A stretch of DNA of 64,000 nucleotides, from assembly GCA_024695475.1 (NCBI GenBank), contig JAILIC010000087.1, forward strand, positions 1 to 64,000, given 5' to 3'. This document shows, piece after piece, positions 1-64,000 of this stretch (positions are counted from its first letter, which is position 1; each line of letters begins with the position of its first letter). This DNA is from Treponema sp. (GTDB taxonomy: Bacteria; Spirochaetota; Spirochaetia; Treponematales; Treponemataceae). The notes beneath the pieces were generated by a model. That model did not search any database, had not been told where the DNA came from, and saw only the letters and a program-made list of their open reading frames with translations. A program made the translations under genes and the position numbers.

Positions 1-416
1 TGTTTTTTTCCTTAACTAAAAGGTCGTCTTAAACGGAGATGTGCTCAAGTCCCCGTTTTATTTGAAAGCGTGAAAAGAAGCGCGAGTAGAATTGCAAGAA
101 GAGTTGTGAATCTAGCTGCAAAATGTGCATGATGTGTAAGGTGTTCTTTCAAATTGAAGTAATGTGTTTTCATGTAAGCCTCTGTTGAATAGTCAGGTAA
201 AGCTCTCAATGCTTTCTTTGTACGTAACCTTTTTTATTTTAACACGGATTTTTGTTTTCGAAAAAGGAATTTTTTTCGGTGTGAATTGGTATGAATCTAA
301 GTTATGCTCAAAAATATTCCGCGATGAAAGAAAAATTTTCCATTTTTTACAACCCACCTTATAATTTAATCGTCTAGATAAGCTAGATAAGAAAAATAAA
401 CGTGGGGGATTTTATT
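1..416. other. left-edge region without a supported gene
   Basis: No coding region is supported here. A 66-codon frame at 164-364 begins with GTG, has no ribosome binding site and reads as low-complexity F/I/L-rich sequence, so I leave it out. The stretch holds a weak hairpin near the left end and the leader of the first small peptide gene, whose only ribosome-binding-like sequence is GGGGG at 404-408. Confidence 0.5.
31..64 (+). terminator. weak terminator-like hairpin
   Basis: AAACGG at 31-36 pairs with CCGTTT at 53-58, followed by TTATTT. It could end a gene that lies off the left edge. The stem is only six pairs, so confidence is low. Confidence 0.3.
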
Positions 417-601
417 ATGGAACTTACAGGAAAATTAAAAAAGACGTAGCAAAATGCAAATCACGCGAAGAAGCAAAAAGCAAAATTGAAGAAGCCGGCA
501 TTGTATTGAGCGACGATGAACTTGATTCAGTTGCCGGCGGCGCGTACCGCTGCAATGCACTAGTACATCCCGATTCAAAAAGTCGCCGCCGCAAGTTCTA
601 A
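417..601 (+). pseudogene. leader-peptide copy 1, frameshifted at an A-rich slippery site
   Basis: Read straight through, this gives a nine-codon start, then T and a TAG at 447-449. Shifting back one base at 437-443 restores the whole frame to the TAA at 599-601, giving a 61-residue peptide that aligns end to end with copy 2: leader with DELDSVAGG, then a 19-residue tail ending SRRRKF. The shift point is exactly the heptamer A AAA AAG in the zero frame. It may be a real one-base deletion, a base-calling error in a run of six A, or a programmed or transcriptional slippage site; the sequence alone cannot decide. The tail contains one cysteine. No modification enzyme lies next to it. Confidence 0.65.
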
Positions 602-612
602 GGAGGAACATT

Positions 613-801
613 ATGGAATTGACAGGAAAACTTAAAGAAGACGTAGCAAAGTGCGAAACTCGAGATGATGCTAAAAATAAAATAGAAGAAGCCGGTATTG
701 TATTGAACGACGAAGAGCTTGATTCTGTTGCGGGCGGATATTGGGTGCGAAAGCCTAAGCCTAATCCATCTGACATCGAAACGCGTCGCCGCTTGTTCTA
801 A
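613..801 (+). CDS. small double-glycine (Nif11-like) leader peptide, intact copy
   Basis: A 62-residue peptide with AGGAGG at 601-606, seven bases before ATG. Residues 1-41 form a charged, helical leader ending EELDSVAGG, the pattern of Nif11-type leaders and other peptides cut after Gly-Gly by C39-type export peptidases. The 21-residue remainder is rich in K, R and P and ends RRRLF, with no Cys, so lanthionine or thioether chemistry is not expected for this core. It is the only unbroken one of three tandem copies. What it does is unknown: a precursor for a modified or secreted peptide is the best guess from the leader. No cognate peptidase, transporter or modifying enzyme is adjacent. Confidence 0.65.
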   Translation: MELTGKLKEDVAKCETRDDAKNKIEEAGIVLNDEELDSVAGGYWVRKPKPNPSDIETRRRLF

Positions 802-812
802 GTAGGAACATT

Positions 813-1004
813 ATGGAATTGACAGGAAAACTTAAAGAAGATGTAGCATAGTGCAAAACTCTCGATGAGGCAAAAAAGAAAATCGAGGAAGCTGGAGCTA
901 TCTTAAATGATGATGAGCTTGATGCTGTAACTGGAGGAACTGATTCGTTTCCAAAGAAGCCAAAGAGCAAACAAGATGGACCACACGGAATTGTTTTCAT
1001 GTAA
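813..1004 (+). pseudogene. leader-peptide copy 3, interrupted by an amber codon
   Basis: It starts with the same dozen codons as copy 2, but codon 13 (849-851) is TAG where copy 2 has AAG (Lys), a single base change. Beyond it the frame stays open to TAA at 1002-1004 and encodes leader-like DDELDAVTGG followed by a diverged 22-residue tail without the RRR motif. The ribosome binding site has also weakened (AGTAGGAA). Together these point to a decaying copy. Confidence 0.7.
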
Positions 1005-1057
1005 AAAATTTCAAAAGGCTGATTTACCGCCAGCATACAGACTATCTTGGTGTTCAT

Positions 1058-1106
1058 AAACCCCGTGTTTCGGTATTTTTTTCCGAAGTGCGGGGTTTTC
1101 TGTTTT
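1058..1106 (+). terminator. terminator after the leader-peptide array
   Basis: AAACCCCG (1058-1065) pairs with CGGGGTTT (1091-1098), and an inner TTTCGG/CCGAA pairing continues the stem. A T-rich tail (TTCTGTTTTTG) follows. Confidence 0.75.
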
Positions 1107-1132
1107 TGAACATTTAAAGAAATAGACATTGA

Positions 1133-1261
1133 TTAATGGAGATTTGGAGTTTTTGGAATATCCATTTTGCTTGAGTTGCCAACAGCACAAAGGTTTTCAA
1201 GAGTTTCCATTTCGAGTGGTACAGATGTGGCTCCATTACGAATAAGGCTTTCCTTGGCCAT
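1133..1261 (-). CDS. small ORF behind the EamA-type gene
   Basis: A 42-residue frame on the minus strand starts at 1261, seven bases after the EamA-type stop, with a good AGGAGG five bases before ATG. The residues read as an ordinary soluble sequence with a single Cys and no membrane segment. It may be a small protein or the 5' remnant of a longer gene cut off by the array to its left; I do not recognise the family. Confidence 0.35.
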   Translation of the reverse strand: MAKESLIRNGATSVPLEMETLENLCAVGNSSKMDIPKTPNLH

Positions 1262-1268
1262 ATTCCTC

Positions 1269-1697
1269 CTATTTCTTATTTATAAAATACAGCCCTACAA
1301 GGCAGATTGCAACTCCCAAAACCTTACTCCAGTTGATTTGTTCATGATAACCGATAAGGCCTACAATAATCAGTACAATGGCAAGAATTGCGTTTGTTGT
1401 AACGGAAAGGGTATTTACTTTCCAGCCTGCCTTGTAAGCAAAAATGAAGCCTACTTCAAGTCCGGTAATCACAATTCCAAGAACGATTGTGGCCCAGTTT
1501 GTGTGGGAAAATTCTTTGAGGATGTTCCCACCTTTTGTAGTAACAAAAAAGGCCAGCGCCGAAAAAAGCGTTGCCACAGCATAAGTGATTGTCATGCTGG
1601 CATAGGTGCTCATCTGCACAGGGATTCCCTTTGCGCAAATCTGATAAAGTGTGTTTGCAAATATAATGATTAAAAGCGGCCAGATGTAATTGAACAT
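1269..1697 (-). CDS. small EamA/DMT-type membrane transporter
   Basis: A 142-residue, four-helix membrane protein. It has the size and layout of half-length drug/metabolite transporters (SMR/EamA-like): an N-terminal IIIFANTLYQICAKG helix with a small-residue turn, a helix around residues 38-55, a third near 68-88 and a C-terminal helix ending GLYFINKK. Such proteins work as dimers in the inner membrane and export small metabolites or cations; the substrate cannot be read from sequence. The opposite-strand 168-codon frame over the same bases is a shadow. It faces the leader-peptide array but the two are convergent, so I infer no link. Confidence 0.75.
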   Translation of the reverse strand: MFNYIWPLLIIIFANTLYQICAKGIPVQMSTYASMTITYAVATLFSALAFFVTTKGGNILKEFSHTNWATIVLGIVITGLEVGFIFAYKAGWKVNTLSVTTNAILAIVLIIVGLIGYHEQINWSKVLGVAICLVGLYFINKK

Positions 1698-1860
1698 GGC
1701 TTAATTATAGTGGAAAAGGGGGAGTATGTCAGTTAATCTCAATTTTTTGTGAGGAAAACGGGTGACTCGTTTGCGCCATGCTGTACTATTTCATTGTAAG
1801 TTCCATTTCCATATAATCCTTTTTGCCTTAAAAGACTTTCTTAAAAGAATGTATTGGGAC

Positions 1861-1970
1861 CAAAAATGTAAACAATTAAGAGCAAAAATGTAAACAGTTA
1901 AGAGCAAAAATGTAAACAATTGAGACTCAATAGGTACACAATTTCGTCTCAATAGGTAAGCAAAATACTT
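1861..1970 (+). repeat. five 22-bp tandem repeats, IS21-type end
   Basis: Three units start with CAAAAATGTAAACA at 1861, 1883 and 1905. Two diverged units start with CTCAATAGGTA at 1926 and 1948. All five keep a strict 22-bp phase. Multiple ~20-bp transposase-binding repeats at the ends are typical of IS21-family elements. No istA or istB gene follows, so this looks like a solo or decayed end. Confidence 0.55.
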
Positions 1971-1998
1971 TCTGGAAAGGCATAAAAGAGTATACCTC

Positions 1999-2109
1999 AT
2001 GGCTTATACAGGCAAAAAAAACGTAAAAGTTATACCAAAGTTGACAAAAAATACTACCTTGGTTGACATACAGTTCCAAAATAAATGGCTATACTTACCC
2101 CCGTCATGA
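1999..2109 (+). pseudogene. 36-codon ORF behind the 22-bp repeats, possible transposase remnant
   Basis: ATG at 1999 lies 30 bp past the repeat set, where the first gene of an IS21-type element would start. The frame is rich in K and T for about 20 codons and stops at 2107-2109. No domain is recognisable. It may be a truncated 5' end of a transposase, or not coding at all. Confidence 0.25.
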
Positions 2110-2169
2110 CAAAACGCAGTACTGCAACACACACTACCGCTAATGCGGACTTTATTAGGAGAATTATGT

Positions 2170-2883
2170 ATGTTACAGATTAAGACAATTAAAAACACAC
2201 TTGTATCAGATGAGTCAAAGAATGGCTATTGTTTTAGAAGCACTTGCTTACAATCGTTAAGCCAAAAACAACTTGCAAAAGAAATGGCTGAATGGAACTC
2301 TTCATTTACCGAGGCTGACTGTGTCGGTATGCTTTCGGTAATGGAAAACATCATGATTAAGTACCTTGCAAAAGGTTACAACGTAGAGCTTCCCTTTGGT
2401 ACCTTGCGTCCAAACGTAACAGGAACATGCAGCAGCATTCAGGATGGCTTTACTCCCGACACAGGCGATCACACGTTAGGATTTATATTTAATGCCAATG
2501 AGAGTACCGTTACCAGTGTCAAAGCAAAGCTTGAGTACAAACAGGTTCCGCCTGATATTACTACAGAAGCACGGATTTACCGCATCGCGTCGTTATTAAA
2601 CGATGCCAGCGAAAGCGATAACCTCCGTGTTAGTGTTGGTAAAATGCTCAGATTGCATGGCCGTAACCTTTCATTTGACATAACAGATTCTGCGCAGGGC
2701 GTTTTCTTAGAAAATGAGACTAGTTATACTCGTATAGATACATACACACGACGCGGTACTAACATCGTTGACGTTGTCATTCCAGCTACTCTTGCTGCTG
2801 GAGCTTATACCGTCAGTATCGTTACAAAACCTGGCAGTACGTATTTTACGGCAAAAATTGACTCTGTAGTAACAGTAGCATAA
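2170..2883 (+). CDS. HU-like DNA-binding protein with DUF4469 Ig-like domain
   Basis: A 237-residue protein. Residues ~1-115 look like the HU/IHF-type fold of this family (SQKQLAKEMAEWNSSFTEAD followed by an LPFGTLRPNV strand pair). Residues ~125-237 match the β-rich Ig-like DUF4469 domain (LRLHGRNLSF, FLEN, PATLAAGAYTVSI). The family is common in Bacteroidetes and treponemes and its role is uncertain, with chromosome binding assumed. I chose ATG 2170 because TAGGAG at 2156-2161 is eight bases before it; an upstream in-frame start at 2143 lacks a site, and the ATG at 2166 is in another frame that stops at once. Confidence 0.75.
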   Translation: MLQIKTIKNTLVSDESKNGYCFRSTCLQSLSQKQLAKEMAEWNSSFTEADCVGMLSVMENIMIKYLAKGYNVELPFGTLRPNVTGTCSSIQDGFTPDTGDHTLGFIFNANESTVTSVKAKLEYKQVPPDITTEARIYRIASLLNDASESDNLRVSVGKMLRLHGRNLSFDITDSAQGVFLENETSYTRIDTYTRRGTNIVDVVIPATLAAGAYTVSIVTKPGSTYFTAKIDSVVTVA

Positions 2884-2893
2884 CAGTATTACT

Positions 2894-2928
2894 CAGTAAC
2901 AAACCACCACAGTGGTGGTTTGTTACTG
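2894..2928 (+). terminator. perfect 17-bp palindrome after the DUF4469 gene
   Basis: Two perfect 17-base arms (2894-2910 and 2912-2928) surround a single A. No T-run follows, so termination is not certain; it could work as a factor-dependent or bidirectional stop, or be a protein-binding palindrome. Confidence 0.55.
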
Positions 2929-2970
2929 ACTATATAGCATTATCAGCGTGCAATCTGTATAATCGAGGGC

Positions 2971-4644
2971 ATGGATAAGCCGCTTATTATTTGCACAACT
3001 GTCCTTGTCGAGACTTCACCGCAGGCCATGCCCCTTGCCAGTGCCTGTATTGTATCGGCAATTAAAAACGATGCTAAAACGGCAGGACACTTTCGTGTTG
3101 TGTTGCACTCTTTTTCAAAAGAAGATGATGCTGTAACTGCAAAAAAAATTGCAGAAGACTTATTGCAAAAGGAACTCCCCGTCTGTATTTGTTTTTCCGT
3201 ATATGTCTGGAACCGCCTGCTGTTGGAACAAGTTGTCGGATACATCAAACAACGTGATGCACATATTTTGTGTATCGCAGGTGGACCAGAGATTACCGCA
3301 CACCCATTTTCGGCAGTGTTCGATTATTGTATCCCTGGTGCAGGAGAAGAAGCTGTTCCTCTATTGATCGCACATGAGCTCTTATCTCAAAGCAAGGAAG
3401 AATCTCTGCCGCCATATATATATGCAAAGAATGAGTCACTACGTCCTATAGTACATGCCCCTGCCTGCAATCCAGAAAAATTAGTTTCGCCTTGGTTAGA
3501 TGGTGATATTGATCCGTCAGTCTATGGAGGAGCGTTATGGGAGCTTGCCCGTGGTTGTCCTTATAAGTGTGCGTATTGTTATGAGTCAAAAGGCGAAAAG
3601 AAGATAGCGTATTTTCCCGAAGAACGTATTGAAAAGGAATTGGAATATTTTGCAAACAAAAAAATTCCACAGGTATTTGTGCTTGACCCTACGTATAATG
3701 CAAATAAAAAACGTGCACTGCATATGTTGCAAATGATAAAGCAAAAAGCTCCTGGCATGTTTTTTTACTTTGAAGGCAGGGCAGAACTTATCGATAGAGA
3801 TTTGGCAAAGGCATTTGCCTCGATTCCTTGTGCTTTGCAGATTGGATTGCAGAGTGCACATGTTGATGTACTTAAAAATGTTCATCGTACTTTAGATAAG
3901 CAGCTGTTTGTAAAAAATATTGGATACTTGAATAAAACGGGGGCAATCTTTGGTTTTGATTTGATTTATGGATTGCCAGGTGACAGTTTATCTGGTTTTA
4001 GAGAGAGTATTGATTTTGCTATCAGCCTCTATCCCAATAATCTGGAGCTGTTTTGTTTGTCAGTACTTCCAGGAACTGCTTTACATGATACGGCACAAAG
4101 TTTTGGCTTAACTTGGATGCAGGAACCGCCTTATTCTGTTTTACATACTCCGACATTTAATGCTGAGCAGATTTCTCGTGCTGAGCAGCTGGCGCATGCA
4201 TGTAATCTCTTTTATAATCAGGGGCGTGCCGTTCCTTGGTTTTTATCGGTGATACGCCCCTTACATATAAAGGCATCAGTGTTTTTTGCAGATTTCTATG
4301 CTTGGCTGGTTAAAAATGGTGAAGATCCAAAAAAACTTGATTTGTGCTGTCTGTCTCACGAAAAGTTGGAGTACTTTCAGCTGAATTTTGTTTGCCAAAA
4401 GTATACGGAAAAGCAACTGAGTACACTGCTTCCAGTGGCTCAGGATCTTATAAGCATGAATGGAGCTTTGAGTCGGACGCAATCTGACGGCAAGGAACAG
4501 CGAGTACAATTACACTATCATCCTGATGATGTGATGTCTCCGTATGCTACGGATATTGCTTTTTTTGCCAAAAATGCTCGTAGACAACGATGTACGGTAC
4601 GTATCTTTATGACAAAAAACGGTGTGGATTGGAAGACCGTATGA
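2971..4644 (+). CDS. radical SAM protein with N-terminal B12-binding-like domain
   Basis: A 557-residue soluble protein. Residues ~1-150 form a Rossmann-like domain of the B12-binding type (IAGGPEITAHPF) but without the DxHxxG cobalamin motif. The radical SAM centre is C196-x3-C200-x2-C203 in ARGCPYKCAYC, with the usual downstream strands (VLDPTYN, QIGLQS, FDLIYGLPGD). Residues ~450-557 are a C-terminal domain of unknown role. The reaction and substrate are unknown; it resembles the B12-binding/radical SAM proteins with DUF4080-like tails. TATAAT at 2958-2963 ends seven bases before ATG and no ribosome binding site is seen, so the mRNA may be leaderless. It is 1.9 kb from the leader peptides, with other genes between, so a role in their modification is not supported. 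Confidence 0.8.
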   Translation: MDKPLIICTTVLVETSPQAMPLASACIVSAIKNDAKTAGHFRVVLHSFSKEDDAVTAKKIAEDLLQKELPVCICFSVYVWNRLLLEQVVGYIKQRDAHILCIAGGPEITAHPFSAVFDYCIPGAGEEAVPLLIAHELLSQSKEESLPPYIYAKNESLRPIVHAPACNPEKLVSPWLDGDIDPSVYGGALWELARGCPYKCAYCYESKGEKKIAYFPEERIEKELEYFANKKIPQVFVLDPTYNANKKRALHMLQMIKQKAPGMFFYFEGRAELIDRDLAKAFASIPCALQIGLQSAHVDVLKNVHRTLDKQLFVKNIGYLNKTGAIFGFDLIYGLPGDSLSGFRESIDFAISLYPNNLELFCLSVLPGTALHDTAQSFGLTWMQEPPYSVLHTPTFNAEQISRAEQLAHACNLFYNQGRAVPWFLSVIRPLHIKASVFFADFYAWLVKNGEDPKKLDLCCLSHEKLEYFQLNFVCQKYTEKQLSTLLPVAQDLISMNGALSRTQSDGKEQRVQLHYHPDDVMSPYATDIAFFAKNARRQRCTVRIFMTKNGVDWKTV

Positions 4645-4660
4645 TGCTATACTGCACAAT

Positions 4661-6586
4661 ATGAATCTTCTTTCTATTAATAATCTTGCAAAAATCGGTA
4701 GGGAAGAACCTCTTTTTACTGATGTTACCTTTGGGTTAAACGAAGGTGATAAGGCTGCTGTTATTGGTCGCAATGGAACAGGTAAGTCAACTTTGCTTAA
4801 TACCATTGCTGGTGTGTTGCAGCCTGATGACGGTACTGTTGTCCTTAATAAAGAAGCCGGTGTTTCTTTTTTGCCTCAAAATCCAGAATATAATTCTGAT
4901 GATACTATCAGAGACCATATCTTTAAAGCACAAAGTCCTAAGCTGCAGACAATCCGTGAATATGAGGAAGTATGTACATTGCTTGGGCAGTCTGCTGCCA
5001 GTGGCGTACAAAAAAGGTATGATGAATTGACTGCCGTAATGGAAAAACAGGATTTATGGAATTATGAGGCACAGGTAAGTTCTATATTGTCTACACTTGG
5101 TATTACGGACATGAGTAGACGTATGGGTACTCTGTCTGGTGGCATGATAAAAAAGGTGGCACTGGCGCAGGTTCTTGTTGAGGATACAAAACTCTTACTG
5201 CTTGATGAGCCTACCAATCATTTAGACATTACGACGATAAGCTGGCTGCAGGAGTATTTGCATGATACAAAGCGCAGTGTACTTATGGTTACACATGATC
5301 GCTACTTTCTTGATAATGTGTGTAACAACATTTATGAAATTGCTCGACATAAGATAAAACTCTATCAGGGTAATTATTCTACCTATCTTGAAAAAAAACA
5401 GATAGAAGCAGAAATAGAGCAGAATACGGATCGACGTATTGAGTCTGTGTTACGTGTTGAGCGAGATTGGTTGCTTCGTGGCCCCTGTGCCAGAGGTACT
5501 AAGGCAAAAGCTCGTATCCAGCATGATATGCAATTGATCAATCGTGAAAAATTTACTGCTGACAAGGGTTTTACCTTTGAGGTAAAAGGAAAGCGGCTTG
5601 GTGGTAAGATTTTGGAACTGCATGGTATCAGTAAGTCTTACCCAAAAGGCTATGCGGGTGCTGATAGTGGGGACACGGTTCCTGTATTAAAAGATTTTTC
5701 GTATACATTTAGTAAAGGACAAAAAATAGGTATTTTTGGTGATAATGGTACCGGTAAGTCGACCTTGCTTAATATTGTTACGGGAGTGCTTCAACCAGAT
5801 AGTGGCTCTGTAGTGGTTGGTGTTAATACTTCCTTTGCATACTATAATCAAAATCCAACGTTTAAAGATACGAGCGTATCTGTTCTTGAATATGTAAAAG
5901 AAACTGCAGAGATAATTACCATGAACGATGGTCGTACTCTTAGTCCTGCACAGTTTTTGGATGAGTTTGGTTTTAATGGTAAAATTCAACATTCACCGGT
6001 TAGTACGTTAAGTGGTGGTGAACGTAAACGCTTGTTTCTTATTCGTCTGCTTATGACTAATCCAAACTTTTTGATACTTGATGAGCCGACAAATGACTTT
6101 GATATTTTTACGATGAATATTTTGGAGCAGTTTTTAGAAGGTTTTCAGGGGTGTCTGTTGATTGTGAGCCATGATCGTTACTTTATGGATAAAGTTGCGG
6201 ATACCTTATTTATTTTGGAAGATGATGGTAGTGTTTCTGGCTTTGTCGGTAAGTGTTCGGAGTATATTGAATATCGTAAAGAAAAACTGGCGCAACAGGA
6301 ACTTGCAAAACGTGCCGCTGCCGAAAAAGAACGTCAGCAGCAAGAAAAAGCAACTGGTAGCCAGCCTAAAGAATCTGGTGCCCGCAAACTGTCATTTAAA
6401 GAACAAAAAGAGTTTGAGCAACTTGAAAAAGATATTGAACAGCTTGAGTCACGTAAAGCTGAGCTTGAAACTTTGATGAGTAGTGCAGAGGCAGATTACA
6501 GTACCATAAGTGCTCTGAATGAAGAGTATCAAAATATTACGGCATCATTGGAACAAAAATATACACGCTGGGAAGAACTTGCCTGA
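4661..6586 (+). CDS. ABC-F family ATPase (Uup/EttA-like)
   Basis: A 641-residue soluble protein with two ABC ATPase domains and no membrane segments, the ABC-F pattern of ribosome-associated translation factors. Domain 1 has Walker A GRNGTGKST at residues 36-44, LSGG at ~158 and LLLLDEPTNHLD. Domain 2 has GDNGTGKST at ~360, LSGGERKR at ~450 and LILDEPTNDFD. A linker lies between, and residues ~540-641 form a charged coiled coil as in Uup. It may act on the ribosome or on DNA as Uup does. I chose ATG 4661 over an in-frame GTG at 4622, which would overlap the previous gene; TATACT at 4648-4653 ends seven bases before the ATG and there is no ribosome binding site. Confidence 0.9.
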   Translation: MNLLSINNLAKIGREEPLFTDVTFGLNEGDKAAVIGRNGTGKSTLLNTIAGVLQPDDGTVVLNKEAGVSFLPQNPEYNSDDTIRDHIFKAQSPKLQTIREYEEVCTLLGQSAASGVQKRYDELTAVMEKQDLWNYEAQVSSILSTLGITDMSRRMGTLSGGMIKKVALAQVLVEDTKLLLLDEPTNHLDITTISWLQEYLHDTKRSVLMVTHDRYFLDNVCNNIYEIARHKIKLYQGNYSTYLEKKQIEAEIEQNTDRRIESVLRVERDWLLRGPCARGTKAKARIQHDMQLINREKFTADKGFTFEVKGKRLGGKILELHGISKSYPKGYAGADSGDTVPVLKDFSYTFSKGQKIGIFGDNGTGKSTLLNIVTGVLQPDSGSVVVGVNTSFAYYNQNPTFKDTSVSVLEYVKETAEIITMNDGRTLSPAQFLDEFGFNGKIQHSPVSTLSGGERKRLFLIRLLMTNPNFLILDEPTNDFDIFTMNILEQFLEGFQGCLLIVSHDRYFMDKVADTLFILEDDGSVSGFVGKCSEYIEYRKEKLAQQELAKRAAAEKERQQQEKATGSQPKESGARKLSFKEQKEFEQLEKDIEQLESRKAELETLMSSAEADYSTISALNEEYQNITASLEQKYTRWEELA

Positions 6587-6698
6587 TAATGTGTAAACTG
6601 AAAAAAACGTTGTGAAAAAGTTGAAAATAATGAAAAATTATCTTTTTTTTTGTACTTTTCCGCTGTCTTTTTTAATTACTACTCTATATAATAAGTGT

Positions 6699-9600
6699 AT
6701 GAGTACCAATAAGAATCGCATAGGTTTTGTTCTTGCGTCTATATATACAGGATCTGCCCAGAATATGTGGTCGACGTTAATTCGTGAGACGTCACATTCT
6801 GACAGTGCTTTTTATATATTTCCTGGTGGCGCTCTTAATGCTGAAAAAAATTCAGAATATGTTCGTAATTCTATTTATAATTTAATCAACTCTGAAAATC
6901 TTGATGGCTTGATTAGCTGGGGTTCGAGTATTGGAGGCTCTGTCTCAACTGAGGAACTTAATAGATTTCACCGTGGTTTTGGCTCCCTTCCGTATGTAAC
7001 TATTGCCCATAAAATGCAGGATGCACCTTGTGTTTCGTTTGATGCTTATAACGGTATGGCAGATCTTGTCCGGCATTTTTTGGATGTACACCATGCAACT
7101 AAGATTGCATTTTTGCGTGGTCCTGAAAATCATGCTTCATCAATGGAGCGTTATCAGGCCTTTTGTGATGTAATGAAGCAAAAAGGTTTTGATATGGAAA
7201 AATCTCCGCTGATATCAGATCCTTTTGCATGGACTGAAGGCGAAGCTGCTGCAAAGCAATTGTATCATGAGCGAAAGCTTGTACCAGGTCAGGATTTTGA
7301 AGTTCTTATTGGTTCCAGTGATTTAATGATTTTAGGTGCTGTCAGATATTTGGCAAAAGCTGGTTTTACCGTACCTGATGATTATACGTGTGCCGGATTT
7401 AATGATTCCCCAGAAGGTCGTATTATCGGCTGTACGACGGTACATATGCCGTTTGTAGATTTAGGGCTGACAGCATTTTCGATGATGCGTAGTGCACTTG
7501 TAGATCATACAAAAAATACACGGAGTGTTACTTTACCGGCTCCTCTTGTTATACGGGAATCTTGTGGATGTCTTAATTCTGATAATCCGCAGTTCTTTGA
7601 AGATGCTATTCCTACAACGCCGATACAAGTAGTCGATGTTTTGTCCGTCATGTTCAGACTCGACAGTACATCGACAAATGCAATGATTGAGCCATTGGTA
7701 GGAGCCTTATCGCAGCATGATGAAAAGCTATTGTTTACATTACTTGAAAAGATCTTGGAGCGCTTTTTTGAGTATAATGACGATATCCGTATGCTTTTTT
7801 CTGCATATGCGATGTTGCGGGCGGTACCGTGTTTTGACTCTTCATGGATAGAAGGCCTGGAGTCTCGCTTTTATCGTTTGGTCTTGCGTATTCAAGATCA
7901 GGTAACGCAAAATGAAAGCTTTAGAACTCGTATCATTGCAGAGAAGTTAAATTCGCTAAAATGTGGATTGCTGACTGCTCGGGATCGAAAATCTTTGTGT
8001 GATATTTTAGCAAAGCATTTACCGATGCTTTCTATTAATACGGCTGCTCTTGTTTTGACAGATAATGATACTAACTCTACGTTTATTGGTGGTTTTTCTG
8101 AAAATAAACGCTATGATGAACAAAAAAACTTTCCTTCTTCGTTGTTACTGCCAAAGGGGCTTACGGGATTTGATACTGGTGTTTTTTTGGTTCAGCCTCT
8201 GTTTACTGAAAAACAGCCACTGGGATATTTTGTTTGTTCTGTACCTCCTCAACATAATGGTACATTATTTGAAGATTTGCGGTCAGCCATAAGCAGTGCG
8301 CTGGCTGGTATTTTCATGTTTGAAGAAAATTCAGCAGCAAAACAAAAAGCCGAACAGGCAGAACAGGCAAAAAACAGTTTCTTTGCAAATGTAGGTACCG
8401 ATTTATCGGAACCTTTGATAGATGTCACTCAAAAACTTAACCAGATGCAGAATATCTTGGCATCGGTATCTCGCGAAAATGATATTTTATCTTCACAGAT
8501 GATTTTTTTGAGAAATCAGATTAGTGAGCAAGTTGAAAAAACAAATCTCGTTATTGATCTTACTCGCTTGCAAAGTAATGAATTTGTATTTAAGACACGG
8601 TTGTTTCATATAACTAGTATTACAGATCGGGAGCAACTTGCTTCTGATTATCCACTTTTGTACGGTGATCCTGATCGAATAGCACAATCATTGAAAATTG
8701 TGTGTGACGAATGGAAAATTCCTCTGTCTGATATACAGTTACATATTACTCCACAAGGTTTGGAGATGATACTGGAAAATCCAATGATTACTGTTCCGCT
8801 TAATGTGTGGGAACAAAATACTTTACAGGTCGTACAATATATTTTTATGCGATCTGGTGCATCTATTAAAAAAACACCTCATGGATGCCAAATAGTATAC
8901 CCATGGCCTACCTTTGATTGTGCTAATGCAGTTGCGGATGTTGATCATATTTCATGGAATGCAGATGAGGCTGCCCCTGAAGCTTGGATTTCTATGTATG
9001 CAAAGCGTGAAGATTCAAGTTTTATGGAGTCTGCGTTTTTGTGTTATACCGCACTGCCCGAAGAAGAGCTTGAATTTGTCAAAACCTTTGTTGGCTTGTT
9101 TGAACATCGTATGAGCTCGACTGTTTTTAAAAATGTGTTTTTCATTGGCTTCTTTTCTAAATATCCGTCATGGATTTCGCATAATCACATATGCCGTTTA
9201 AATAGTATAGATGAGTTTGATGAAACTGTCCGTGTTACTGCTCCGTCTTTAGTAGTTTTGGATTCCCTTGACTATGAAGGAGTTAAAAAAATACGAGGTA
9301 ATCCTATAACGGCTTTTTGCCCGATTTTTGTATTACCAGAGCATATTACAGATCTGGCTGCTGCTGAAAAATTGCTGCTTTTGCCTCGGGTTATATTATG
9401 TCATCGTTGTGTTGCCTTTACTGAGGAATTTGGCGCTCGGGCACGTTCTATTTTGGTAGGAGGGGAGATATTACCTCCAGATACTGGTGCTCTGGTAAAA
9501 CGTGCTGTCATTTATTTTGGTGCACAGTATAAAACCCAGATATTGAGATGGAAGCTTGCTGATTATGTACATGTCAGTGAAGATTATTTGACTCGTATAT

Positions 9601-9815
9601 TTCATAAGGAATTAGGACTTTCGCCATGGAAGTATCTTAACCAATACCGTATTTTTAGAGCTTGCGAATTATTATTGCAAACAAATGATACCATATCTGA
9701 GATTGCAGAAAAAACAGGATTCCAGGATTCTGCGTATTTTAGTCGTGTTTTCAGAAAAATTACGGGTGTAACAACGTTAAAATACAAACGTCTAACGATT
9801 GATAGTCAGTCATAG
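6699..9815 (+). CDS. LacI-sensor / AraC-HTH regulator with degenerate kinase and receiver modules
   Basis: A cytoplasmic protein of 1038 residues. Residues ~5-290 are a LacI-type sugar-sensing domain (IGFVLASIYTG, IAFLRGPENH, TCAGFNDSPEGR). A helical and GAF-like middle leads to residues ~557-575, KNSFFANVGTDLSEPL, which aligns with a histidine-kinase H-box but lacks the His. Residues ~840-930 resemble a receiver domain without the usual acidic pocket. Residues ~940-1038 are an AraC HTH pair (VSEDYLTRIFHKELG, ISEIAEKTGFQDSAYFSRVF). It sits just upstream of the pectin importer and enzymes in the same direction, so it is probably their activator. ATG 6699 follows TATAAT by six bases with no ribosome binding site; the longer GTG start at 6612 would add a hydrophobic stretch not expected in a LacI domain. 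Confidence 0.8.
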   Translation: MSTNKNRIGFVLASIYTGSAQNMWSTLIRETSHSDSAFYIFPGGALNAEKNSEYVRNSIYNLINSENLDGLISWGSSIGGSVSTEELNRFHRGFGSLPYVTIAHKMQDAPCVSFDAYNGMADLVRHFLDVHHATKIAFLRGPENHASSMERYQAFCDVMKQKGFDMEKSPLISDPFAWTEGEAAAKQLYHERKLVPGQDFEVLIGSSDLMILGAVRYLAKAGFTVPDDYTCAGFNDSPEGRIIGCTTVHMPFVDLGLTAFSMMRSALVDHTKNTRSVTLPAPLVIRESCGCLNSDNPQFFEDAIPTTPIQVVDVLSVMFRLDSTSTNAMIEPLVGALSQHDEKLLFTLLEKILERFFEYNDDIRMLFSAYAMLRAVPCFDSSWIEGLESRFYRLVLRIQDQVTQNESFRTRIIAEKLNSLKCGLLTARDRKSLCDILAKHLPMLSINTAALVLTDNDTNSTFIGGFSENKRYDEQKNFPSSLLLPKGLTGFDTGVFLVQPLFTEKQPLGYFVCSVPPQHNGTLFEDLRSAISSALAGIFMFEENSAAKQKAEQAEQAKNSFFANVGTDLSEPLIDVTQKLNQMQNILASVSRENDILSSQMIFLRNQISEQVEKTNLVIDLTRLQSNEFVFKTRLFHITSITDREQLASDYPLLYGDPDRIAQSLKIVCDEWKIPLSDIQLHITPQGLEMILENPMITVPLNVWEQNTLQVVQYIFMRSGASIKKTPHGCQIVYPWPTFDCANAVADVDHISWNADEAAPEAWISMYAKREDSSFMESAFLCYTALPEEELEFVKTFVGLFEHRMSSTVFKNVFFIGFFSKYPSWISHNHICRLNSIDEFDETVRVTAPSLVVLDSLDYEGVKKIRGNPITAFCPIFVLPEHITDLAAAEKLLLLPRVILCHRCVAFTEEFGARARSILVGGEILPPDTGALVKRAVIYFGAQYKTQILRWKLADYVHVSEDYLTRIFHKELGLSPWKYLNQYRIFRACELLLQTNDTISEIAEKTGFQDSAYFSRVFRKITGVTTLKYKRLTIDSQS

Positions 9816-9874
9816 GTCTGAAAAATACAAATAGTTGCCAGTATATTTTTTTTTATACCTTGTAATCTAGTATT

Positions 9875-10837
9875 ATGAGGATGGCAACAGTGAACAATAA
9901 TACAGATGTAACGGCTTCTACAGTAAAGCCGAAAAAGTCTCTCGTAAAAGAGATTATTCGTTTTAAAGAAATTTATCTGCTCATGCTGATTCCATTGGTG
10001 TATTTTTTTATTTTTAAATACATCCCTATTTGGAATGGACAAATTGCTTTTAAAAACTTTCAGCCGGTAAAAGGTGTATTACATAGTGCATGGGCCGGCC
10101 TGAAGTATTTTAAAGAATTTTTTGGTTCATTCTATTTTTGGGAATTACTTCGCAATACCGTTGGATATAGTTTTGGTAAATTGATCATCAGTGTTCCGAT
10201 TTCAATCATTTTGGCTGTCGTAATTTTTGAGAGTCAAAGAAATGTGCTGCGTAAAATTGTCCAGACATTGTCTTATCTGCCACACTTTTTGTCTTGGGTT
10301 ATCATGTATGGTATTTTGCTATCTTTGCTTGCTCCTGGTGATGGTTTGTTTAATGACATTATCAAAATGTTTGGTGGAAAACCTATCGATTATTTAACAA
10401 GTACAAAGGCATTTCCTTTTATTGTTATTTTATCGGATGCCTGGAAAGGTATGGGATGGGGTGCCATAATTTTTATAGCTGCTTTGATGGGTATTGATCC
10501 TGCATTGTATGAGGCCGCAATGGTCGAAGGTGCAAGTGCTTGGCAGCGGACAAAGTATATAACAATTCCTTCAATTCTTTCGGTTATTGTTATGGTTATT
10601 CTGCTTAAAATTGGTACAATCCTTGATGCTGGTTTTAACCAGATTTTTATGCTGTATTCTATTCCTGTATATAGTGTTGCAGATATCATTGATACATGGG
10701 TTTATCGTCAGGGCTTGCTTGAGTTTAAGTTTTCTCTGGCAACTGCGGTTGGTATTTTTAAGGGTGTCATTGGATTCTTATTGCTTGTCTTTGCCAATAA
10801 GCTGACACGAAAAATCGCAGATTCTGGTTTGTTCTAA
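9875..10837 (+). CDS. ABC importer permease, LplB/YteP type
   Basis: A 320-residue inner-membrane permease with about six helices. The EAA loop is DPALYEAAMVEGASAWQRTKYITIP. The N-terminal tail is hydrophilic and the first helix (IYLLMLIPLVYFFIFKYIP) is typical of LplB/YteP proteins that import complex oligosaccharides, including rhamnogalacturonan and galacturonate oligomers. It pairs with the next gene and with the binding protein that follows. No ATPase gene is in the locus. The start is uncertain: ATG 9875, ATG 9881 and GTG 9890 are all in frame, and GAGGA at 9877-9881 would serve the GTG. Confidence 0.88.
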   Translation: MRMATVNNNTDVTASTVKPKKSLVKEIIRFKEIYLLMLIPLVYFFIFKYIPIWNGQIAFKNFQPVKGVLHSAWAGLKYFKEFFGSFYFWELLRNTVGYSFGKLIISVPISIILAVVIFESQRNVLRKIVQTLSYLPHFLSWVIMYGILLSLLAPGDGLFNDIIKMFGGKPIDYLTSTKAFPFIVILSDAWKGMGWGAIIFIAALMGIDPALYEAAMVEGASAWQRTKYITIPSILSVIVMVILLKIGTILDAGFNQIFMLYSIPVYSVADIIDTWVYRQGLLEFKFSLATAVGIFKGVIGFLLLVFANKLTRKIADSGLF

Positions 10838-10855
10838 GATAAGAGGGTACACAAT

Positions 10856-11764
10856 ATGATGGGTAAGAATAGTAAGGGTTCATCGGTAGCGATGAAAAAA
10901 ACCGGTGGAGACATTGTGTTCCATACGATTTTGGATATTTTTCTTGTAGTTACATTAGTAATTATTGTTATTCCTTTGTGGAGTACGATTGCATTGTCAT
11001 TTCGTCCGGCTACTTTTATTGGTAATAGTTTGGAGGGAATGTTTTTACCTCCTTGGAAGTGGTCAAACCAAGCGTATGCAGCTTTGTTAGGTAATAATGG
11101 ATTTATCAATGCATTTGTTAATAGTTTGAAAATATTGGTATTTGGAGTTGCTACAGCGTTGGTTTTGACAATTCCGATTGCTTATGGATTATCGATAGAT
11201 GGACTTCCAGGTAAAAAGTTTTTGAACATATTTGTATTGATTCCGTATATGTTCAATGTTGGTTTAATTCCATCTTATCTGGTTGTGACTAAGCTTGGAT
11301 TGACAAATCATCTGGCAGCTGTATTTTTGCCAGTGGCTGTCTCAACATATAACTGTATGATAATGAGAAACTTTTTTGAAGGAATTCCTAATTCTCTCAA
11401 AGAGTCTGCTCGTATTGATGGTGCTCCTGAGTGGCGTATCTTATTGCAGATTATTATTCCTTTGTCAAAGCCAATTTTAATGACGATTGGTCTGTTTTAT
11501 GGTGTTTCATTCTGGAATGACTTTATGCATGCAATGTTGTACTTGAACAAGAATGAATTGCAGCCATTGCCAATCTTGTTGCGTAATATTTTGCTGGCAA
11601 GCGGTATGAATGAATATGTTGAAGCAAGTGCTTTTGGTGAAGCTCCAATTGCAGCTATTAAAGCAGCCAGCGTATTTATGTCAGCTATACCTATGGTTAT
11701 AGCCTATCCATTTATTCAGAAATACTTTACCAAAGGTACACTCGCAGGTAGTGTCAAAGGGTAA
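10856..11764 (+). CDS. ABC importer permease, LplC/YtcP type
   Basis: A 302-residue permease of the MalG-like class with six predicted helices. Its EAA loop is PNSLKESARIDGAPEWRILLQIIIP. It begins 18 bases after the first permease, with AGAGGG upstream, and would form the heterodimeric membrane pore with it. The C-terminal FIQKYFTKGTLAGSVKG is the usual ending of this carbohydrate-uptake family. Confidence 0.9.
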   Translation: MMGKNSKGSSVAMKKTGGDIVFHTILDIFLVVTLVIIVIPLWSTIALSFRPATFIGNSLEGMFLPPWKWSNQAYAALLGNNGFINAFVNSLKILVFGVATALVLTIPIAYGLSIDGLPGKKFLNIFVLIPYMFNVGLIPSYLVVTKLGLTNHLAAVFLPVAVSTYNCMIMRNFFEGIPNSLKESARIDGAPEWRILLQIIIPLSKPILMTIGLFYGVSFWNDFMHAMLYLNKNELQPLPILLRNILLASGMNEYVEASAFGEAPIAAIKAASVFMSAIPMVIAYPFIQKYFTKGTLAGSVKG

Positions 11765-11828
11765 TTTATTTATAGAAACAATATGCAGAAACAAAAATGG
11801 AGTATGCGAATTTTAATAGGAGGAAAAA

Positions 11829-13391
11829 ATGAAAATTTCCAAACTTATGACCAGTGCTTTGATGCTTGGAATGGGGATGTCATTGTTTGCAGCTGGTGGA
11901 AAAGACAAAAAATCTTCAGGTCCTGTAACAATTGACCTATGGTATGGTGCAGCTGTTACTGAAGCAGGTCCGCCACCAGCAGACTGGAAGGCTTTGAGTA
12001 TTCTTAAAGAAAAAGGTATTGATTTGCAGTTGACAGCTCTCCCATCTGCTGCAAATGATCAGGCTCAAAAACTGAATGCAGCGGGTGCTGCAAATGCACT
12101 TCCTGATATTTTTATGGTTGAGCGTGATACATTGGTTCGTCTTGCACAGCAAGGTTTGTTGGCTGATGTAAGTGATATGTTTGCAATGATGCCAAACAGA
12201 ACAAAATTGATGTATGACGATGCTGCAAAGAGTGTTGCAACTGTTGATGGTGTTTGCTATGGTTTGGCAAGCCCTGGATCAATTGCAAAAAATGAAGGCG
12301 TGTTAATCCGCAAAGACTGGTTGGATAAACTGGGGCTTTCGGTTCCTAAGACAACAGAAGACTTCAAAAAGGTAATGCATGCCTTTACATATAATGATCC
12401 TGATGGCAATGGAAAACAGGATACATGGGGTTACGGCTGCTTTATCGAATCAAATAAATTGGACTATGGTCTTGGACCTCGTCTTGATCCACTTCTTGGT
12501 GCGTTTGGTGTTGCCGGTGCATGGAATCTGACAAAGGCTAATGTAGGTCTTAATGTATTTAAGCCTGAGTATTATGATGCTGTAGCTTATATCAAATCTC
12601 TTGTCGACGATGGTTGTATTGATCCTAACTGGCTCGCTTATAAGAAAGACGATTTCCGTGCTGCTTGGAAGCAGGGTAAGTTTGGTATGATGAGAGAGCA
12701 GAATGCTGCTTTTGCTGCACAGAATAACTACAAACCATTTGATGATAACTTCCCAACTGGTGAATGGATTATTGTTGATCCTCCAGTTGGTCCAAACGGA
12801 AAATCAGCAGTTGGTGTATACGATGCAGGCTATCGTATCTATGCTGTATCTGCTGCAGCTGCAAAGGCTGGTAAGAAAGAAGCTATCGCACAGATGCTTG
12901 AATGGATGTCTTCAGAAGAAGGTTACTTCCTCCTTGGTTGGGGTGAAAAAGATGTTAACTTCGTTATTGGACCTGATGGTGCTCCAACTTCAAAGGGTGT
13001 ACCAGATCCTGCAAAAGCATGGGATAAGACAGAAAATGTTCCTTTGACCCAGTTGCGCAACATGGTATTCTACAATAGCGATACAGAGTTAGTATCTCGC
13101 TATCCAACATATAAGACTGCAAAGTCTGGTAAAGAAATGAGTGCATTGAAGGCTTTGCGCCAGATGCAGTCTAAACCTTGGGTACAGCTTGCTGGTGCAA
13201 ATACAATGCCTGCTCCTGGTGCTGATGTTGAACGTTTCTACTCACAAGGAATCCTTGAATTCCTTCGTGGTACACGTCCGTTAACAAAAGATTCATGGAA
13301 TGCATGGCTCGCAGAGTTCAAGAAGGTCGGTGGACAGGCTTGGAATGATGCTGGTGTTAAGTTTGCAACAGAGAATAACTTTTTGAAATAA
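11829..13391 (+). CDS. extracytoplasmic oligosaccharide-binding protein of the pectin importer
   Basis: A 520-residue solute-binding protein of the LplA/YtcQ type (family 1-like fold), delivering oligosaccharide to the two permeases just upstream. The signal peptide ends LGMGMSLFAAGGKDKK: it has an A-x-A-like site but no Cys, so it is not a standard lipoprotein, unlike most of this family. The motifs DIFMVERDTLVRLA, LIRKDWLDKLGL and EWMSSEEGYFLLGWG fit the family. AGGAGG at 11819-11824 is well placed. A hairpin terminator follows, which could make this gene the most abundant product of the transport segment. Confidence 0.85.
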   Translation: MKISKLMTSALMLGMGMSLFAAGGKDKKSSGPVTIDLWYGAAVTEAGPPPADWKALSILKEKGIDLQLTALPSAANDQAQKLNAAGAANALPDIFMVERDTLVRLAQQGLLADVSDMFAMMPNRTKLMYDDAAKSVATVDGVCYGLASPGSIAKNEGVLIRKDWLDKLGLSVPKTTEDFKKVMHAFTYNDPDGNGKQDTWGYGCFIESNKLDYGLGPRLDPLLGAFGVAGAWNLTKANVGLNVFKPEYYDAVAYIKSLVDDGCIDPNWLAYKKDDFRAAWKQGKFGMMREQNAAFAAQNNYKPFDDNFPTGEWIIVDPPVGPNGKSAVGVYDAGYRIYAVSAAAAKAGKKEAIAQMLEWMSSEEGYFLLGWGEKDVNFVIGPDGAPTSKGVPDPAKAWDKTENVPLTQLRNMVFYNSDTELVSRYPTYKTAKSGKEMSALKALRQMQSKPWVQLAGANTMPAPGADVERFYSQGILEFLRGTRPLTKDSWNAWLAEFKKVGGQAWNDAGVKFATENNFLK

Positions 13392-13429
13392 ATCAACCAG
13401 TAAAACGGGTAGGTTTATGATGTGATAGG

Positions 13430-13491
13430 CCGACGGTATGTGGAAAATCTTGCATACAGTGTAGGGTATTTTCAATGCCGTCGGTTTTTTT
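13430..13491 (+). terminator. hairpin after the binding-protein gene
   Basis: CCGACGGTAT (13430-13439) pairs with ATGCCGTCGG (13475-13484), followed by six T. An inner AAAAT/ATTTT pairing extends the stem. It probably attenuates or ends transcription between the importer and the enzyme genes. Confidence 0.8.
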
Positions 13492-13519
13492 ATGTAGTGA
13501 TGTTTTGTGAGGTTACAGT

Positions 13520-14656
13520 ATGCTTGTTTTAGGCAAAGATATATTATCACTTGATATATCTTTATCAGTCCAAAAAATGTTTAAGCCTGAACAATTTATA
13601 TGGCATTATGAACATGGACTGCTTTTACAAAGTGTATATGCTGTCTCCAAAATATATAACCGATTAGACTTACAGCAGTGGGTACAATCGGTGTATGATG
13701 GTTTTATAACGCCTGATGGTGATATTAAAACCTATAAAAAAGAAGAGTATAATCTTGATCAGATAAATCCTGGCAAGTATTTTTTTGACGCATTTAAAGA
13801 AACTCATAATCAAAAATATAAAAAAGCATTAGATGTACTTTATCTTCAATTGCAAAATCAGCCACGGACTCAGACAGGTGGGTTCTGGCATAAGAAAATC
13901 TATCCTTGGCAAATGTGGCTTGATGGTTTGTATATGGCTTCCCCGTTTTATGCTCGCTATATCGCAGAGTTTGGAGATAAAAGTGACTTTGATGATGTCG
14001 TACATCAGCTTGAATTAGTATATACGCATACATTGGATGAACGTACTGGTTTACTGTATCATGCATGGGATGAATCCTGTAAACAGCTTTGGGCTGACCG
14101 TGATACTGGAATGTCTCCTCATGTTTGGGGAAGAGCTATGGGCTGGTATTGTATGGCAGTTGTTGATGTGCTCGATTGGGTTGGTGATGTACCCCCTTAT
14201 GCACGAAAAAAGTTGTTATTATTAGTACAACGATTAATACGTCCGATTTTAGACTTTCAGGATGCTGCAACTGGCTTATGGTATCAAGTATTGGATGTTG
14301 GATCTAAGAATGCTAATTACTTAGAAACATCTGTATCAGCAATGTTTGTCTATTTTTTATATAAGATAGTAAGAACTCATTGTATTGATAGCAGAAAAAG
14401 CGACTTGATACAGTCTGTTTTAGCAGCGGCAGATAAAGGTCTGCAAGGATTGAGTACTCGATTTACTCGAGGTGAGGATGGTCTTCTACACCTTACCGGT
14501 ACCTGTAGTGGAGCGGGACTTGGTGGAAATCCATATAGAGATGGATCCTTTCAGTATTATATAAGTGAAAAACAACGAGTCGATGATTTTAAAGGCTTGG
14601 CCACTGCTATTTTGGCTTCACTAGAGTTTGAGATAAGAAGTGGTGAAATAAAATGA
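13520..14656 (+). CDS. GH105 unsaturated rhamnogalacturonyl/galacturonyl hydrolase
   Basis: A 378-residue protein with the (α/α)6 barrel of GH105 (YteR/YesR-like), which removes the unsaturated uronate left at the non-reducing end by pectin or rhamnogalacturonan lyases. The signature WLDGLYMASPF contains the expected catalytic Asp (D135). GGFWHKKIYPWQMW, YHAWDES, SPHVWGRAMGWY and GGNPYRDGSFQYY are other family motifs. There is no signal peptide, so it acts in the cytosol on imported oligomers. The start ATG 13520 has GTGAGG upstream. It overlaps the pectinesterase gene by four bases (ATGA), so the two are translationally coupled. Confidence 0.9.
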   Translation: MLVLGKDILSLDISLSVQKMFKPEQFIWHYEHGLLLQSVYAVSKIYNRLDLQQWVQSVYDGFITPDGDIKTYKKEEYNLDQINPGKYFFDAFKETHNQKYKKALDVLYLQLQNQPRTQTGGFWHKKIYPWQMWLDGLYMASPFYARYIAEFGDKSDFDDVVHQLELVYTHTLDERTGLLYHAWDESCKQLWADRDTGMSPHVWGRAMGWYCMAVVDVLDWVGDVPPYARKKLLLLVQRLIRPILDFQDAATGLWYQVLDVGSKNANYLETSVSAMFVYFLYKIVRTHCIDSRKSDLIQSVLAAADKGLQGLSTRFTRGEDGLLHLTGTCSGAGLGGNPYRDGSFQYYISEKQRVDDFKGLATAILASLEFEIRSGEIK

Positions 14657-15726
14657 GTACATTTTATCTTACCGTTGCTTCTGATGGTTCTTGTGAGTAT
14701 CTCAATTTGCAAAGTGCGTTTAATGCAATTATGGAAAACACTGTTTGCACAGAAGCGTATGTCGATATAAAAGCAGGACTGTATACTGGTCAGTTTTATT
14801 TTGATGGGTATGCATCAGATAATCGAACGAATGATATTATATTGCATATTCATGGTGCTGGTATGAATCAAACGATTATCAGTGGAGATGCTTCTGCAAC
14901 TCAGCAATATTCTGCTGAGGGAGCAATAAAGCGTGGAACGTTTCGTTCTTATACTTTATTTGTGAGTGGACCTGAAGTACATATCGAAAACCTTACTATT
15001 GAAAATATCTCTGGACTAGAGCCTCCTCAGGGGCGTGGTAGTCAAGCCGGGCAGGCAATTGCACTGTATGATGATGCTGCGCAGACTGTGTGTTCTCGTG
15101 TGGCTTTGCTTGGATTTCAGGATACGTTGTTTGTTTCACCATTACCAGAAAAAGAAATATTGCCTGGTGGATTTATTGGGCCTCGTGATGGTATGCCTCG
15201 TATTCCATCAGTTCATAGATATCATCATTGTTTTATACAAGGAACGGTCGATTTTATTTTTGGCGGTGGTGCAGCTTTATTTTCTGATTGTTTTATTAGG
15301 GTATGTTCACAGGTTGGATGTAAAACATGTTATATTGCAGCTCCTTGTGCAGATTCCTTACCATTGAGCAATGAAAAAACTGGTATGCCGGATATAAAGG
15401 AAAGTGGATTTATTTTTTATCGCTGTCATATTAGTGGAGATGCGGAAGTTCCTGTATATCTGGCTCGTCCTTGGCGTCCGTATGGTAGATGCGCCTATAT
15501 TGCATGTGAGATCGAAGATATTATTGTTCCTGAAGGGTGGGATAATTGGCAAAACCAACAGAATGAATCTACCTGTTGGTTTGCTGAATATAACAATTAT
15601 GGGCCTGGTGCTGAGGGAAAGCGGGCCTTTGGTATCATTTTAGATGATAAACAAGCATCTGCACTGTTGCATTTATACGATGGCTATGGTGCTATCGATA
15701 TAGATACGGATATAGAGAGGAAGTAA
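14653..15726 (+). CDS. intracellular pectin methylesterase (CE8)
   Basis: A 357-residue right-handed β-helix of family CE8, which removes methyl groups from galacturonate residues. The active-site motifs are present: SQAGQAIALYDD, FQDTLF with D157, GTVDFIFGGG with D200, and LARPWRPYGR holding the conserved Arg. No signal peptide is seen, which sets it apart from secreted pectinesterases and fits action on imported methylated oligogalacturonides. It is co-translated with the GH105 gene upstream and lies four bases before the GH28 gene. Confidence 0.92.
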   Translation: MSTFYLTVASDGSCEYLNLQSAFNAIMENTVCTEAYVDIKAGLYTGQFYFDGYASDNRTNDIILHIHGAGMNQTIISGDASATQQYSAEGAIKRGTFRSYTLFVSGPEVHIENLTIENISGLEPPQGRGSQAGQAIALYDDAAQTVCSRVALLGFQDTLFVSPLPEKEILPGGFIGPRDGMPRIPSVHRYHHCFIQGTVDFIFGGGAALFSDCFIRVCSQVGCKTCYIAAPCADSLPLSNEKTGMPDIKESGFIFYRCHISGDAEVPVYLARPWRPYGRCAYIACEIEDIIVPEGWDNWQNQQNESTCWFAEYNNYGPGAEGKRAFGIILDDKQASALLHLYDGYGAIDIDTDIERK

Positions 15727-15729
15727 TAC

Positions 15730-17076
15730 ATGATTACAAAAGCAATCGAAGATTTTGGTGGTTCGCTCGATTCCGATGATAATTCTTCTGCTTTTAGAGC
15801 TGCTACACAATTTTTTGCTGAGAATAAGGGTGGAACGCTTACTGTAGGTGAAGGTGTATGGCGTACAGGGCCAATAGAGTTGTGTTCTGATATGACTTTA
15901 CGCTTGGCTGATGGTGCAGTAGTTTCTTTTATACCAGATCCTTCATTATATAAACCGGTACAAACTCGTTGGGAAGGGGTGTGCTGTTGGGCAATGCATC
16001 CTTGTGTATTTGTTAATGATGCTCATGATGTAACAATTGAAGGGAATGGTATTTTTGATGGAAATGGTGATTTTTGGTGGAATACCGTTATAAAAAAACG
16101 TTCTCAAGTTGGTCCAGTTGATGCTATTGAAAAAGAACTTGCTTTACTTAATCCTGATTACAAGACACAGGCAAGCGGTGGTGGTGGACGATTGACTCAA
16201 TTTTTACGACCACCATTAATGCAGTTTTATGAGTGCAAAAATATACGAGTATCTGATATTACCTTGCAAAATTCTCCCTTCTGGACGTTTCATCCAGTGT
16301 TTTGTGACAATATGTTGGTAGAACATGTAAAGGTATCAAATCCTTATACAGCACCAAATACGGATGGTATGGATATTGATTCTTGTACTAATGTTTCTAT
16401 CAAGGGATGTCGTATTGCAGTTGGTGATGATGGTATTTGTATAAAGAGTGGTTCTGGCCCAGATGGTATTAAGGTTAATCGTCCTTCCGATACGATTACA
16501 GTATTTGATTGTATTGTTGATAACGGACATGGCGGTATCGTTATTGGTAGTGAGACTGCCGGTGGTATACATAAGGTGCGAGTTTCGCATTGTACGTTCA
16601 ATGGAACTGATAGAGGTATTCGTATTAAAACTCGTCGTGGTCGTGGTGGGGCTATTTCGGGATTATATTTTGAAAATCTTGATATTCACAATAGCCTTTG
16701 CCCTATCGCTATCAATATGTATTATCGCTGTGGTTCCAAAGGAACAGAACCTGAGTTATTTAGTCTTGATCCGATGCCTGTATCAGATGATACTCCATCA
16801 ATTTCAACAGTTCATATTAGTAAAATAATGGCTGATGACTGTAGGGCATCTACTGGTTTTATTGTAGGGTTGCCTGAAGCTCCTATCGAAGATTTGATCA
16901 TTGAAAACTGCGTATTTGGTGCAGATATGAAAGATGTATCATCACCATCTGTTTCTGAAATGTATGCAGGTTTGCCAGAGGTACATACAAAATCTTTTAG
17001 GGTTGTAAATGCAAAGAATCCTGTATTTGAAAATACTCAGATTATTGGACCTGAAGAGCCCTTTATTTTCAAATAA
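15730..17076 (+). CDS. intracellular polygalacturonase (GH28)
   Basis: A 448-residue GH28 β-helix enzyme hydrolysing α-1,4-galacturonan. The catalytic set is complete: NTDG with D212, GDDG with D233/D234, GHGG with H267, and RIK near residue 300. The substrate-side insert at ~115-160 and the lack of a signal peptide suggest an exo-acting cytosolic enzyme that finishes oligomers freed by the esterase; that is inference. A GGAAG site lies before ATG 15730, and a terminator follows at 17101, closing the pectin operon. Confidence 0.92.
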   Translation: MITKAIEDFGGSLDSDDNSSAFRAATQFFAENKGGTLTVGEGVWRTGPIELCSDMTLRLADGAVVSFIPDPSLYKPVQTRWEGVCCWAMHPCVFVNDAHDVTIEGNGIFDGNGDFWWNTVIKKRSQVGPVDAIEKELALLNPDYKTQASGGGGRLTQFLRPPLMQFYECKNIRVSDITLQNSPFWTFHPVFCDNMLVEHVKVSNPYTAPNTDGMDIDSCTNVSIKGCRIAVGDDGICIKSGSGPDGIKVNRPSDTITVFDCIVDNGHGGIVIGSETAGGIHKVRVSHCTFNGTDRGIRIKTRRGRGGAISGLYFENLDIHNSLCPIAINMYYRCGSKGTEPELFSLDPMPVSDDTPSISTVHISKIMADDCRASTGFIVGLPEAPIEDLIIENCVFGADMKDVSSPSVSEMYAGLPEVHTKSFRVVNAKNPVFENTQIIGPEEPFIFK

Positions 17077-17100
17077 TAAAGCATGGTCTTTATTTGCTAG

Positions 17101-17141
17101 AGAGCCATAATGCTAAAAATCAGCTGTGGCTCTTTTTCTTT
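17101..17141 (+). terminator. terminator of the pectin operon
   Basis: AGAGCCA (17101-17107) pairs with TGGCTCT (17127-17133) and is followed by TTTTCTTTTTTT. Confidence 0.85.
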
Positions 17142-17158
17142 TTTTAAAAGTTATGACC

Positions 17159-17524
17159 TTATGAGATTGCTTGTATCGAAGAAACGGTATAACCAGCTTT
17201 TTCGATGGTTGTAATTAAAAGGTCATCTGCAATATCTTTGTCAAACTCTATATGGGCTCGTTTTTTACGAAAAGAAACAGTTGCAGCTACGCCATCGATT
17301 TTATTTAATGCGTTTTGTATTCGTTTTTGGCAATTGGTACAAGTCATGCCTTCGATTAAAATATCTTTTGCTCCTATCTTTGTACCCGTAAGTTTCTTTT
17401 CTGTGGCAATGATTCCATTGCCACCACCACAACAACTGCTTTCACCTTTTAAGTGTTTTATTGAAGATTTAATTGCCACTGCGATAAGAATGATACCGAT
17501 GCAGCTAATAATAATATTAATCAT
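17159..17524 (-). CDS. membrane-anchored heavy-metal-associated (HMA) protein
   Basis: A 121-residue protein. An N-terminal membrane helix (IIISCIGIILIAVAIK) is followed by a CCGGG stretch and then a CopZ/HMA ferredoxin-like domain with the metal site GMTCTNCQKRI and an ending IEKAGYTV. It probably binds Cu(I) or a similar soft metal at the membrane face and hands it on, as Atx1/CopZ proteins do. The gene follows csoR by 18 bases and is probably controlled by it. No P1B-type ATPase is adjacent, which is unusual for this pair. No clear ribosome binding site is seen. Confidence 0.85.
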   Translation of the reverse strand: MINIIISCIGIILIAVAIKSSIKHLKGESSCCGGGNGIIATEKKLTGTKIGAKDILIEGMTCTNCQKRIQNALNKIDGVAATVSFRKKRAHIEFDKDIADDLLITTIEKAGYTVSSIQAIS

Positions 17525-17542
17525 AAAATACGGTGACCTGTA

Positions 17543-17848
17543 TTATTTCATCAATTTTTGTAAGGTACATACAAGTTCGTCTATTACCTCTTCATTGCCA
17601 TTTTTTATATCATTAATGACACAGGTGCGTAGATGACTTGCCAATAACTCTTTATTAAACGAATTTAGAGCCGCGTTTACTGCTGATACTTGAATAAGTA
17701 TGTCAGGACAATAAGCATCATTTTGCAGCATGTTTTTAATGCCACGTATTTGTCCCTCAATGCGATTAAGACGGGAAGTGAGTTTTTTAAGTTCTTCTTC
17801 CGTTCGTATTTTTGTTTTGCCAGGTTTACAACATGTTTTTTCGGTCAT
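17543..17848 (-). CDS. csoR: CsoR-family metal-responsive repressor
   Basis: A 101-residue all-helical DUF156/CsoR repressor. The Cu(I)-binding triad is present: C47 in YCPD, H72 and C76 in SHLRTC. The N-terminal CCKPGK adds two more Cys. RLNRIEGQIRGIKNM is the family helix. Apo-protein binds its operator, and metal releases it. The inverted repeat at 17886-17902, inside the spacer of a promoter reading into this gene, is the likely site, so the operon would be self-controlled. Copper is the likeliest metal from the C-H-C set, although related members sense persulfide or other metals. Confidence 0.88.
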   Translation of the reverse strand: MTEKTCCKPGKTKIRTEEELKKLTSRLNRIEGQIRGIKNMLQNDAYCPDILIQVSAVNAALNSFNKELLASHLRTCVINDIKNGNEEVIDELVCTLQKLMK

Positions 17849-17885
17849 AGAAATAGTCCCTATGGTTTATTATCAATTTAATATA

Positions 17886-17909
17886 ATACCGTAATGGGGT
17901 ATATGTCAA
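17886..17909 (-). promoter_or_regulatory. CsoR promoter with operator in the spacer
   Basis: On the minus strand TTGACA (17909-17904) is the -35 box, with A/T-rich -10 sequence (TTATAT) 17 bases on. The spacer holds ATACC and GGTAT arms at 17886-17902, resembling the G/C-centred CsoR operators (ATACCCC...GGTAT). A repressor bound here would block RNA polymerase directly. Confidence 0.6.
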
Positions 17910-17930
17910 TGTAATTCGTTTTACTAATAA

Positions 17931-17977
17931 AAGAAAAAAAGCCTATGATACGGTCTATATAAACAATATCACAGGCT
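17931..17977 (-). terminator. terminator of gdhA
   Basis: On the minus strand AGCCTGTGATA pairs with TATCATAGGCT around a 16-base loop, then TTTTTTTCTTTT. A second weaker hairpin (17994-18021) overlaps the gdhA stop. Confidence 0.85.
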
Positions 17978-18007
17978 ATGAGGAGGATTTTATGCAGGGA
18001 TGGTGTT

Positions 18008-19351
18008 TTATACCAATCCCTGTGCTATCATTGCACGAACAACTTTAACAAATCCTGCGATATTGGCTCCGGCAACATAGTTACCCTTCATGCCATATTT
18101 TTCTGCAGTATTGTATGCATTGTCATGTATGTTTACCATAATTTGTTTGAGCTTTGCATCAACTTCTTCACTTGTCCAAGACAGGCGTTCGCTGTTTTGG
18201 CTCATTTCAAGTCCTGATACTGAAACTCCACCAGCATTAGAAGCTTTTCCTGGTGCAAAAAGAACACCGGCTTTCTGGAACTTTTCGGTTGCTTCCAGTG
18301 TAGAAGGCATGTTTGCACCTTCTGCTACCAGTTTTACTCCGTTTTTGATCAAAGCTTCTGCATCTTTTTCATCAAGCTCGTTTTGAGTTGCACATGGGAA
18401 TGCACAGTCAACTTTAACTGACCAAGGTCTCTGATTTGCATTAAATGTTGCCTTTGGATATTTTTTGACATATTCGTCAATTCTCTTATGCTGTGCACGG
18501 AATTCTTTTACGAAATCCAACTTTTCCTGTGTGATTCCATCTGGATCATAGATAAAACCAGATGAATCGCTCATGGTTACAGGTTTTGCACCAAGCTGGA
18601 TCAGTTTTTGTACTGCATACTGAGCAACGTTACCATCACCTGATACTGCGCAAACTTTACCTTTGAAAGAATCGTTTACTTTTGCAAGCATGCATTCTGC
18701 AAAGTAGATAAGACCATATCCAGTTGCTTCTGTACGAATCAATGAGCCGCCAAAGTCAAGGCCCTTGCCTGTGAGTACACCAGTAAACTCATTCTTAATA
18801 CGTTTGTACTGTCCAAACAGGTATGCAACCTCACGTCCGCCAACTCCTTTATCTCCAGCTGGAACGTCGGTATTTGGTCCAATATGACGATATAATTCTG
18901 TCATAAATGACTGACAAAATCTCATGACTTCTGCATCTGACTTTCCGTGTGGATCAAAATCTGAACCACCTTTTCCACCACCCATTGGTAAGGTAGTAAG
19001 ACTATTTTTTAATGTTTGCTCAAAACCTAAGAATTTGAGAACAGAAAGGTTAACTTCTGGACTAAAACGAAGACCACCTTTGTATGGTCCGATTGCGCTG
19101 TTAAACTGAACACGATATCCGCGATTAATATGGGGTTTACCCTTGTCATCAGTCCAAGGTACACGGAACATGATAACACGTTCTGGTTCAACAAAGCGTT
19201 CGAGAACAGCATTCTGCTCTAGTTCAGGCATTGTGTCTACAACAGGCTCAATAGTTGTAAGTACTTCTTGTACTGCCTGGAGAAATTCTGGCTGGTCTGC
19301 GTTTTTTTTCTGAACATCAGCCCAAATACGTTTGACATACTCGTTTTTCAT
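18008..19351 (-). CDS. gdhA: glutamate dehydrogenase (hexameric type)
   Basis: A 447-residue enzyme, the full length of the small hexameric GDH class, interconverting glutamate and 2-oxoglutarate plus ammonia. Motifs are YKGGLRFSPEVN, LPMGGGKGGSDFDP with the catalytic Lys, and GDGNVAQYA for the nucleotide fold. NADP use is likely for this class but not proven. It is the main ammonia-assimilating route in many anaerobes. A single-gene unit: GGGG precedes ATG by five bases, an inverted repeat lies in its leader, and a strong terminator follows. Confidence 0.93.
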   Translation of the reverse strand: MKNEYVKRIWADVQKKNADQPEFLQAVQEVLTTIEPVVDTMPELEQNAVLERFVEPERVIMFRVPWTDDKGKPHINRGYRVQFNSAIGPYKGGLRFSPEVNLSVLKFLGFEQTLKNSLTTLPMGGGKGGSDFDPHGKSDAEVMRFCQSFMTELYRHIGPNTDVPAGDKGVGGREVAYLFGQYKRIKNEFTGVLTGKGLDFGGSLIRTEATGYGLIYFAECMLAKVNDSFKGKVCAVSGDGNVAQYAVQKLIQLGAKPVTMSDSSGFIYDPDGITQEKLDFVKEFRAQHKRIDEYVKKYPKATFNANQRPWSVKVDCAFPCATQNELDEKDAEALIKNGVKLVAEGANMPSTLEATEKFQKAGVLFAPGKASNAGGVSVSGLEMSQNSERLSWTSEEVDAKLKQIMVNIHDNAYNTAEKYGMKGNYVAGANIAGFVKVVRAMIAQGLV

Positions 19352-19365
19352 AATGACCCCTATTA

Positions 19366-19384
19366 TTTGAAGTGCTACTTCAAA
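19366..19384 (-). promoter_or_regulatory. inverted repeat in the gdhA leader
   Basis: Perfect 8-base arms TTTGAAGT and ACTTCAAA surround AGC, 14 bases upstream of the gdhA start. On the minus strand a TATACT box lies about 25 bases further upstream. It could be an operator or an mRNA hairpin. Confidence 0.4.
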
Positions 19385-19463
19385 CTATAAGTAAATATAT
19401 CAAAAGTATAGGTTTTTGAAAAGAGAATTTATGCATAAATATGTAAATTATTGCATAAAAGTA

Positions 19464-21584
19464 TTATGTAGATTGTAACATGGTATCAAGTACTTCGATA
19501 TCAACAGGCATACTGCATAATCTACCTTGGAATAGAGTACATCCTAAATCATTGAGAGTTTGTTTTTGTCGTTCTGTTTCGACATACTCTGCAAGAACAT
19601 TAAACCCACTTGTTTTTCCAAGATAGATGATTGAATCAATGATATTTTGTGTTTTTGGGTTTTCTATCATGTTTTTAGTAAAAGTACCATCCAGTTTTAC
19701 AAGATCAAATTTATTATCTTGCAGATAGCGTAAAGATGTGTGCCCCATAGAAAAATCATCTATGGCAAGTTTAAAACCAATTTCTCGAAGTTGTTTGAGG
19801 TTGTCCAGTAATGTTTCGTCAGTAATAAGTTTGCTTTGCTCAGTAACTTCGATAAAGACATTTGGATTGTGTGAGAGAACATCGATATATACACGTTTTA
19901 TAAAACTGATAAAGTCTTTATCACGTAATGAATATGGCGTAGCGTTTACACTGAATTTAAGTGTCGGATGCGAAGCGATATCTTTTTGAATTAAGAGAAA
20001 TATCGATTCTTCGATTAAGGAGAGTACACCAGCTTCAGAGGCGAGTTTAAAGACAAGTGGAGGATAGATGCTTCCAAATACTGGATGTTTCCATCGTAAC
20101 AGGGCTTCGACACCAAAGATATGCATATTGTTATCAAATTGTGGCTGATAAACAATATGGAATTGTTTTAAGATATCCTCTGCTTGTAAATCAAATGCAA
20201 GAAATCTTGCTACTACACCAGGAGTCCCTGGTATATCAACTAATGTTATTTCAGTTACTGATTCTTCTGCTTTTTTATAGATATGTTCCAGATGATGTAA
20301 TTCTTTGTGTTCATACAGTTTGTTTTGTTTGTCATTAATCTTGACAAATGGATAGTATATAAGGGTACCAATGACAATATTTACTAGCTGTACTATACCG
20401 CCAGATATATGATGAGTGTTACATATTCCCATTAAAATAGGAGGAGTTGACCAACTGGCGTAAGAAATTGGTATAGGCATTAGTCCTAACTTTATGCATG
20501 CCAGTGTAACTAATATGGAAACGATAGGTGTTATAATAAATGGGATTGCCAGTAAAAAATTAAGCATTATTGGCAGACCGTAAATGAGGGGCTCGTTGAT
20601 ATTAAAAATACTCGATACTAGAGAAGAGCTTACAAGAATACGTGAACCATGATGTTTACTGAATAATAAAATAGCAAGGACGAGACTTATAGTCTGTCCA
20701 GCTCCGCCGAGACTGACAAATGAAATTAAGGCACTGGTATAAGGATTTGTTGGTATACCTCCGTTTTGGTCGATAGTAATGTTTTGCAACATTGCTGGAT
20801 CAAAATAAGTAGTAAGTACTGAACCGACAACGGTGTTACCATGTATGCCGAATAACCATGCAAGCGTATCTAAAAATTGACAAATAAGTATACCTGCTAA
20901 ACCTGCTGGACGAGAGCCGTACAAATGATGAAAAAGAAAAAGAAGTGGATTGGTAAAGGAAAACTTGTAAAAAAGATACTGTTTTATAAGTCCACAAACG
21001 ACTGCAAAAAGTATAATAAGAGTAACACCTTCTGCATGTGCAATGGTTTTGTTAAAAAATATATGGTAACGTCTTTTTGATAAAATGCGATGTTTTGTTA
21101 ACCCGTTTTTAAATTTATAATGAATGCAAATAGTAATATATCCTAACAGTATTGCTTCGATTGCATTGGTAACAGAAAAATAGGTTAATGTGAGATCCTG
21201 TATATTGCCTTGTCCAATTCTGGTATAGATGATGAAAGCAACAGTACTGAATATACCTAATAATATTTGTTCTTGATGAGGCAGACGTTTTAATTCAGCA
21301 GTACTGATACCCATGCTGAAGGCAAGATATATTGAAAGAAATCCAACTGTATAGGAACTGGTAAAAAGAAGTATTTTATGGAGTATGTCTTTTTGAAAGG
21401 GCTGAAAAAAATCAGAACTAATTGAAATGAACAATGAATCGATAGCCAGTGCAATAGAACCTACCAAGATGATGGGTAGCAATCTGAGCATGGCGGTTCT
21501 GATGGATTGGAAAAACAAGGTGTTATGACACGAAAGTGAGATTCTGAGTAATCTTTTTCGCAACCTTGAAGAAAAAATATACAT
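19464..21584 (-). CDS. PTS EIIC-like membrane domain fused to an EAL phosphodiesterase
   Basis: A 706-residue protein. Residues ~25-400 are a polytopic domain of the lactose/cellobiose EIIC class, with the hallmark FNINEPLIYGLP. Residues ~455-700 are an EAL domain with the catalytic set intact: EALLRW, FSVNATP, EVTEQ, DDFSMG, KLDG, AEYVET and QGRLC. It should hydrolyse cyclic di-GMP under control of a sugar-binding membrane domain. EIIB and EIIA parts are absent, so transport is doubtful and sensing more likely. It is transcribed alone from a good promoter. Confidence 0.85.
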   Translation of the reverse strand: MYIFSSRLRKRLLRISLSCHNTLFFQSIRTAMLRLLPIILVGSIALAIDSLFISISSDFFQPFQKDILHKILLFTSSYTVGFLSIYLAFSMGISTAELKRLPHQEQILLGIFSTVAFIIYTRIGQGNIQDLTLTYFSVTNAIEAILLGYITICIHYKFKNGLTKHRILSKRRYHIFFNKTIAHAEGVTLIILFAVVCGLIKQYLFYKFSFTNPLLFLFHHLYGSRPAGLAGILICQFLDTLAWLFGIHGNTVVGSVLTTYFDPAMLQNITIDQNGGIPTNPYTSALISFVSLGGAGQTISLVLAILLFSKHHGSRILVSSSLVSSIFNINEPLIYGLPIMLNFLLAIPFIITPIVSILVTLACIKLGLMPIPISYASWSTPPILMGICNTHHISGGIVQLVNIVIGTLIYYPFVKINDKQNKLYEHKELHHLEHIYKKAEESVTEITLVDIPGTPGVVARFLAFDLQAEDILKQFHIVYQPQFDNNMHIFGVEALLRWKHPVFGSIYPPLVFKLASEAGVLSLIEESIFLLIQKDIASHPTLKFSVNATPYSLRDKDFISFIKRVYIDVLSHNPNVFIEVTEQSKLITDETLLDNLKQLREIGFKLAIDDFSMGHTSLRYLQDNKFDLVKLDGTFTKNMIENPKTQNIIDSIIYLGKTSGFNVLAEYVETERQKQTLNDLGCTLFQGRLCSMPVDIEVLDTMLQST

Positions 21585-21596
21585 AGACCTTAATAT

Positions 21597-21625
21597 AGTA
21601 TAAATTATTTTAAGATTCTGGTCAA
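21597..21625 (-). promoter_or_regulatory. promoter of the EIIC-EAL gene
   Basis: On the minus strand TTGACC (21625-21620), 17 bases, TATACT (21602-21597). The ATG is 12 bases after the -10 box, so the leader would be only about five bases long. Confidence 0.7.
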
Positions 21626-21730
21626 CGTATTGACATGTATTGTGTTGAGCACTGTTAAATAAACTTCAAACGAAAACGTTATATACTTCTTTGAGTATCG
21701 ATATACTATTTTGAGCATAAAACTCGATAC

Positions 21731-21776
21731 ATAAAAAAGACCGCCTACCTGTGAAAACCACAATGTAGACGGTCTT
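21731..21776 (-). terminator. terminator of the fumarate-reductase-like gene
   Basis: On the minus strand AAGACCGTCTAC pairs with GTAGGCGGTCTT across a 16-base loop, followed by TTTTTAT. Confidence 0.85.
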
Positions 21777-21799
21777 AGTCTTATACGGACTTCGGTTTA

Positions 21800-24331
21800 T
21801 TAGTTGTCAGCTTTGATTGCGTTAGCAGCTGTACGACCTGATACGAAGATTTCAACGATAGCGTTACCACCGAGACGGTTACCACCATGGAAACCACCGG
21901 TAACTTCACCAGCAGCGTATAGACCTTTGATTGGCTGTCCGTTCTTGTCAAGTACATGGCGTTTTACGTCAACCTTCAAACCACCCATTGTGTGGTGTGT
22001 TGATGGAGCCATGATACGGATCTTAAGTGGAACACCTTCCAACTTGTAAGAAGAAAGGTCGAAAGAACCGTCAGCATTCTTTGTAGCTTCACCAATAAGA
22101 TGTGTCCAACCAGTCTTGTTGATTGGCAGGCTGCTTTCTTTACCAGTGATAAGGGCTTTATCGTAGTCTTCGATTTCCTTCTTTACAACAGCAGCATCAC
22201 ACTTCAATCCGAGAGTCTTGAACAAATCACCGAGCTGATCAACAGTACGTTCATACTGTCTCCACTCGACATCAGACTTCCATGCGTCTGTTCCTGGAGT
22301 ACCATATGGATATGGTCCCTGGATTGGTACCTTGCTGTTAGCAATTTCAATGAATACACCCTGTGTACCATTGCGTTCGATACCATTATCAAATTCCTTC
22401 AAAGAAAGAACGTCACGTTCACTTGTTTCGTTTACGAAACGTTTACCAGTTGTAGGATTGATGTAAACAGAATAGTTACCACCACCGAATGCCAACTGTC
22501 CGTTGTCAATCCAAGAGATTGGCATAAGCTGAGCAAAATCAAGTCCTGTTGTAGCAGCACCTACATTTTCACCCATCTTTATACCGTCACCCTGCATTGA
22601 AGAGCGGTTTGTTGTCTGTGTCTTGTCAGTGATTTTTCCAGCTTTCCAGTAGTCGTTGGTCTTCATAACCATAGGTACGTTAGCAGCATAACCACCAGTA
22701 GAAAGAACAACACCCTTCTTAGCATGTGCAGTTACCTGTGTACCGTCAAACATAACAGCCTTAACACCAGTAACTCTTCCGTTTTCTACGATAAGTTCCT
22801 TAGCATCTGTGCGGCAAAGAATCTTGTTGTCCTTTGCAGTTGGGCTCTTTTCGAGCAGAGTGGTGCGTGGTGGGTTAAAGTAAGTACCCCACTGGAATGC
22901 AGTTGGACCTTTCTTGAGGTAATCGTTTTCACGGTTCCAGAGAGCACCAACGATTGTTGGCTGCTGATCATCTACGAAAGCTGAACCCTGATCTACGAGC
23001 CACTGCTTAAGATCCTGACCGTCTCTGATGAACTGGCATACCAAGTCATAGTCACCATAAATCCACTTTGTGAATTCTACATTTGGACGGAGCCCACCAT
23101 AGTATGTCTGGAAAATGTGGAGGTTTACAGTAGAGAACAAGGTAAGCTTAGATTCGTGGATACCTTTGTCCAACTGTGGCTGTGCCCATGCGAGGTAAGC
23201 CTTGATTTCTTTCTTAAGATCGCGAAGAACTGGGAGATATTCCTGATGAACACCATGTGTTGAAAGTCTTTCGATGTCACCAGCTTCAAACCATTCCTGT
23301 GCACCAGTACCATCAAATGGTTTTTCGCTCCAGTTAAGGATTGTCTTAAGAACAGAGATGTTACCGTTAGCCATAGTAACTTTATTGAATGATTTTCCGT
23401 TGTAAGTTCCTGTTGTTGCATTTGGATTTGCTTCTTCCCAGCAAAGGTAAGGCATTACTGACTGGAACTGACCACCAGATACGAGTGTGTTACCACCAAT
23501 TTCAGCGTTCTTTTCGATAACGAGAACAGTATCACCGTTCTGTGCAGCCTGTGCAGCAGCAGCGATACCAGCACCACCAGCACCAACAATAACAACGTCA
23601 TACGTTGCATCGATTGGAGCCTGAGCTGTATGTACTACTTTGTTCTGCTTAAAGCCGTCCATATCAGAGACGCCTGCCTGTTTTGCAGCATCATTCAATG
23701 CAGTACGGATAGCCATAGCAGTGAATGTTGCACCTGAAACAGTATCAACACCAGAACCGTTAGCTTCGATAGCATCTTTGAACATGATGTCAAATGCTGG
23801 ATCACCAACGTGTGCTGTTTCTTTTGAAGATTTTACTTTGATATCAGTGATTGCTTTGTCGCTGAATGTTACGTCAAGTTCAACCTTGCCGTTCATACCC
23901 ATACCGGTACCGGTGTATGTACCAGCTTTGTATTTTAAGCTGACATTTTTATGAGCTGCTGCTTTTCCACTGTCTGTAGCACCAGCTTTTGCCATAGCAT
24001 CTTTAACTGCGGCAATGATAGCTTTAGAAGTATTAGTACAACCTGAAATGGTATCTACATTTGCAGTCTGTGCCTTTACGATCTTTCCTGGTAAATCTTT
24101 GATAGCTGGATCTGAGATTCCAGGAGTTTCCTTATGGTCTGTAACCTCTACAGACTTAATTTTATTTGATGTAAGGGTTACTTTTACAGTAACGTTTCCG
24201 TTGTTACCCTTACCTGTTCCTTCATAGGTACCAGCGGTATAACCACCACTAGATTTTGAACATGCACCTAATGAAAGAGACAAAGCAATTCCAAGCAAAG
24301 CTGCAGGAATAGATGTAACTGATCTTTTCAT
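21800..24331 (-). CDS. flavin-dependent fumarate-reductase-like lipoprotein with two FMN-binding domains
   Basis: An 843-residue exported protein. The signal peptide ends LSLGAC (lipobox, C24). Two FMN-binding domains follow at ~30-115 and ~130-225, with covalent-FMN motifs DTISGCTNTS and DTVSGATFTA. The rest is an FAD fold (VVIVGAGGAGIAAAA at ~247) of the fumarate/urocanate reductase family, with HHTMGG and FHGGNRLGGNA. Electrons would pass through the FMN groups to FAD and then to an external enoate acceptor such as fumarate; the true acceptor is unknown. Flavin attachment by ApbE is expected but no apbE gene is in the window. GGAGC precedes ATG. Confidence 0.88.
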   Translation of the reverse strand: MKRSVTSIPAALLGIALSLSLGACSKSSGGYTAGTYEGTGKGNNGNVTVKVTLTSNKIKSVEVTDHKETPGISDPAIKDLPGKIVKAQTANVDTISGCTNTSKAIIAAVKDAMAKAGATDSGKAAAHKNVSLKYKAGTYTGTGMGMNGKVELDVTFSDKAITDIKVKSSKETAHVGDPAFDIMFKDAIEANGSGVDTVSGATFTAMAIRTALNDAAKQAGVSDMDGFKQNKVVHTAQAPIDATYDVVIVGAGGAGIAAAAQAAQNGDTVLVIEKNAEIGGNTLVSGGQFQSVMPYLCWEEANPNATTGTYNGKSFNKVTMANGNISVLKTILNWSEKPFDGTGAQEWFEAGDIERLSTHGVHQEYLPVLRDLKKEIKAYLAWAQPQLDKGIHESKLTLFSTVNLHIFQTYYGGLRPNVEFTKWIYGDYDLVCQFIRDGQDLKQWLVDQGSAFVDDQQPTIVGALWNRENDYLKKGPTAFQWGTYFNPPRTTLLEKSPTAKDNKILCRTDAKELIVENGRVTGVKAVMFDGTQVTAHAKKGVVLSTGGYAANVPMVMKTNDYWKAGKITDKTQTTNRSSMQGDGIKMGENVGAATTGLDFAQLMPISWIDNGQLAFGGGNYSVYINPTTGKRFVNETSERDVLSLKEFDNGIERNGTQGVFIEIANSKVPIQGPYPYGTPGTDAWKSDVEWRQYERTVDQLGDLFKTLGLKCDAAVVKKEIEDYDKALITGKESSLPINKTGWTHLIGEATKNADGSFDLSSYKLEGVPLKIRIMAPSTHHTMGGLKVDVKRHVLDKNGQPIKGLYAAGEVTGGFHGGNRLGGNAIVEIFVSGRTAANAIKADN

Positions 24332-24419
24332 ATTTGCTCCTTTATGATATTCAGTAACTTTTATTCTATTCCATGTTTGCTAAAATAACAAGATATTATA
24401 TTTTGAAGAAAAAAATGAT

Positions 24420-24463
24420 AAAAAAAAGCCTGCATCTGAAGTGGGATGTATTGCAGACACAGG
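24420..24463 (-). terminator. terminator of the exported 191-residue protein
   Basis: On the minus strand GCCTGTGTCTG (24463-24453) pairs with CAGATGCAGGC (24437-24427) and is followed by seven T. Confidence 0.8.
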
Positions 24464-24505
24464 CAAAGTTGTGTAATACTCGTCGCTATACTCCGAGAAT
24501 ATACA

Positions 24506-25081
24506 TTATTTTGTTGTGGGAATAAAAATATGGGCTGCTTCTACAGTAGTGGTATCAGTATTAAAAGTGTTTATTATCACCCAATCGTCTTTTTTTATGT
24601 CTGTGATTAATGCCTCATCCGGTCGTCTATTGTTAAACGATCTCATATTAGAACGGTCGATTGTCCCTGCATCTGGTTGTTCTGGGGCAGGTCCATTATC
24701 TTTAAATATATGAGTTACAGGATTTACGTGAATATTGATTTCATTGCCATCGGCATTTTTTACTGAGATGATTCCTTTATCAGTGTTTACCGAAGAAACC
24801 GTACCCATAATCGGTTTTTTATCTGGATTATTACCCATAAATCCCATAGGTCTCATGCCCATACCAAAATGCGGGCCAGGTCTATCATTCATTGGTCCTG
24901 TTTGATCATGAAAACGTGAATCACAATCTTCACCTCGATAGGCATATCTTCCTGGCATATCCATGGTAAAATGAGGTCTGTTGTCATTGTGTGTCTCGTA
25001 TCGATCTGCTGGATGTGCAAATACTGGTACGCACGCAAGTGTTGCTGCTGTTAGGGTAACAATAAAAGTTTTTTTCAACAT
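24506..25081 (-). CDS. Met/His-rich exported protein
   Basis: A 191-residue protein with a signal peptide cut after VFA. The mature N-terminal third is rich in H, M, D, G and P (HFGMGMRPMGFMGN). Residues ~85-190 form a small β-rich domain (IMGTVSSVNTDKGIISVKN, DDWVIIN) like DUF5666-type proteins. The composition suggests binding of a soft metal in the periplasm, but this is inference. It is divergent from another Met/His-rich exported protein and its two-component system. GGAGGA before ATG is strong. Confidence 0.65.
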   Translation of the reverse strand: MLKKTFIVTLTAATLACVPVFAHPADRYETHNDNRPHFTMDMPGRYAYRGEDCDSRFHDQTGPMNDRPGPHFGMGMRPMGFMGNNPDKKPIMGTVSSVNTDKGIISVKNADGNEINIHVNPVTHIFKDNGPAPEQPDAGTIDRSNMRSFNNRRPDEALITDIKKDDWVIINTFNTDTTTVEAAHIFIPTTK

Positions 25082-25259
25082 AGTATTCCTCCAAAAAAGT
25101 TGTGTTGTCTCAAAACAGGAATTGTCATTCCTTATGCTCTTACTATAGCGTACTTATTGTGTGCAATCATGAAAGACGGATTGGAGAAAGATGAGAAAAC
25201 TTTAATCTTTATCCCTGGCAAAGGACAAAGAGTAAAAAATACCCTATACTTAGTATTGT

Positions 25260-25721
25260 ATGAAATGGAATAGATTAGTCCTATTTTGCCTGATAGTCTG
25301 GTGTATTTGCCATGTTGTAACAGCACAGATGTCTCATCATGCCAATGGAGAATCCATGCCCTATCATGGAATGCGTATGTTAAGGACTGCTGAAGCATTT
25401 TATATAACAAGCGTCACTACTACTGTGCCAGAGGATGGTGTATTGCAATTTGATATTGAGTTTAATGTACCGTGCAATCCTCGCAGTATTGATATATCTG
25501 CTTTTACTGTTGACGGAAAAAGCCTTCCTCCTGATACCACCTTTAAGTTTAACAAAGCCGGTACCATATTGCGGTTTGCAATTCCTTATACTGCTGGCAA
25601 AACGACTCAATTGACATTGGATGTACCACAAATACAGAGTTTTAATGGTAGAATTTTATATCGTCGCCATTTTTCTAATTTGATGTGTTCACATATGCAT
25701 CAATTCCTATTGGAGAAATAA
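25260..25721 (+). CDS. exported protein with Met/His-rich N-terminus
   Basis: A 153-residue protein: signal peptide ending VVTAQ, then MSHHANGESMPYHGMRM, then a β-sandwich-like domain. I do not recognise the family. The stop lies two bases before the response regulator start, so the three genes form one operon and the protein may supply or bind the signal for the kinase. TATACT at 25245-25250 ends nine bases before ATG, with AGGACA 17 bases further upstream and no ribosome binding site. Confidence 0.6.
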   Translation: MKWNRLVLFCLIVWCICHVVTAQMSHHANGESMPYHGMRMLRTAEAFYITSVTTTVPEDGVLQFDIEFNVPCNPRSIDISAFTVDGKSLPPDTTFKFNKAGTILRFAIPYTAGKTTQLTLDVPQIQSFNGRILYRRHFSNLMCSHMHQFLLEK

Positions 25722-25723
25722 CT

Positions 25724-26404
25724 GTGAAAAAAATACTCATAGTAGAAGATGATACAGGTATTGCTGAATTTGTCCGCCTGGAACTGGAACATGAAGGTTT
25801 TGCCGTTGCTGTTGCTGATAGTGGTAGAAAAGCTCTTGAAGCATTTAGTGCATTTGGACCTGATATTATCTTATTGGATATTATGCTACCGGAGCTCAGC
25901 GGTGTCGAAGTACTTCGTCGTATCCGTAAGACATCGCAAGTACCAGTCATCTTGGTTACTGCCCGTGGTGAAATGTATGATAAAGTAAATGGACTTGATG
26001 CTGGTGCAGATGATTATTTGGTAAAGCCTTTTGAAATAGAAGAATTGCTTGCCCGTATGCGTGCAGTACTCCGCCGTTCGGTAGCAGGACGTACAGTTTC
26101 TTCTGTATTATCCGTGAAACAACTTGAACTGCATATTGACAGTATGGAAGCATCAATACAGGGTGAAAAAATTAATCTATCCAAAACAGAATTTCTATTA
26201 CTCAAAACTTTGTTGGAACATAAAAATACTGTATTATCGCGAGACCAGATTATCACTGCTGTGTGGGGTAAAGATCATTATCTGGAAGAAAATACCGTTG
26301 ATGTATATATTCGCTACCTGCGGTCAAAAATAGATGAGCACTCTAGCGATGAGTATATCCAGACGGTACGAGGATCTGGATATATGATAAAAGATGAGCC
26401 TTAA
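25724..26404 (+). CDS. OmpR-family response regulator
   Basis: A 226-residue regulator with a receiver domain (KKILIVEDD, phospho-site D52 in LLDIMLPE, conserved Lys in YLVKPFE) and a C-terminal winged helix (KTEFLLLKTLLEH, VWGKDHYLEENTVDVYIRYL). I chose GTG 25724, with GGAG eight bases upstream, because it starts directly at the receiver fold; an earlier in-frame GTG at 25685 overlaps the previous gene. It works with the histidine kinase that follows. Confidence 0.9.
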   Translation: MKKILIVEDDTGIAEFVRLELEHEGFAVAVADSGRKALEAFSAFGPDIILLDIMLPELSGVEVLRRIRKTSQVPVILVTARGEMYDKVNGLDAGADDYLVKPFEIEELLARMRAVLRRSVAGRTVSSVLSVKQLELHIDSMEASIQGEKINLSKTEFLLLKTLLEHKNTVLSRDQIITAVWGKDHYLEENTVDVYIRYLRSKIDEHSSDEYIQTVRGSGYMIKDEP

Positions 26405-26458
26405 TCAGTGTGCTCTGGCATTAAGTATCTTGGGATTGTCCCGCTCGTACAAATAAAG

Positions 26459-27904
26459 ATGATTTTTGAAAAAAAGAAGCCGTCGATAGCACGGCAGTTA
26501 GCAGTTAGATTTTCTCTGGTATTGTCTGTTGTTATTCTTGCGGTTGCTTTATTATTAACGCTGCTGCTACGGTATAATGTTCGATTGCGGCAAAATAATG
26601 AGTTGGTTTATTCCATGGAGCATCTTGCTGATATTGAACAAAGAATCCATGATTTTAGAATGAACCTACCACCTGCTGTAGATCAAATAAAAACGCCGGA
26701 AGGTGTAAGAAGACTTCCTCCAAGGCTGGGATCGGATTTGCCGTATTATATTACCTTTACCATTTTTAATGATACAACGCATACTGTCTATGAAACAAAT
26801 GATCCATTTTTGCCATTATTGCCAGTATCATATGGACACCCCAAACGGTATACACGTAAAAATTATTATATCGACGGGGACTTAAATATTTTGTATTGTT
26901 CTGATGTGTTTAAATCTAGTAAGGAAGAGCCTTTTGTTGTACAAGTAGCCCTTACTATGGATCGCGATACTGCAGAGCAGTTGTTGGAGCGTGCTGTTCC
27001 GGTTTTTCTTGTTATATTGTTACCTTTACTGTTCATATCTTATGTTGCCGCATATTCTATTAGCAAAAGTACAATGATACCTGTGCGTAATATGACCATT
27101 GCAGCTCGACATATAGGTAGTGAAAATCTTGATCGAAGATTGCCGACGACTGGTCGTGGTGACGAACTAGATGAACTTGCCCAAACGTTTAATGATTTAT
27201 TTACCCGGTTAAAAACTGATTTTGATCGAGAACGGCAATTCACCTCAGATGTATCACATGAGTTACGTACGCCACTTGCTGTTATTTTAGGACATGCAAA
27301 TCTTATCAGAAGATGGGGAAAGGACGATCCTGTACAATTGCAAAAGTCTCTGGATATGCTTATTTCCGAAGTTCATACCATGGAGTCTATCGTTGAAAAT
27401 CTATTGCAGCTTTCACGACTTGAAAATGGAAAGTGGAATAGTGTGATACAAGAAGTTTCTGTACAGGAATTGTGTTATCGTTTACGGGATGATACTTTAG
27501 CCTGGGCTCCTGATGTACAGTTTGATGTGGTAATGGATGATGACTTTAGAATCTATACGGATCAAGAGCTGTTGTACCAGGCATGTACTATTATAGTATC
27601 AAATAGTATCAAGTTTGGTGGTAAGAGTGTCTGTATAAAAGTACATATACAGCAGGTAGCAATGTCTGCGGATAAGGATGGACTGGAATTTCGCTTTATG
27701 GACTCAGGACCTGGCATTACACCTGATGTGTTGCCACATATTTTTGAACGTTTTTATAGGGGGGACTCAGCTCATAATAGGTCAGCGGGCGGTTCAGGTT
27801 TGGGACTTGCTATTGTAAAAAGTATTTGCATGGTTCTTGGAGGTACAGTAAGGGCTGAGAGTAATGAAACTGGGGCTGTTTTTGTGTTAACGCTCCCTAT
27901 ATAG
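26459..27904 (+). CDS. membrane sensor histidine kinase
   Basis: A 481-residue kinase: helix at ~20-40, a periplasmic sensor of ~130 residues, a second helix at ~180-200, HAMP (RNMTIAARHIGSENLDRRLP), H-box SDVSHELRTPL with H267, N-box SNSIKFG, and ATP motifs DSGPGITP and GSGLGLAIVKS. The layout resembles CusS-type kinases. With Met/His-rich exported proteins on both sides, a periplasmic metal signal is possible. ATG 26459 is preferred; an in-frame GTG at 26408 would add 17 residues. Confidence 0.88.
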   Translation: MIFEKKKPSIARQLAVRFSLVLSVVILAVALLLTLLLRYNVRLRQNNELVYSMEHLADIEQRIHDFRMNLPPAVDQIKTPEGVRRLPPRLGSDLPYYITFTIFNDTTHTVYETNDPFLPLLPVSYGHPKRYTRKNYYIDGDLNILYCSDVFKSSKEEPFVVQVALTMDRDTAEQLLERAVPVFLVILLPLLFISYVAAYSISKSTMIPVRNMTIAARHIGSENLDRRLPTTGRGDELDELAQTFNDLFTRLKTDFDRERQFTSDVSHELRTPLAVILGHANLIRRWGKDDPVQLQKSLDMLISEVHTMESIVENLLQLSRLENGKWNSVIQEVSVQELCYRLRDDTLAWAPDVQFDVVMDDDFRIYTDQELLYQACTIIVSNSIKFGGKSVCIKVHIQQVAMSADKDGLEFRFMDSGPGITPDVLPHIFERFYRGDSAHNRSAGGSGLGLAIVKSICMVLGGTVRAESNETGAVFVLTLPI

Positions 27905-27905
27905 A

Positions 27906-27934
27906 TTGCAAAAATATACAGTTTTGCCTATACT
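27906..27934 (+). promoter_or_regulatory. promoter of metY (leaderless type)
   Basis: TTGCAA (27906-27911), 17 bases, TATACT (27929-27934), six bases, ATG at 27941. There is no Shine-Dalgarno sequence. Confidence 0.7.
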
Positions 27935-27940
27935 TTCGGT

Positions 27941-29218
27941 ATGAAAATCGAAACAAAATGTTTGCATTCTGGATATGAGCCAAAAAATGGCGAGCCTCGT
28001 GTTGTACCTATCGTACAAAGTACAACGTATAAGTTTGATTCTTGTGAGCATGTAGCACAGCTTTTTGATAAGCCAACAGAGTTTATGTATTCTCGTTTTG
28101 CAAATCCAACTTGTGATGCAGTTGAAAAGAAGATTGCTGATTTGGAAGGTGGGGTTGGATGTATGCTGACAAGCAGCGGACAGGCGGCTTCTTTGTTGTC
28201 CATTTTAAACGTCTGTTCTGCCGGCGATAGCTTTATAGCTAGCTCTTCGATTTATGGTGGAACCATCAATCTGTTTGGCTTTACTTTGAAAAAACTGGGT
28301 ATTGAGTGTATCTGGGTTGATGTAGATGCTGATTATGATACAATTATGAAAGCGTTTAAACCAAATACAAAGGCTGTGTTTGGAGAAACCTTGGCTAATC
28401 CTGCGCTGACTGTTTTTGATTTTGAAACATGGGCAAAAGCTGCTCATGCTCATCATGTACCACTTATTATTGATAATACATTTGCAACTCCCTATTTATG
28501 TCGTCCGTTTGAGTGGGGCGCAGATATTGTTGTTCATTCAACAACAAAGTATATGGATGGTCATGCCGTACAAGGTGGTGGAGCAATTGTTGATAGTGGT
28601 AAATTTGATTGGGTCGCTGCACATAAGGCAACGGGACATTTTGCAGATTTTGTAGAACCTGATGAGAGTTATCATGGTCTGATATATACAAAGGAATTTG
28701 GAAGCGCTGCCTATATCATAAAAGCTCGTACGCAACTTATGAGAGATTTTGGTTGTTATCCGTCTGCACATTCTGCTTTTTTACTAAATCTTGGTCTTGA
28801 AACACTTCCTGTACGTATGAAGCAGTATTGTGAAAATGCTTTGACTGTTGCAAAACATTTTAAAGCAAGTGATAAGATTGCTTCTGTTACCTACCCAGGC
28901 TTACCAGATGATAAGTACTATGAGCGTGCTAAAAAGTATTTGCCATTAGGGTGTTGTGGTGTTATTACCATCAGTATAAAAGGTGGACGTAGTGCTGCGG
29001 TACGCTTTATGGATGCCTTGCATCTTGCCAGTGATGAAGTTCATGTTGCTGATATTAGAACGTGTGTTCTTCATCCGGCTTCTTCAACACATCGTCAGCT
29101 TACTGATGAACAGTTGGTTGCTGCTGGTATTGATGGTGGTATGGTACGGTTTAGTTGTGGCCTAGAAAATGTTACAGATATTATAGAAGATATTGATAAG
29201 GGGCTTGCTGCCATATAA
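27941..29218 (+). CDS. metY: O-acetylhomoserine sulfhydrylase
   Basis: A 425-residue PLP enzyme of the Cys/Met metabolism family, making homocysteine from O-acetylhomoserine and sulfide. The length, YSRFANPT and VHSTTKYMDGH (PLP Lys) match the MetY branch rather than MetB/MetC, which are shorter. The C-terminal LHPASSTHRQL and VRFSCGLEN are family motifs. The ATP-grasp gene follows by 15 bases. Confidence 0.9.
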   Translation: MKIETKCLHSGYEPKNGEPRVVPIVQSTTYKFDSCEHVAQLFDKPTEFMYSRFANPTCDAVEKKIADLEGGVGCMLTSSGQAASLLSILNVCSAGDSFIASSSIYGGTINLFGFTLKKLGIECIWVDVDADYDTIMKAFKPNTKAVFGETLANPALTVFDFETWAKAAHAHHVPLIIDNTFATPYLCRPFEWGADIVVHSTTKYMDGHAVQGGGAIVDSGKFDWVAAHKATGHFADFVEPDESYHGLIYTKEFGSAAYIIKARTQLMRDFGCYPSAHSAFLLNLGLETLPVRMKQYCENALTVAKHFKASDKIASVTYPGLPDDKYYERAKKYLPLGCCGVITISIKGGRSAAVRFMDALHLASDEVHVADIRTCVLHPASSTHRQLTDEQLVAAGIDGGMVRFSCGLENVTDIIEDIDKGLAAI

Positions 29219-29233
29219 TATATACACTCGTGT

Positions 29234-30586
29234 ATGAATATTGCTTTTTATAGTACAAACTCCAATTATTTCAATGGCAACACGGTATCTTTATCAGTGT
29301 TGCCATCTTATCAAACACAATGGGAAACACTCGTATCCCTCTATCCTGATGCACATTTTTTTGTGATTACACAATTGCCTGGTATGTTTTTACTTGATAT
29401 TACTGGATGTCACTGTACCATGCAAACCTCTGCTGTTAGTTACTATATTACCAAAAGTGATAGCGCAGATGCTATCGCTGATGAAATTGCAGCTTTAAAA
29501 CCTGATATGGCAATAGCGGCAACTTTTTGGACTGCGCCTTTTGATTGGGCACCTCTCAAGGATTGTATGATAGGTGCGCTATTGCGACAAAAAGGTATTA
29601 CGGTATTGTGTCATGATGTTGAAAGTGCAGCCATTTGCTTTGATAAATATCGTACCCACCAGGTATTGGAAGCTATAGGTTGCAGGATGCCTAAAGCCGT
29701 ATATGTACACCATGAGTTATTTTGGTGTGAACGTGGTAAGCATGAAGTTCGCCATAATGTGTATAAGGAATATATTTTAGGCAAAATAAAACAACTGCAT
29801 TATCCTGTTATCATAAAAGAAACTGTTGGATTGAGTTCCTATCGTATGGAAGTGGTGACTACGTATAAACAGGCGTATGCCTATTTATCGTCTGGCAAAA
29901 ATACGAGTGATCACATTGTCGAGGAGTATATTGCAGGGGAGCAGTTTGGTGTTGAAATTCATGGCACGCCAGGAAGATATACGGTGCTTCCACCTTTTCT
30001 TTTTTCGGTAAATAAGTATGGAATTACCAGTCCCAAGCAGAGTGTTAAGATTGGACCGATACATGCTGAGCGATATCATATTCACGAGTTAAATCGTATG
30101 CTTATTATGGTTGCTGAAAAACTACAGTTTTCGGGTATTGCCCAAGTTGATTTAGTGTTTAGTAATGGTTCATGGTATATTATTGAAATAAATCCTCGAT
30201 TATCGGGTATGACTCAGACGTATGCCTGTGCAGCAGACACTTCTATCCATGCGCTTTTGTTGTCGGCGGCAGGTGTTGACAGTCCTGGTACAAGAGCTAC
30301 AAAGAATTTTCGTTTTGTTTGCAATTTCAAAATGCCAATTGTAACTGAAGAACAAATGCGACAATTGTTTGATTTATCATGTATTCTTTATGTGAGTCAG
30401 ATACATAATAGTGCAGCAAAACAGGAACGCGAAAAAGGTTATTGCGAAATAATATTTGGTGCGCGTGCTACTGCTAAGGAATTATTAGTGGATTTACAGA
30501 CTATTGCTGATACCTTTCCCGCATTGATCGAACCTGTTTTTTTTGAAAATGCCTCACATATGATTGATACCATTGCTGACTTGTAA
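29234..30586 (+). CDS. ATP-grasp carboxylate-amine ligase, unknown substrate
   Basis: A 450-residue ATP-grasp protein. The N-terminal ~130 residues form the pre-ATP domain; the core has YPVIIKETVGLSSYR, HIVEEYIAGEQFGVEIHG and WYIIEINPRLSG with the metal ligands E and N. Such enzymes join a carboxylate to an amine through an acyl phosphate. The family (D-Ala-D-Ala ligase/carbamoyl-phosphate-like) does not reveal substrates. Its place right behind metY suggests a sulfur amino acid or homocysteine-derived substrate, which is inference. No ribosome binding site; TACACT at 29223-29228 ends five bases before ATG. Confidence 0.75.
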   Translation: MNIAFYSTNSNYFNGNTVSLSVLPSYQTQWETLVSLYPDAHFFVITQLPGMFLLDITGCHCTMQTSAVSYYITKSDSADAIADEIAALKPDMAIAATFWTAPFDWAPLKDCMIGALLRQKGITVLCHDVESAAICFDKYRTHQVLEAIGCRMPKAVYVHHELFWCERGKHEVRHNVYKEYILGKIKQLHYPVIIKETVGLSSYRMEVVTTYKQAYAYLSSGKNTSDHIVEEYIAGEQFGVEIHGTPGRYTVLPPFLFSVNKYGITSPKQSVKIGPIHAERYHIHELNRMLIMVAEKLQFSGIAQVDLVFSNGSWYIIEINPRLSGMTQTYACAADTSIHALLLSAAGVDSPGTRATKNFRFVCNFKMPIVTEEQMRQLFDLSCILYVSQIHNSAAKQEREKGYCEIIFGARATAKELLVDLQTIADTFPALIEPVFFENASHMIDTIADL

Positions 30587-30604
30587 AATCTAGGGGGTAC
30601 ATAC

Positions 30605-30667
30605 TTGACAATTTTTGCCAGTGTGTTATCTTATATAAAAGAACTGACATTTTGACAAGTTTTGTCA
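30605..30667 (+). promoter_or_regulatory. fab operon promoter with TGACA inverted repeat
   Basis: TTGACA (30605-30610), 16 bases, TATCTT (30627-30632). Downstream, TGACAA-GTT-TTGTCA (30653-30667) is a perfect inverted repeat, with another TGACA just before it. It could be an operator for fatty-acid control; the regulator is not in the window. Confidence 0.5.
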
Positions 30668-30698
30668 TTTATGTGATTGTACAGTAAAGAGGTTACAC

Positions 30699-31655
30699 AT
30701 GGCAAATAAATATGCTTTTTTGTTTCCGGGTCAGGGTGCTCAAGCTCCTGGCATGATGAAAGATGTTTGTGATACTTATGCAGAAGCACGAAAGGTTATA
30801 GATGCTGTTTCTGATATCACAGGACAGAATATTCCGGCATTATTGTGGGAAACTGAAAAGGATGTATTAAGTAGAAGTGATAATAGTCAGTTGGCTATTA
30901 CTGCGGCTTCTTTGGCTGTTGTTGCAGCATTAAAAACCAAAGGAATTGAACCTTCTGCTGTTATGGGATTTTCTTTGGGTGAGTTTCCGGCTTTGCATTT
31001 AGCAGGCGTACTTTCTTTTGAAGATGTAATAAAAGTTGTACAGAAGCGTGGACAGATTATGCAGGCGGTCTGTGAGGATATAGCAAGAGAAAATGAAGGA
31101 CATGCCCCTGGTATGGCAGCAGTTATTGGGTTGTCACCAGAAAAAGTGGTAGAGATTGCTAAGAGTTGTACCGGTGCTTACGCAGCTAATATGAATAGTG
31201 TACGTCAGACTGTTATTTCTGCAACCGCTGCTGGTTTAGATGAAGCGGAAGCAAAATGTAAGGAAGCTGGAGCCCGTCGTTTTGTACGTCTTGCAGTTGC
31301 GGGGCCATTCCATAGTCCTTTGATGCAAAAAGCTGCTGATGGTTTTGAAAAAGCTATAGCAGATGTAGTATTTAATGATCCTGCTATTTCCTTGTTTAGC
31401 AATGTTACAGGTAAACAGGTTACTACAGGAGCAGAAGCAAAGGCTTCCGCAGTCCTGCATTTAACTCATCCTGTTTTGTGGACAGATGAAGAAGCTGTTT
31501 TGGGAACCCTAATAACTAATGATACCGCTAGTGACTGGAGAGTACTTGAACCTGGTCCAGGAAAGGTATTAAGTGGTTTGTGGCGTGATTGTGAGTTTGG
31601 CGAAAAGTGGGTAGCTACTCCAGTCAATACTGCTGATGGCATTGCATCGCTGTAA
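30699..31655 (+). CDS. fabD: malonyl-CoA:ACP transacylase
   Basis: A 318-residue enzyme that loads malonyl onto ACP. FPGQGAQAPGM near the start, the nucleophile loop GFSLGEFPAL (Ser; the usual His next to it is Phe), and AGPFHSPLM with the catalytic His are present. First gene of fabD-fabG-fabF-fabZ, with AGAGG upstream of ATG. Confidence 0.93.
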   Translation: MANKYAFLFPGQGAQAPGMMKDVCDTYAEARKVIDAVSDITGQNIPALLWETEKDVLSRSDNSQLAITAASLAVVAALKTKGIEPSAVMGFSLGEFPALHLAGVLSFEDVIKVVQKRGQIMQAVCEDIARENEGHAPGMAAVIGLSPEKVVEIAKSCTGAYAANMNSVRQTVISATAAGLDEAEAKCKEAGARRFVRLAVAGPFHSPLMQKAADGFEKAIADVVFNDPAISLFSNVTGKQVTTGAEAKASAVLHLTHPVLWTDEEAVLGTLITNDTASDWRVLEPGPGKVLSGLWRDCEFGEKWVATPVNTADGIASL

Positions 31656-31678
31656 TAGAATATACGAGGTACATTGAT

Positions 31679-32425
31679 ATGAATATGTTAAAAGATAAAA
31701 AGGCTCTGGTAACAGGTTCTAGCCGCGGTATTGGTCGTGGTATTGTTGAAACATTTTTGTCAGAGGGTGCTGAAGTATGGGGAATGTGTACACACCCATC
31801 CGCTGCAAAAGCAGAACTTGAAGCTTTAGCTGCAGCTCATGGTACCGCATTTCATGAAATTTGTGCTGATGTTGGTAATGCTGAAGCATTGGCTCCGGTG
31901 GTAAAAGCTGCTCTTGCTGAGGCAGGCGGTTTTGATATTTTGGTAAATAATGCAGGTATTACAAAAGACGGCCTATCTTTCCGCATGAAGATGGAAGATT
32001 GGCAAAATGTCATTAACATAAACTTGACCGGAGCATTTGTTATTACCCAGATAGTTTCCAATGATATGATTCATAAAAAACATGGTTCTATTATTAATAT
32101 GGCAAGTATTTCTGGTGTTCATGGTGAAGGTGGTCAGGTAAACTACTCTGCAAGTAAAGCAGGTCTTATTGGATATTCAAAAGCACTTGCTAAAGAAGTT
32201 GGTAGCCGAGGTGTAAGAGTTAATGCAGTTGCACCAGGCTTTATTGATACTGATATGACCCGTGCCGTAGCACAGGAAATCAGAGATGGTTGGGTAAAGG
32301 CTATACCTTTGCGCCGTGCTGGTCAGGTTCAGGATGTTGCAAATACTGTTTTATTTCTTGCAAGTGATTTGTCAACCTATATTACAGGCCAGGTACTTGG
32401 CGTAGATGGCGGTCTTGGCGCATAA
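31679..32425 (+). CDS. fabG: 3-oxoacyl-ACP reductase
   Basis: A 248-residue short-chain dehydrogenase that reduces 3-oxoacyl-ACP with NADPH. TGSSRGIGRG is the cofactor site, NNAGITKDG and the catalytic YSASK (Tyr and Lys) are present, and VAPGFIDTDMT is typical of FabG. It is 24 bases after fabD. Confidence 0.94.
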   Translation: MNMLKDKKALVTGSSRGIGRGIVETFLSEGAEVWGMCTHPSAAKAELEALAAAHGTAFHEICADVGNAEALAPVVKAALAEAGGFDILVNNAGITKDGLSFRMKMEDWQNVININLTGAFVITQIVSNDMIHKKHGSIINMASISGVHGEGGQVNYSASKAGLIGYSKALAKEVGSRGVRVNAVAPGFIDTDMTRAVAQEIRDGWVKAIPLRRAGQVQDVANTVLFLASDLSTYITGQVLGVDGGLGA

Positions 32426-32448
32426 CGGAACTAAAGGAGTAAACTATA

Positions 32449-33708
32449 ATGGATAAAAGAAGAGTTGTTATTACAGGTATGGGAGCTATCACTCCTCTCG
32501 GCAACACTGTTGAAGAAACTTGGGCTGCTGCAAAAGCCGGTAAAAGTGGTATTACACTTATCGACCGCTTTGATACAACAAACTTTGCAGTAAAATATGG
32601 TGCACAGGTTAAAGACTTCCAAGTTGATAAGTATATGGATCCAAAAGCAGCTCGTAAGATGGCTTTGTTTACAAAATATGCAGTTGCAGCTACAAAAATG
32701 GCTTTGGAAGATGCCAACTTGCTTGGTAATACCGAAGTTCTTGAAGATACTGCATTGATGTTAGGTGTTGGTATCGGTGGATTTGAAGTAACAGAAGACA
32801 GTTGTATTAAATACTATAATTCTGAGTATAAACGTATGCCTCCGATGACCATCCCTGAGTTGATTCCTAACGAGGCTGCAGGAAACATCTGTATGGAATT
32901 TGGTATTCATGGTCAGGCTCATACACAGTCAACAGCCTGTGCTTCAAGTACAGATGCTCTTGGCGATGCAATGGATATGATCCGCTGCGGACGTGCGGAT
33001 GTAGTTATCAGTGGTGGTGCTGAAAGTACCATGAACGGATATGCTGTCCTTGGTTTTGAAATGTTACAAGCTCTTTCAACAGGTTGGGCTGACAATCCTC
33101 AAAAAGCAAGCCGTCCATTTGATAAAAAGCGTGATGGCTTTGTTATGGGTGAAGGTGCTGGTATTTTAGTGTTGGAAGAGTTAGAACATGCAAAAGCACG
33201 TGGTGCTCATATTTATGCTGAATTGGCAGGTTATGGTGGCTCAAGTGATGGATACCATCTGACTGCACCTAATCCAGACGGTATTATTGGCGCAAAAGCA
33301 ATGACCCGTGCTATGAAAGATGCAGGTATTACTCCTGCTGATGTACAATACTACAATGCACATGGTACATCTACACATCTCAATGATAGTGGTGAAACAC
33401 AAATGCTCAAGATTGCCTTTGGTGAAGAACAGGCTCATAAGTTGCACATTTCTTCAACAAAGAGTATGACAGGACACTGTCTTGGTGCTACAGGTGGTAT
33501 TGAAGCTATCATGTGTGTTAAAGCTATCAATGACAGCTTTATTCCTCCTACAATCAATCTTGATGAACCTGATATTGAAGGTGGTTGTGACTTGGATTAT
33601 ACTCCAAATGTAGGTGTTGCTTGTAACGTAGATTGCGCTATGAGTGCAACTTTTGGTTTTGGTGGCCATAACGGTATTATCGTTATCAAGAAGTATAAGG
33701 AGGCGTAA
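32449..33708 (+). CDS. fabF: 3-oxoacyl-ACP synthase II
   Basis: A 419-residue condensing enzyme. The active-site Cys is in STACASSTDA; the two His are in NAHGTSTHLND and STKSMTGHCLGA. It elongates acyl-ACP with malonyl-ACP. AAGGAG upstream of ATG is strong. There is no fabH or acpP in this cluster, so initiation genes are elsewhere. Confidence 0.94.
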   Translation: MDKRRVVITGMGAITPLGNTVEETWAAAKAGKSGITLIDRFDTTNFAVKYGAQVKDFQVDKYMDPKAARKMALFTKYAVAATKMALEDANLLGNTEVLEDTALMLGVGIGGFEVTEDSCIKYYNSEYKRMPPMTIPELIPNEAAGNICMEFGIHGQAHTQSTACASSTDALGDAMDMIRCGRADVVISGGAESTMNGYAVLGFEMLQALSTGWADNPQKASRPFDKKRDGFVMGEGAGILVLEELEHAKARGAHIYAELAGYGGSSDGYHLTAPNPDGIIGAKAMTRAMKDAGITPADVQYYNAHGTSTHLNDSGETQMLKIAFGEEQAHKLHISSTKSMTGHCLGATGGIEAIMCVKAINDSFIPPTINLDEPDIEGGCDLDYTPNVGVACNVDCAMSATFGFGGHNGIIVIKKYKEA

Positions 33709-33712
33709 CCAC

Positions 33713-34153
33713 ATGGCTGTTACGACTGATATCGAATCTTTGCTCCCTCATCGTAGTCCATTTTTGTTTGTAGACGAAATTGTCAGTTGCGATGAAAAGG
33801 GAAGTATTTGTACCCGTACCTTTACTGAAAATGATTTTTTCTTTAAGGGGCATTTTCCTCAGTACCCAGTAGTACCAGGGGTAATCCTTATTGAAACGAT
33901 GGCTCAGGGTGGTGGTGCTGCATTGAGCTATCAAAAAACATTTAAGGAAGGCAGTTTATTCTTCCTTGCAACTGTTGATAAGGTAAAATTCCGCCATCAG
34001 GTACGTCCTGGTGATACGGTCCGTATGGAAGTAACTAACCTGCGCGTTAGTCCAAGCATGGTAAAACAGGCTGGTAAGGCATATGTAGGCGAAACACTTT
34101 GTGCAGAGGCTGAATGGATGTGCCTTGTTGGTAATGCAGATAACGTAAAATAA
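33713..34153 (+). CDS. fabZ: 3-hydroxyacyl-ACP dehydratase
   Basis: A 146-residue hot-dog fold dehydratase, the last step before enoyl reduction. LLPHRSPFLFVDEI and GHFPQYPVVPGVILIE with the catalytic His and Glu, DKVKFR and RPGDTV are the family motifs. ATG 33713 is four bases after the fabF stop with AAGGAGG inside the end of fabF. A terminator follows. Confidence 0.94.
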   Translation: MAVTTDIESLLPHRSPFLFVDEIVSCDEKGSICTRTFTENDFFFKGHFPQYPVVPGVILIETMAQGGGAALSYQKTFKEGSLFFLATVDKVKFRHQVRPGDTVRMEVTNLRVSPSMVKQAGKAYVGETLCAEAEWMCLVGNADNVK

Positions 34154-34185
34154 AGAATTTTATAATACGCTATAGACAAACAAAG

Positions 34186-34230
34186 GCTGTCCCATAGTTG
34201 GAAGATTTCAACTGTAGGACAGCTTTTTTT
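34186..34230 (+). terminator. terminator of the fab operon
   Basis: GCTGTCC (34186-34192) pairs with GGACAGC (34217-34223), inner ATAGTTG/CAACTGT extends the stem, and seven T follow. Confidence 0.88.
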
Positions 34231-34322
34231 GTGTCTATGTTTTTATATCAGATAGGGTATAACTATACAGTTTGATTATGGTACTATACCTGAACGGGGT
34301 ACCATCTAAAAAGGAAACTAAA

Positions 34323-35000
34323 ATGAAACAATTTATACTATTCATTACGATGATGATTGTACTGGCTACAGTACACGCACAGACAACGACGCGGAGTGCA
34401 TTTATAGACGGATTTGACAAGAGCAAATACAAGGAACTTACAGTAAGCGACGAGGCTCAGTTTTCTTACTTTTATAATGATGAAGCAGAGTTAAAAAGAT
34501 TTGATGGAGTATGCGTCAAAATTAAGGCTCATATTATTTTTAAGAGTGTTATTGCAGAACAGGTCGGTGGCATAATTTGTTTTTTTGATGGGGAGGAGAT
34601 GAGTGGCTGGCTTTATCCCCTTGATCTTCCTAAAGAAATGCCTTTGTTTACATCGCTTGAAGTGTATTATCATTACAAAGCAAATTATGAAGATGGCATA
34701 CTAGCGTTACAAATTGACGGTTGGAAAGTACTTGATGATATCCGCTTTGTAGGACAAAGATACAAGGCTACTGATACACTTAAAGTCCGCGAATATCCGA
34801 CACTTTTGGCAACGCAGATAGGCAGACTTTCTAAGCATGAACTTGTTACTATTATCGAAATTGGTGATAAGGCTACAATTGATGATATTGAATCTGCCTG
34901 GGTAAAAATCCGTACTGCTGACAACAAAGAGGGATGGTGCTTTGCAGGGTATCTTACCGATGGAGAAGAGTACCATGAAAAGCCGTGGACAAGCAAATAG
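34323..35000 (+). CDS. exported SH3-domain protein
   Basis: A 225-residue protein with a signal peptide ending TVHAQ. Residues ~40-140 are a domain I do not recognise; residues ~140-215 are a bacterial SH3 (SH3b) domain (LKVREYPTLLATQIGRLSKHELVTI, WVKIRTADNKEGWCFAGYL). Such domains bind cell-wall peptide or proteins. AAGGAAAC precedes ATG 34323. The internal direct repeats AAGGCTAC at 34764 and 34869 gave rise to the remnant copy downstream. Confidence 0.75.
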   Translation: MKQFILFITMMIVLATVHAQTTTRSAFIDGFDKSKYKELTVSDEAQFSYFYNDEAELKRFDGVCVKIKAHIIFKSVIAEQVGGIICFFDGEEMSGWLYPLDLPKEMPLFTSLEVYYHYKANYEDGILALQIDGWKVLDDIRFVGQRYKATDTLKVREYPTLLATQIGRLSKHELVTIIEIGDKATIDDIESAWVKIRTADNKEGWCFAGYLTDGEEYHEKPWTSK

Positions 35001-35021
35001 AGAGTCCACTTAAAATGTAAA

Positions 35022-35084
35022 AGACTTGATATCTGCTTTGTAGGACAAAGATACAAGGCTACAATCGATGATATTGAATCTGCC
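35022..35084 (+). pseudogene. recombined remnant of the SH3 gene 3' region
   Basis: The bases repeat 34735-34771 of the SH3 gene (GATATCtGCTTTGTAGGACAAAG) and then jump to 34876 onward (AATcGATGATATTGAATCTGCC), joined exactly at AAGGCTAC. In the intact gene these two segments are 105 bases apart between direct AAGGCTAC repeats. The remnant therefore came from a duplication followed by recombination between those repeats. Confidence 0.75.
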
Positions 35085-35085
35085 C

Positions 35086-35175
35086 AGACTCCCTGGGGCT
35101 CCTTACCCCGAGTCACACACATCGCTGCCCCAGCATCACACACATCGCTGCCCCAGCCCCCATGGGCGACTTGCC
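35086..35175. repeat. GC-rich intergenic block with a 23-bp tandem repeat
   Basis: Two copies of TCACACACATCGCTGCCCCAG (start 35113 and 35136, period 23) lie in a C-rich patch containing CCCTGGGGCTCC and ending CCCCATGGGCGACTTGCC. The base composition is unlike the AT-rich flanks. No gene is supported in 35001-35360; the rest holds the remnant and the promoter of the permease gene. Confidence 0.6.
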
Positions 35176-35267
35176 TCTGGTATAATCAATTTTTTTGGAC
35201 TCGATAACAGAGACCTCCGATCCTCCTACTAAAACCTAAAAAAAAATCAGTAAAGCTAAAATAAAGT

Positions 35268-35296
35268 TTGCAGATTGGAAAGAGTTGATTTATAAT
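35268..35296 (+). promoter_or_regulatory. promoter of the nucleobase permease
   Basis: TTGCAG (35268-35273), 17 bases, TATAAT (35291-35296). A leader of about 60 bases follows, ending in AAAAGGAGGA before ATG. Confidence 0.75.
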
Positions 35297-35360
35297 TAAA
35301 ACGTACGAGAGAGTTTTGCACGGTTACTTTTATTGTTCTAAGTAAAAAAAAGGAGGAAGA

Positions 35361-36698
35361 ATGAAAACTGAGAACAAAAATGTTTCTGTTAGCATGGAAA
35401 ATATCTACCAGCTTGATGGTAGGGTTCCTCTAGCTAAAGCTATTCCTTTTGGTTTGCAACATGTACTTGCAATGTTTGTATCAAATGTTGTTCCTATCAT
35501 CATTGTTGCAGGTATTGGCAACTTAGATGTATCAATTAAAACCATACTTATTCAAAACTGTATGATTGTTGCTGGTATTGGTACATTGGTACAGTTGTAT
35601 CCTGTATGGCGTGTTGGTTCTGGTGTACCTATTGTTATGGGTGTAAGCTTTACATTTGTTGCAATTGATGGATACATCTGTTCCAAATACGGCTATGGTG
35701 GTGTCATGGGCGCTGTAATCATCGGCGGTCTGTTTGAAGGTGTATTGGGATTGCTTGCAAAATACTGGCGTAAGTGGATTTCTCCTATTGTATCTTCATG
35801 TGTTGTAACAGCAATCGGTTTTTCATTGTTGACTGTTGGTGCTTCAAGTTTTGGTGGTGGAGTCGGTGCTGCTGATTTTGGCTCTGCTCAGAATTTGATT
35901 TTGGGCTCAGTTACCTTGGTAACTTTGCTTGTTGTTATGGTATTTGCAAAAGGCTATATCAAACGTCTTGCTGTATTGTTTGGTCTTATTGTTGGATATA
36001 TTGTTGCTTTGTGCATGGGCAAAGTTAATTTTTCAGCCTTCCAGGACATTGCAATTATTTCTGTTCCTCATTTGCTGCCAATAAAACCAATCTTTAATCT
36101 TAATGCTATTATAGCTGTTGCTTTGGTATACCTTGTTTCTGCAACAGAGACAATCGGTGATACCACAGCTTGCTGCGATATGGGATTGGGCCGTGCTCCA
36201 ACTGATAAAGAGATCTCTGGTAGTCTTGCTTGTGATGGTTTGTGCAGTTCTGTCTCTGGTATTTTTGGCTGTATGTCAATTACTTCTTTTAGCCAGAATG
36301 TCGGATTGGTTGCTATGACTAAGGTTGTAAACCGCTTTACTATTGCAACGGGAGCAGTCGCAATGATTGTTGCAGGTTTGTTCCCACCTGTTGGTGCTTT
36401 CTTCTGCACATTGCCAGATGCTGTTCTCGGTGGCTGTACTGTCATCATGTTTGGACAGATTATCGTATCAGGTATGGATATGATTAAAAAGTGTGGTTTG
36501 ACAGAACGCAATATGTTGATTATTGCTTTGTCTTTGTCACTCGGTCTTGGTTTTACCATGGTACCAGGTATGTTCTCTGTATTCCCAAAACTCGTTGGTG
36601 AAGAATTGCAGAACAACTGTGTTGCTGTAGTCTTTATTATTTCACTCATTTTGGATTTGTTGTTGCCAAAAGACAAAGAAGGTGCTCCTGCTCTGTAA
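35361..36698 (+). CDS. NCS2 family uracil/xanthine permease
   Basis: A 445-residue inner-membrane nucleobase:cation symporter with 12-14 helices. FGLQHVLAMFVSNVVP, VSATETIGDTTA, and the region SFSQNVGLVAMTKV carry the NAT/NCS2 signature positions. The sequence is closer to xanthine (PbuX-like) permeases than to UraA, but the substrate is not certain. It stands alone between its own promoter and a terminator. Confidence 0.88.
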   Translation: MKTENKNVSVSMENIYQLDGRVPLAKAIPFGLQHVLAMFVSNVVPIIIVAGIGNLDVSIKTILIQNCMIVAGIGTLVQLYPVWRVGSGVPIVMGVSFTFVAIDGYICSKYGYGGVMGAVIIGGLFEGVLGLLAKYWRKWISPIVSSCVVTAIGFSLLTVGASSFGGGVGAADFGSAQNLILGSVTLVTLLVVMVFAKGYIKRLAVLFGLIVGYIVALCMGKVNFSAFQDIAIISVPHLLPIKPIFNLNAIIAVALVYLVSATETIGDTTACCDMGLGRAPTDKEISGSLACDGLCSSVSGIFGCMSITSFSQNVGLVAMTKVVNRFTIATGAVAMIVAGLFPPVGAFFCTLPDAVLGGCTVIMFGQIIVSGMDMIKKCGLTERNMLIIALSLSLGLGFTMVPGMFSVFPKLVGEELQNNCVAVVFIISLILDLLLPKDKEGAPAL

Positions 36699-36725
36699 GG
36701 AATACCTGTTCGTAAAATGATTTCG

Positions 36726-36760
36726 ATGCCATCAACAATAGAGTGTTGGTGGCATTTTTT
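36726..36760 (+). terminator. terminator of the permease gene
   Basis: ATGCCATCAACA (36726-36737) pairs with TGTTGGTGGCAT (36744-36755), followed by T's. Confidence 0.85.
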
Positions 36761-36823
36761 TTGCTATTCTTGATATACTCTTTTATTGTGGAAACAAGAC
36801 TGCTATCGTGATATACTTTTTAT

Positions 36824-38134
36824 ATGCGTTTTACAAGTACAAGAAATAGAACTATTTCTGTTGGGTTTGAACAGGTTATACGTAATTGTATCCCAGGAGA
36901 TGGCGGATTGTATATTCCTGCTGATATGTCTGATTTACGTCGATGGATCTTGTATTCGGACGAGCAGACAAGTTATGCCTCTGTTGCTGGCGCAATGACA
37001 TTGGCATGTATTAATGAAGAGTTTAGCCCTATTATTTGTGAAACTATCGCAACTCATGCATTTCCGTATGAGCCTGTCCTTAAAAAACTTGATGATGGGC
37101 TTTTTTTATTGGAACTATATCATGGTCCTACCGGTTGGCAACGTGATTTTTGCGTAAACTTTTTAATAGAAAGTTTGGAGACAATCCTTGAGTTTAAAGG
37201 TAATACAGCGATTACCTTGGATTATACAAGTAGTGCTTTTGGATCTATTTTGTCCCATGCGTTGCGGGATAAAAAGTATATAAAATCAGTATTGTTATTT
37301 CCTAAAGGTGCTGTCAAAGGATTACAGGAACGGGATTATATCTGGAATGGTGGCACTGTCTATCCTATTGAAATTGATGGTACAGAAGAAGATTGCCGTA
37401 ATCTTATTCGTGCTATTTTTAAAAACAAAACAATCGTGTCAAAGTGTAATTTGACAACGGCTAATAGTGCAAATGTTGGTCGATTAATTGCACAGATGTT
37501 TGTCTATCCATTTGCATTTTCGCGTTTGAAAAAGCAAGTCTCTGGTACTATATATTATGCTATGGATCCAGGTAGCTACAGCAACCTTGTTGCCGGTTTA
37601 TATGCATGGCGACTTGCTATGCCTGTTAATGGTTTTATTGTACCTGCAACCGGATCTTTAACCCTAGACTCAATGGGCAATTGTACCATGCTGGATTCCT
37701 TAGTACCGTTGAATCAGCGGGAGCCAGTTGATCCAGCCTTTCCTAATAATATTGAGCGTTTAGAAGAAGTTTTTTCTATTAACACAGGTATGATGAAAAA
37801 CTTAGTGTTTCCTCAGCATGTGACTGATGAAGATACTATTTCGGCGGTAAAAGAGTTATTTATGAAGTACGGGCAATACGCTGACAAGAGTACGGCTCAG
37901 GCATACGCTGCCGCTAAAAAAATGAGGGAAAAAGGGAACTGTGAAGGTGGAACAATTGTGCTCCTTGCAAAAAATGATCCAGCCCTGTCTGGCAACTTTG
38001 TCCGCCATTGTTTAGGAGAGGCTCCTGCAATGGCAGACAATGTTGCTGCCGGCATTGCTCCTACAAATCTCAATAGACCGTTAGTACGTACTCCTGATGA
38101 TATTATTTCTGTACTTTCATCTTTGACGTTTTAA
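36824..38134 (+). CDS. threonine-synthase-like protein lacking catalytic residues
   Basis: A 436-residue protein that aligns over its length with ThrC (IPGDGGLYIP, LELYHGPT, NVGRLIAQ, AGLYAWRLAMPV). Key parts are lost: the PLP Lys of the AFKDF motif is Arg (R107, WQRDF); the SGDTG phosphate loop reads YTSSAFGS; the GNFG loop reads GSYS. It is therefore probably not an active threonine synthase and may be a regulatory or structural relative; a second, true thrC would be expected elsewhere. Full length with no stop, so selection seems to keep it. TATACT ends six bases before ATG (leaderless type). The last 32 bases overlap the convergent GH13 gene. Confidence 0.75.
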   Translation: MRFTSTRNRTISVGFEQVIRNCIPGDGGLYIPADMSDLRRWILYSDEQTSYASVAGAMTLACINEEFSPIICETIATHAFPYEPVLKKLDDGLFLLELYHGPTGWQRDFCVNFLIESLETILEFKGNTAITLDYTSSAFGSILSHALRDKKYIKSVLLFPKGAVKGLQERDYIWNGGTVYPIEIDGTEEDCRNLIRAIFKNKTIVSKCNLTTANSANVGRLIAQMFVYPFAFSRLKKQVSGTIYYAMDPGSYSNLVAGLYAWRLAMPVNGFIVPATGSLTLDSMGNCTMLDSLVPLNQREPVDPAFPNNIERLEEVFSINTGMMKNLVFPQHVTDEDTISAVKELFMKYGQYADKSTAQAYAAAKKMREKGNCEGGTIVLLAKNDPALSGNFVRHCLGEAPAMADNVAAGIAPTNLNRPLVRTPDDIISVLSSLTF

Positions 38135-41100
38135 CGCTCTTTTTCTTGGTAGCTGCCTTTTTTACACTTTTTGTCACTCTTTTTTTTGTGACCTTCTTCT
38201 TTTGTGTCGGCTTAAAGCTATTAACAAAGGCTACGGATTTATATGCTGCTTTTGTTTTTGCAGCCATGAGGGTTTTATACATCTCACATAATGAGGTAGC
38301 TTTCGTTTTTGTTGCTGAAAGAAGACGAAGCAGGAACAATAATGCAAAGGTAAAATCAGTTTGCTCTTTATTAAACCAGACGGTGTTTTCAAAGCTGTTT
38401 GTTCCGCAGATGTCTTGAGAAACTGGAGAGTATACCAGATACGTGACGATAGCTAGGGCTGCCGCTTGTTTTGATTTTGTGCTCAGTGCCTTTTGTGGAG
38501 TACTTGCAATGACATAGAGGTCCTTTAGCCGCTTGTACATATTAGGTATCGACAGATTGATATCTCTGAGGTGCTGATTAAACTTACGTGCTAATGCCCA
38601 TTCTGTTGCATATCCTTTATCAGCATAATTTTTGACAATGGCATAACTTAATAGCAATACAAGAATATCTTTGTCGAGTGCAAGCATAGTGCGGGTAAAT
38701 GATTCAACATCTTTTGTACTGCAGGCTTTTAGAAGCGTAGCAGTATAATTTTGAGGTTGTTTTGTCACTTTTGTATCGCAAAGTATGTGCAGTATTTTTT
38801 TTGCAATCGTAGTAAACTGAGATAACTGCGTTTTAGCAGTATCTTTTTTGCTGCCTGCAAATCGATCTGCAGTTTTATAGAATGCCAATGCATTTTTTGA
38901 CACTGATTTGATAATTTTTGTAAGTTCTGCAGTTGCTTTTGTCTTTGTAAGTGTGTGGCTTGTACCCTCATGATACACTTGATATATGCAGGTAAGGAAG
39001 TCATCGGTAACAAAAGCTCGTAATGCAGTGTATAGCTCCTTAAAGCGTATTTCATTCCATTCGGCTTCGAGATCTTCAGTACCTTTTCCGCCAAGAGCTT
39101 CACAGAGAATACGATATTTATGATCTGGACCATCTGTTATCTGCTTAAAGTTTAAAAGCACTTGGTACTCAAATCCTTTGAGGCTGACAAACATACCGTT
39201 GTTCTGAATGTCAGCGCAAGATCGTACAAACCATAATCCGCTGTGATGATCTTGGAATATACAGTAATTATCATTATCGGTACTGAGCATGAGCCCTTGG
39301 GCTATACTGCGGGTTTTAATTTGTTTGTCGTGTTCACCTGATCCCGTTTTTACTGCATACGGAACAGATTGTTTTATCCAGCCACAAGCAGGCTCATATT
39401 TATTGTTATAAAATACGACTGCAAACTCATTGTTAAAACCATTTGAGTATGCGAAGATATTCTCGTTTACCGTACCGTTATTCCATACGTCAAAGAATAA
39501 AAAGTTATTAATCTCTGCAAAGAGATAGCGCTTTTTCATCAATGGAAAAATATCTTGCCAATGGCGGCGGATGAGCTCGCTATCAGGAGTTTCGTCTTTG
39601 TATGCTTTGGTATATTCCATACCATATTTTTCTTCAAACCCTTCGATTTGCCCATGCCCAAACATAGGCAGGCCTGGCATGGTAACCATCAGAGTACATA
39701 CGCCAAAATACTTACCGTCTTTACCAAATTGTGCTACGGCTGTTTCTTCATCGGGGTTATTCATGAAGTTGACATAACGCTTTAATATCTGAGGATCAAA
39801 GATAATAGTATTTTTGACGGTATCTCGATATTTTTGGTTTTCTTCTTTTTTGAGCATGTTCATGAATGCACTGTTGTATACACGGTGCATGCCGAGTGTG
39901 CGTACAAAAAAGCCTTCCATCATCCAGAATGCTTCTGCAAGTAATAGGGTGTCAGGAACTTCTTGTGCTACGCGATCTACGACTTCACGCCAAAACTCGT
40001 TTGGAATAGCCTGCTCAAATTCTTGATTGGATAAACCTGTTTCACTTCTTGTTGCGATATCGCCACCATGTCCTGGTTCTGGATACCAGAGCCGCCGTAT
40101 ATGTTTTTTTGCAAGAACCATAGCAGCGTCAAAACGTATGATTGGAAAGTTTCGCGCTACATGGAGAATTTCTTGTATGACGGCTTCGCGTGCATCTGGA
40201 TTTAAAAAATCAATTTGCGCGGTATCATTCCAGGGCATACCGGTGCCATCGTTACCATGATATATGTATCGTACGTCTCCAGTTGCATTATCTACACGTT
40301 TAAAAACAACGGCGCAATCAGACTTGCTGTAGTAGTGGTCTTCCAGATAAATTCCAGTTCTTGGATCCTGTGAGAGGTTTTCGCCATTAAAAGTGTATTG
40401 TGGAAAAGGATTGTCTCTGCGCTGTACAAATACATCAGGTTTTTCCATAACCCAGTGTGAGTCCATGCCTGTATGATTTGGTACCATGTCGGAAGCAAGC
40501 CTGATACCTCTTTTCCATAGTCGTGTTCTGAGATTTTCGAGTGCACTCCAGTCTCCAAGATTGTCAGCAATGTTATAGTCATAAAGACTGTATGCACTGG
40601 CTGCTGCTTCCGGATTGCCATTGAGTTGCTTGATTCGTTTGCTCGCATAACTTCGTTGCCATAAACCGATGAGCCATAATCCTGTAAAACCTTCGTTTGC
40701 AAGCGTGTCCAATTCTTCATCAGGTATCTGGTCTAGGCGGGTAATGCTTTGTTTGTACTTTTTACTGAGCTGATCAAGCCAGACAAGTACTGTTTTTGCC
40801 ATGAGTATGACACGAGGCATCCATTCCTGATCAGGACTAAAACGCTCATATTCCTTGCTGAGAGAGTCGTAGTTGTAAGGTTGTAAATCTGGACCGTCAC
40901 CACCTATGGGGTGCCAGGCAGCTTTTTCTTCCTCTGTAATGGTATCAATGCCGGCAAGGAGTCGTTTGAGCCATGAACCAAGCAGATGTCCCCAATGGGT
41001 TCTGATATAGTCTAATTGACCTTTGAGGCTGTTAGGACTAAAGATGACTGGTTCGCGTAGGAGTTCAATTAATGAGTGTCCGTATGGTCCAAATGTTGGT

Positions 41101-41702
41101 TTGCTCTTAAAAAAGAGTTGGAGTTCTTCCCATGCCATTTTATATAGTGGGTTTTGCTTGAGTGATACATCATCAAACAGTATTTTAAATGGCTTAAATG
41201 CAGGGTTTTCATTTGCCAGGATTAAAAGAATCATCTCTTCTAGAGTTGCTTCTTTATTACTGCGAAGTATACCTGTTCCTGTATCGATTCCTTTTTCAGT
41301 GAGATACTGTGATTGTGTTTGAATGCCTTTATATACGACAGTAGGTGGAAACTCTGTATTAAACTGAGTAAGGAGAGCGTCTATTTTGTCTTCTCCAAAA
41401 TGGTTATAGAGACACTGTAATGCTTCTACCATTATAGATGAGAGTATATCTTTTCGGTATATCGTGCAGACGTAATGGAATATTTCATCTATAAGCCCCA
41501 TGGCGTTGAGATTTCCGGCAGAGATTCGCTTAGTGGTTTGACCACGTATGTCAAAGAGGCTATTGAGCTTATCTGCAAAGATACGCACATTAGTCATATT
41601 GGCAAAAATGACATTGCCTGTAGATGCAAAAAGTGATCCGTTAAATCCACAGATATCTCTGATGGTACGACTAACATGGAACTCATTGAAAGAAATATGC
41701 AT
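38103..41702 (-). CDS. GH13 α-amylase-family enzyme with Lys-rich C-terminal tail
   Basis: A 1199-residue protein. The GH13 barrel lies in the middle (~290-750): MVPNHTG, IRFDAAM with the nucleophile Asp near 524, LLAEAFWMMEG with the acid Glu, and FMNNPDE with the third Asp. N-terminal ~290 and C-terminal ~400 residues are extra domains I cannot assign. The last ~33 residues are about half Lys/Arg (KKVTKKRVTKSVKK) like a histone H1 tail. No signal peptide, so it probably acts on cytosolic α-glucan. Its ATG overlaps the malQ stop (TAATG), and its 3' end overlaps the threonine-synthase-like gene by 32 bases. Confidence 0.85.
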   Translation of the reverse strand: MHISFNEFHVSRTIRDICGFNGSLFASTGNVIFANMTNVRIFADKLNSLFDIRGQTTKRISAGNLNAMGLIDEIFHYVCTIYRKDILSSIMVEALQCLYNHFGEDKIDALLTQFNTEFPPTVVYKGIQTQSQYLTEKGIDTGTGILRSNKEATLEEMILLILANENPAFKPFKILFDDVSLKQNPLYKMAWEELQLFFKSKPTFGPYGHSLIELLREPVIFSPNSLKGQLDYIRTHWGHLLGSWLKRLLAGIDTITEEEKAAWHPIGGDGPDLQPYNYDSLSKEYERFSPDQEWMPRVILMAKTVLVWLDQLSKKYKQSITRLDQIPDEELDTLANEGFTGLWLIGLWQRSYASKRIKQLNGNPEAAASAYSLYDYNIADNLGDWSALENLRTRLWKRGIRLASDMVPNHTGMDSHWVMEKPDVFVQRRDNPFPQYTFNGENLSQDPRTGIYLEDHYYSKSDCAVVFKRVDNATGDVRYIYHGNDGTGMPWNDTAQIDFLNPDAREAVIQEILHVARNFPIIRFDAAMVLAKKHIRRLWYPEPGHGGDIATRSETGLSNQEFEQAIPNEFWREVVDRVAQEVPDTLLLAEAFWMMEGFFVRTLGMHRVYNSAFMNMLKKEENQKYRDTVKNTIIFDPQILKRYVNFMNNPDEETAVAQFGKDGKYFGVCTLMVTMPGLPMFGHGQIEGFEEKYGMEYTKAYKDETPDSELIRRHWQDIFPLMKKRYLFAEINNFLFFDVWNNGTVNENIFAYSNGFNNEFAVVFYNNKYEPACGWIKQSVPYAVKTGSGEHDKQIKTRSIAQGLMLSTDNDNYCIFQDHHSGLWFVRSCADIQNNGMFVSLKGFEYQVLLNFKQITDGPDHKYRILCEALGGKGTEDLEAEWNEIRFKELYTALRAFVTDDFLTCIYQVYHEGTSHTLTKTKATAELTKIIKSVSKNALAFYKTADRFAGSKKDTAKTQLSQFTTIAKKILHILCDTKVTKQPQNYTATLLKACSTKDVESFTRTMLALDKDILVLLLSYAIVKNYADKGYATEWALARKFNQHLRDINLSIPNMYKRLKDLYVIASTPQKALSTKSKQAAALAIVTYLVYSPVSQDICGTNSFENTVWFNKEQTDFTFALLFLLRLLSATKTKATSLCEMYKTLMAAKTKAAYKSVAFVNSFKPTQKKKVTKKRVTKSVKKAATKKKSVKTSKMKVQK

Positions 41703-43759
41703 TACTCACCCCGTTGATCATGACATTTTACGATATCACGCATATTGTCGATTAATTTGTTATTTTTTAGTATTGATTCAATTGTTGCTGGTAGGCGATA
41801 TGTCCAGTTAAACTCTGTAACAGTACCAGGAATATTAATACGTTCATCTTCCTCGTGTTTGCGCCAGTACTTTTTTTCCATGAATAAATAATCTTGTAGT
41901 GGATTAACGTACCAGACACTTGCCGTGTGTGCTGAACACATAAGTACTTTTTTTGCCAGCTGTGGTGTAAAACTGGTGTTTGCTATTTGTGTTGCCTGCT
42001 TATATATCCCCTCTACATTTTGTGTCGTTTTTACTTCAGCATCAAATGCTACAATAAAATGAATGACACCGTCTTTTTCATTGTTCCACCACTGTCTGAT
42101 AGTGGTGGAGTCATGGACTGATGTGGTAGTTAGAGAGAGTGGAGTATAGTTTTCAAAAGGAATGAATGGTTGTCCCGGTTCTTCCCAGATTCTGTTCCAT
42201 CGTACTACACGTAAACCAAGAATCCCAGTGTCATTGAGTACTTGTGGTACACCGCTTAAGGCGACTCCTAAGTCTTCTCCACATGGTTGCATCGGAACTG
42301 ATTTTGTTAATTTGGATAAAATATCAAATGCGTGATCTTGCCACAGTACTTCCTGCTTGTTTCGATTATCGGCAAACAGATGGGATAATGTATCTTGCTC
42401 ATTTGGATAGAGTGATTTCCAGGAGGAGGTATTGCCATAACACCAGGAAGGAACATAGGTGTCCTTTTTTACTTCGATTAAGCAACGATCATTCCATTTA
42501 TTGCAAAAGAACTCTTGTAGTTCTTCGGGGCATTCTTTAAGAATAGACTGTATTCCGTGTGTTTTTTTCTTAAAAATCCATAATTCTTCATTGCCTATGC
42601 GATCACACAGTTTTGATAGTACTGCTATTGTACTGTCATGATTATGTGTTATTTCTTCAACACTGTAGGTTGGAATATGTGGTTTTGAGAGCCAGTTAAT
42701 GCGTCCGTCATCAAATCCTGCGTTATGGAGTACTTCTTTTGTTATGCCAACGTATGGCTCCGCATGTCCAAGATATGCGGTTGTATCTGTTTCAGGTACT
42801 GCCCAGATGCGGAAAAATCCTAAGATGTGATCGAGTCGATATGCTCCGTAGTACTGGGATGCGGATATAAGACGGTGCTTCCACCATGAGTAACCATCTC
42901 TTTTCATCTTATCCCATTTATAAATAGGAAAGCCCCATGTCTGTCCAGATGGGTTTTCACCGTCAGGTGGGGAGCCTGCTCGTAATGTATGATTAAATAG
43001 CGTTGGTTCTGACCAGGCATCACAGGAGTCTTCATTCATCATGATAGGAATGTCGCCTTTTAGAATGATACCATTTGCTTTGATGGTATCTGCAGCTTGC
43101 TTAAACTGTGTGTGGGCATAGTACTGTTCCCATGCGTAAAAAAGGTATTCCTTTTTATGTTCATCACTATCCCATCGGTTTTGAATTTCTTCTGGACTGA
43201 TATTTGCATCTTGCTTTTGCCATGTTTTCCAACTTGCCTGCATGTATTTCCATTTTAACTGTTTAAACACGGCATAACTGATAATCCAAGGATTATCTTG
43301 TATCCACTGGGCAAGTTCCTGTGGTATGTTATTTTTTTTAGCTATATCGGTTTGTTCAAAGAGCTCAGCCAATAATTCATTTTTGATAGTAAGAATTTGC
43401 TGATAATGAAAGCGACATGTTGGATTAGTTATGTTAACCAGCGTATCGTACTTTTGCGCAAATTGTGTATTCTTTTTGTAATAGGTTTTAAACTCGGGTA
43501 TTGATGCAATATGTATATAAATAGGATGGAGTGCAAATGCTGATAAACTACTGTAGGGTGAACTTTGTGTACCGGTATCATTGACGGGTAGCAGCTGTAT
43601 AATGCTCATACCAGTTTTTTTGCAGAGAGGAACTAGTTGTTCCAAATCAGAAAAATCACCGATAGCTTTTGCTTCGTCTGTAACGATTGCTCCAAGGGGA
43701 ATAACAAATCCTGTTTGCGGTTGTATATGTGTAGATTTACCAGTATATGATTTTTTCAT
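41702..43759 (-). CDS. malQ: 4-α-glucanotransferase (GH77)
   Basis: A 685-residue amylomaltase that disproportionates maltodextrins. The GH77 motifs are complete: SSPYSSLSAFALHPIYIHI-type N-terminus, YRLDHILGFFRIW with the nucleophile Asp, CGEDLG with the acid Glu, and TSVHDSTTIRQWW with the third Asp. It is co-transcribed with the GH13 gene below. TATACT on the minus strand ends nine bases before ATG; no ribosome binding site. Confidence 0.93.
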   Translation of the reverse strand: MKKSYTGKSTHIQPQTGFVIPLGAIVTDEAKAIGDFSDLEQLVPLCKKTGMSIIQLLPVNDTGTQSSPYSSLSAFALHPIYIHIASIPEFKTYYKKNTQFAQKYDTLVNITNPTCRFHYQQILTIKNELLAELFEQTDIAKKNNIPQELAQWIQDNPWIISYAVFKQLKWKYMQASWKTWQKQDANISPEEIQNRWDSDEHKKEYLFYAWEQYYAHTQFKQAADTIKANGIILKGDIPIMMNEDSCDAWSEPTLFNHTLRAGSPPDGENPSGQTWGFPIYKWDKMKRDGYSWWKHRLISASQYYGAYRLDHILGFFRIWAVPETDTTAYLGHAEPYVGITKEVLHNAGFDDGRINWLSKPHIPTYSVEEITHNHDSTIAVLSKLCDRIGNEELWIFKKKTHGIQSILKECPEELQEFFCNKWNDRCLIEVKKDTYVPSWCYGNTSSWKSLYPNEQDTLSHLFADNRNKQEVLWQDHAFDILSKLTKSVPMQPCGEDLGVALSGVPQVLNDTGILGLRVVRWNRIWEEPGQPFIPFENYTPLSLTTTSVHDSTTIRQWWNNEKDGVIHFIVAFDAEVKTTQNVEGIYKQATQIANTSFTPQLAKKVLMCSAHTASVWYVNPLQDYLFMEKKYWRKHEEDERINIPGTVTEFNWTYRLPATIESILKNNKLIDNMRDIVKCHDQRGE

Positions 43760-43834
43760 AATGACTTAAGTATATCATGAATTTATCATATTGTGTAAAT
43801 TTTAGCCTAACTTATAGAAAGAAACTGCAATGCA

Positions 43835-44854
43835 TTATGTTGTAGGCAGCAATCCTTTGTTCCAGTGCCATACAGGTTTTGCCAGTGCATTTGAGAATGG
43901 TTGTGTACGGTTAAAATCTGGCAGCCAGTCGGTGTCATCTGATAAGTCTTGATAAAAGAGGTAATCAAAATCAAAAGCTTCTATGATATCTCGTAGATCA
44001 GTATCTTCGGTTTTGGTTACGAGGCGATTTTCTATGGCTTGTAATGCCTGTGTACGGTGCTGTAATTCTGCCGGCGAGCCTTTAAACGGGACGGGTGTGT
44101 ATTGGGACATAAGTGAAATGACGGCTTTACCGTCTGCATTTTCTTTGAGCCATGAAAGTGTTTCTACGGTTTCTTCAAACCTGCCGGGGAGAAACAAATG
44201 CCTTATAATAACCCCCTGTTCTAGTTTGTCTTTTTCGATGCCATTTGCTGTTTTTGTAGAAAAACGAAGCGGATTATTTTGTATCATCCATGTAATTGCT
44301 TCTTTTGCTGCCTGAGGATAATTTGAAGCTCCAAATAACTCTTTTGAAAGTGTACTGTTGAGCGTCTTTAAGTCTGGCAACCATATATGGACAAGGTCCT
44401 TGAGGAGCTTCAGTGTTTTAACGCTTTCATATCCGCTTGAGTTCCAGCATATTGGTAGCGTAAGCCCTTTTGCTTTTGCGTCGGCAAGGTACTCTGCAAG
44501 GAGTGGTATGCAGTGACTGCCTGTGACAATATTGATGTTTTCAGCCCCTGCATCCTGAAGGTGCAAACAGATATCGGTAAAATCCTGAGATGTTATGGGA
44601 TTACCCATGCCTTGTTGTGATATTTGGTAATTTTGACAAAAAGCACATCGTAAGGTACATCCTGTGATAAAAATGGTACCACTGCCTCCATGTACAGTAA
44701 TAAGTGGTTCTTCACCAAAGTGGAGGCAGGCGGTGGCAAGCCTGATATCTGCTGGTTCTTGGCAGAATCCGGTTTTTCCCGCAAGTCTGTCTGCTTTGCA
44801 ATTACGAGGACATTGTGTGCATGATTGATACAGAAGTTCCGTTGCTTTTGTCAC
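43835..44854 (-). CDS. radical SAM protein of the PflX type
   Basis: A 339-residue protein with an N-terminal Cys cluster (CTQCPRNC, CQEP) and a radical SAM centre GCTLRCAFCQNYQIS (C-x3-C-x2-C), the layout of the PflX/COG1313 branch related to pyruvate-formate-lyase activases. The target is unknown. The start is GTG 44854, with only a weak ribosome binding site; it follows the 134-residue gene by 16 bases. Confidence 0.82.
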   Translation of the reverse strand: MTKATELLYQSCTQCPRNCKADRLAGKTGFCQEPADIRLATACLHFGEEPLITVHGGSGTIFITGCTLRCAFCQNYQISQQGMGNPITSQDFTDICLHLQDAGAENINIVTGSHCIPLLAEYLADAKAKGLTLPICWNSSGYESVKTLKLLKDLVHIWLPDLKTLNSTLSKELFGASNYPQAAKEAITWMIQNNPLRFSTKTANGIEKDKLEQGVIIRHLFLPGRFEETVETLSWLKENADGKAVISLMSQYTPVPFKGSPAELQHRTQALQAIENRLVTKTEDTDLRDIIEAFDFDYLFYQDLSDDTDWLPDFNRTQPFSNALAKPVWHWNKGLLPTT

Positions 44855-44870
44855 AGTAGAGCCAGCCTGA

Positions 44871-45275
44871 TTAGAGTGCGTTCTTTTCCATTAAAGTGCT
44901 CATCAGTGTTGTCAGCATATCGAGAGGAAGTGTTTCTGCTTCGCAGTTGACCATGCTTGCCAGTTCTTTCCAGTCGGTGTCGGTAAGAACTTCTGTATAC
45001 TCAGAACTGTTATCGAGAAATGCCTGAAAAGCAGTGAGTGCTACCAGTGAGTTGTCTGAAGGCTCGGTGCTAGGGTCCTGAGCATTGTCAATGTACTGTG
45101 AAATCCAGTAATGAGCGATGGCGGCGGGGAGTTCTCCCATTCCTCTGTTGTTATTTGAAAAGCTGGTTGCGATTTTTTCACAGAGCGTATGAGCATCAAA
45201 TGATGAACCTGTGTTAGCTCGCTCATATTTAATCATTTTATGTAAGTCTGTATAAAACTTTTCTGCTACTGTCAT
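44871..45275 (-). CDS. hypothetical 134-residue cytosolic protein
   Basis: A small, mostly helical, acidic protein (FYTDLHKMIKYERAN, LPLDMLTTLMSTLMEK). I do not recognise it. I chose ATG 45275; a longer frame starting upstream would run into the leader of the divergent PTS gene. It is probably co-transcribed with the PflX-like gene. Confidence 0.55.
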   Translation of the reverse strand: MTVAEKFYTDLHKMIKYERANTGSSFDAHTLCEKIATSFSNNNRGMGELPAAIAHYWISQYIDNAQDPSTEPSDNSLVALTAFQAFLDNSSEYTEVLTDTDWKELASMVNCEAETLPLDMLTTLMSTLMEKNAL

Positions 45276-45323
45276 GGTTACGCATAATAACAGAAAATCA
45301 GTACTATTTGAAGTGTTTTTTTC

Positions 45324-45352
45324 TTGACATTTGCATAAACTACTCATAAACT
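45324..45352 (+). promoter_or_regulatory. promoter of the PTS EIIA gene (leaderless type)
   Basis: TTGACA (45324-45329), 17 bases, TAAACT (45347-45352), six bases, ATG at 45359. No Shine-Dalgarno sequence. Confidence 0.7.
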
Positions 45353-45358
45353 AGAACC

Positions 45359-45805
45359 ATGGATTTGAGAACTGTTTTAACACCGGAAACTGTAAACCTT
45401 CATCTGAAAGGTAAAACAAAAGAAGAAATTATTGATGAAATGCTGGATATCTTGGTAGCCGCCGGTAAAGTTACTGATAAAAATGCCGCTCGTGATTGTG
45501 TTTTGGATCGTGAGCGTAAGATGTCAACAGGTATGAAACATGGTATCGCAATCCCTCATGGAAAAACAGATACAGTTACAGACTTGGTTGCATGTATAGG
45601 TATATCTGATAACCCGGTGGATTTTGATTCCTTGGATCAGGAACCATGTCGTATATTCATTATGACACTTTCTCCTGTCAATAAAACGGGGCCACATCTA
45701 CAGTTCCTTGCTGAAGTAAGTCTGTTATTTAAGAGTGCAGATAAACGTCAGCAGATTTTGGATACTCAAGATAAGGCAGAAGTTATCAAGATTCTTACTG
45801 AATAG
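45359..45805 (+). CDS. PTS EIIA domain protein (fructose/nitrogen class)
   Basis: A 148-residue PtsN/FruA-type EIIA. The phospho-acceptor His is H67 in MKHGIAIPHGKTD. No sugar permease is adjacent, so a regulatory EIIA-Ntr-like role is more likely than transport. Own promoter and terminator. Confidence 0.88.
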   Translation: MDLRTVLTPETVNLHLKGKTKEEIIDEMLDILVAAGKVTDKNAARDCVLDRERKMSTGMKHGIAIPHGKTDTVTDLVACIGISDNPVDFDSLDQEPCRIFIMTLSPVNKTGPHLQFLAEVSLLFKSADKRQQILDTQDKAEVIKILTE

Positions 45806-45837
45806 TAAGTGAATATGAACAGTATTCTGTGATTAAG

Positions 45838-45874
45838 AAGCCTTTATGCTTGTTTGCATAAGGGCTTTTTTATT
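45838..45874 (+). terminator. terminator of the EIIA gene
   Basis: AAGCCTTTATGC (45838-45849) pairs with GCATAAGGGCTT (45856-45867), followed by T's. Confidence 0.88.
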
Positions 45875-45963
45875 TCAGGCTGATAACGATTGTCAACCTG
45901 AAAAATAGGCGAATCAAGGTCTTGTGCAAAGCGTGCCTTGACCAGACGTATGTGGAGAGAGTA

Positions 45964-46470
45964 ATGAAATTAGATCCTGAATTTATATCAAAAGATCACA
46001 CCTTATTTACAGTAGGGAATGATGTAGTCGATACTGCTGATTTGCAGGTTTTGTCCTATGCAGCTATACGAGGGGGAGAAGTGCCAAAACTGGTATCTGG
46101 TAAAAAACCGATTGTATTGCAATGTGCATGGACCGCTGTGGAGTCTGAACCAGAGGTATACGATGAGTCTTATCTGGCTGATTTACGTACGTATCTCAAG
46201 GAGCTGGAGGATACAGGCTGTTATGCCGTTATTGAACCAATGGTTGATAATGCGCTGTCAGGTGATGAAGAGCGCTTTGTCGCTGCTATGAAGCATACAG
46301 CCCGCCGAATAAAGGATTGTAAATCTGTTGTAGGTTTTGCCATTCCTCAAGCTGTACAGAATGTTTCGATGTATCTTGATGAGTTATCACAGAAGCATGA
46401 ACAGTATGTTTTTTTTGGTCATAAAGAACTTACAAAGTTGTCTGAATTTGATGGTATCGTTTGGTATTGA
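45964..46470 (+). CDS. hypothetical protein, TIM-barrel-like fragment
   Basis: A 168-residue protein with alternating strands and helices (IVLQCAWTAVESEP, CYAVIEPMVD, SVVGFAIPQAV, GIVWY). The pattern resembles part of a GH5-like or cellulase-type barrel but no catalytic pair is evident, so I give no function. ATG 45964 with GGAGAGAG upstream is preferred over a TTG at 45922. A TCAAGG/CCTTGA inverted repeat (45913-45940) precedes it. Confidence 0.5.
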   Translation: MKLDPEFISKDHTLFTVGNDVVDTADLQVLSYAAIRGGEVPKLVSGKKPIVLQCAWTAVESEPEVYDESYLADLRTYLKELEDTGCYAVIEPMVDNALSGDEERFVAAMKHTARRIKDCKSVVGFAIPQAVQNVSMYLDELSQKHEQYVFFGHKELTKLSEFDGIVWY

Positions 46471-46582
46471 TTGCGATAAAAAACATATATTTCAATTGTT
46501 TTTTAGTGGTCTTTACTTGAAATAAACAGCGATTTGTGACACAATGCTACTCAATCTTTTATAAAGTGGAGTTTTTTAAGAT

Positions 46583-47362
46583 ATGGGTGATATTTCAGAA
46601 AGTTCAGAGCTTCTGAAATTATGTTGGGGTACTCTCTTTTTATGCCTGTTCTTAGTCGCAACAGCTTTAGGCGTTGGTATTCTTTTACCAGTGCAAGCTA
46701 ATGAAAATACAACTCAGTTTCAACAAATCGAAAAAAGCTTTCTATTCTCAGAAGTATGGAATGAGGAAGCAGATATTCAGGCAGAAGAATTTATTGCAGC
46801 TTCTGTGGATACCTCTGTTATTGATAAGGGACTTGAACTTTATCGCGAACCAGACTCTCGTGCAGCCGTAGAATGGTTTTATCTCCATGTAACCGGCAAG
46901 CGAGATGTTACGTATGCAATTCTTAATGAGGCTAATCGTAATGATGTGCCTTTGTCACTTGCATTTGCTTTGGCGTATATCGAAAGTCGATATAAGACTA
47001 CCGCTGTCAATCGTAATGTAAATATGTCAGTTGATAGAGGTTTGTTCCAGCTAAACAGTTTGTCTTTTCCATCATTGGGTGAAGAGGATTTTTTTGATCC
47101 AGAAACAAGTGCCCGCTATGGTATGAGACATCTTCGTTTTTGCCTTGACTTGGCTGGTGATGAAGTTACTGCTTTGGCAATGTACAATGCGGGTGCAACT
47201 CGTGTAAAGTCAAATAAAACCCCTCGTTCAACATTGATTTATGTTGATAATATTATGAAGTATAAAAACAAGCTTGATGCCATGTTTGCGGATGAAATTA
47301 TTTCATTATATCCTGCAGACCGCAGTATCGTATCTGATGCAAAGCTTGCGTATGTAAAATAA
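46583..47362 (+). CDS. membrane-anchored lytic transglycosylase (SLT domain)
   Basis: A 259-residue protein with an N-terminal membrane helix (LFLCLFLVATALGVGILLP), a linker, and an SLT/goose-lysozyme-like domain at ~125-225: ALAYIESRYKTTAV with the catalytic Glu, DRGLFQLN and AMYNAGATRV. It cleaves peptidoglycan glycan strands in the periplasm. The terminator behind it carries a Rex-like site in its loop. Confidence 0.85.
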   Translation: MGDISESSELLKLCWGTLFLCLFLVATALGVGILLPVQANENTTQFQQIEKSFLFSEVWNEEADIQAEEFIAASVDTSVIDKGLELYREPDSRAAVEWFYLHVTGKRDVTYAILNEANRNDVPLSLAFALAYIESRYKTTAVNRNVNMSVDRGLFQLNSLSFPSLGEEDFFDPETSARYGMRHLRFCLDLAGDEVTALAMYNAGATRVKSNKTPRSTLIYVDNIMKYKNKLDAMFADEIISLYPADRSIVSDAKLAYVK

Positions 47363-47371
47363 GCTCTGAAC

Positions 47372-47412
47372 AGCCATTATTGTGAAAATATTCACGGTAA
47401 TGGCTTTTTTTT
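47372..47412 (+). terminator. terminator with a Rex-like site inside the loop
   Basis: AGCCATTA (47372-47379) pairs with TAATGGCT (47398-47405), then T's. The loop TTGTGAAAATATTCACGG (47380-47397) matches the Rex consensus TTGTGAA-N4-TTCACAA at 16 of 18 positions. It lies 130 bases before rex. Confidence 0.75.
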
Positions 47413-47464
47413 ATCTTTTTTCCTTTATTTTTGCCGATCCTCCGTTTTTACATCCTTTTTTTCG

Positions 47465-47525
47465 TTGACCTGTTTATTTGTGTGGTTTATGATTATTATG
47501 TAATCACTGTTATAAATATCACAGT
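47465..47525 (+). promoter_or_regulatory. rex promoter and downstream palindrome
   Basis: TTGACC (47465-47470), 17 bases, TATGAT (47488-47493). Just after it, ACTGT at 47506 and ACAGT at 47521 frame the palindrome-like TTATAAATATCA, a possible second Rex-type operator over the start of transcription. Confidence 0.6.
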
Positions 47526-47532
47526 AAACGTA

Positions 47533-48168
47533 ATGATACAGAGTATTCCAGAACCTACTAAGCGACGATTGGTTCAAATTGCACAACTATTGTCTCAATA
47601 TATGCATGAGGGTACGGTTAAGCGTATTACCTCAAAGGATTTGCAGAGTGTTACTACGTGGTCAGACTCACTGATTCGTCGTGATATTCTGTTGTTGGGA
47701 TATAAAGGTGGGGTGTCCAATGGTTATGATGTGCAGGAGCTTTATAAGGCGATTTGTGACGGTCTGAACATTCGTCATGAAAAAAATGCTTTAAGTACCT
47801 GTTGCATTGTTGGTTTAGGACGGCTGGGCGTCGCACTGCTTGAAAACAGTATTTTTGAGGGGTCTGGCTTTTCAGTTGTTGCTGGTTTTGATTCAAGTGT
47901 AAATAGGGTAGAAGTATTACGCTCATCATTTCCTCTGTATCCAGCCTCTCAGATGGAAACAGTTATCAGACAGCAACATATTACCTTTGCAGTACTTACC
48001 GTACCTGAAAAAGAAGCTGTTGTTATGGGAAAAAGATTGGTTGACTGTGGAATTAAAGGAATTGTTAATTATACGTCAGCAGTTTTACCTGTTTCGCAAG
48101 ACATTATTGTAGAAAATGTTTCTCCAATAACGGCATTGACAAATATTGCTGCCAAATTGGCAGATTAG
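47533..48168 (+). CDS. rex: redox-sensing repressor Rex
   Basis: A 211-residue repressor: winged helix with RRLVQIAQLLSQYM and TTWSDSLIRRDILLLGYKGG, and a Rossmann domain with GLGRLGVALLE that senses NADH/NAD+. NADH releases it from DNA. ATG 47533 starts at the winged helix; the longer frame from 47431 would add a hydrophobic, unlikely N-terminus. It is followed by serC and serA, so serine synthesis, whose first step makes NADH, may be under redox control. Confidence 0.9.
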   Translation: MIQSIPEPTKRRLVQIAQLLSQYMHEGTVKRITSKDLQSVTTWSDSLIRRDILLLGYKGGVSNGYDVQELYKAICDGLNIRHEKNALSTCCIVGLGRLGVALLENSIFEGSGFSVVAGFDSSVNRVEVLRSSFPLYPASQMETVIRQQHITFAVLTVPEKEAVVMGKRLVDCGIKGIVNYTSAVLPVSQDIIVENVSPITALTNIAAKLAD

Positions 48169-48186
48169 TATAAAAGGAGTTATAAC

Positions 48187-49284
48187 ATGGCGAGAGTGTT
48201 TAATTATTCAGCGGGACCTTCTTGTTTACCGGAGGAAGTCTTACAGCAGGCTGCTTTAGAGATGATGGATTATCAGGGTACTGGACAATCCGTTATGGAA
48301 ATGAGCCATCGTTCTGCAGCATATAAACCGATTATTGCTCATGCAGAGGAGCAGGTACGCAAACTGATGAAGGTACCTGAAAACTACAAAATCCTCTTTT
48401 TACAAGGTGGTGGATTTACCCAGTTTGCTATGGTTCCTATGAATCTTGGTATTCATAAAAAGAAAGCTGCATACATTAATACCGGTATTTGGGCCTCTAA
48501 AGCTTTAAAAGAAGCAAAAAAGTATGTTGATGTAGACGTTATTGCTTCGTCAGAAGATCGTAATTACAGTTATATTCCTCGTGTTGAAAAAGTGACCGGG
48601 GATTATGATTACGTGTATATTTGTTTTAATAATACTATAAAAGGTACTCACTATGAGTATATTCCTGATACAGGTAGTATCCCTCTTGTTGCTGATATTT
48701 CATCTTGTATTTTGTCAGAACCGCTTGATATATCAAAGTTTGGCTTAGTATTTGCAGGAGCTCAAAAGAATTTAGGACCAGCTGGAGTAACGTTAGTTAT
48801 TATTAGAGATGATTTGATTACAGATACTCCTGTAGAAGGCACTCCTACTATGCTTACCTATAAGACTCATGTTGAAGGTGGCTCAATGTTTAATACCCCT
48901 CCTTGCTACTGTATCTATATGGTAGGAAAAGTTCTTGACTGGATCGAGAAGAATGGTGGTGCTGAGGGTATGCTTAAGCGCAATCAGGAAAAGGCTCAGC
49001 TTTTGTATGACTATCTGGATAATAGTCCTTACTATCATGCTACTACAGAAAAAGGTAGTCGTTCATTGATGAATGTACCATTCCTGACCAAAGAAACTGA
49101 TCCAGAAAAAGCTGAAGCAATAAACAAAAAGTTTGTTTCAGAAGCTGCAAAAGCAGGATTGGTTAATCTTGCAGGTCATCGTACTGTTGGTGGAATGCGG
49201 GCTTCAATTTATAATGCAATGCCATTGGAAGGCGTCAAAAAACTGATTGCCTTTATGGAGACATTTGCTAAAGAAAATCTCTAG
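48187..49284 (+). CDS. serC: phosphoserine aminotransferase
   Basis: A 365-residue class V aminotransferase converting 3-phosphohydroxypyruvate to phosphoserine. NYSAGPSCLPEEVL, GGGFTQFAMVPMNL, AGAQKNLGPAG with the PLP Lys, and AGHRTVGGMRASIYNAMP are SerC motifs. AAAAGGAG lies upstream of ATG. It sits between rex and serA. Confidence 0.95.
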   Translation: MARVFNYSAGPSCLPEEVLQQAALEMMDYQGTGQSVMEMSHRSAAYKPIIAHAEEQVRKLMKVPENYKILFLQGGGFTQFAMVPMNLGIHKKKAAYINTGIWASKALKEAKKYVDVDVIASSEDRNYSYIPRVEKVTGDYDYVYICFNNTIKGTHYEYIPDTGSIPLVADISSCILSEPLDISKFGLVFAGAQKNLGPAGVTLVIIRDDLITDTPVEGTPTMLTYKTHVEGGSMFNTPPCYCIYMVGKVLDWIEKNGGAEGMLKRNQEKAQLLYDYLDNSPYYHATTEKGSRSLMNVPFLTKETDPEKAEAINKKFVSEAAKAGLVNLAGHRTVGGMRASIYNAMPLEGVKKLIAFMETFAKENL

Positions 49285-49315
49285 TACGTGATACAAGAAT
49301 AAAGAGGGTAGCAGT

Positions 49316-50494
49316 ATGTTTAAAATACAAACATTAAATAAAATATCTCCAAAAGGACTTAATAATTTTCCTCGTGAGACTTATGAAGTAGCATCAAGCA
49401 TTCCTGATCCAGATGGTATTTTGGTACGATCACAGGATATGCATAATCTTAAATTATCTGAAACCGTAAAAGCTATTGCACGAGCTGGTGCAGGTGTCAA
49501 CAATATTCCTATTCAGGAAATGACTGATCGCGGTATCGCAGTCTTTAATACACCAGGTGCTAATGCTAATGCAGTAAAAGAATTGGTTATGCTTGGCTTG
49601 CTGGTTGCTTCTCGTCCGGTGTTTGCTGCACATGATTGGGTAAAAACGCTTGCTGGTAAAGGTGATGAAATTCCTGAACTTGCAGAAAAAGGTAAGTCTC
49701 AATTTGTTGGACCGGAACTTCGTGGTAAGACACTTGGTGTAATTGGTTTGGGTGCTATTGGAGCTATGGTCGCTAATACCGCCATCTCATTTGGAATGGA
49801 TGTTATTGGGTATGACCCGTATCTGTCTGTAGCTGCGGCATGGTCTCTTGATCGTCAGGTTAAACACGCAGAAACATTGGATTCTCTTTTATCAAAGGCT
49901 GATTATATTACAATCCATATTCCTCAGACAGATGATACAAAAGGCTTTTTGAATGCGGATAAGTTTAAAACCATGAAAAATGGTGTGCGTATTATTAATA
50001 TTGCCCGTGGTGGTCTGGTTGTTAATGCAGATATTCTTGCAGCTATCGAAAGTGGTAAGGTTGCTGTTTTTGTCAGTGATTTTTCTGATGATGAGTTGCT
50101 TAAAAATCCAAATGTTATTTGCTTGCCTCATCTTGGTGCTTCAACACCTGAAGCTGAAGAAAATTGTGCTGAAATGGCTGTCGCAGAGTTACGTGATTAT
50201 CTTGAGCGTGGTACGGTGAAAAACTCTGTCAATTTTCCTAAATGCAGCATTGATGAGCCAATTCCTGTTGGTGGTACACGTTTGTGTATTTCTCATAAAA
50301 ATATTCCTGGTATGGTTGCGCGCTTTACTACAATTTTAGGTGATGCAAAGTTGAACATCAACGCCATGGTTAACCAGAACAAAGGCGAGCTTGGTTATAA
50401 CCTCATTGATGTTGAAGGTCCTGTACAGGAAGTAACATTGCGGGCTTTGGCCGGTATTGAAAATGTTATAAAAGTACGCCCAATATTTGGCTAG
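49316..50494 (+). CDS. serA: D-3-phosphoglycerate dehydrogenase with ACT domain
   Basis: A 392-residue enzyme, first step of serine synthesis. GVIGLGAIGAMVANTA binds NAD; NIARGGLV and CLPHLGASTPEAEEN carry the catalytic Arg and His. Residues ~320-392 are a C-terminal ACT domain (HKNIPGMVARFTTIL) that could bind serine. AGAGGG precedes ATG. A terminator follows. Confidence 0.94.
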   Translation: MFKIQTLNKISPKGLNNFPRETYEVASSIPDPDGILVRSQDMHNLKLSETVKAIARAGAGVNNIPIQEMTDRGIAVFNTPGANANAVKELVMLGLLVASRPVFAAHDWVKTLAGKGDEIPELAEKGKSQFVGPELRGKTLGVIGLGAIGAMVANTAISFGMDVIGYDPYLSVAAAWSLDRQVKHAETLDSLLSKADYITIHIPQTDDTKGFLNADKFKTMKNGVRIINIARGGLVVNADILAAIESGKVAVFVSDFSDDELLKNPNVICLPHLGASTPEAEENCAEMAVAELRDYLERGTVKNSVNFPKCSIDEPIPVGGTRLCISHKNIPGMVARFTTILGDAKLNINAMVNQNKGELGYNLIDVEGPVQEVTLRALAGIENVIKVRPIFG

Positions 50495-50517
50495 TCCTTT
50501 TTTAAACGTTTTTTATA

Positions 50518-50550
50518 AAGAGTACACGGTACGCTAGTGTACTCTTTTTT
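50518..50550 (+). terminator. terminator of rex-serC-serA
   Basis: AAGAGTACAC (50518-50527) pairs with GTGTACTCTT (50537-50546), followed by T's. Confidence 0.88.
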
Positions 50551-50558
50551 GTATGTGC

Positions 50559-50587
50559 TTGCAGATGGTATAAAAAAAAAGTACACT
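50559..50587 (+). promoter_or_regulatory. promoter of the rhomboid gene (leaderless type)
   Basis: TTGCAG (50559-50564), 17 bases, TACACT (50582-50587), six bases, ATG 50594. No Shine-Dalgarno sequence. Confidence 0.65.
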
Positions 50588-50593
50588 ACGGAT

Positions 50594-51274
50594 ATGTCGA
50601 AAACCACTTCTACAAAAAGACTAAGAGTTACCTATAATGCACCAGTTACTCTCACATTTGCTCTTTTAGCAGTGATGGTCCTGCTCTGTAATGATAAGTT
50701 GTTTGGAGGCCATTTGGTGCAGGCATTGTTTATAGCACCTTCTCGTCAAGGGACTCCAACTGCATTTAATTGGAAAAGTATGATAGATTACATCAGGCTG
50801 TTTACTCATGTTTTGGGACATGCAGATTGGACTCATTTATTTTCAAACCTTTCTTTTATACTTTTGTTGGGTCCGCTCTTGGAAGAGCGCTATGGTCATC
50901 GCATGTTATTGCTGATGATTACCATTACCGCACTTGTAACAGGAGTTATTAATGCCTGTTTTTTACCAACAGGATTGCTTGGTGCAAGTGGAATAGCCTG
51001 TATGATGATATTGCTTGCCTCTTTTACTTCGATGTCAGATAAGGAAATTCCATTAACATTTATCCTCATTGCCATTATCTATTTTGGTCGTGAAATTGTA
51101 TCAGCTGATGCAAGCAGTAATATTGCCACATTTGCTCATATTATCGGTGGTGTTTGTGGTAGTATCTTTGGCTTCTTTATTCCTGCTAAAAAGCGAACGT
51201 CTTCGCGCTCAACAAAGATGCGAAGTCGTAAAACAATTGTACAGGAAGAACTCCCATTACAAGGTGAAGCGTAA
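50594..51274 (+). CDS. rhomboid-family intramembrane serine protease
   Basis: A 226-residue six-helix protein. THVLGHADWTHLFSN carries the L1/helix-2 His-Asn motif; LLGASG holds the nucleophile S132; FAHIIGG holds H182. It cleaves membrane proteins within the bilayer. The C-terminus is basic (KKRTSSRSTKMRSRK). The upstream in-frame start at 50537 is rejected because the promoter boxes overlap it. Confidence 0.85.
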   Translation: MSKTTSTKRLRVTYNAPVTLTFALLAVMVLLCNDKLFGGHLVQALFIAPSRQGTPTAFNWKSMIDYIRLFTHVLGHADWTHLFSNLSFILLLGPLLEERYGHRMLLLMITITALVTGVINACFLPTGLLGASGIACMMILLASFTSMSDKEIPLTFILIAIIYFGREIVSADASSNIATFAHIIGGVCGSIFGFFIPAKKRTSSRSTKMRSRKTIVQEELPLQGEA

Positions 51275-51323
51275 TAGCAAATTGTGTAGTCGCCATTAGT
51301 ATAAATGTGTTATATTATACGGT

Positions 51324-51641
51324 ATGAGCGATTGGAAAGAGACATCGGACAATGATACCGGTGTTATGGAAACTACAGATTTTGATGTTCCTCCAAATTA
51401 TGCGGTACGTTTGTACAATGATGATTATACGACAAAAGATTTTGTCGTCGCAGTTTTAGAGCGCGTTTTTCATAAATCAGAAGTAGAAGCTGTTACTCTT
51501 ATGGAAACAGTTCATAAAGAAGGCTCTGCAATTGTAGGAGTATATACCTATGATATTGCCGCGACACGTGCTGAACTGACACGGACTATTGCTAGAGAGG
51601 AAGGTTTTCCGCTTCGTGTTGATATAGTGCGTGTTGTGTAA
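51324..51641 (+). CDS. clpS: ClpS adaptor
   Basis: A 105-residue adaptor that binds N-degron substrates and delivers them to ClpA. YAVRLYNDDYTTKDFV, the metal-binding-type HKEG, and the family spacing are present. It is co-transcribed with clpA and aat. Confidence 0.92.
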   Translation: MSDWKETSDNDTGVMETTDFDVPPNYAVRLYNDDYTTKDFVVAVLERVFHKSEVEAVTLMETVHKEGSAIVGVYTYDIAATRAELTRTIAREEGFPLRVDIVRVV

Positions 51642-51656
51642 AAACTAAGGAGTATA

Positions 51657-53984
51657 GTGCGAGTGACAATTAGCCCTCAGCTTTCAAAAATATTAACTAA
51701 ATCCTATGCAAATGCCCAAAAGTGTAATCATGAGTTTGTTACTCCAGAACATGTATTGCAGTCCGCATTGGATGCAGCTGCAGTACGCGAAGTACTGACG
51801 GCGTGTGGGGCAGATGTTGATGCAATACAAAGCAATGTAAGTACCTATCTTGCAAAACATATACCTGTTGTATCTCCAGAAAATAAAAAGAAGATAAAAC
51901 CTATAGAAACAACGGGCTTTCAGTCGGTTATGAATCGTGCTATTACCCATTGTATATCGAGTGATAAAGACGTAGTCGAAATTACGGATGTACTGGTAAG
52001 TATGCTTGATGAGACTAAAAACTATTGTTCCTATTATTTACGACAGGGTGGCCTTGATCGTTTGCGTTTTATTGAGTTGTTGAGTTATTTAAAAAATAAC
52101 GCCGACCATGACGAGGCTGCTGGTGATGATGATGCGGTCAAATCAACTGAGGCTCGTGCGACAACTGATAAGAGCATACCGCAAAAGTCTTTATTGGATC
52201 GTTTTACCGTTAATTTGACAAAAGAAGCCGAAAACGGAAACTTGGAGATTTTGGTAGGACGCGAAGCCGAAATAGAGCGTACGATACAAATCTTGTGTCG
52301 TAAAACTAAAAATAACCCATTGCATGTCGGAGATGCAGGAGTTGGAAAAACCGCCATTACTGAGGGACTTGCACTGCGCATAGCTTCTGGTGAAGTACCA
52401 GAGTTACTCAAAGGTGCTGTCATTTATCGACTTGATATGGGCACTCTTGTAGCTGGAACAAAGTTCCGTGGTGATTTTGAAGAGCGCTTGCGTCGTATCC
52501 TTGACGAGATCGTAAAAAAAGAAAAAGCGATACTTTTTATCGATGAGATCCATATGATGGTAGGTGCTGGAACAAGTGGTAATAATTCTATGGATGCGGC
52601 AAATCTCTTTAAACCAATGCTTGCGAGCGGTAAACTGAGATGTATAGGCTCCACCACCTTTGAAGAATACAAGAAAACTTTTGAAAAAGATCGTGCTTTA
52701 CAGCGGCGCTTTCAAAAAATTGACATTCTTGAGCCAACTCCTGCAGAAACAGTAAAAATACTCAAAGGATTAAAAGCACATTATGAGGACTTCCATCAGG
52801 TAACTTATAGTGATGAAGCTCTTAAAGCCGCAGTAGATTTATCTGTTCAGTATGTTCCTGATCGACGACTGCCAGACAAAGCAATAGATATTATTGATGA
52901 AGCTGGTGCACAGCTGCATATCCGCTCCTGTGGTGGTTATTACGGAAAAACGGTATCTGGTAGTTCCAAAATGCCGGTAGTTACAGTGCCTGTGGTGCGA
53001 AAAATATTGGCAAAAATGGCACGTGTTCCTGTAGAAACGGTAACAAATACCGAAAAGGAACAATTGCGTACACTCGAAGATACATTAAAAACACAGCTTT
53101 TTGGACAGAATAATGCAATAGAAGCTGTGGTTAAAGCCGTAAAACGCAGTCGGGCTGGCTTTCATGATCCTGATAAGCCTATCGCAAGCTTTTTGTTTGT
53201 GGGTCCTACGGGTGTTGGTAAAACAGAGCTGGCAAAGTGTCTGGCCCGTGAAATGCATGAAAAGCTCCTCCGCTTTGATATGAGTGAGTATCAGGAAAAG
53301 TATACTGTTAGTCGTCTTATTGGCTCAGCCCCAGGATATGTTGGATTTGAAGAAGGTGGACAGTTGACCGATGCAGTACGGAAGGATCCTTATTCCCTGA
53401 TTTTATTTGATGAAATTGAAAAGGCTCATGAGGATATCTATAATATTTTATTGCAGGTATTAGATTATGGCCAACTTACTGATAACCAGGGACGTAAAGC
53501 TGATTTTAGAAACTGCATAATCATTATGACCAGTAATGCGGGTGCTCGTGATATGGAAAAACCAGGTATCGGTTTTGGGGAATCTACCAGTGGTGATGAT
53601 GCTTCGACATTAAAAGAAGCAGTTCAAAAGACTTTTTCACCAGAGTTTCGTAATAGATTGGATGGTATTATTCCCTTTGGGCATCTCGAAAAACCAATTA
53701 TCCATGCCATTGTTCGTAAAGAAATACAACGTCTTAATCAACGCTTGCAGAGTAAAAAAGTGGTACTGTCACTGACCGATGATTGTGTGGCTTTTTTGGC
53801 AGACAAGGGATATTCACGAGAGTTTGGAGCGCGCAATATAGCACGTGTAGTTGATGAATATATATCTACTCCATTAGTAGACGAAGTCCTCTTTGGTATA
53901 TTGTCATCTGGCGGTACTGTAACGGCTCATGTATCAAAGAAAAACAAATTCAAACAAACTGTGTCATTTACCTATGATGTTTGA
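51657..53984 (+). CDS. clpA: ClpA-type AAA+ unfoldase
   Basis: A 775-residue Clp ATPase: N-domain to ~150, AAA-1 with GDAGVGKT and FIDEIHMMVGAG, no long M-domain (so ClpA rather than ClpB/C), AAA-2 with GPTGVGKTELAK and LFDEIEKAHEDI. It unfolds proteins into ClpP. The start is GTG 51657 after AAGGAG. It overlaps aat. Confidence 0.93.
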   Translation: MRVTISPQLSKILTKSYANAQKCNHEFVTPEHVLQSALDAAAVREVLTACGADVDAIQSNVSTYLAKHIPVVSPENKKKIKPIETTGFQSVMNRAITHCISSDKDVVEITDVLVSMLDETKNYCSYYLRQGGLDRLRFIELLSYLKNNADHDEAAGDDDAVKSTEARATTDKSIPQKSLLDRFTVNLTKEAENGNLEILVGREAEIERTIQILCRKTKNNPLHVGDAGVGKTAITEGLALRIASGEVPELLKGAVIYRLDMGTLVAGTKFRGDFEERLRRILDEIVKKEKAILFIDEIHMMVGAGTSGNNSMDAANLFKPMLASGKLRCIGSTTFEEYKKTFEKDRALQRRFQKIDILEPTPAETVKILKGLKAHYEDFHQVTYSDEALKAAVDLSVQYVPDRRLPDKAIDIIDEAGAQLHIRSCGGYYGKTVSGSSKMPVVTVPVVRKILAKMARVPVETVTNTEKEQLRTLEDTLKTQLFGQNNAIEAVVKAVKRSRAGFHDPDKPIASFLFVGPTGVGKTELAKCLAREMHEKLLRFDMSEYQEKYTVSRLIGSAPGYVGFEEGGQLTDAVRKDPYSLILFDEIEKAHEDIYNILLQVLDYGQLTDNQGRKADFRNCIIIMTSNAGARDMEKPGIGFGESTSGDDASTLKEAVQKTFSPEFRNRLDGIIPFGHLEKPIIHAIVRKEIQRLNQRLQSKKVVLSLTDDCVAFLADKGYSREFGARNIARVVDEYISTPLVDEVLFGILSSGGTVTAHVSKKNKFKQTVSFTYDV

Positions 53985-54723
53985 TTTAAATGTACTGTAT
54001 CAGCGTTTGACAGGGATATCTGAGTGTCCAATCTTTGTTATACCAGAACAAGCTCAAAAAGGACTGTTAGGCTATACTGATGATCTAACTGTTCCACTGG
54101 TGTGTGCGGCATATTTGCAGGGTGTTTTTCCGTGGTATGAAGAATCCGATGGGGAACCTGTATTGTGGTGGTCTCCTGATCCTCGTTTTGTATTACCAGT
54201 ACAAGATTTGCATGTTCCTAAGAGCCTGGAAAAATTTATAAAAAAGACGCCATTTACGTATACAATCGATGTTGATTTTCCATCGGTTATACAGCATTGT
54301 GCAGATATGGATCGTCCAGGACAGCAGGGTACCTGGATAGGTAAAAATATGATTGACTTGTATTGTCAGCTGGCACAAATGCACATAGCACATTCTGTCG
54401 AAGTATGGCATGATGGAATATTGGTTGGTGGCTTATATGGTGTATTGATAGGGCAGGTGTTTTTTGGGGAGTCAATGTTTACCGTAGCGTCAAATTCTGC
54501 GAAAAGCGCATTTGTACTGTTTGCAAAGGCATTTGCACTTAGTGGTGGTAAGTTGATTGATTCACAAGTGTATACCGATAACCTTGCTCGGTTTGGTGCC
54601 CATAATATAAGTAGAACAGCATTTTTACGTTTGGAGCATGACTATTTGCCTCAGCCTTCTGTATCGATCGAAGCAATTCGTCATGCAATGGATACATTGC
54701 TTATCGTGCATAAAGAGGAGTAA
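53974..54723 (+). CDS. aat: leucyl/phenylalanyl-tRNA-protein transferase
   Basis: About 249 residues. It attaches Leu or Phe to proteins with N-terminal Arg or Lys, making them ClpS substrates. FPWYEESDGEPVLWWSPDPR, GTWIGKNMIDLY, SVEVWHDG and FFGESMFTV are Aat motifs. The start (ATG 53974 or 53977) overlaps the end of clpA, so adaptor, unfoldase and transferase are coupled. Confidence 0.93.
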   Translation: MMFDLNVLYQRLTGISECPIFVIPEQAQKGLLGYTDDLTVPLVCAAYLQGVFPWYEESDGEPVLWWSPDPRFVLPVQDLHVPKSLEKFIKKTPFTYTIDVDFPSVIQHCADMDRPGQQGTWIGKNMIDLYCQLAQMHIAHSVEVWHDGILVGGLYGVLIGQVFFGESMFTVASNSAKSAFVLFAKAFALSGGKLIDSQVYTDNLARFGAHNISRTAFLRLEHDYLPQPSVSIEAIRHAMDTLLIVHKEE

Positions 54724-54727
54724 CACT

Positions 54728-55444
54728 GTGTATTATCGTATTGTAAATGAATTGAATGAACCGTTAGACAAGGAACTTGATAGTCGTATACAATCCCAGG
54801 GCTCTCCTCGAAAAAAACGAGCATCAGAACTGTATCGATTGATGGCATATATCTATTCTTTTGCGGAGCGGCATAGCCTTAAGATTATGCAGGCAATGGC
54901 AATCGCAGTAAATCCTGAGGTGTATATACCCGTAATAAAAAACGCCTATAACTCAGGATTGCTCGAAATTCAATATACTGACATTGGTGTGTTTATGCCA
55001 GGGTCGATACTTATTCCAGATATTTTAGAGTATATGCAGCAGTATCAGAAGCTTACAGATGAGGCTCATACCTGGATACACTCCGATGGTCCTGATCAAT
55101 CATATATGACTGATTATATCTGGGAGTCCCGTCGTAGAACACTTTCGGCAAAGTTGCCGTCTCGCTTTGAGTCCGTGTTTTTATTTGATGATCTTGAAGT
55201 CGCCCAAAAGTATAACAATCAGCTGTATGACAATACCGGTACGATAGCGACAGTAGAGCTGTTGTCTCAGCGTGCTCTTGGTAATTATGATATGCAGTGG
55301 ATTTTTAATTATCCAGACAGTAGTGCCTGTCTTACGGCAGACAGCTATGCCCGCCGTTATTGGCTAGGCAAGCAGTCTGATGAATGTATATGGGAATATC
55401 TGTATGATGGCACCTACAGTCTCCATGCAATACAGAGCTGCTAA
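54728..55444 (+). CDS. unknown protein in the N-degron operon, weak DUF2441/ADP-ribosyl-fold resemblance
   Basis: A 238-residue soluble protein that starts with GTG 54728 four bases after the aat stop, with GAGGAG upstream. The middle (LPSRFESVFLFDDLEVAQKY) and C-terminal (WEYLYDGTYSLHAI) parts recall the PSRF/SLF and ending motifs of DUF2441-like proteins, a group with an ADP-ribosyltransferase-like fold. No R-S-E triad is clear. I treat this as a weak hint, not an assignment. Confidence 0.5.
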   Translation: MYYRIVNELNEPLDKELDSRIQSQGSPRKKRASELYRLMAYIYSFAERHSLKIMQAMAIAVNPEVYIPVIKNAYNSGLLEIQYTDIGVFMPGSILIPDILEYMQQYQKLTDEAHTWIHSDGPDQSYMTDYIWESRRRTLSAKLPSRFESVFLFDDLEVAQKYNNQLYDNTGTIATVELLSQRALGNYDMQWIFNYPDSSACLTADSYARRYWLGKQSDECIWEYLYDGTYSLHAIQSC

Positions 55445-55481
55445 GAACCATCATAAGCACAAACTGTTGCTTTTAAGTATC

Positions 55482-56666
55482 CTATTCCATAAAGTAGGTC
55501 TTAATAGGTGGAAAACCATTAAAGCCAATTGAAGCATACGTAGAAGTATATGCTCCGGTACTTAAAAAGTACAACTTGTCGCCCTGCTTTAAGTCAGTCG
55601 GCAACTTATATTTGTCTGTCTCGTACATGATATCCATACTGTCACAGGTTGGTCCAGCAAGGATAACTTCCGATTCTTTGCCACCAACTTTGTCTTTGCT
55701 GGTTACAATCGGATACTTGATGGATTCATCGAGGGTTTCGATAAGACCGTTGAATTTACCGGCATCGCAGTATACCCAGCGACAGAGTGCAGTATTATTT
55801 TTACGAGAAACAAGTACGACTTCTGTTGTAAGAATACCACTGTCAGCTACAAGAGAACGACCTGGCTCCAAAATGATTTCTGGAATGTCTTCGCCAAAGT
55901 CATCATGTAAATAACGGGTGATTTCGGATGCATACTCCTGTAAGTCATTTGTTGGCTCTTTGTATGAAGCAGGAAATCCACCACCCATGTTTATCATCGA
56001 CAGGTGGATATCTTCTTCTTCTTCAAGAGAATTAAACAGGTATTTTGTTTTTGCAATGGCATCGTTCCATTGTCCGATATCACGCTGCTGACTGCCAACG
56101 TGAAAACTGATGCCATAAGGAGTAAGACCTGAGTCTCTTGCCTGTACAAGCAGATCATACGCCATATCAGGGTGACAGCCAAACTTTCGTGAAAGTGGCC
56201 AGTCTGCTGTTGTTGAGCTTTCCAAAAGAATACGCACATAGACACGTGAATGAGGAGCGTATTTGGCAATGTTTTTCAGATCATCTTTACTGTCTGTTGC
56301 AAACATACGCACGCCTTTTTCATAAAAATATGCGATGTCCTTTGTTTTTTTGATGGTGTTTCCGTAAGAGAGGCGATCAGGAGATACACCGTATGAAAGG
56401 ATGGTATCCAGCTCGTAACGTGATGCGATGTCAAAGCAGCTGCCCTGCTCAATTAACATACGCAAAATAGGTTCGCCTGGATTTGCTTTCATAGCGTAAT
56501 AGATACGTGCAAAAGGAAAAGAATCTCGTAGCTTGATGAGATTCTTTTTTACTGTATGCAGGTTGACAACAATGTTAGGAGTCTCTAAATCCTGAGAAAA
56601 CTCCAAAAAACGTTTCCAATCACCGTCGGAAACAAAATCTTCTCGATTGGTCAAAATCGTTTCCAC
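55482..56666 (-). CDS. fold-III PLP decarboxylase (ornithine/lysine type)
   Basis: A 394-residue enzyme of the alanine-racemase-like fold. YAMKANP holds the PLP Lys, SFHVGSQ, GGGFP and EPGRSLVA bind phosphate, and GPTCDSMD carries the catalytic Cys. It makes putrescine or cadaverine; diaminopimelate is less likely given the length and the CDSMD motif. The start may be GTG 56666 or an in-frame TTG 12 bases in, better spaced from AGGTGG. The divergent purB lies 185 bases away. Confidence 0.85.
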   Translation of the reverse strand: METILTNREDFVSDGDWKRFLEFSQDLETPNIVVNLHTVKKNLIKLRDSFPFARIYYAMKANPGEPILRMLIEQGSCFDIASRYELDTILSYGVSPDRLSYGNTIKKTKDIAYFYEKGVRMFATDSKDDLKNIAKYAPHSRVYVRILLESSTTADWPLSRKFGCHPDMAYDLLVQARDSGLTPYGISFHVGSQQRDIGQWNDAIAKTKYLFNSLEEEEDIHLSMINMGGGFPASYKEPTNDLQEYASEITRYLHDDFGEDIPEIILEPGRSLVADSGILTTEVVLVSRKNNTALCRWVYCDAGKFNGLIETLDESIKYPIVTSKDKVGGKESEVILAGPTCDSMDIMYETDKYKLPTDLKQGDKLYFLSTGAYTSTYASIGFNGFPPIKTYFME

Positions 56667-56814
56667 CTATTGAGATGAAAATGCCAGAATAGTACCATTC
56701 TGCCCACATAATCATGAAAACCGGAGATGGCCGGCACCTCATTTTTATGATAGGTGATACTATCATAATTGTACTACTTGTTGCTATAGTTTTTTACAAT
56801 TTTGTCAATTTTTA

Positions 56815-56843
56815 TTGATAAAAATCTCTGTTTCTGCAATACT
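56815..56843 (+). promoter_or_regulatory. promoter of purB
   Basis: TTGATA (56815-56820), 17 bases, AATACT (56838-56843), eight bases, ATG 56852. No Shine-Dalgarno sequence. Confidence 0.55.
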
Positions 56844-56851
56844 TTTTCATT

Positions 56852-58273
56852 ATGAAAACACGCAATATCTTTGACAATTTGTCTGCGATTGATCATCGCT
56901 ATTCACTTTCGGAAGCAGCTGTTTTTGACGGCTTAAGCTCTTATATTTCAGAATCAGCTTCTATCCGCTCCTGTGCAAAGGCTGAGGCTGCTCTGGTAAA
57001 AGCTCATTTGTCTGTGCGCAAGTCACTTACACCTGAAATAGAGCAAAAACTTGATGCTATTGCTCAGGCTATTGATCCGGAAGAAGTGTATCAGGAAGAA
57101 CAAAAAACACAGCATAATATTCGTGCATTAGTTAATGTCATGAAAACAAAAGTACCTGCTGACATTGCACCGCTGGTACATTTGGGTGCTACCAGTGTTG
57201 ATATCCTTGATACTGCATTATCAATGCGTATGAGAGATGCAGTACAGCAAGTTGTACTACCAGAGTTAAAAGCTTTGGAAAAAGATTTGTGTGCTATAGC
57301 AGATCGCGAGGCAGAAACTCCTCAGGTTGGTAGAACTCATGGTCAGCATGCTGTCCCCATTACTTTTGGTTGGTCCATTGCCGAGTTTGTAAGCCGATTA
57401 GGCAAATCAATTCTCCGCATCGAGGAGTTGTCAAATCAGCTTAAAGGTAAACTTGCAGGACCTGTTGGCTCCTACAATGGCCCGAGCATGATAGTAAAAG
57501 ATCCTGAGGAATTAGAGCGTATCTACCTTTCGTTTTTGGGCCTGGAACCAAGTGAGTACTCAAATCAGTTGGTAGAACCAGAATATCTGCTGCGCCTATT
57601 GCTTGAGATTAATGTTGCTTTTGGTATCATAGCAAACCTTGCCGATGATTTGCGCAATCTTCAGCGTAGCGAAATTGGCGAAGTATTTGAGTACTTTTCT
57701 TCAACACAGGTTGGATCAAGTACGATGCCTCAAAAGCGAAATCCATGGAATAGTGAACATGTTAAATCATTATGGAAAGCAATGTGCCCACGTGTTATGA
57801 CATTCTATATGGATCAGATTTCTGAACATCAGCGAGACTTGACCAATAGTGCCAGCCAGCGCTTTATTACTGATTATCTTACTGGCTTTACGATGGCCGT
57901 TGCCCGCATGCATAAAGTTGTCAGCGGTCTGCAGGCTGATACCGCCAATATGGAAAAAACATTGCAAGATGCTGGCGGTAAGGTAAAGGGTGGTGTACTT
58001 GCAGAACCAGCTTACATTCTCCTTGGTGAAGCTGGTGAAAACAATGGTCATGAAATTATTCGTAAGATTACTCTTGAATGTGAGCAGACCGGTGCAACGT
58101 TCTTCGAAGTACTTAAAAAGCACACTGAAGTGTTTACTAAGATTACGGAGCAGCTAAAAAAACTTGGAGTTAAAGATGCAGAGACATTCTTTGAAAATCC
58201 TGCTCGTTATCGAGGGCTTGCTGCTGAAAAATCTCGTCGTCTGGCACAAAAGTATGCCGAATTGATGAAATAA
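56852..58273 (+). CDS. purB: adenylosuccinate lyase
   Basis: A 473-residue member of the fumarase/aspartase superfamily with the signature GSSTMPQKRNPW. GATSVDILDT, GRTHGQHAVPITFGW (catalytic His) and ISEHQRDLTNSASQR fit adenylosuccinate lyase, which acts twice in purine synthesis. It stands alone, with a long perfect terminator. Confidence 0.9.
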   Translation: MKTRNIFDNLSAIDHRYSLSEAAVFDGLSSYISESASIRSCAKAEAALVKAHLSVRKSLTPEIEQKLDAIAQAIDPEEVYQEEQKTQHNIRALVNVMKTKVPADIAPLVHLGATSVDILDTALSMRMRDAVQQVVLPELKALEKDLCAIADREAETPQVGRTHGQHAVPITFGWSIAEFVSRLGKSILRIEELSNQLKGKLAGPVGSYNGPSMIVKDPEELERIYLSFLGLEPSEYSNQLVEPEYLLRLLLEINVAFGIIANLADDLRNLQRSEIGEVFEYFSSTQVGSSTMPQKRNPWNSEHVKSLWKAMCPRVMTFYMDQISEHQRDLTNSASQRFITDYLTGFTMAVARMHKVVSGLQADTANMEKTLQDAGGKVKGGVLAEPAYILLGEAGENNGHEIIRKITLECEQTGATFFEVLKKHTEVFTKITEQLKKLGVKDAETFFENPARYRGLAAEKSRRLAQKYAELMK

Positions 58274-58276
58274 TAT

Positions 58277-58307
58277 AAAAGGCTGTTAGGTATCCTAACA
58301 GCCTTTT
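58277..58307 (+). terminator. bidirectional terminator after purB
   Basis: Perfect 14-base arms AAAAGGCTGTTAGG and CCTAACAGCCTTTT around TAT; the arms supply T-runs on both strands. It may also back up the end of the minus-strand Gld-like operon. Confidence 0.9.
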
Positions 58308-58421
58308 ATTGTTTAAACTTTTTTGACTATGTTATTTTGTGCTGAAATATTTTGTTTTCAGCTACATCGTATACTTTTCACTTTTTAGAAGGCAACGATG
58401 CATAAATATACTATAGCCATT

Positions 58422-59318
58422 TTACTGTATTTGTTCAAGGCTTGTCATGGCCTTATCTGCATAATATTTTGACAAGTAAAACAAATATGGAGACTCAGAA
58501 GAAGTTGCAAGATACTTTGTTTCTTCTCCTTGCTCTACTGGATATACGGTAACAGTTATTGTCTTTTCATTTGTAGTAACTGTAATTGTAGATGATGGTA
58601 CTGTTGGCAGTGTTTCAGACTCATCTGCCCAAGATTGTACATTCATAGTACGGACGGACGAAACAAATGTTGACAGCTTTTCGTTGTCAGGATCAGCTCC
58701 AGTACTACCAGAGGTAACACTCCAGGTATCTTGATTTTTTGCAATGCTCCAGGCAGTGCCATTTGCCGATGCGACCGAGACAGCTGTGATGGTGTCAGCC
58801 TCAACGGAGTATAAGTCACGGCTCCGAAGCTCATTAACAGTCTTGTTATAGATATTGTTATATGAACCAGATACCAGATAAATATTTTTGCTGTCATCAA
58901 CCTTGATGTACGTTTGACTCGTTGTTGACGATGCTTTACCAATGGTAATAGTACGTACAGTTTTACCATCTTTTGCAGCGGTTACCGTAAGTGCATTGTT
59001 TGTAAGCCCATAGCGCTCTAATGTTGCCTCATTGTCAGAAGATGAGACAACATCCAAGACGGTTATATCCGTAATATTGTTTGCGATGCTCTGTGCAGAA
59101 GTCGTATTTGCTAGATACTGTTTATCCCCTACAAACCAATTACCGTCTTTTTTAGTAACTATAACGGTACTGTCCGCAGTGGTAATCGTAAAGGTATCAG
59201 GCTCTGCTTTTAATGTCATATTCTTGATAGTACTTTTATTTGCTTGTATCAATTGTACGATGTAGATACAGAGCAATATTCCTATAGCACAAAGTAGTAC
59301 TGATTTTCTTTTTGTCAT
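58422..59318 (-). CDS. DUF4340 membrane-anchored protein of the Gld-like operon
   Basis: A 298-residue protein with one N-terminal helix (SVLLCAIGILLCIYIVQLI) and a repeated β-rich exterior, matching DUF4340, which usually follows gldG-like genes. Role unknown. It overlaps the GldG-like gene by four bases and is the last gene of the operon. Confidence 0.8.
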   Translation of the reverse strand: MTKRKSVLLCAIGILLCIYIVQLIQANKSTIKNMTLKAEPDTFTITTADSTVIVTKKDGNWFVGDKQYLANTTSAQSIANNITDITVLDVVSSSDNEATLERYGLTNNALTVTAAKDGKTVRTITIGKASSTTSQTYIKVDDSKNIYLVSGSYNNIYNKTVNELRSRDLYSVEADTITAVSVASANGTAWSIAKNQDTWSVTSGSTGADPDNEKLSTFVSSVRTMNVQSWADESETLPTVPSSTITVTTNEKTITVTVYPVEQGEETKYLATSSESPYLFYLSKYYADKAMTSLEQIQ

Positions 59319-61414
59319 TTTGTACCTTCTTTATTTTCAGCATTGGTAGTACCCGCTTTGTGAGCAGTACGCAGGTCCCGCTCATCATTTGGGTTGTAAC
59401 GATCATGAATTTGTCTTCTTCGCTCATTGCGTGATTTCCAGACAAATAAACCTATGAGGGCTACGATAATACCAAGACCAAATTCATTAAAGTATTTGGC
59501 AAACTGGATTGCACCTACATTGCTCAACTCAAGTCCGTTAAGAGAGAGACCTTTTGTTCTCATAGTACATAACTCACTCTGACCATTGAGGTAGTCGATG
59601 GCATTACGAATAAAGATGGCAATTGGCTGCTGTCCATTTTCGTCGATAAGTGCAGGAGAGGTGATAAAAGAAGAACCTGAAATAAATATCTTGCCACTTT
59701 GTATGCTCTTTGCCAGGTGGTCATGTGCCGATAAGGTCTGTGCTTCGTCTTCATCATCAAAAGACGGCATGGCTTCGTATGCACTGGTAAACTTGCCTTC
59801 AACAAGGACTGCAAGGTTTTGTACGCTTTCTTTCGACTTGTCAGAAGGCGGGGTTACCATCATAGGATTAAGCATGATATGTTCGCTCTGTGTCCATGCA
59901 CGAGGAGAAGTTTGAGCAAGTTCAGTAACCTTGAGGTCAGGATTACTCTTTGCGTTTGAAACATCGAGAGAACCATTCTGTAAGAATATAAGATATCCTA
60001 AGTTTTTAGAAATGACACTCTTTTGGTTGATACTCTTTTTTTGCAGCATTGGTGCCCAATACCAAGGAACCATACCCATTCCCTGTTGTTCAGCACGATA
60101 GCTTACTTCGTCCATGATGTAGTCAGTACCAGGAGTGATACCATAGGCAGTCAAAATTTGATTAAGTCCGGTATCTATCGGTGTAAAGGTTGATTGACCT
60201 GTATATGGGTTTTGGTTTTCATCAAAAGGATCGATAAAGAACATCAAATTGCCACCACGCATCAAGAATTGGTCGATGGCATAGAGTTCCTTTTCAGAGA
60301 AGGCTGTTTTTGGTCCGTTTATGACTATCATGCTCATGCTGACCGGAATGTCATCGCTGGCAAGATTGAGTTCCTTAAAGGAATACATGTCGGATACCAA
60401 AGTGTTAAAGGTACCGGAACCTCTCTGGCTGTCATTAATATCAGCTTCGCCATGGCCAGTGATATAGCCAATTTCAGTTGCATGAGAGACAAGACTTTGA
60501 ATACCTTTGTTGATAGAGTCTTCAAGACTATCAAGGCCAACGATGCTATACGAAAAACCAAAGAGGCTCTTTTGTAATCCCAGTGGCATAAGCAGGAATT
60601 TGTCGTTATATGACAATACCATGTTGAGCACGCTGTTGTGAGTGGTTTTGTCGCTTGTCTGCCAGATAATCGGTTTGATACCGTATTGAGTGGTAAGATT
60701 TGCAATATCACTTTCAGATGGAGCAATTTCGCTATAGACAAGACGATCTTTGTTCTTTTTGTTTACATCGTCACAGAGTTTTTTTACCGTGGTCTCGAGC
60801 TGATCAAAGCCTTTTACCGATTTGAGCTCATTTGATAAGTACAGAGTAAGAGACAGTTTGTCGTTTTGTGGTAGAGAAGCCAATGTATCAGATGTAGAAA
60901 TCATCTTGGCAATGGTAGTTGTCAGCTTGTACTCAAAACCGTCTGCGGTAGTGAGCGGGTCAATGATTTGTATGTTATCGGTATATAAAATGGCAATACC
61001 CATCCATGCCTGTTTTACCCCCATCTCTGTATTAGAAACCATGCGCAGTGGTACTTCTTTTAAGCCATAACCGGAAGCAAGCTGGCGGTTTTCCTGCTTG
61101 TTCATATCAAAGAAAGTATAGGAAAACTTGCCTTTTGCAGCACCTTTGTACTCAACGAGAATATCGTTGATATACTGGTCAACGGTATTATACGGAGCTG
61201 GTAAACCGTCAGAAAAAAATACTTGTACGGTAACAGGCTCGGTAAGGGTACGTACGGTCTGTTTACTTACAGAGGAAAGTGAGTATGATTGAGGAGCTGT
61301 CAGATCGAGACGTAAAAATGCTCTATTGCAAACAAGATTAGCAAGGATAAGCACAATGACAAAGAGTGCAAAGTCACTTGCTGGATTTTTTAGCCATTGA
61401 ATTATTTTTTTCAT
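59315..61414 (-). CDS. GldG-like ABC-associated protein
   Basis: A 699-residue protein with a helix near each end and a large exterior domain of the GldG/ABC-type uncharacterised transport class (NKGIQSLVSHATEIGYITGHGE, FFIDPFDENQ). It accompanies the permease and ATPase upstream. In gliding Bacteroidetes the GldAFG set is needed for motility; in spirochetes the role is unknown. Confidence 0.82.
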   Translation of the reverse strand: MKKIIQWLKNPASDFALFVIVLILANLVCNRAFLRLDLTAPQSYSLSSVSKQTVRTLTEPVTVQVFFSDGLPAPYNTVDQYINDILVEYKGAAKGKFSYTFFDMNKQENRQLASGYGLKEVPLRMVSNTEMGVKQAWMGIAILYTDNIQIIDPLTTADGFEYKLTTTIAKMISTSDTLASLPQNDKLSLTLYLSNELKSVKGFDQLETTVKKLCDDVNKKNKDRLVYSEIAPSESDIANLTTQYGIKPIIWQTSDKTTHNSVLNMVLSYNDKFLLMPLGLQKSLFGFSYSIVGLDSLEDSINKGIQSLVSHATEIGYITGHGEADINDSQRGSGTFNTLVSDMYSFKELNLASDDIPVSMSMIVINGPKTAFSEKELYAIDQFLMRGGNLMFFIDPFDENQNPYTGQSTFTPIDTGLNQILTAYGITPGTDYIMDEVSYRAEQQGMGMVPWYWAPMLQKKSINQKSVISKNLGYLIFLQNGSLDVSNAKSNPDLKVTELAQTSPRAWTQSEHIMLNPMMVTPPSDKSKESVQNLAVLVEGKFTSAYEAMPSFDDEDEAQTLSAHDHLAKSIQSGKIFISGSSFITSPALIDENGQQPIAIFIRNAIDYLNGQSELCTMRTKGLSLNGLELSNVGAIQFAKYFNEFGLGIIVALIGLFVWKSRNERRRQIHDRYNPNDERDLRTAHKAGTTNAENKEGTK

Positions 61415-61419
61415 ATCAG

Positions 61420-62157
61420 TTATCTCCGGTCACTTTGTTCTATTTTGACGGTAAGACCGAGGAAAATAGCAGTCAGTGAGATAAAATATAACAAATCGCG
61501 AGTATCAATGATTCCTCGTGCAATGGACTTAAAGTGCGTGTCTGCAAGGAACCATGACAATATATTTACGGCAACTGGTGGGAGCAATACCAAAAACATA
61601 TTGATGAGTGAAAGCACAATACAAATAGTAAAGGCTATAAAAAATGCGATAATCTGATTTTTTGTACTGGCAGATGCAAAAATACCAATGGCAGAATATG
61701 AAGCACACAAAAAGAGAGCTCCGAGGTATCCGCCAATAACGGGACCTGCATCTAACGTACCAAACTGAGCAGCGGTAATAACATAGAAGAAAGTTGGTAC
61801 AAGCATAGCAGCACTTGTCAAAAAAGCTGCCAAAAACTTGCCAGCGACAACCTGGCCTTCAAGTACCGGCAGAGTAAGCAATGTCTCAAGACTGCCACTG
61901 CGTTTTTCTTCAGAAAAGAGACGCATGGTCAATGCGGGAATAAAGAAGGACAGAAGGATTGGCAGGATGGCAAAAAAGCCACGGAGTTCTGCACGTTGCT
62001 GCAAAAAGAATGTAGAAAAAAACAAAAATCCAGAAAAAATCAAAAACAATGCAGTAACGATATAGGCAATTGGACTGGTAAAATATGCAGCCAGTTCTCG
62101 CTTCATGATGACAAAAACAGGAGAGCTGGTCTTTGTTTGTTTTGTAGAATCGGTCAT
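61420..62157 (-). CDS. ABC-2 permease, GldF-like
   Basis: A 245-residue permease with six predicted helices and the ABC-2 motif LRLFSEEKRSGSLETLLTLPV. It forms a complex with the ATPase just upstream, 5 bases away. The Gld-like order ATPase-permease-GldG-DUF4340 is kept. Confidence 0.88.
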   Translation of the reverse strand: MTDSTKQTKTSSPVFVIMKRELAAYFTSPIAYIVTALFLIFSGFLFFSTFFLQQRAELRGFFAILPILLSFFIPALTMRLFSEEKRSGSLETLLTLPVLEGQVVAGKFLAAFLTSAAMLVPTFFYVITAAQFGTLDAGPVIGGYLGALFLCASYSAIGIFASASTKNQIIAFFIAFTICIVLSLINMFLVLLPPVAVNILSWFLADTHFKSIARGIIDTRDLLYFISLTAIFLGLTVKIEQSDRR

Positions 62158-62162
62158 AGTGT

Positions 62163-63107
62163 TTATGCCTCCTGAGTAGTAAGTATATGGAATACATCTT
62201 CAAGACTGTTGCGCTGAGGTGTAAGCTCATAAAGCGTCCAGCCTTTATCTACGATAAGCTTGAATAAAGCAGGGCGAAGCTCTTCATTGTCTTTTACAGA
62301 AACAACAGCACCTGCTAATTGTGACTCACCCTTGATAGGCTCTGGAGTCATTGCAGAAGCACCTGCAGCATTTTGCAAGGTGTTGAGCGCCTGTAACAAT
62401 TCAGTGGAAGAACATCCTCCGACAGTAATTTGCAAAGCCAGAGAGTGACCATAGCGTTCTCTCAATTCTGCAGTCGGGCTGTCGGCAACGACTTTTCCTT
62501 GTGAGATGATAATGACACGATTACAGAGCATTTCGACTTCACCCAAAATATGGGTGGATATGATGACGGTACGTGTTTTACCAATTTCTTTTATCAGGTT
62601 GCGTACGTCTTCGATCTGGTTTGGATCAAGACCACTGGTTGGCTCATCAAGAATCAATATTTCTGGATTATGCATCAACGCATGAGCAAGACCGACCCTC
62701 TGGCGGTAACCACGAGATAGCTCGCTGATATTTTTGTGCATAACTTCTTTAAGACCGCAGGTGGTACAGAGTTCTGGTACTCGAGTTTCTGGATCAACGC
62801 CCTGCATGCGTGCAATGTAATACAAATAATCTTCGACAATCATGTCAGAATACAGTGGTGCTGACTCCGGCATATAACCGATTTTACGCTTTGCATCTAC
62901 AGGATTTTGTGTTATATCGATACCATCGATTTTAATGGTACCGCTGCTTGGCTGTAAAAAACCGGTAACCATACGCATGGTTGTAGATTTACCTGCCCCA
63001 TTAGGACCGAGCAGACCGACAATTTGACCTGTGGGAATTGAAAAACTGACGTCATTTACTGCACGAAAGGTCCCAAATAGTCGGGATACGTGCGAAACTT
63101 CTATCAT
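62163..63107 (-). CDS. ABC ATPase, GldA-like
   Basis: A 314-residue ATPase: LLGPNGAGKSTTMRM, LSRGYRQRVGLAHAL signature, LILDEPTSGLDPNQ. A C-terminal extension of ~90 residues fits the ABC-2 exporter class. GGAGG before ATG is strong. It is the first gene of the Gld-like operon; a TATAAT box lies about 35 bases upstream. Confidence 0.9.
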   Translation of the reverse strand: MIEVSHVSRLFGTFRAVNDVSFSIPTGQIVGLLGPNGAGKSTTMRMVTGFLQPSSGTIKIDGIDITQNPVDAKRKIGYMPESAPLYSDMIVEDYLYYIARMQGVDPETRVPELCTTCGLKEVMHKNISELSRGYRQRVGLAHALMHNPEILILDEPTSGLDPNQIEDVRNLIKEIGKTRTVIISTHILGEVEMLCNRVIIISQGKVVADSPTAELRERYGHSLALQITVGGCSSTELLQALNTLQNAAGASAMTPEPIKGESQLAGAVVSVKDNEELRPALFKLIVDKGWTLYELTPQRNSLEDVFHILTTQEA

Positions 63108-63235
63108 AATGCCTCCACCTTATTTTAAAATATAAGACCTTATTATACTTAATTTAAATATAGTAATAAATGCAGGGTTACGGCAATAACAAACTTTTAT
63201 ACGAGCATTATAATATGGTATAATATACTGTTGAT

Positions 63236-64000
63236 ATGAATCGCTTTTTACTGCCCTTTAAACGCTGTTGTCTGGTATTATGTTTTCTCTTTGTGTATGG
63301 TGCCTGTGCTTTTGGGGCGGAATATACGAAGTATTATTGGACAGGTAGTACGAGTGGCAATTTTGATGTAGCTGCAAATTGGGGTGATTCAGGATATCCA
63401 AGTACAAGCAGTCATTCTGCAAATGTGATTAATGCTGAATCGGGTACAACGATTACATTGCAAAATGATGTTACTATAGGCGAACTATTTATCCAAGGTA
63501 CAAATGAGGTTACCATTGATTTAAGTGGTCACACGCTTTCTGTAGGTGAGCTGATTTTAGGTGATAGAGAATGGAATGGTAACAACAACGGAAAACTGGT
63601 TCTTACTGGTGGTGGCACGGTCATTATCACGAAAACATTTGACTGCACTAATGTCGCTGACTGTTCTTTAACTATAAATGATGCGCACTGTACTATAATT
63701 GGTACGTATTTTTTTAATACCAACAGTGGTTCTCTTTCTATAGGTGGTACGGGAGTTCTTGTTTTAGATGGAACATGTGGTTATGGTTACACGGATTCTG
63801 ATATTTTTAATGATTCATCACTGACTGTCATAAGTGATTCAAGTACTACCAATACGTGGCTTGGAACAACTGATACCAATTGGATGGAGGTTGCTAACTG
63901 GAGTAAAGGTACTATTCCTGGAGCAGACAGTACGACCTCTGTTATCATTCCCTCTGGTACTACATATTCACCTGTGGTGTCAGAACCATTGACAGGTTCT
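63236..64000 (+). CDS. start of a large exported surface protein with NW repeats (partial)
   Basis: The frame is open from ATG 63236 to the right edge (255 codons seen). A signal peptide ends ACAFGAE. The mature part has β-helix-like sequence and two W/NW modules, TSGNFDVAANWGDSGYPS and TDTNWMEVANWSKGTIPG, a pattern seen in large treponemal and other surface or autotransporter-like proteins. TATACT ends six bases before ATG. Function unknown; adhesion or surface layering is a guess. Confidence 0.7.
   Translation, partial: MNRFLLPFKRCCLVLCFLFVYGACAFGAEYTKYYWTGSTSGNFDVAANWGDSGYPSTSSHSANVINAESGTTITLQNDVTIGELFIQGTNEVTIDLSGHTLSVGELILGDREWNGNNNGKLVLTGGGTVIITKTFDCTNVADCSLTINDAHCTIIGTYFFNTNSGSLSIGGTGVLVLDGTCGYGYTDSDIFNDSSLTVISDSSTTNTWLGTTDTNWMEVANWSKGTIPGADSTTSVIIPSGTTYSPVVSEPLTGS

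Follow-up and report, generated by a model that had tools for sequence, protein, structure and literature searches.

A partly pseudogenised array of double-glycine, bacteriocin/RiPP-type precursors in a Treponema genome, probably the relic of an exported-peptide cassette

Three short tandem units lie near one end of a draft contig from a rumen-type Treponema, and they raise the question of whether they encode a working family of exported peptides or the remains of one. We analysed the 64,000-nucleotide stretch that contains them (the window). The first position of the window is a contig end, 417 bases from the array, and the genome is a fragmented draft of 172 contigs; the lesions described below could in principle be assembly errors, and missing genes could in principle lie beyond the contig end. 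The original prediction had described a conserved, Nif11-like Gly-Gly leader with variable tails and interruptions in copies 1 and 3, and had read the units as a bacteriocin- or RiPP-like family in decay or varied by duplication. The three units were found on the forward strand at 417-601, 613-801 and 813-1004, with the predicted architecture and with both interruptions in place. They form a 160-nt direct repeat in three copies spaced by about 200 nt, the outer two being 63% and 81% identical to the middle copy, and in each a 42-residue leader with a Gly-Gly end precedes a variable tail. Unit 2 is intact: preceded by AGGAGG at 601-606, its 62-residue ORF consists of a 42-residue leader with an AGG end (MELTGKLKEDVAKCETRDDAKNKIEEAGIVLNDEELDSVAGG) and a 20-residue core (YWVRKPKPNPSDIETRRRLF). 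Unit 1 (core AYRCNALVHPDSKSRRRKF) is frameshifted in the leader; compared with its relatives it is short by one base, and the frame opened by ATG at 417 is therefore closed after 10 codons by TAG at 447-449. Past the frameshift, the leader frame of unit 1 is open up to 601, and its core is matched by that of an intact unit 1 (AYRCKSLVHPDSEGRRRKF) in an array of another Treponema species (locus L034, genome G176). Unit 3, with a leader ending in VTGG, is interrupted by TAG at codon 13 (849-851) but by no other stop up to 1004; its ribosome site is altered to AGTAGG (801-806). A reading of TAG as a sense codon was rejected, as 7 of 46 ORFs of at least 150 aa end in TAG (mechanically called ORFs, indicative only). 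When the genome was searched with unit 2, units 1 and 3 were recovered at E=3e-15 and 1e-16, and the best relatives in other genomes reached E=1.7e-23; these values exclude a chance resemblance of the units. A strong stem-loop 3' of unit 3 (1058-1098, forward strand; 16 pairs, -22.1 kcal/mol, z -3.8) is the probable terminator of the array transcript. An Rfam search of the window gave no match.

The leader has the features of a substrate for C39 peptidases. Leu(-12), Glu(-8) and Leu(-7), the recognition consensus of ComA/C39 peptidase-transporters (PMC6363468), precede Gly-Gly in unit 2 (LNDEELDSVAGG) and unit 1 (LSDDELDSVAGG). The three residues are nearly invariant across the family alignment, in which conservation ends at Gly-Gly and the cores vary; both the double-glycine pattern, Gly-Gly (or GA/GS) after these residues, and the conserved-leader, variable-core pattern are thus present. 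The epithet 'Nif11-like' holds for the last ~20 leader residues and fails for the remainder. Unit 2 scores 12.0 bits against the formal Nif11 model TIGR03798 (cut-off 32.3), aligned to model positions 50-68, and the best score among 28 family members was E=3.8e-6. Comparison with Treponema Nif11 leaders by hhalign gave 94% probability, over 30 columns adjoining Gly-Gly only. Unit 2 had no match in Pfam, and neither it nor the family passed any curated NCBIfam or Pfam cut-off.

Clear members of the family (E <1e-5) occur in 10 of 200 genomes of the genus, the window's own genome counted. A GTDB scan yielded 12 loci, seven in Treponema or other spirochaete assemblies and five in Lachnospiraceae, and rumen or reticulum samples are named in several of the titles. 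A phylum-wide profile search of 393 genomes, mostly other, higher-quality genomes that leave out most of the carriers among the 200, added two carriers only, both weak. In most relatives, short free-standing ORFs that share the leader and differ in the core are arranged in tandem, in line with diversification by duplication. That the homologs are small independent ORFs and not parts of unrelated longer proteins, and that intact relatives exist, were two points on which the original prediction depended. Broken units are present also in the arrays of L038, L040, L039 and L011, so unit loss is common in the family. One Lachnospiraceae array (L040, 9441-14600) comprises ten or so related short precursors, with the exporter gene absent from the fetched DNA. 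A plasmid search gave no match; phage carriage was considered and set aside, the viral contigs containing no relatives and hence giving no sign of it.

The C39 peptidase-transporters that the original prediction proposed to seek beside such leaders were found in four Treponema loci. In L033, L034, L036 and L037, genes for an ECF-type sigma factor, HlyD, a C39 peptidase-ABC protein and a second ABC protein adjoin the array. The linked genes match the NHLM exporter set (TIGR03794, TIGR03796 and TIGR03797), the same exporter that Haft et al. (2010) tied to NHLP and Nif11 precursors (PMC2887384). The exporter is present in 7 of 10 array carriers versus 19 of 186 other genomes of the genus (Fisher p=3e-5, for genomes that are related and not independent). 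In two array-carrying genomes, G145 and G058, no exporter was detected, and none was found within the fetched DNA around the Lachnospiraceae arrays. The earlier statement that the window lacks processing genes is correct but misleading, given its start at a contig end and the presence of one complete NHLM exporter on another contig of the same genome (C105), unlinked to the array. The C105 exporter scores above the TIGR03796, TIGR03794 and TIGR03797 cut-offs. Its C39 protein reaches 1058.7 bits against the TIGR03796 cut-off of 853.3, matches PF03412 at E=2e-39 and keeps the catalytic residues in ECG, NHF and NDP. The genome holds further precursors: those on contig C137 are of true Nif11 type, while C61 carries both NHLP-like and Nif11 precursors along with a radical-SAM-like gene; a radical SAM enzyme also lies near Nif11 precursors in L036, and modification enzymes do not consistently adjoin the arrays. 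As the original prediction had supposed in broad terms, the family is a putative bacteriocin/RiPP-type double-glycine precursor family; its resemblance to Nif11/NHLP is confined to the cleavage-site region, and its products may be plain bacteriocins or RiPPs (modified). The window array is a partly pseudogenised member of a new subfamily of an already known kind, the double-glycine peptides with an NHLM exporter.

Two further observations concern these loci. In the exporter operon, a DUF7005 protein, possibly a peptidase or tailoring enzyme given its HExxH motif (HESTH/HESAH), is encoded directly before HlyD on C105 (L063, 8712-9644) and in L036 (933-1718). On C137 (L077, 9376-16718), a Nif11-like precursor lies interspersed among glycosyltransferase genes, and the promoter signature described next occurs at L077 16505-16532; together these may form a glycosylated peptide system.

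A signature, CCCGTTTT-N10-YGTCTAAATA, recurs ahead of Treponema arrays and of other precursor genes in this genus. When no more than one mismatch was allowed, it gave 13 matches in ten genomes, all within precursor loci; one of these (G069 C27:3110) is not followed directly by a precursor ORF, and another stands ahead of a glycosyltransferase-precursor operon on C137. Allowing up to two mismatches, the real pattern gave 19 matches and the reversed pattern four. The window retains a degenerate form at 353-380 on the forward strand (CCCACCTT-N10-CGTCTAGATA), which has four mismatches and was missed at up to three; its eight-base promoter box carries three changes, in surroundings ~95% identical to L034. 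A search for sigma-70 promoters yielded a single weak site (337-365), a lower number than shuffled sequences gave. The signature resembles ECF promoters. Because an ECF-type sigma gene is also linked to the arrays, it is likely that this sigma factor drives the precursors through the signature. If so, the transcript 5' end should lie just downstream of CGTCTAAATA. The signature itself is a simple means of finding further precursor loci in Treponema.

How did the cassette come to stand where it does? The upstream non-coding region (107-416, forward strand) is shared with the L034 array: similarity starts near 102-110, and window positions 117-382 are identical to L034 at 252 of 264 positions (95.5%). 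Between the same two genomes, a ParC/GyrA-like protein is 73% identical and the exporter C39 domain 67%. Non-coding identity of 95.5% against protein identity of 73% points to a recent horizontal transfer of the cassette. Downstream of the array, the reverse strand carries the remnant of a second small-peptide gene (1133-1261), 87% identical in nucleotides to L034 10694-10811; it encodes 42 aa versus 68 aa in L034, its 5' half and promoter being lost. Similarity to the cassette stops abruptly at ~1260 (junction 1255-1269), and a short EamA-type transporter gene follows on the reverse strand (1269-1697). In L034 the promoter of the second gene comes next on this side, followed by the sigma-exporter operon, whereas the window has EamA and no exporter genes; EamA relatives occur in many other contexts without the array. 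The simplest reading of the junction is a rearrangement that cut the array from the operon.

The neighbouring sequences have features of their own. The second small-peptide family shows the pattern FDY..F.PN..L....LSAAG, matches no Pfam or NCBIfam model and adjoins precursor loci in L034 (10689-10895), L036 (1726-1941), L039 (3587-3790), L076 (11185-11394) and L077 (7667-7900); the promoter signature lies upstream of its gene in L034. Copies of the EamA gene from several Treponema species show 84-89% DNA identity; their gene neighbourhoods differ and contig ends are often close by, a pattern suggestive of frequent horizontal transfer. Tandem 22-nt repeats with AAAATGTAAACAATTA at 1858-1945 are possibly an insertion-sequence end, and positions 2143-2883 encode an HU-like DNA-binding domain fused to DUF4469 (PF14848, PF14734).

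We consider it probable that the array descends from a cassette, acquired by horizontal transfer, that encoded exported double-glycine peptides of the bacteriocin/RiPP type, and that it is now a decaying relic cut from its sigma-exporter operon. In intact relatives, one short transcript with a ribosome site per unit would yield several precursors with one leader and different cores. The linked ECF-type sigma factor would probably drive them from the shared signature, the C39 domain of the NHLM exporter would cut after Gly-Gly, and the transporter (C39-ABC, second ABC, HlyD) would export the cores, which may be antibacterial. A rearrangement at ~1260 would have separated the window cassette from the sigma-exporter operon; damage to units 1 and 3, to the promoter and to the adjacent small-peptide gene would have come before it, after it or in parallel. 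The dN/dS of the leader is near 0.12 (0.03-0.14 with the broken units of the window counted in), and the breaks should therefore be recent, with selection held until recently. Unit 2 could still yield a precursor, which the C105 exporter could process in trans. The decay that the original prediction considered is thus borne out for the window copy by the broken frames, the altered promoter box and the truncated neighbour.

The same low dN/dS and the otherwise open frames would also fit a locus that still functions, in which errors of the draft assembly account for the breaks, and all three units are expressed and served in trans by the C105 exporter. The genome is indeed a draft with a complete exporter and other precursor loci, and such precursors have been reported far from their export genes (PMC2887384). 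This reading, however, has to accommodate the coincidence of independent lesions, namely a frameshift, a nonsense codon, promoter-box changes, a weakened ribosome site, a truncated neighbour and an exporter-less junction, and the broken units in other arrays make loss normal for the family; we regard it as unlikely. Still less credit can be given to the idea that the units are small proteins with an intracellular or regulatory role whose likeness to double-glycine leaders is accidental. The failure to pass any curated family cut-off speaks for it; against it stand the end of conservation at Gly-Gly, the variable cores, the recognition consensus, and the adjacency to and co-occurrence with C39 peptidase-exporters. 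Least credible of all is a dosage-regulating rescue of unit 1 by -1 ribosomal frameshifting, and of unit 3 perhaps by readthrough: an A AAA AAG heptamer does lie in the right phase at the break (437-443, forward strand; a weak, hypothetical site where a -1 slip would re-enter the leader frame), of a class, A_AA.A_AA.G, among the most shift-prone in E. coli when stimulators are present (PMC4066793), but no stimulatory structure follows it (z 0.09), unstimulated motifs do not exceed about ten times a 0.055% background (PMC4066793), the orthologous L034 unit 1 lacks the heptamer, and nothing comparable accounts for unit 3.

Beyond the decaying relic, a wider and rather tentative picture can be drawn, in which rumen treponemes share a modular library of double-glycine peptides horizontally, dedicated ECF-type sigma factors co-regulate unlinked loci through one signature, and orphan arrays use a general NHLM exporter elsewhere while gaining or losing peptides unit by unit. 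The window offers an example of how arrays may die in this piecemeal way once cut from the operon. As the family has no Pfam or NCBIfam model, annotation pipelines miss its members. Bacteriocin-like and RiPP-like systems of spirochaetes are little described; our literature searches returned T. denticola and T. pallidum papers, none on this peptide family.

Among known systems, the model of the CTB family bacteriocins (NF038167) weakly matches the leader end in 23 of the 28 members of the window family; the window unit scores 14.8 bits, below the cut-off of 32. Described Treponema double-glycine proteins are likewise tandemly duplicated upstream of a C39-ABC exporter and an HlyD-like partner, and their products appear in culture supernatant. 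By their description they are, unlike the window units, 167-614 residues long, have Gly-Gly at residues 17-18 and are paired with lipoprotein genes; bactericidal activity was not detected for them. NHLP/Nif11 (N11P) precursors (TIGR03793, TIGR03798; PMC2887384) share with the family a conserved Gly-Gly leader, a hypervariable core, multiple paralogs, the same three-gene exporter (by linkage and by co-occurrence) and the location of some precursors away from the export genes. The window family differs in its shorter leader (42 versus about 70-83 residues), in similarity limited to the last ~20 residues and below the TIGR03798 cut-off, in the lack of a consistently linked modification enzyme, and in its linked ECF-type sigma factor and shared promoter signature. 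LahA1-9 of Lachnospiraceae C6A11 (PMC6363468) are Nif11-type lanthipeptide precursors in a lanthipeptide operon, whereas no such operon is linked to the window family. The design is nevertheless alike, with several precursors that combine one double-glycine leader with divergent cores and are cut by a single tolerant C39 peptidase-transporter, LahT (PMC6363468), and rumen Lachnospiraceae also carry relatives of the window family.
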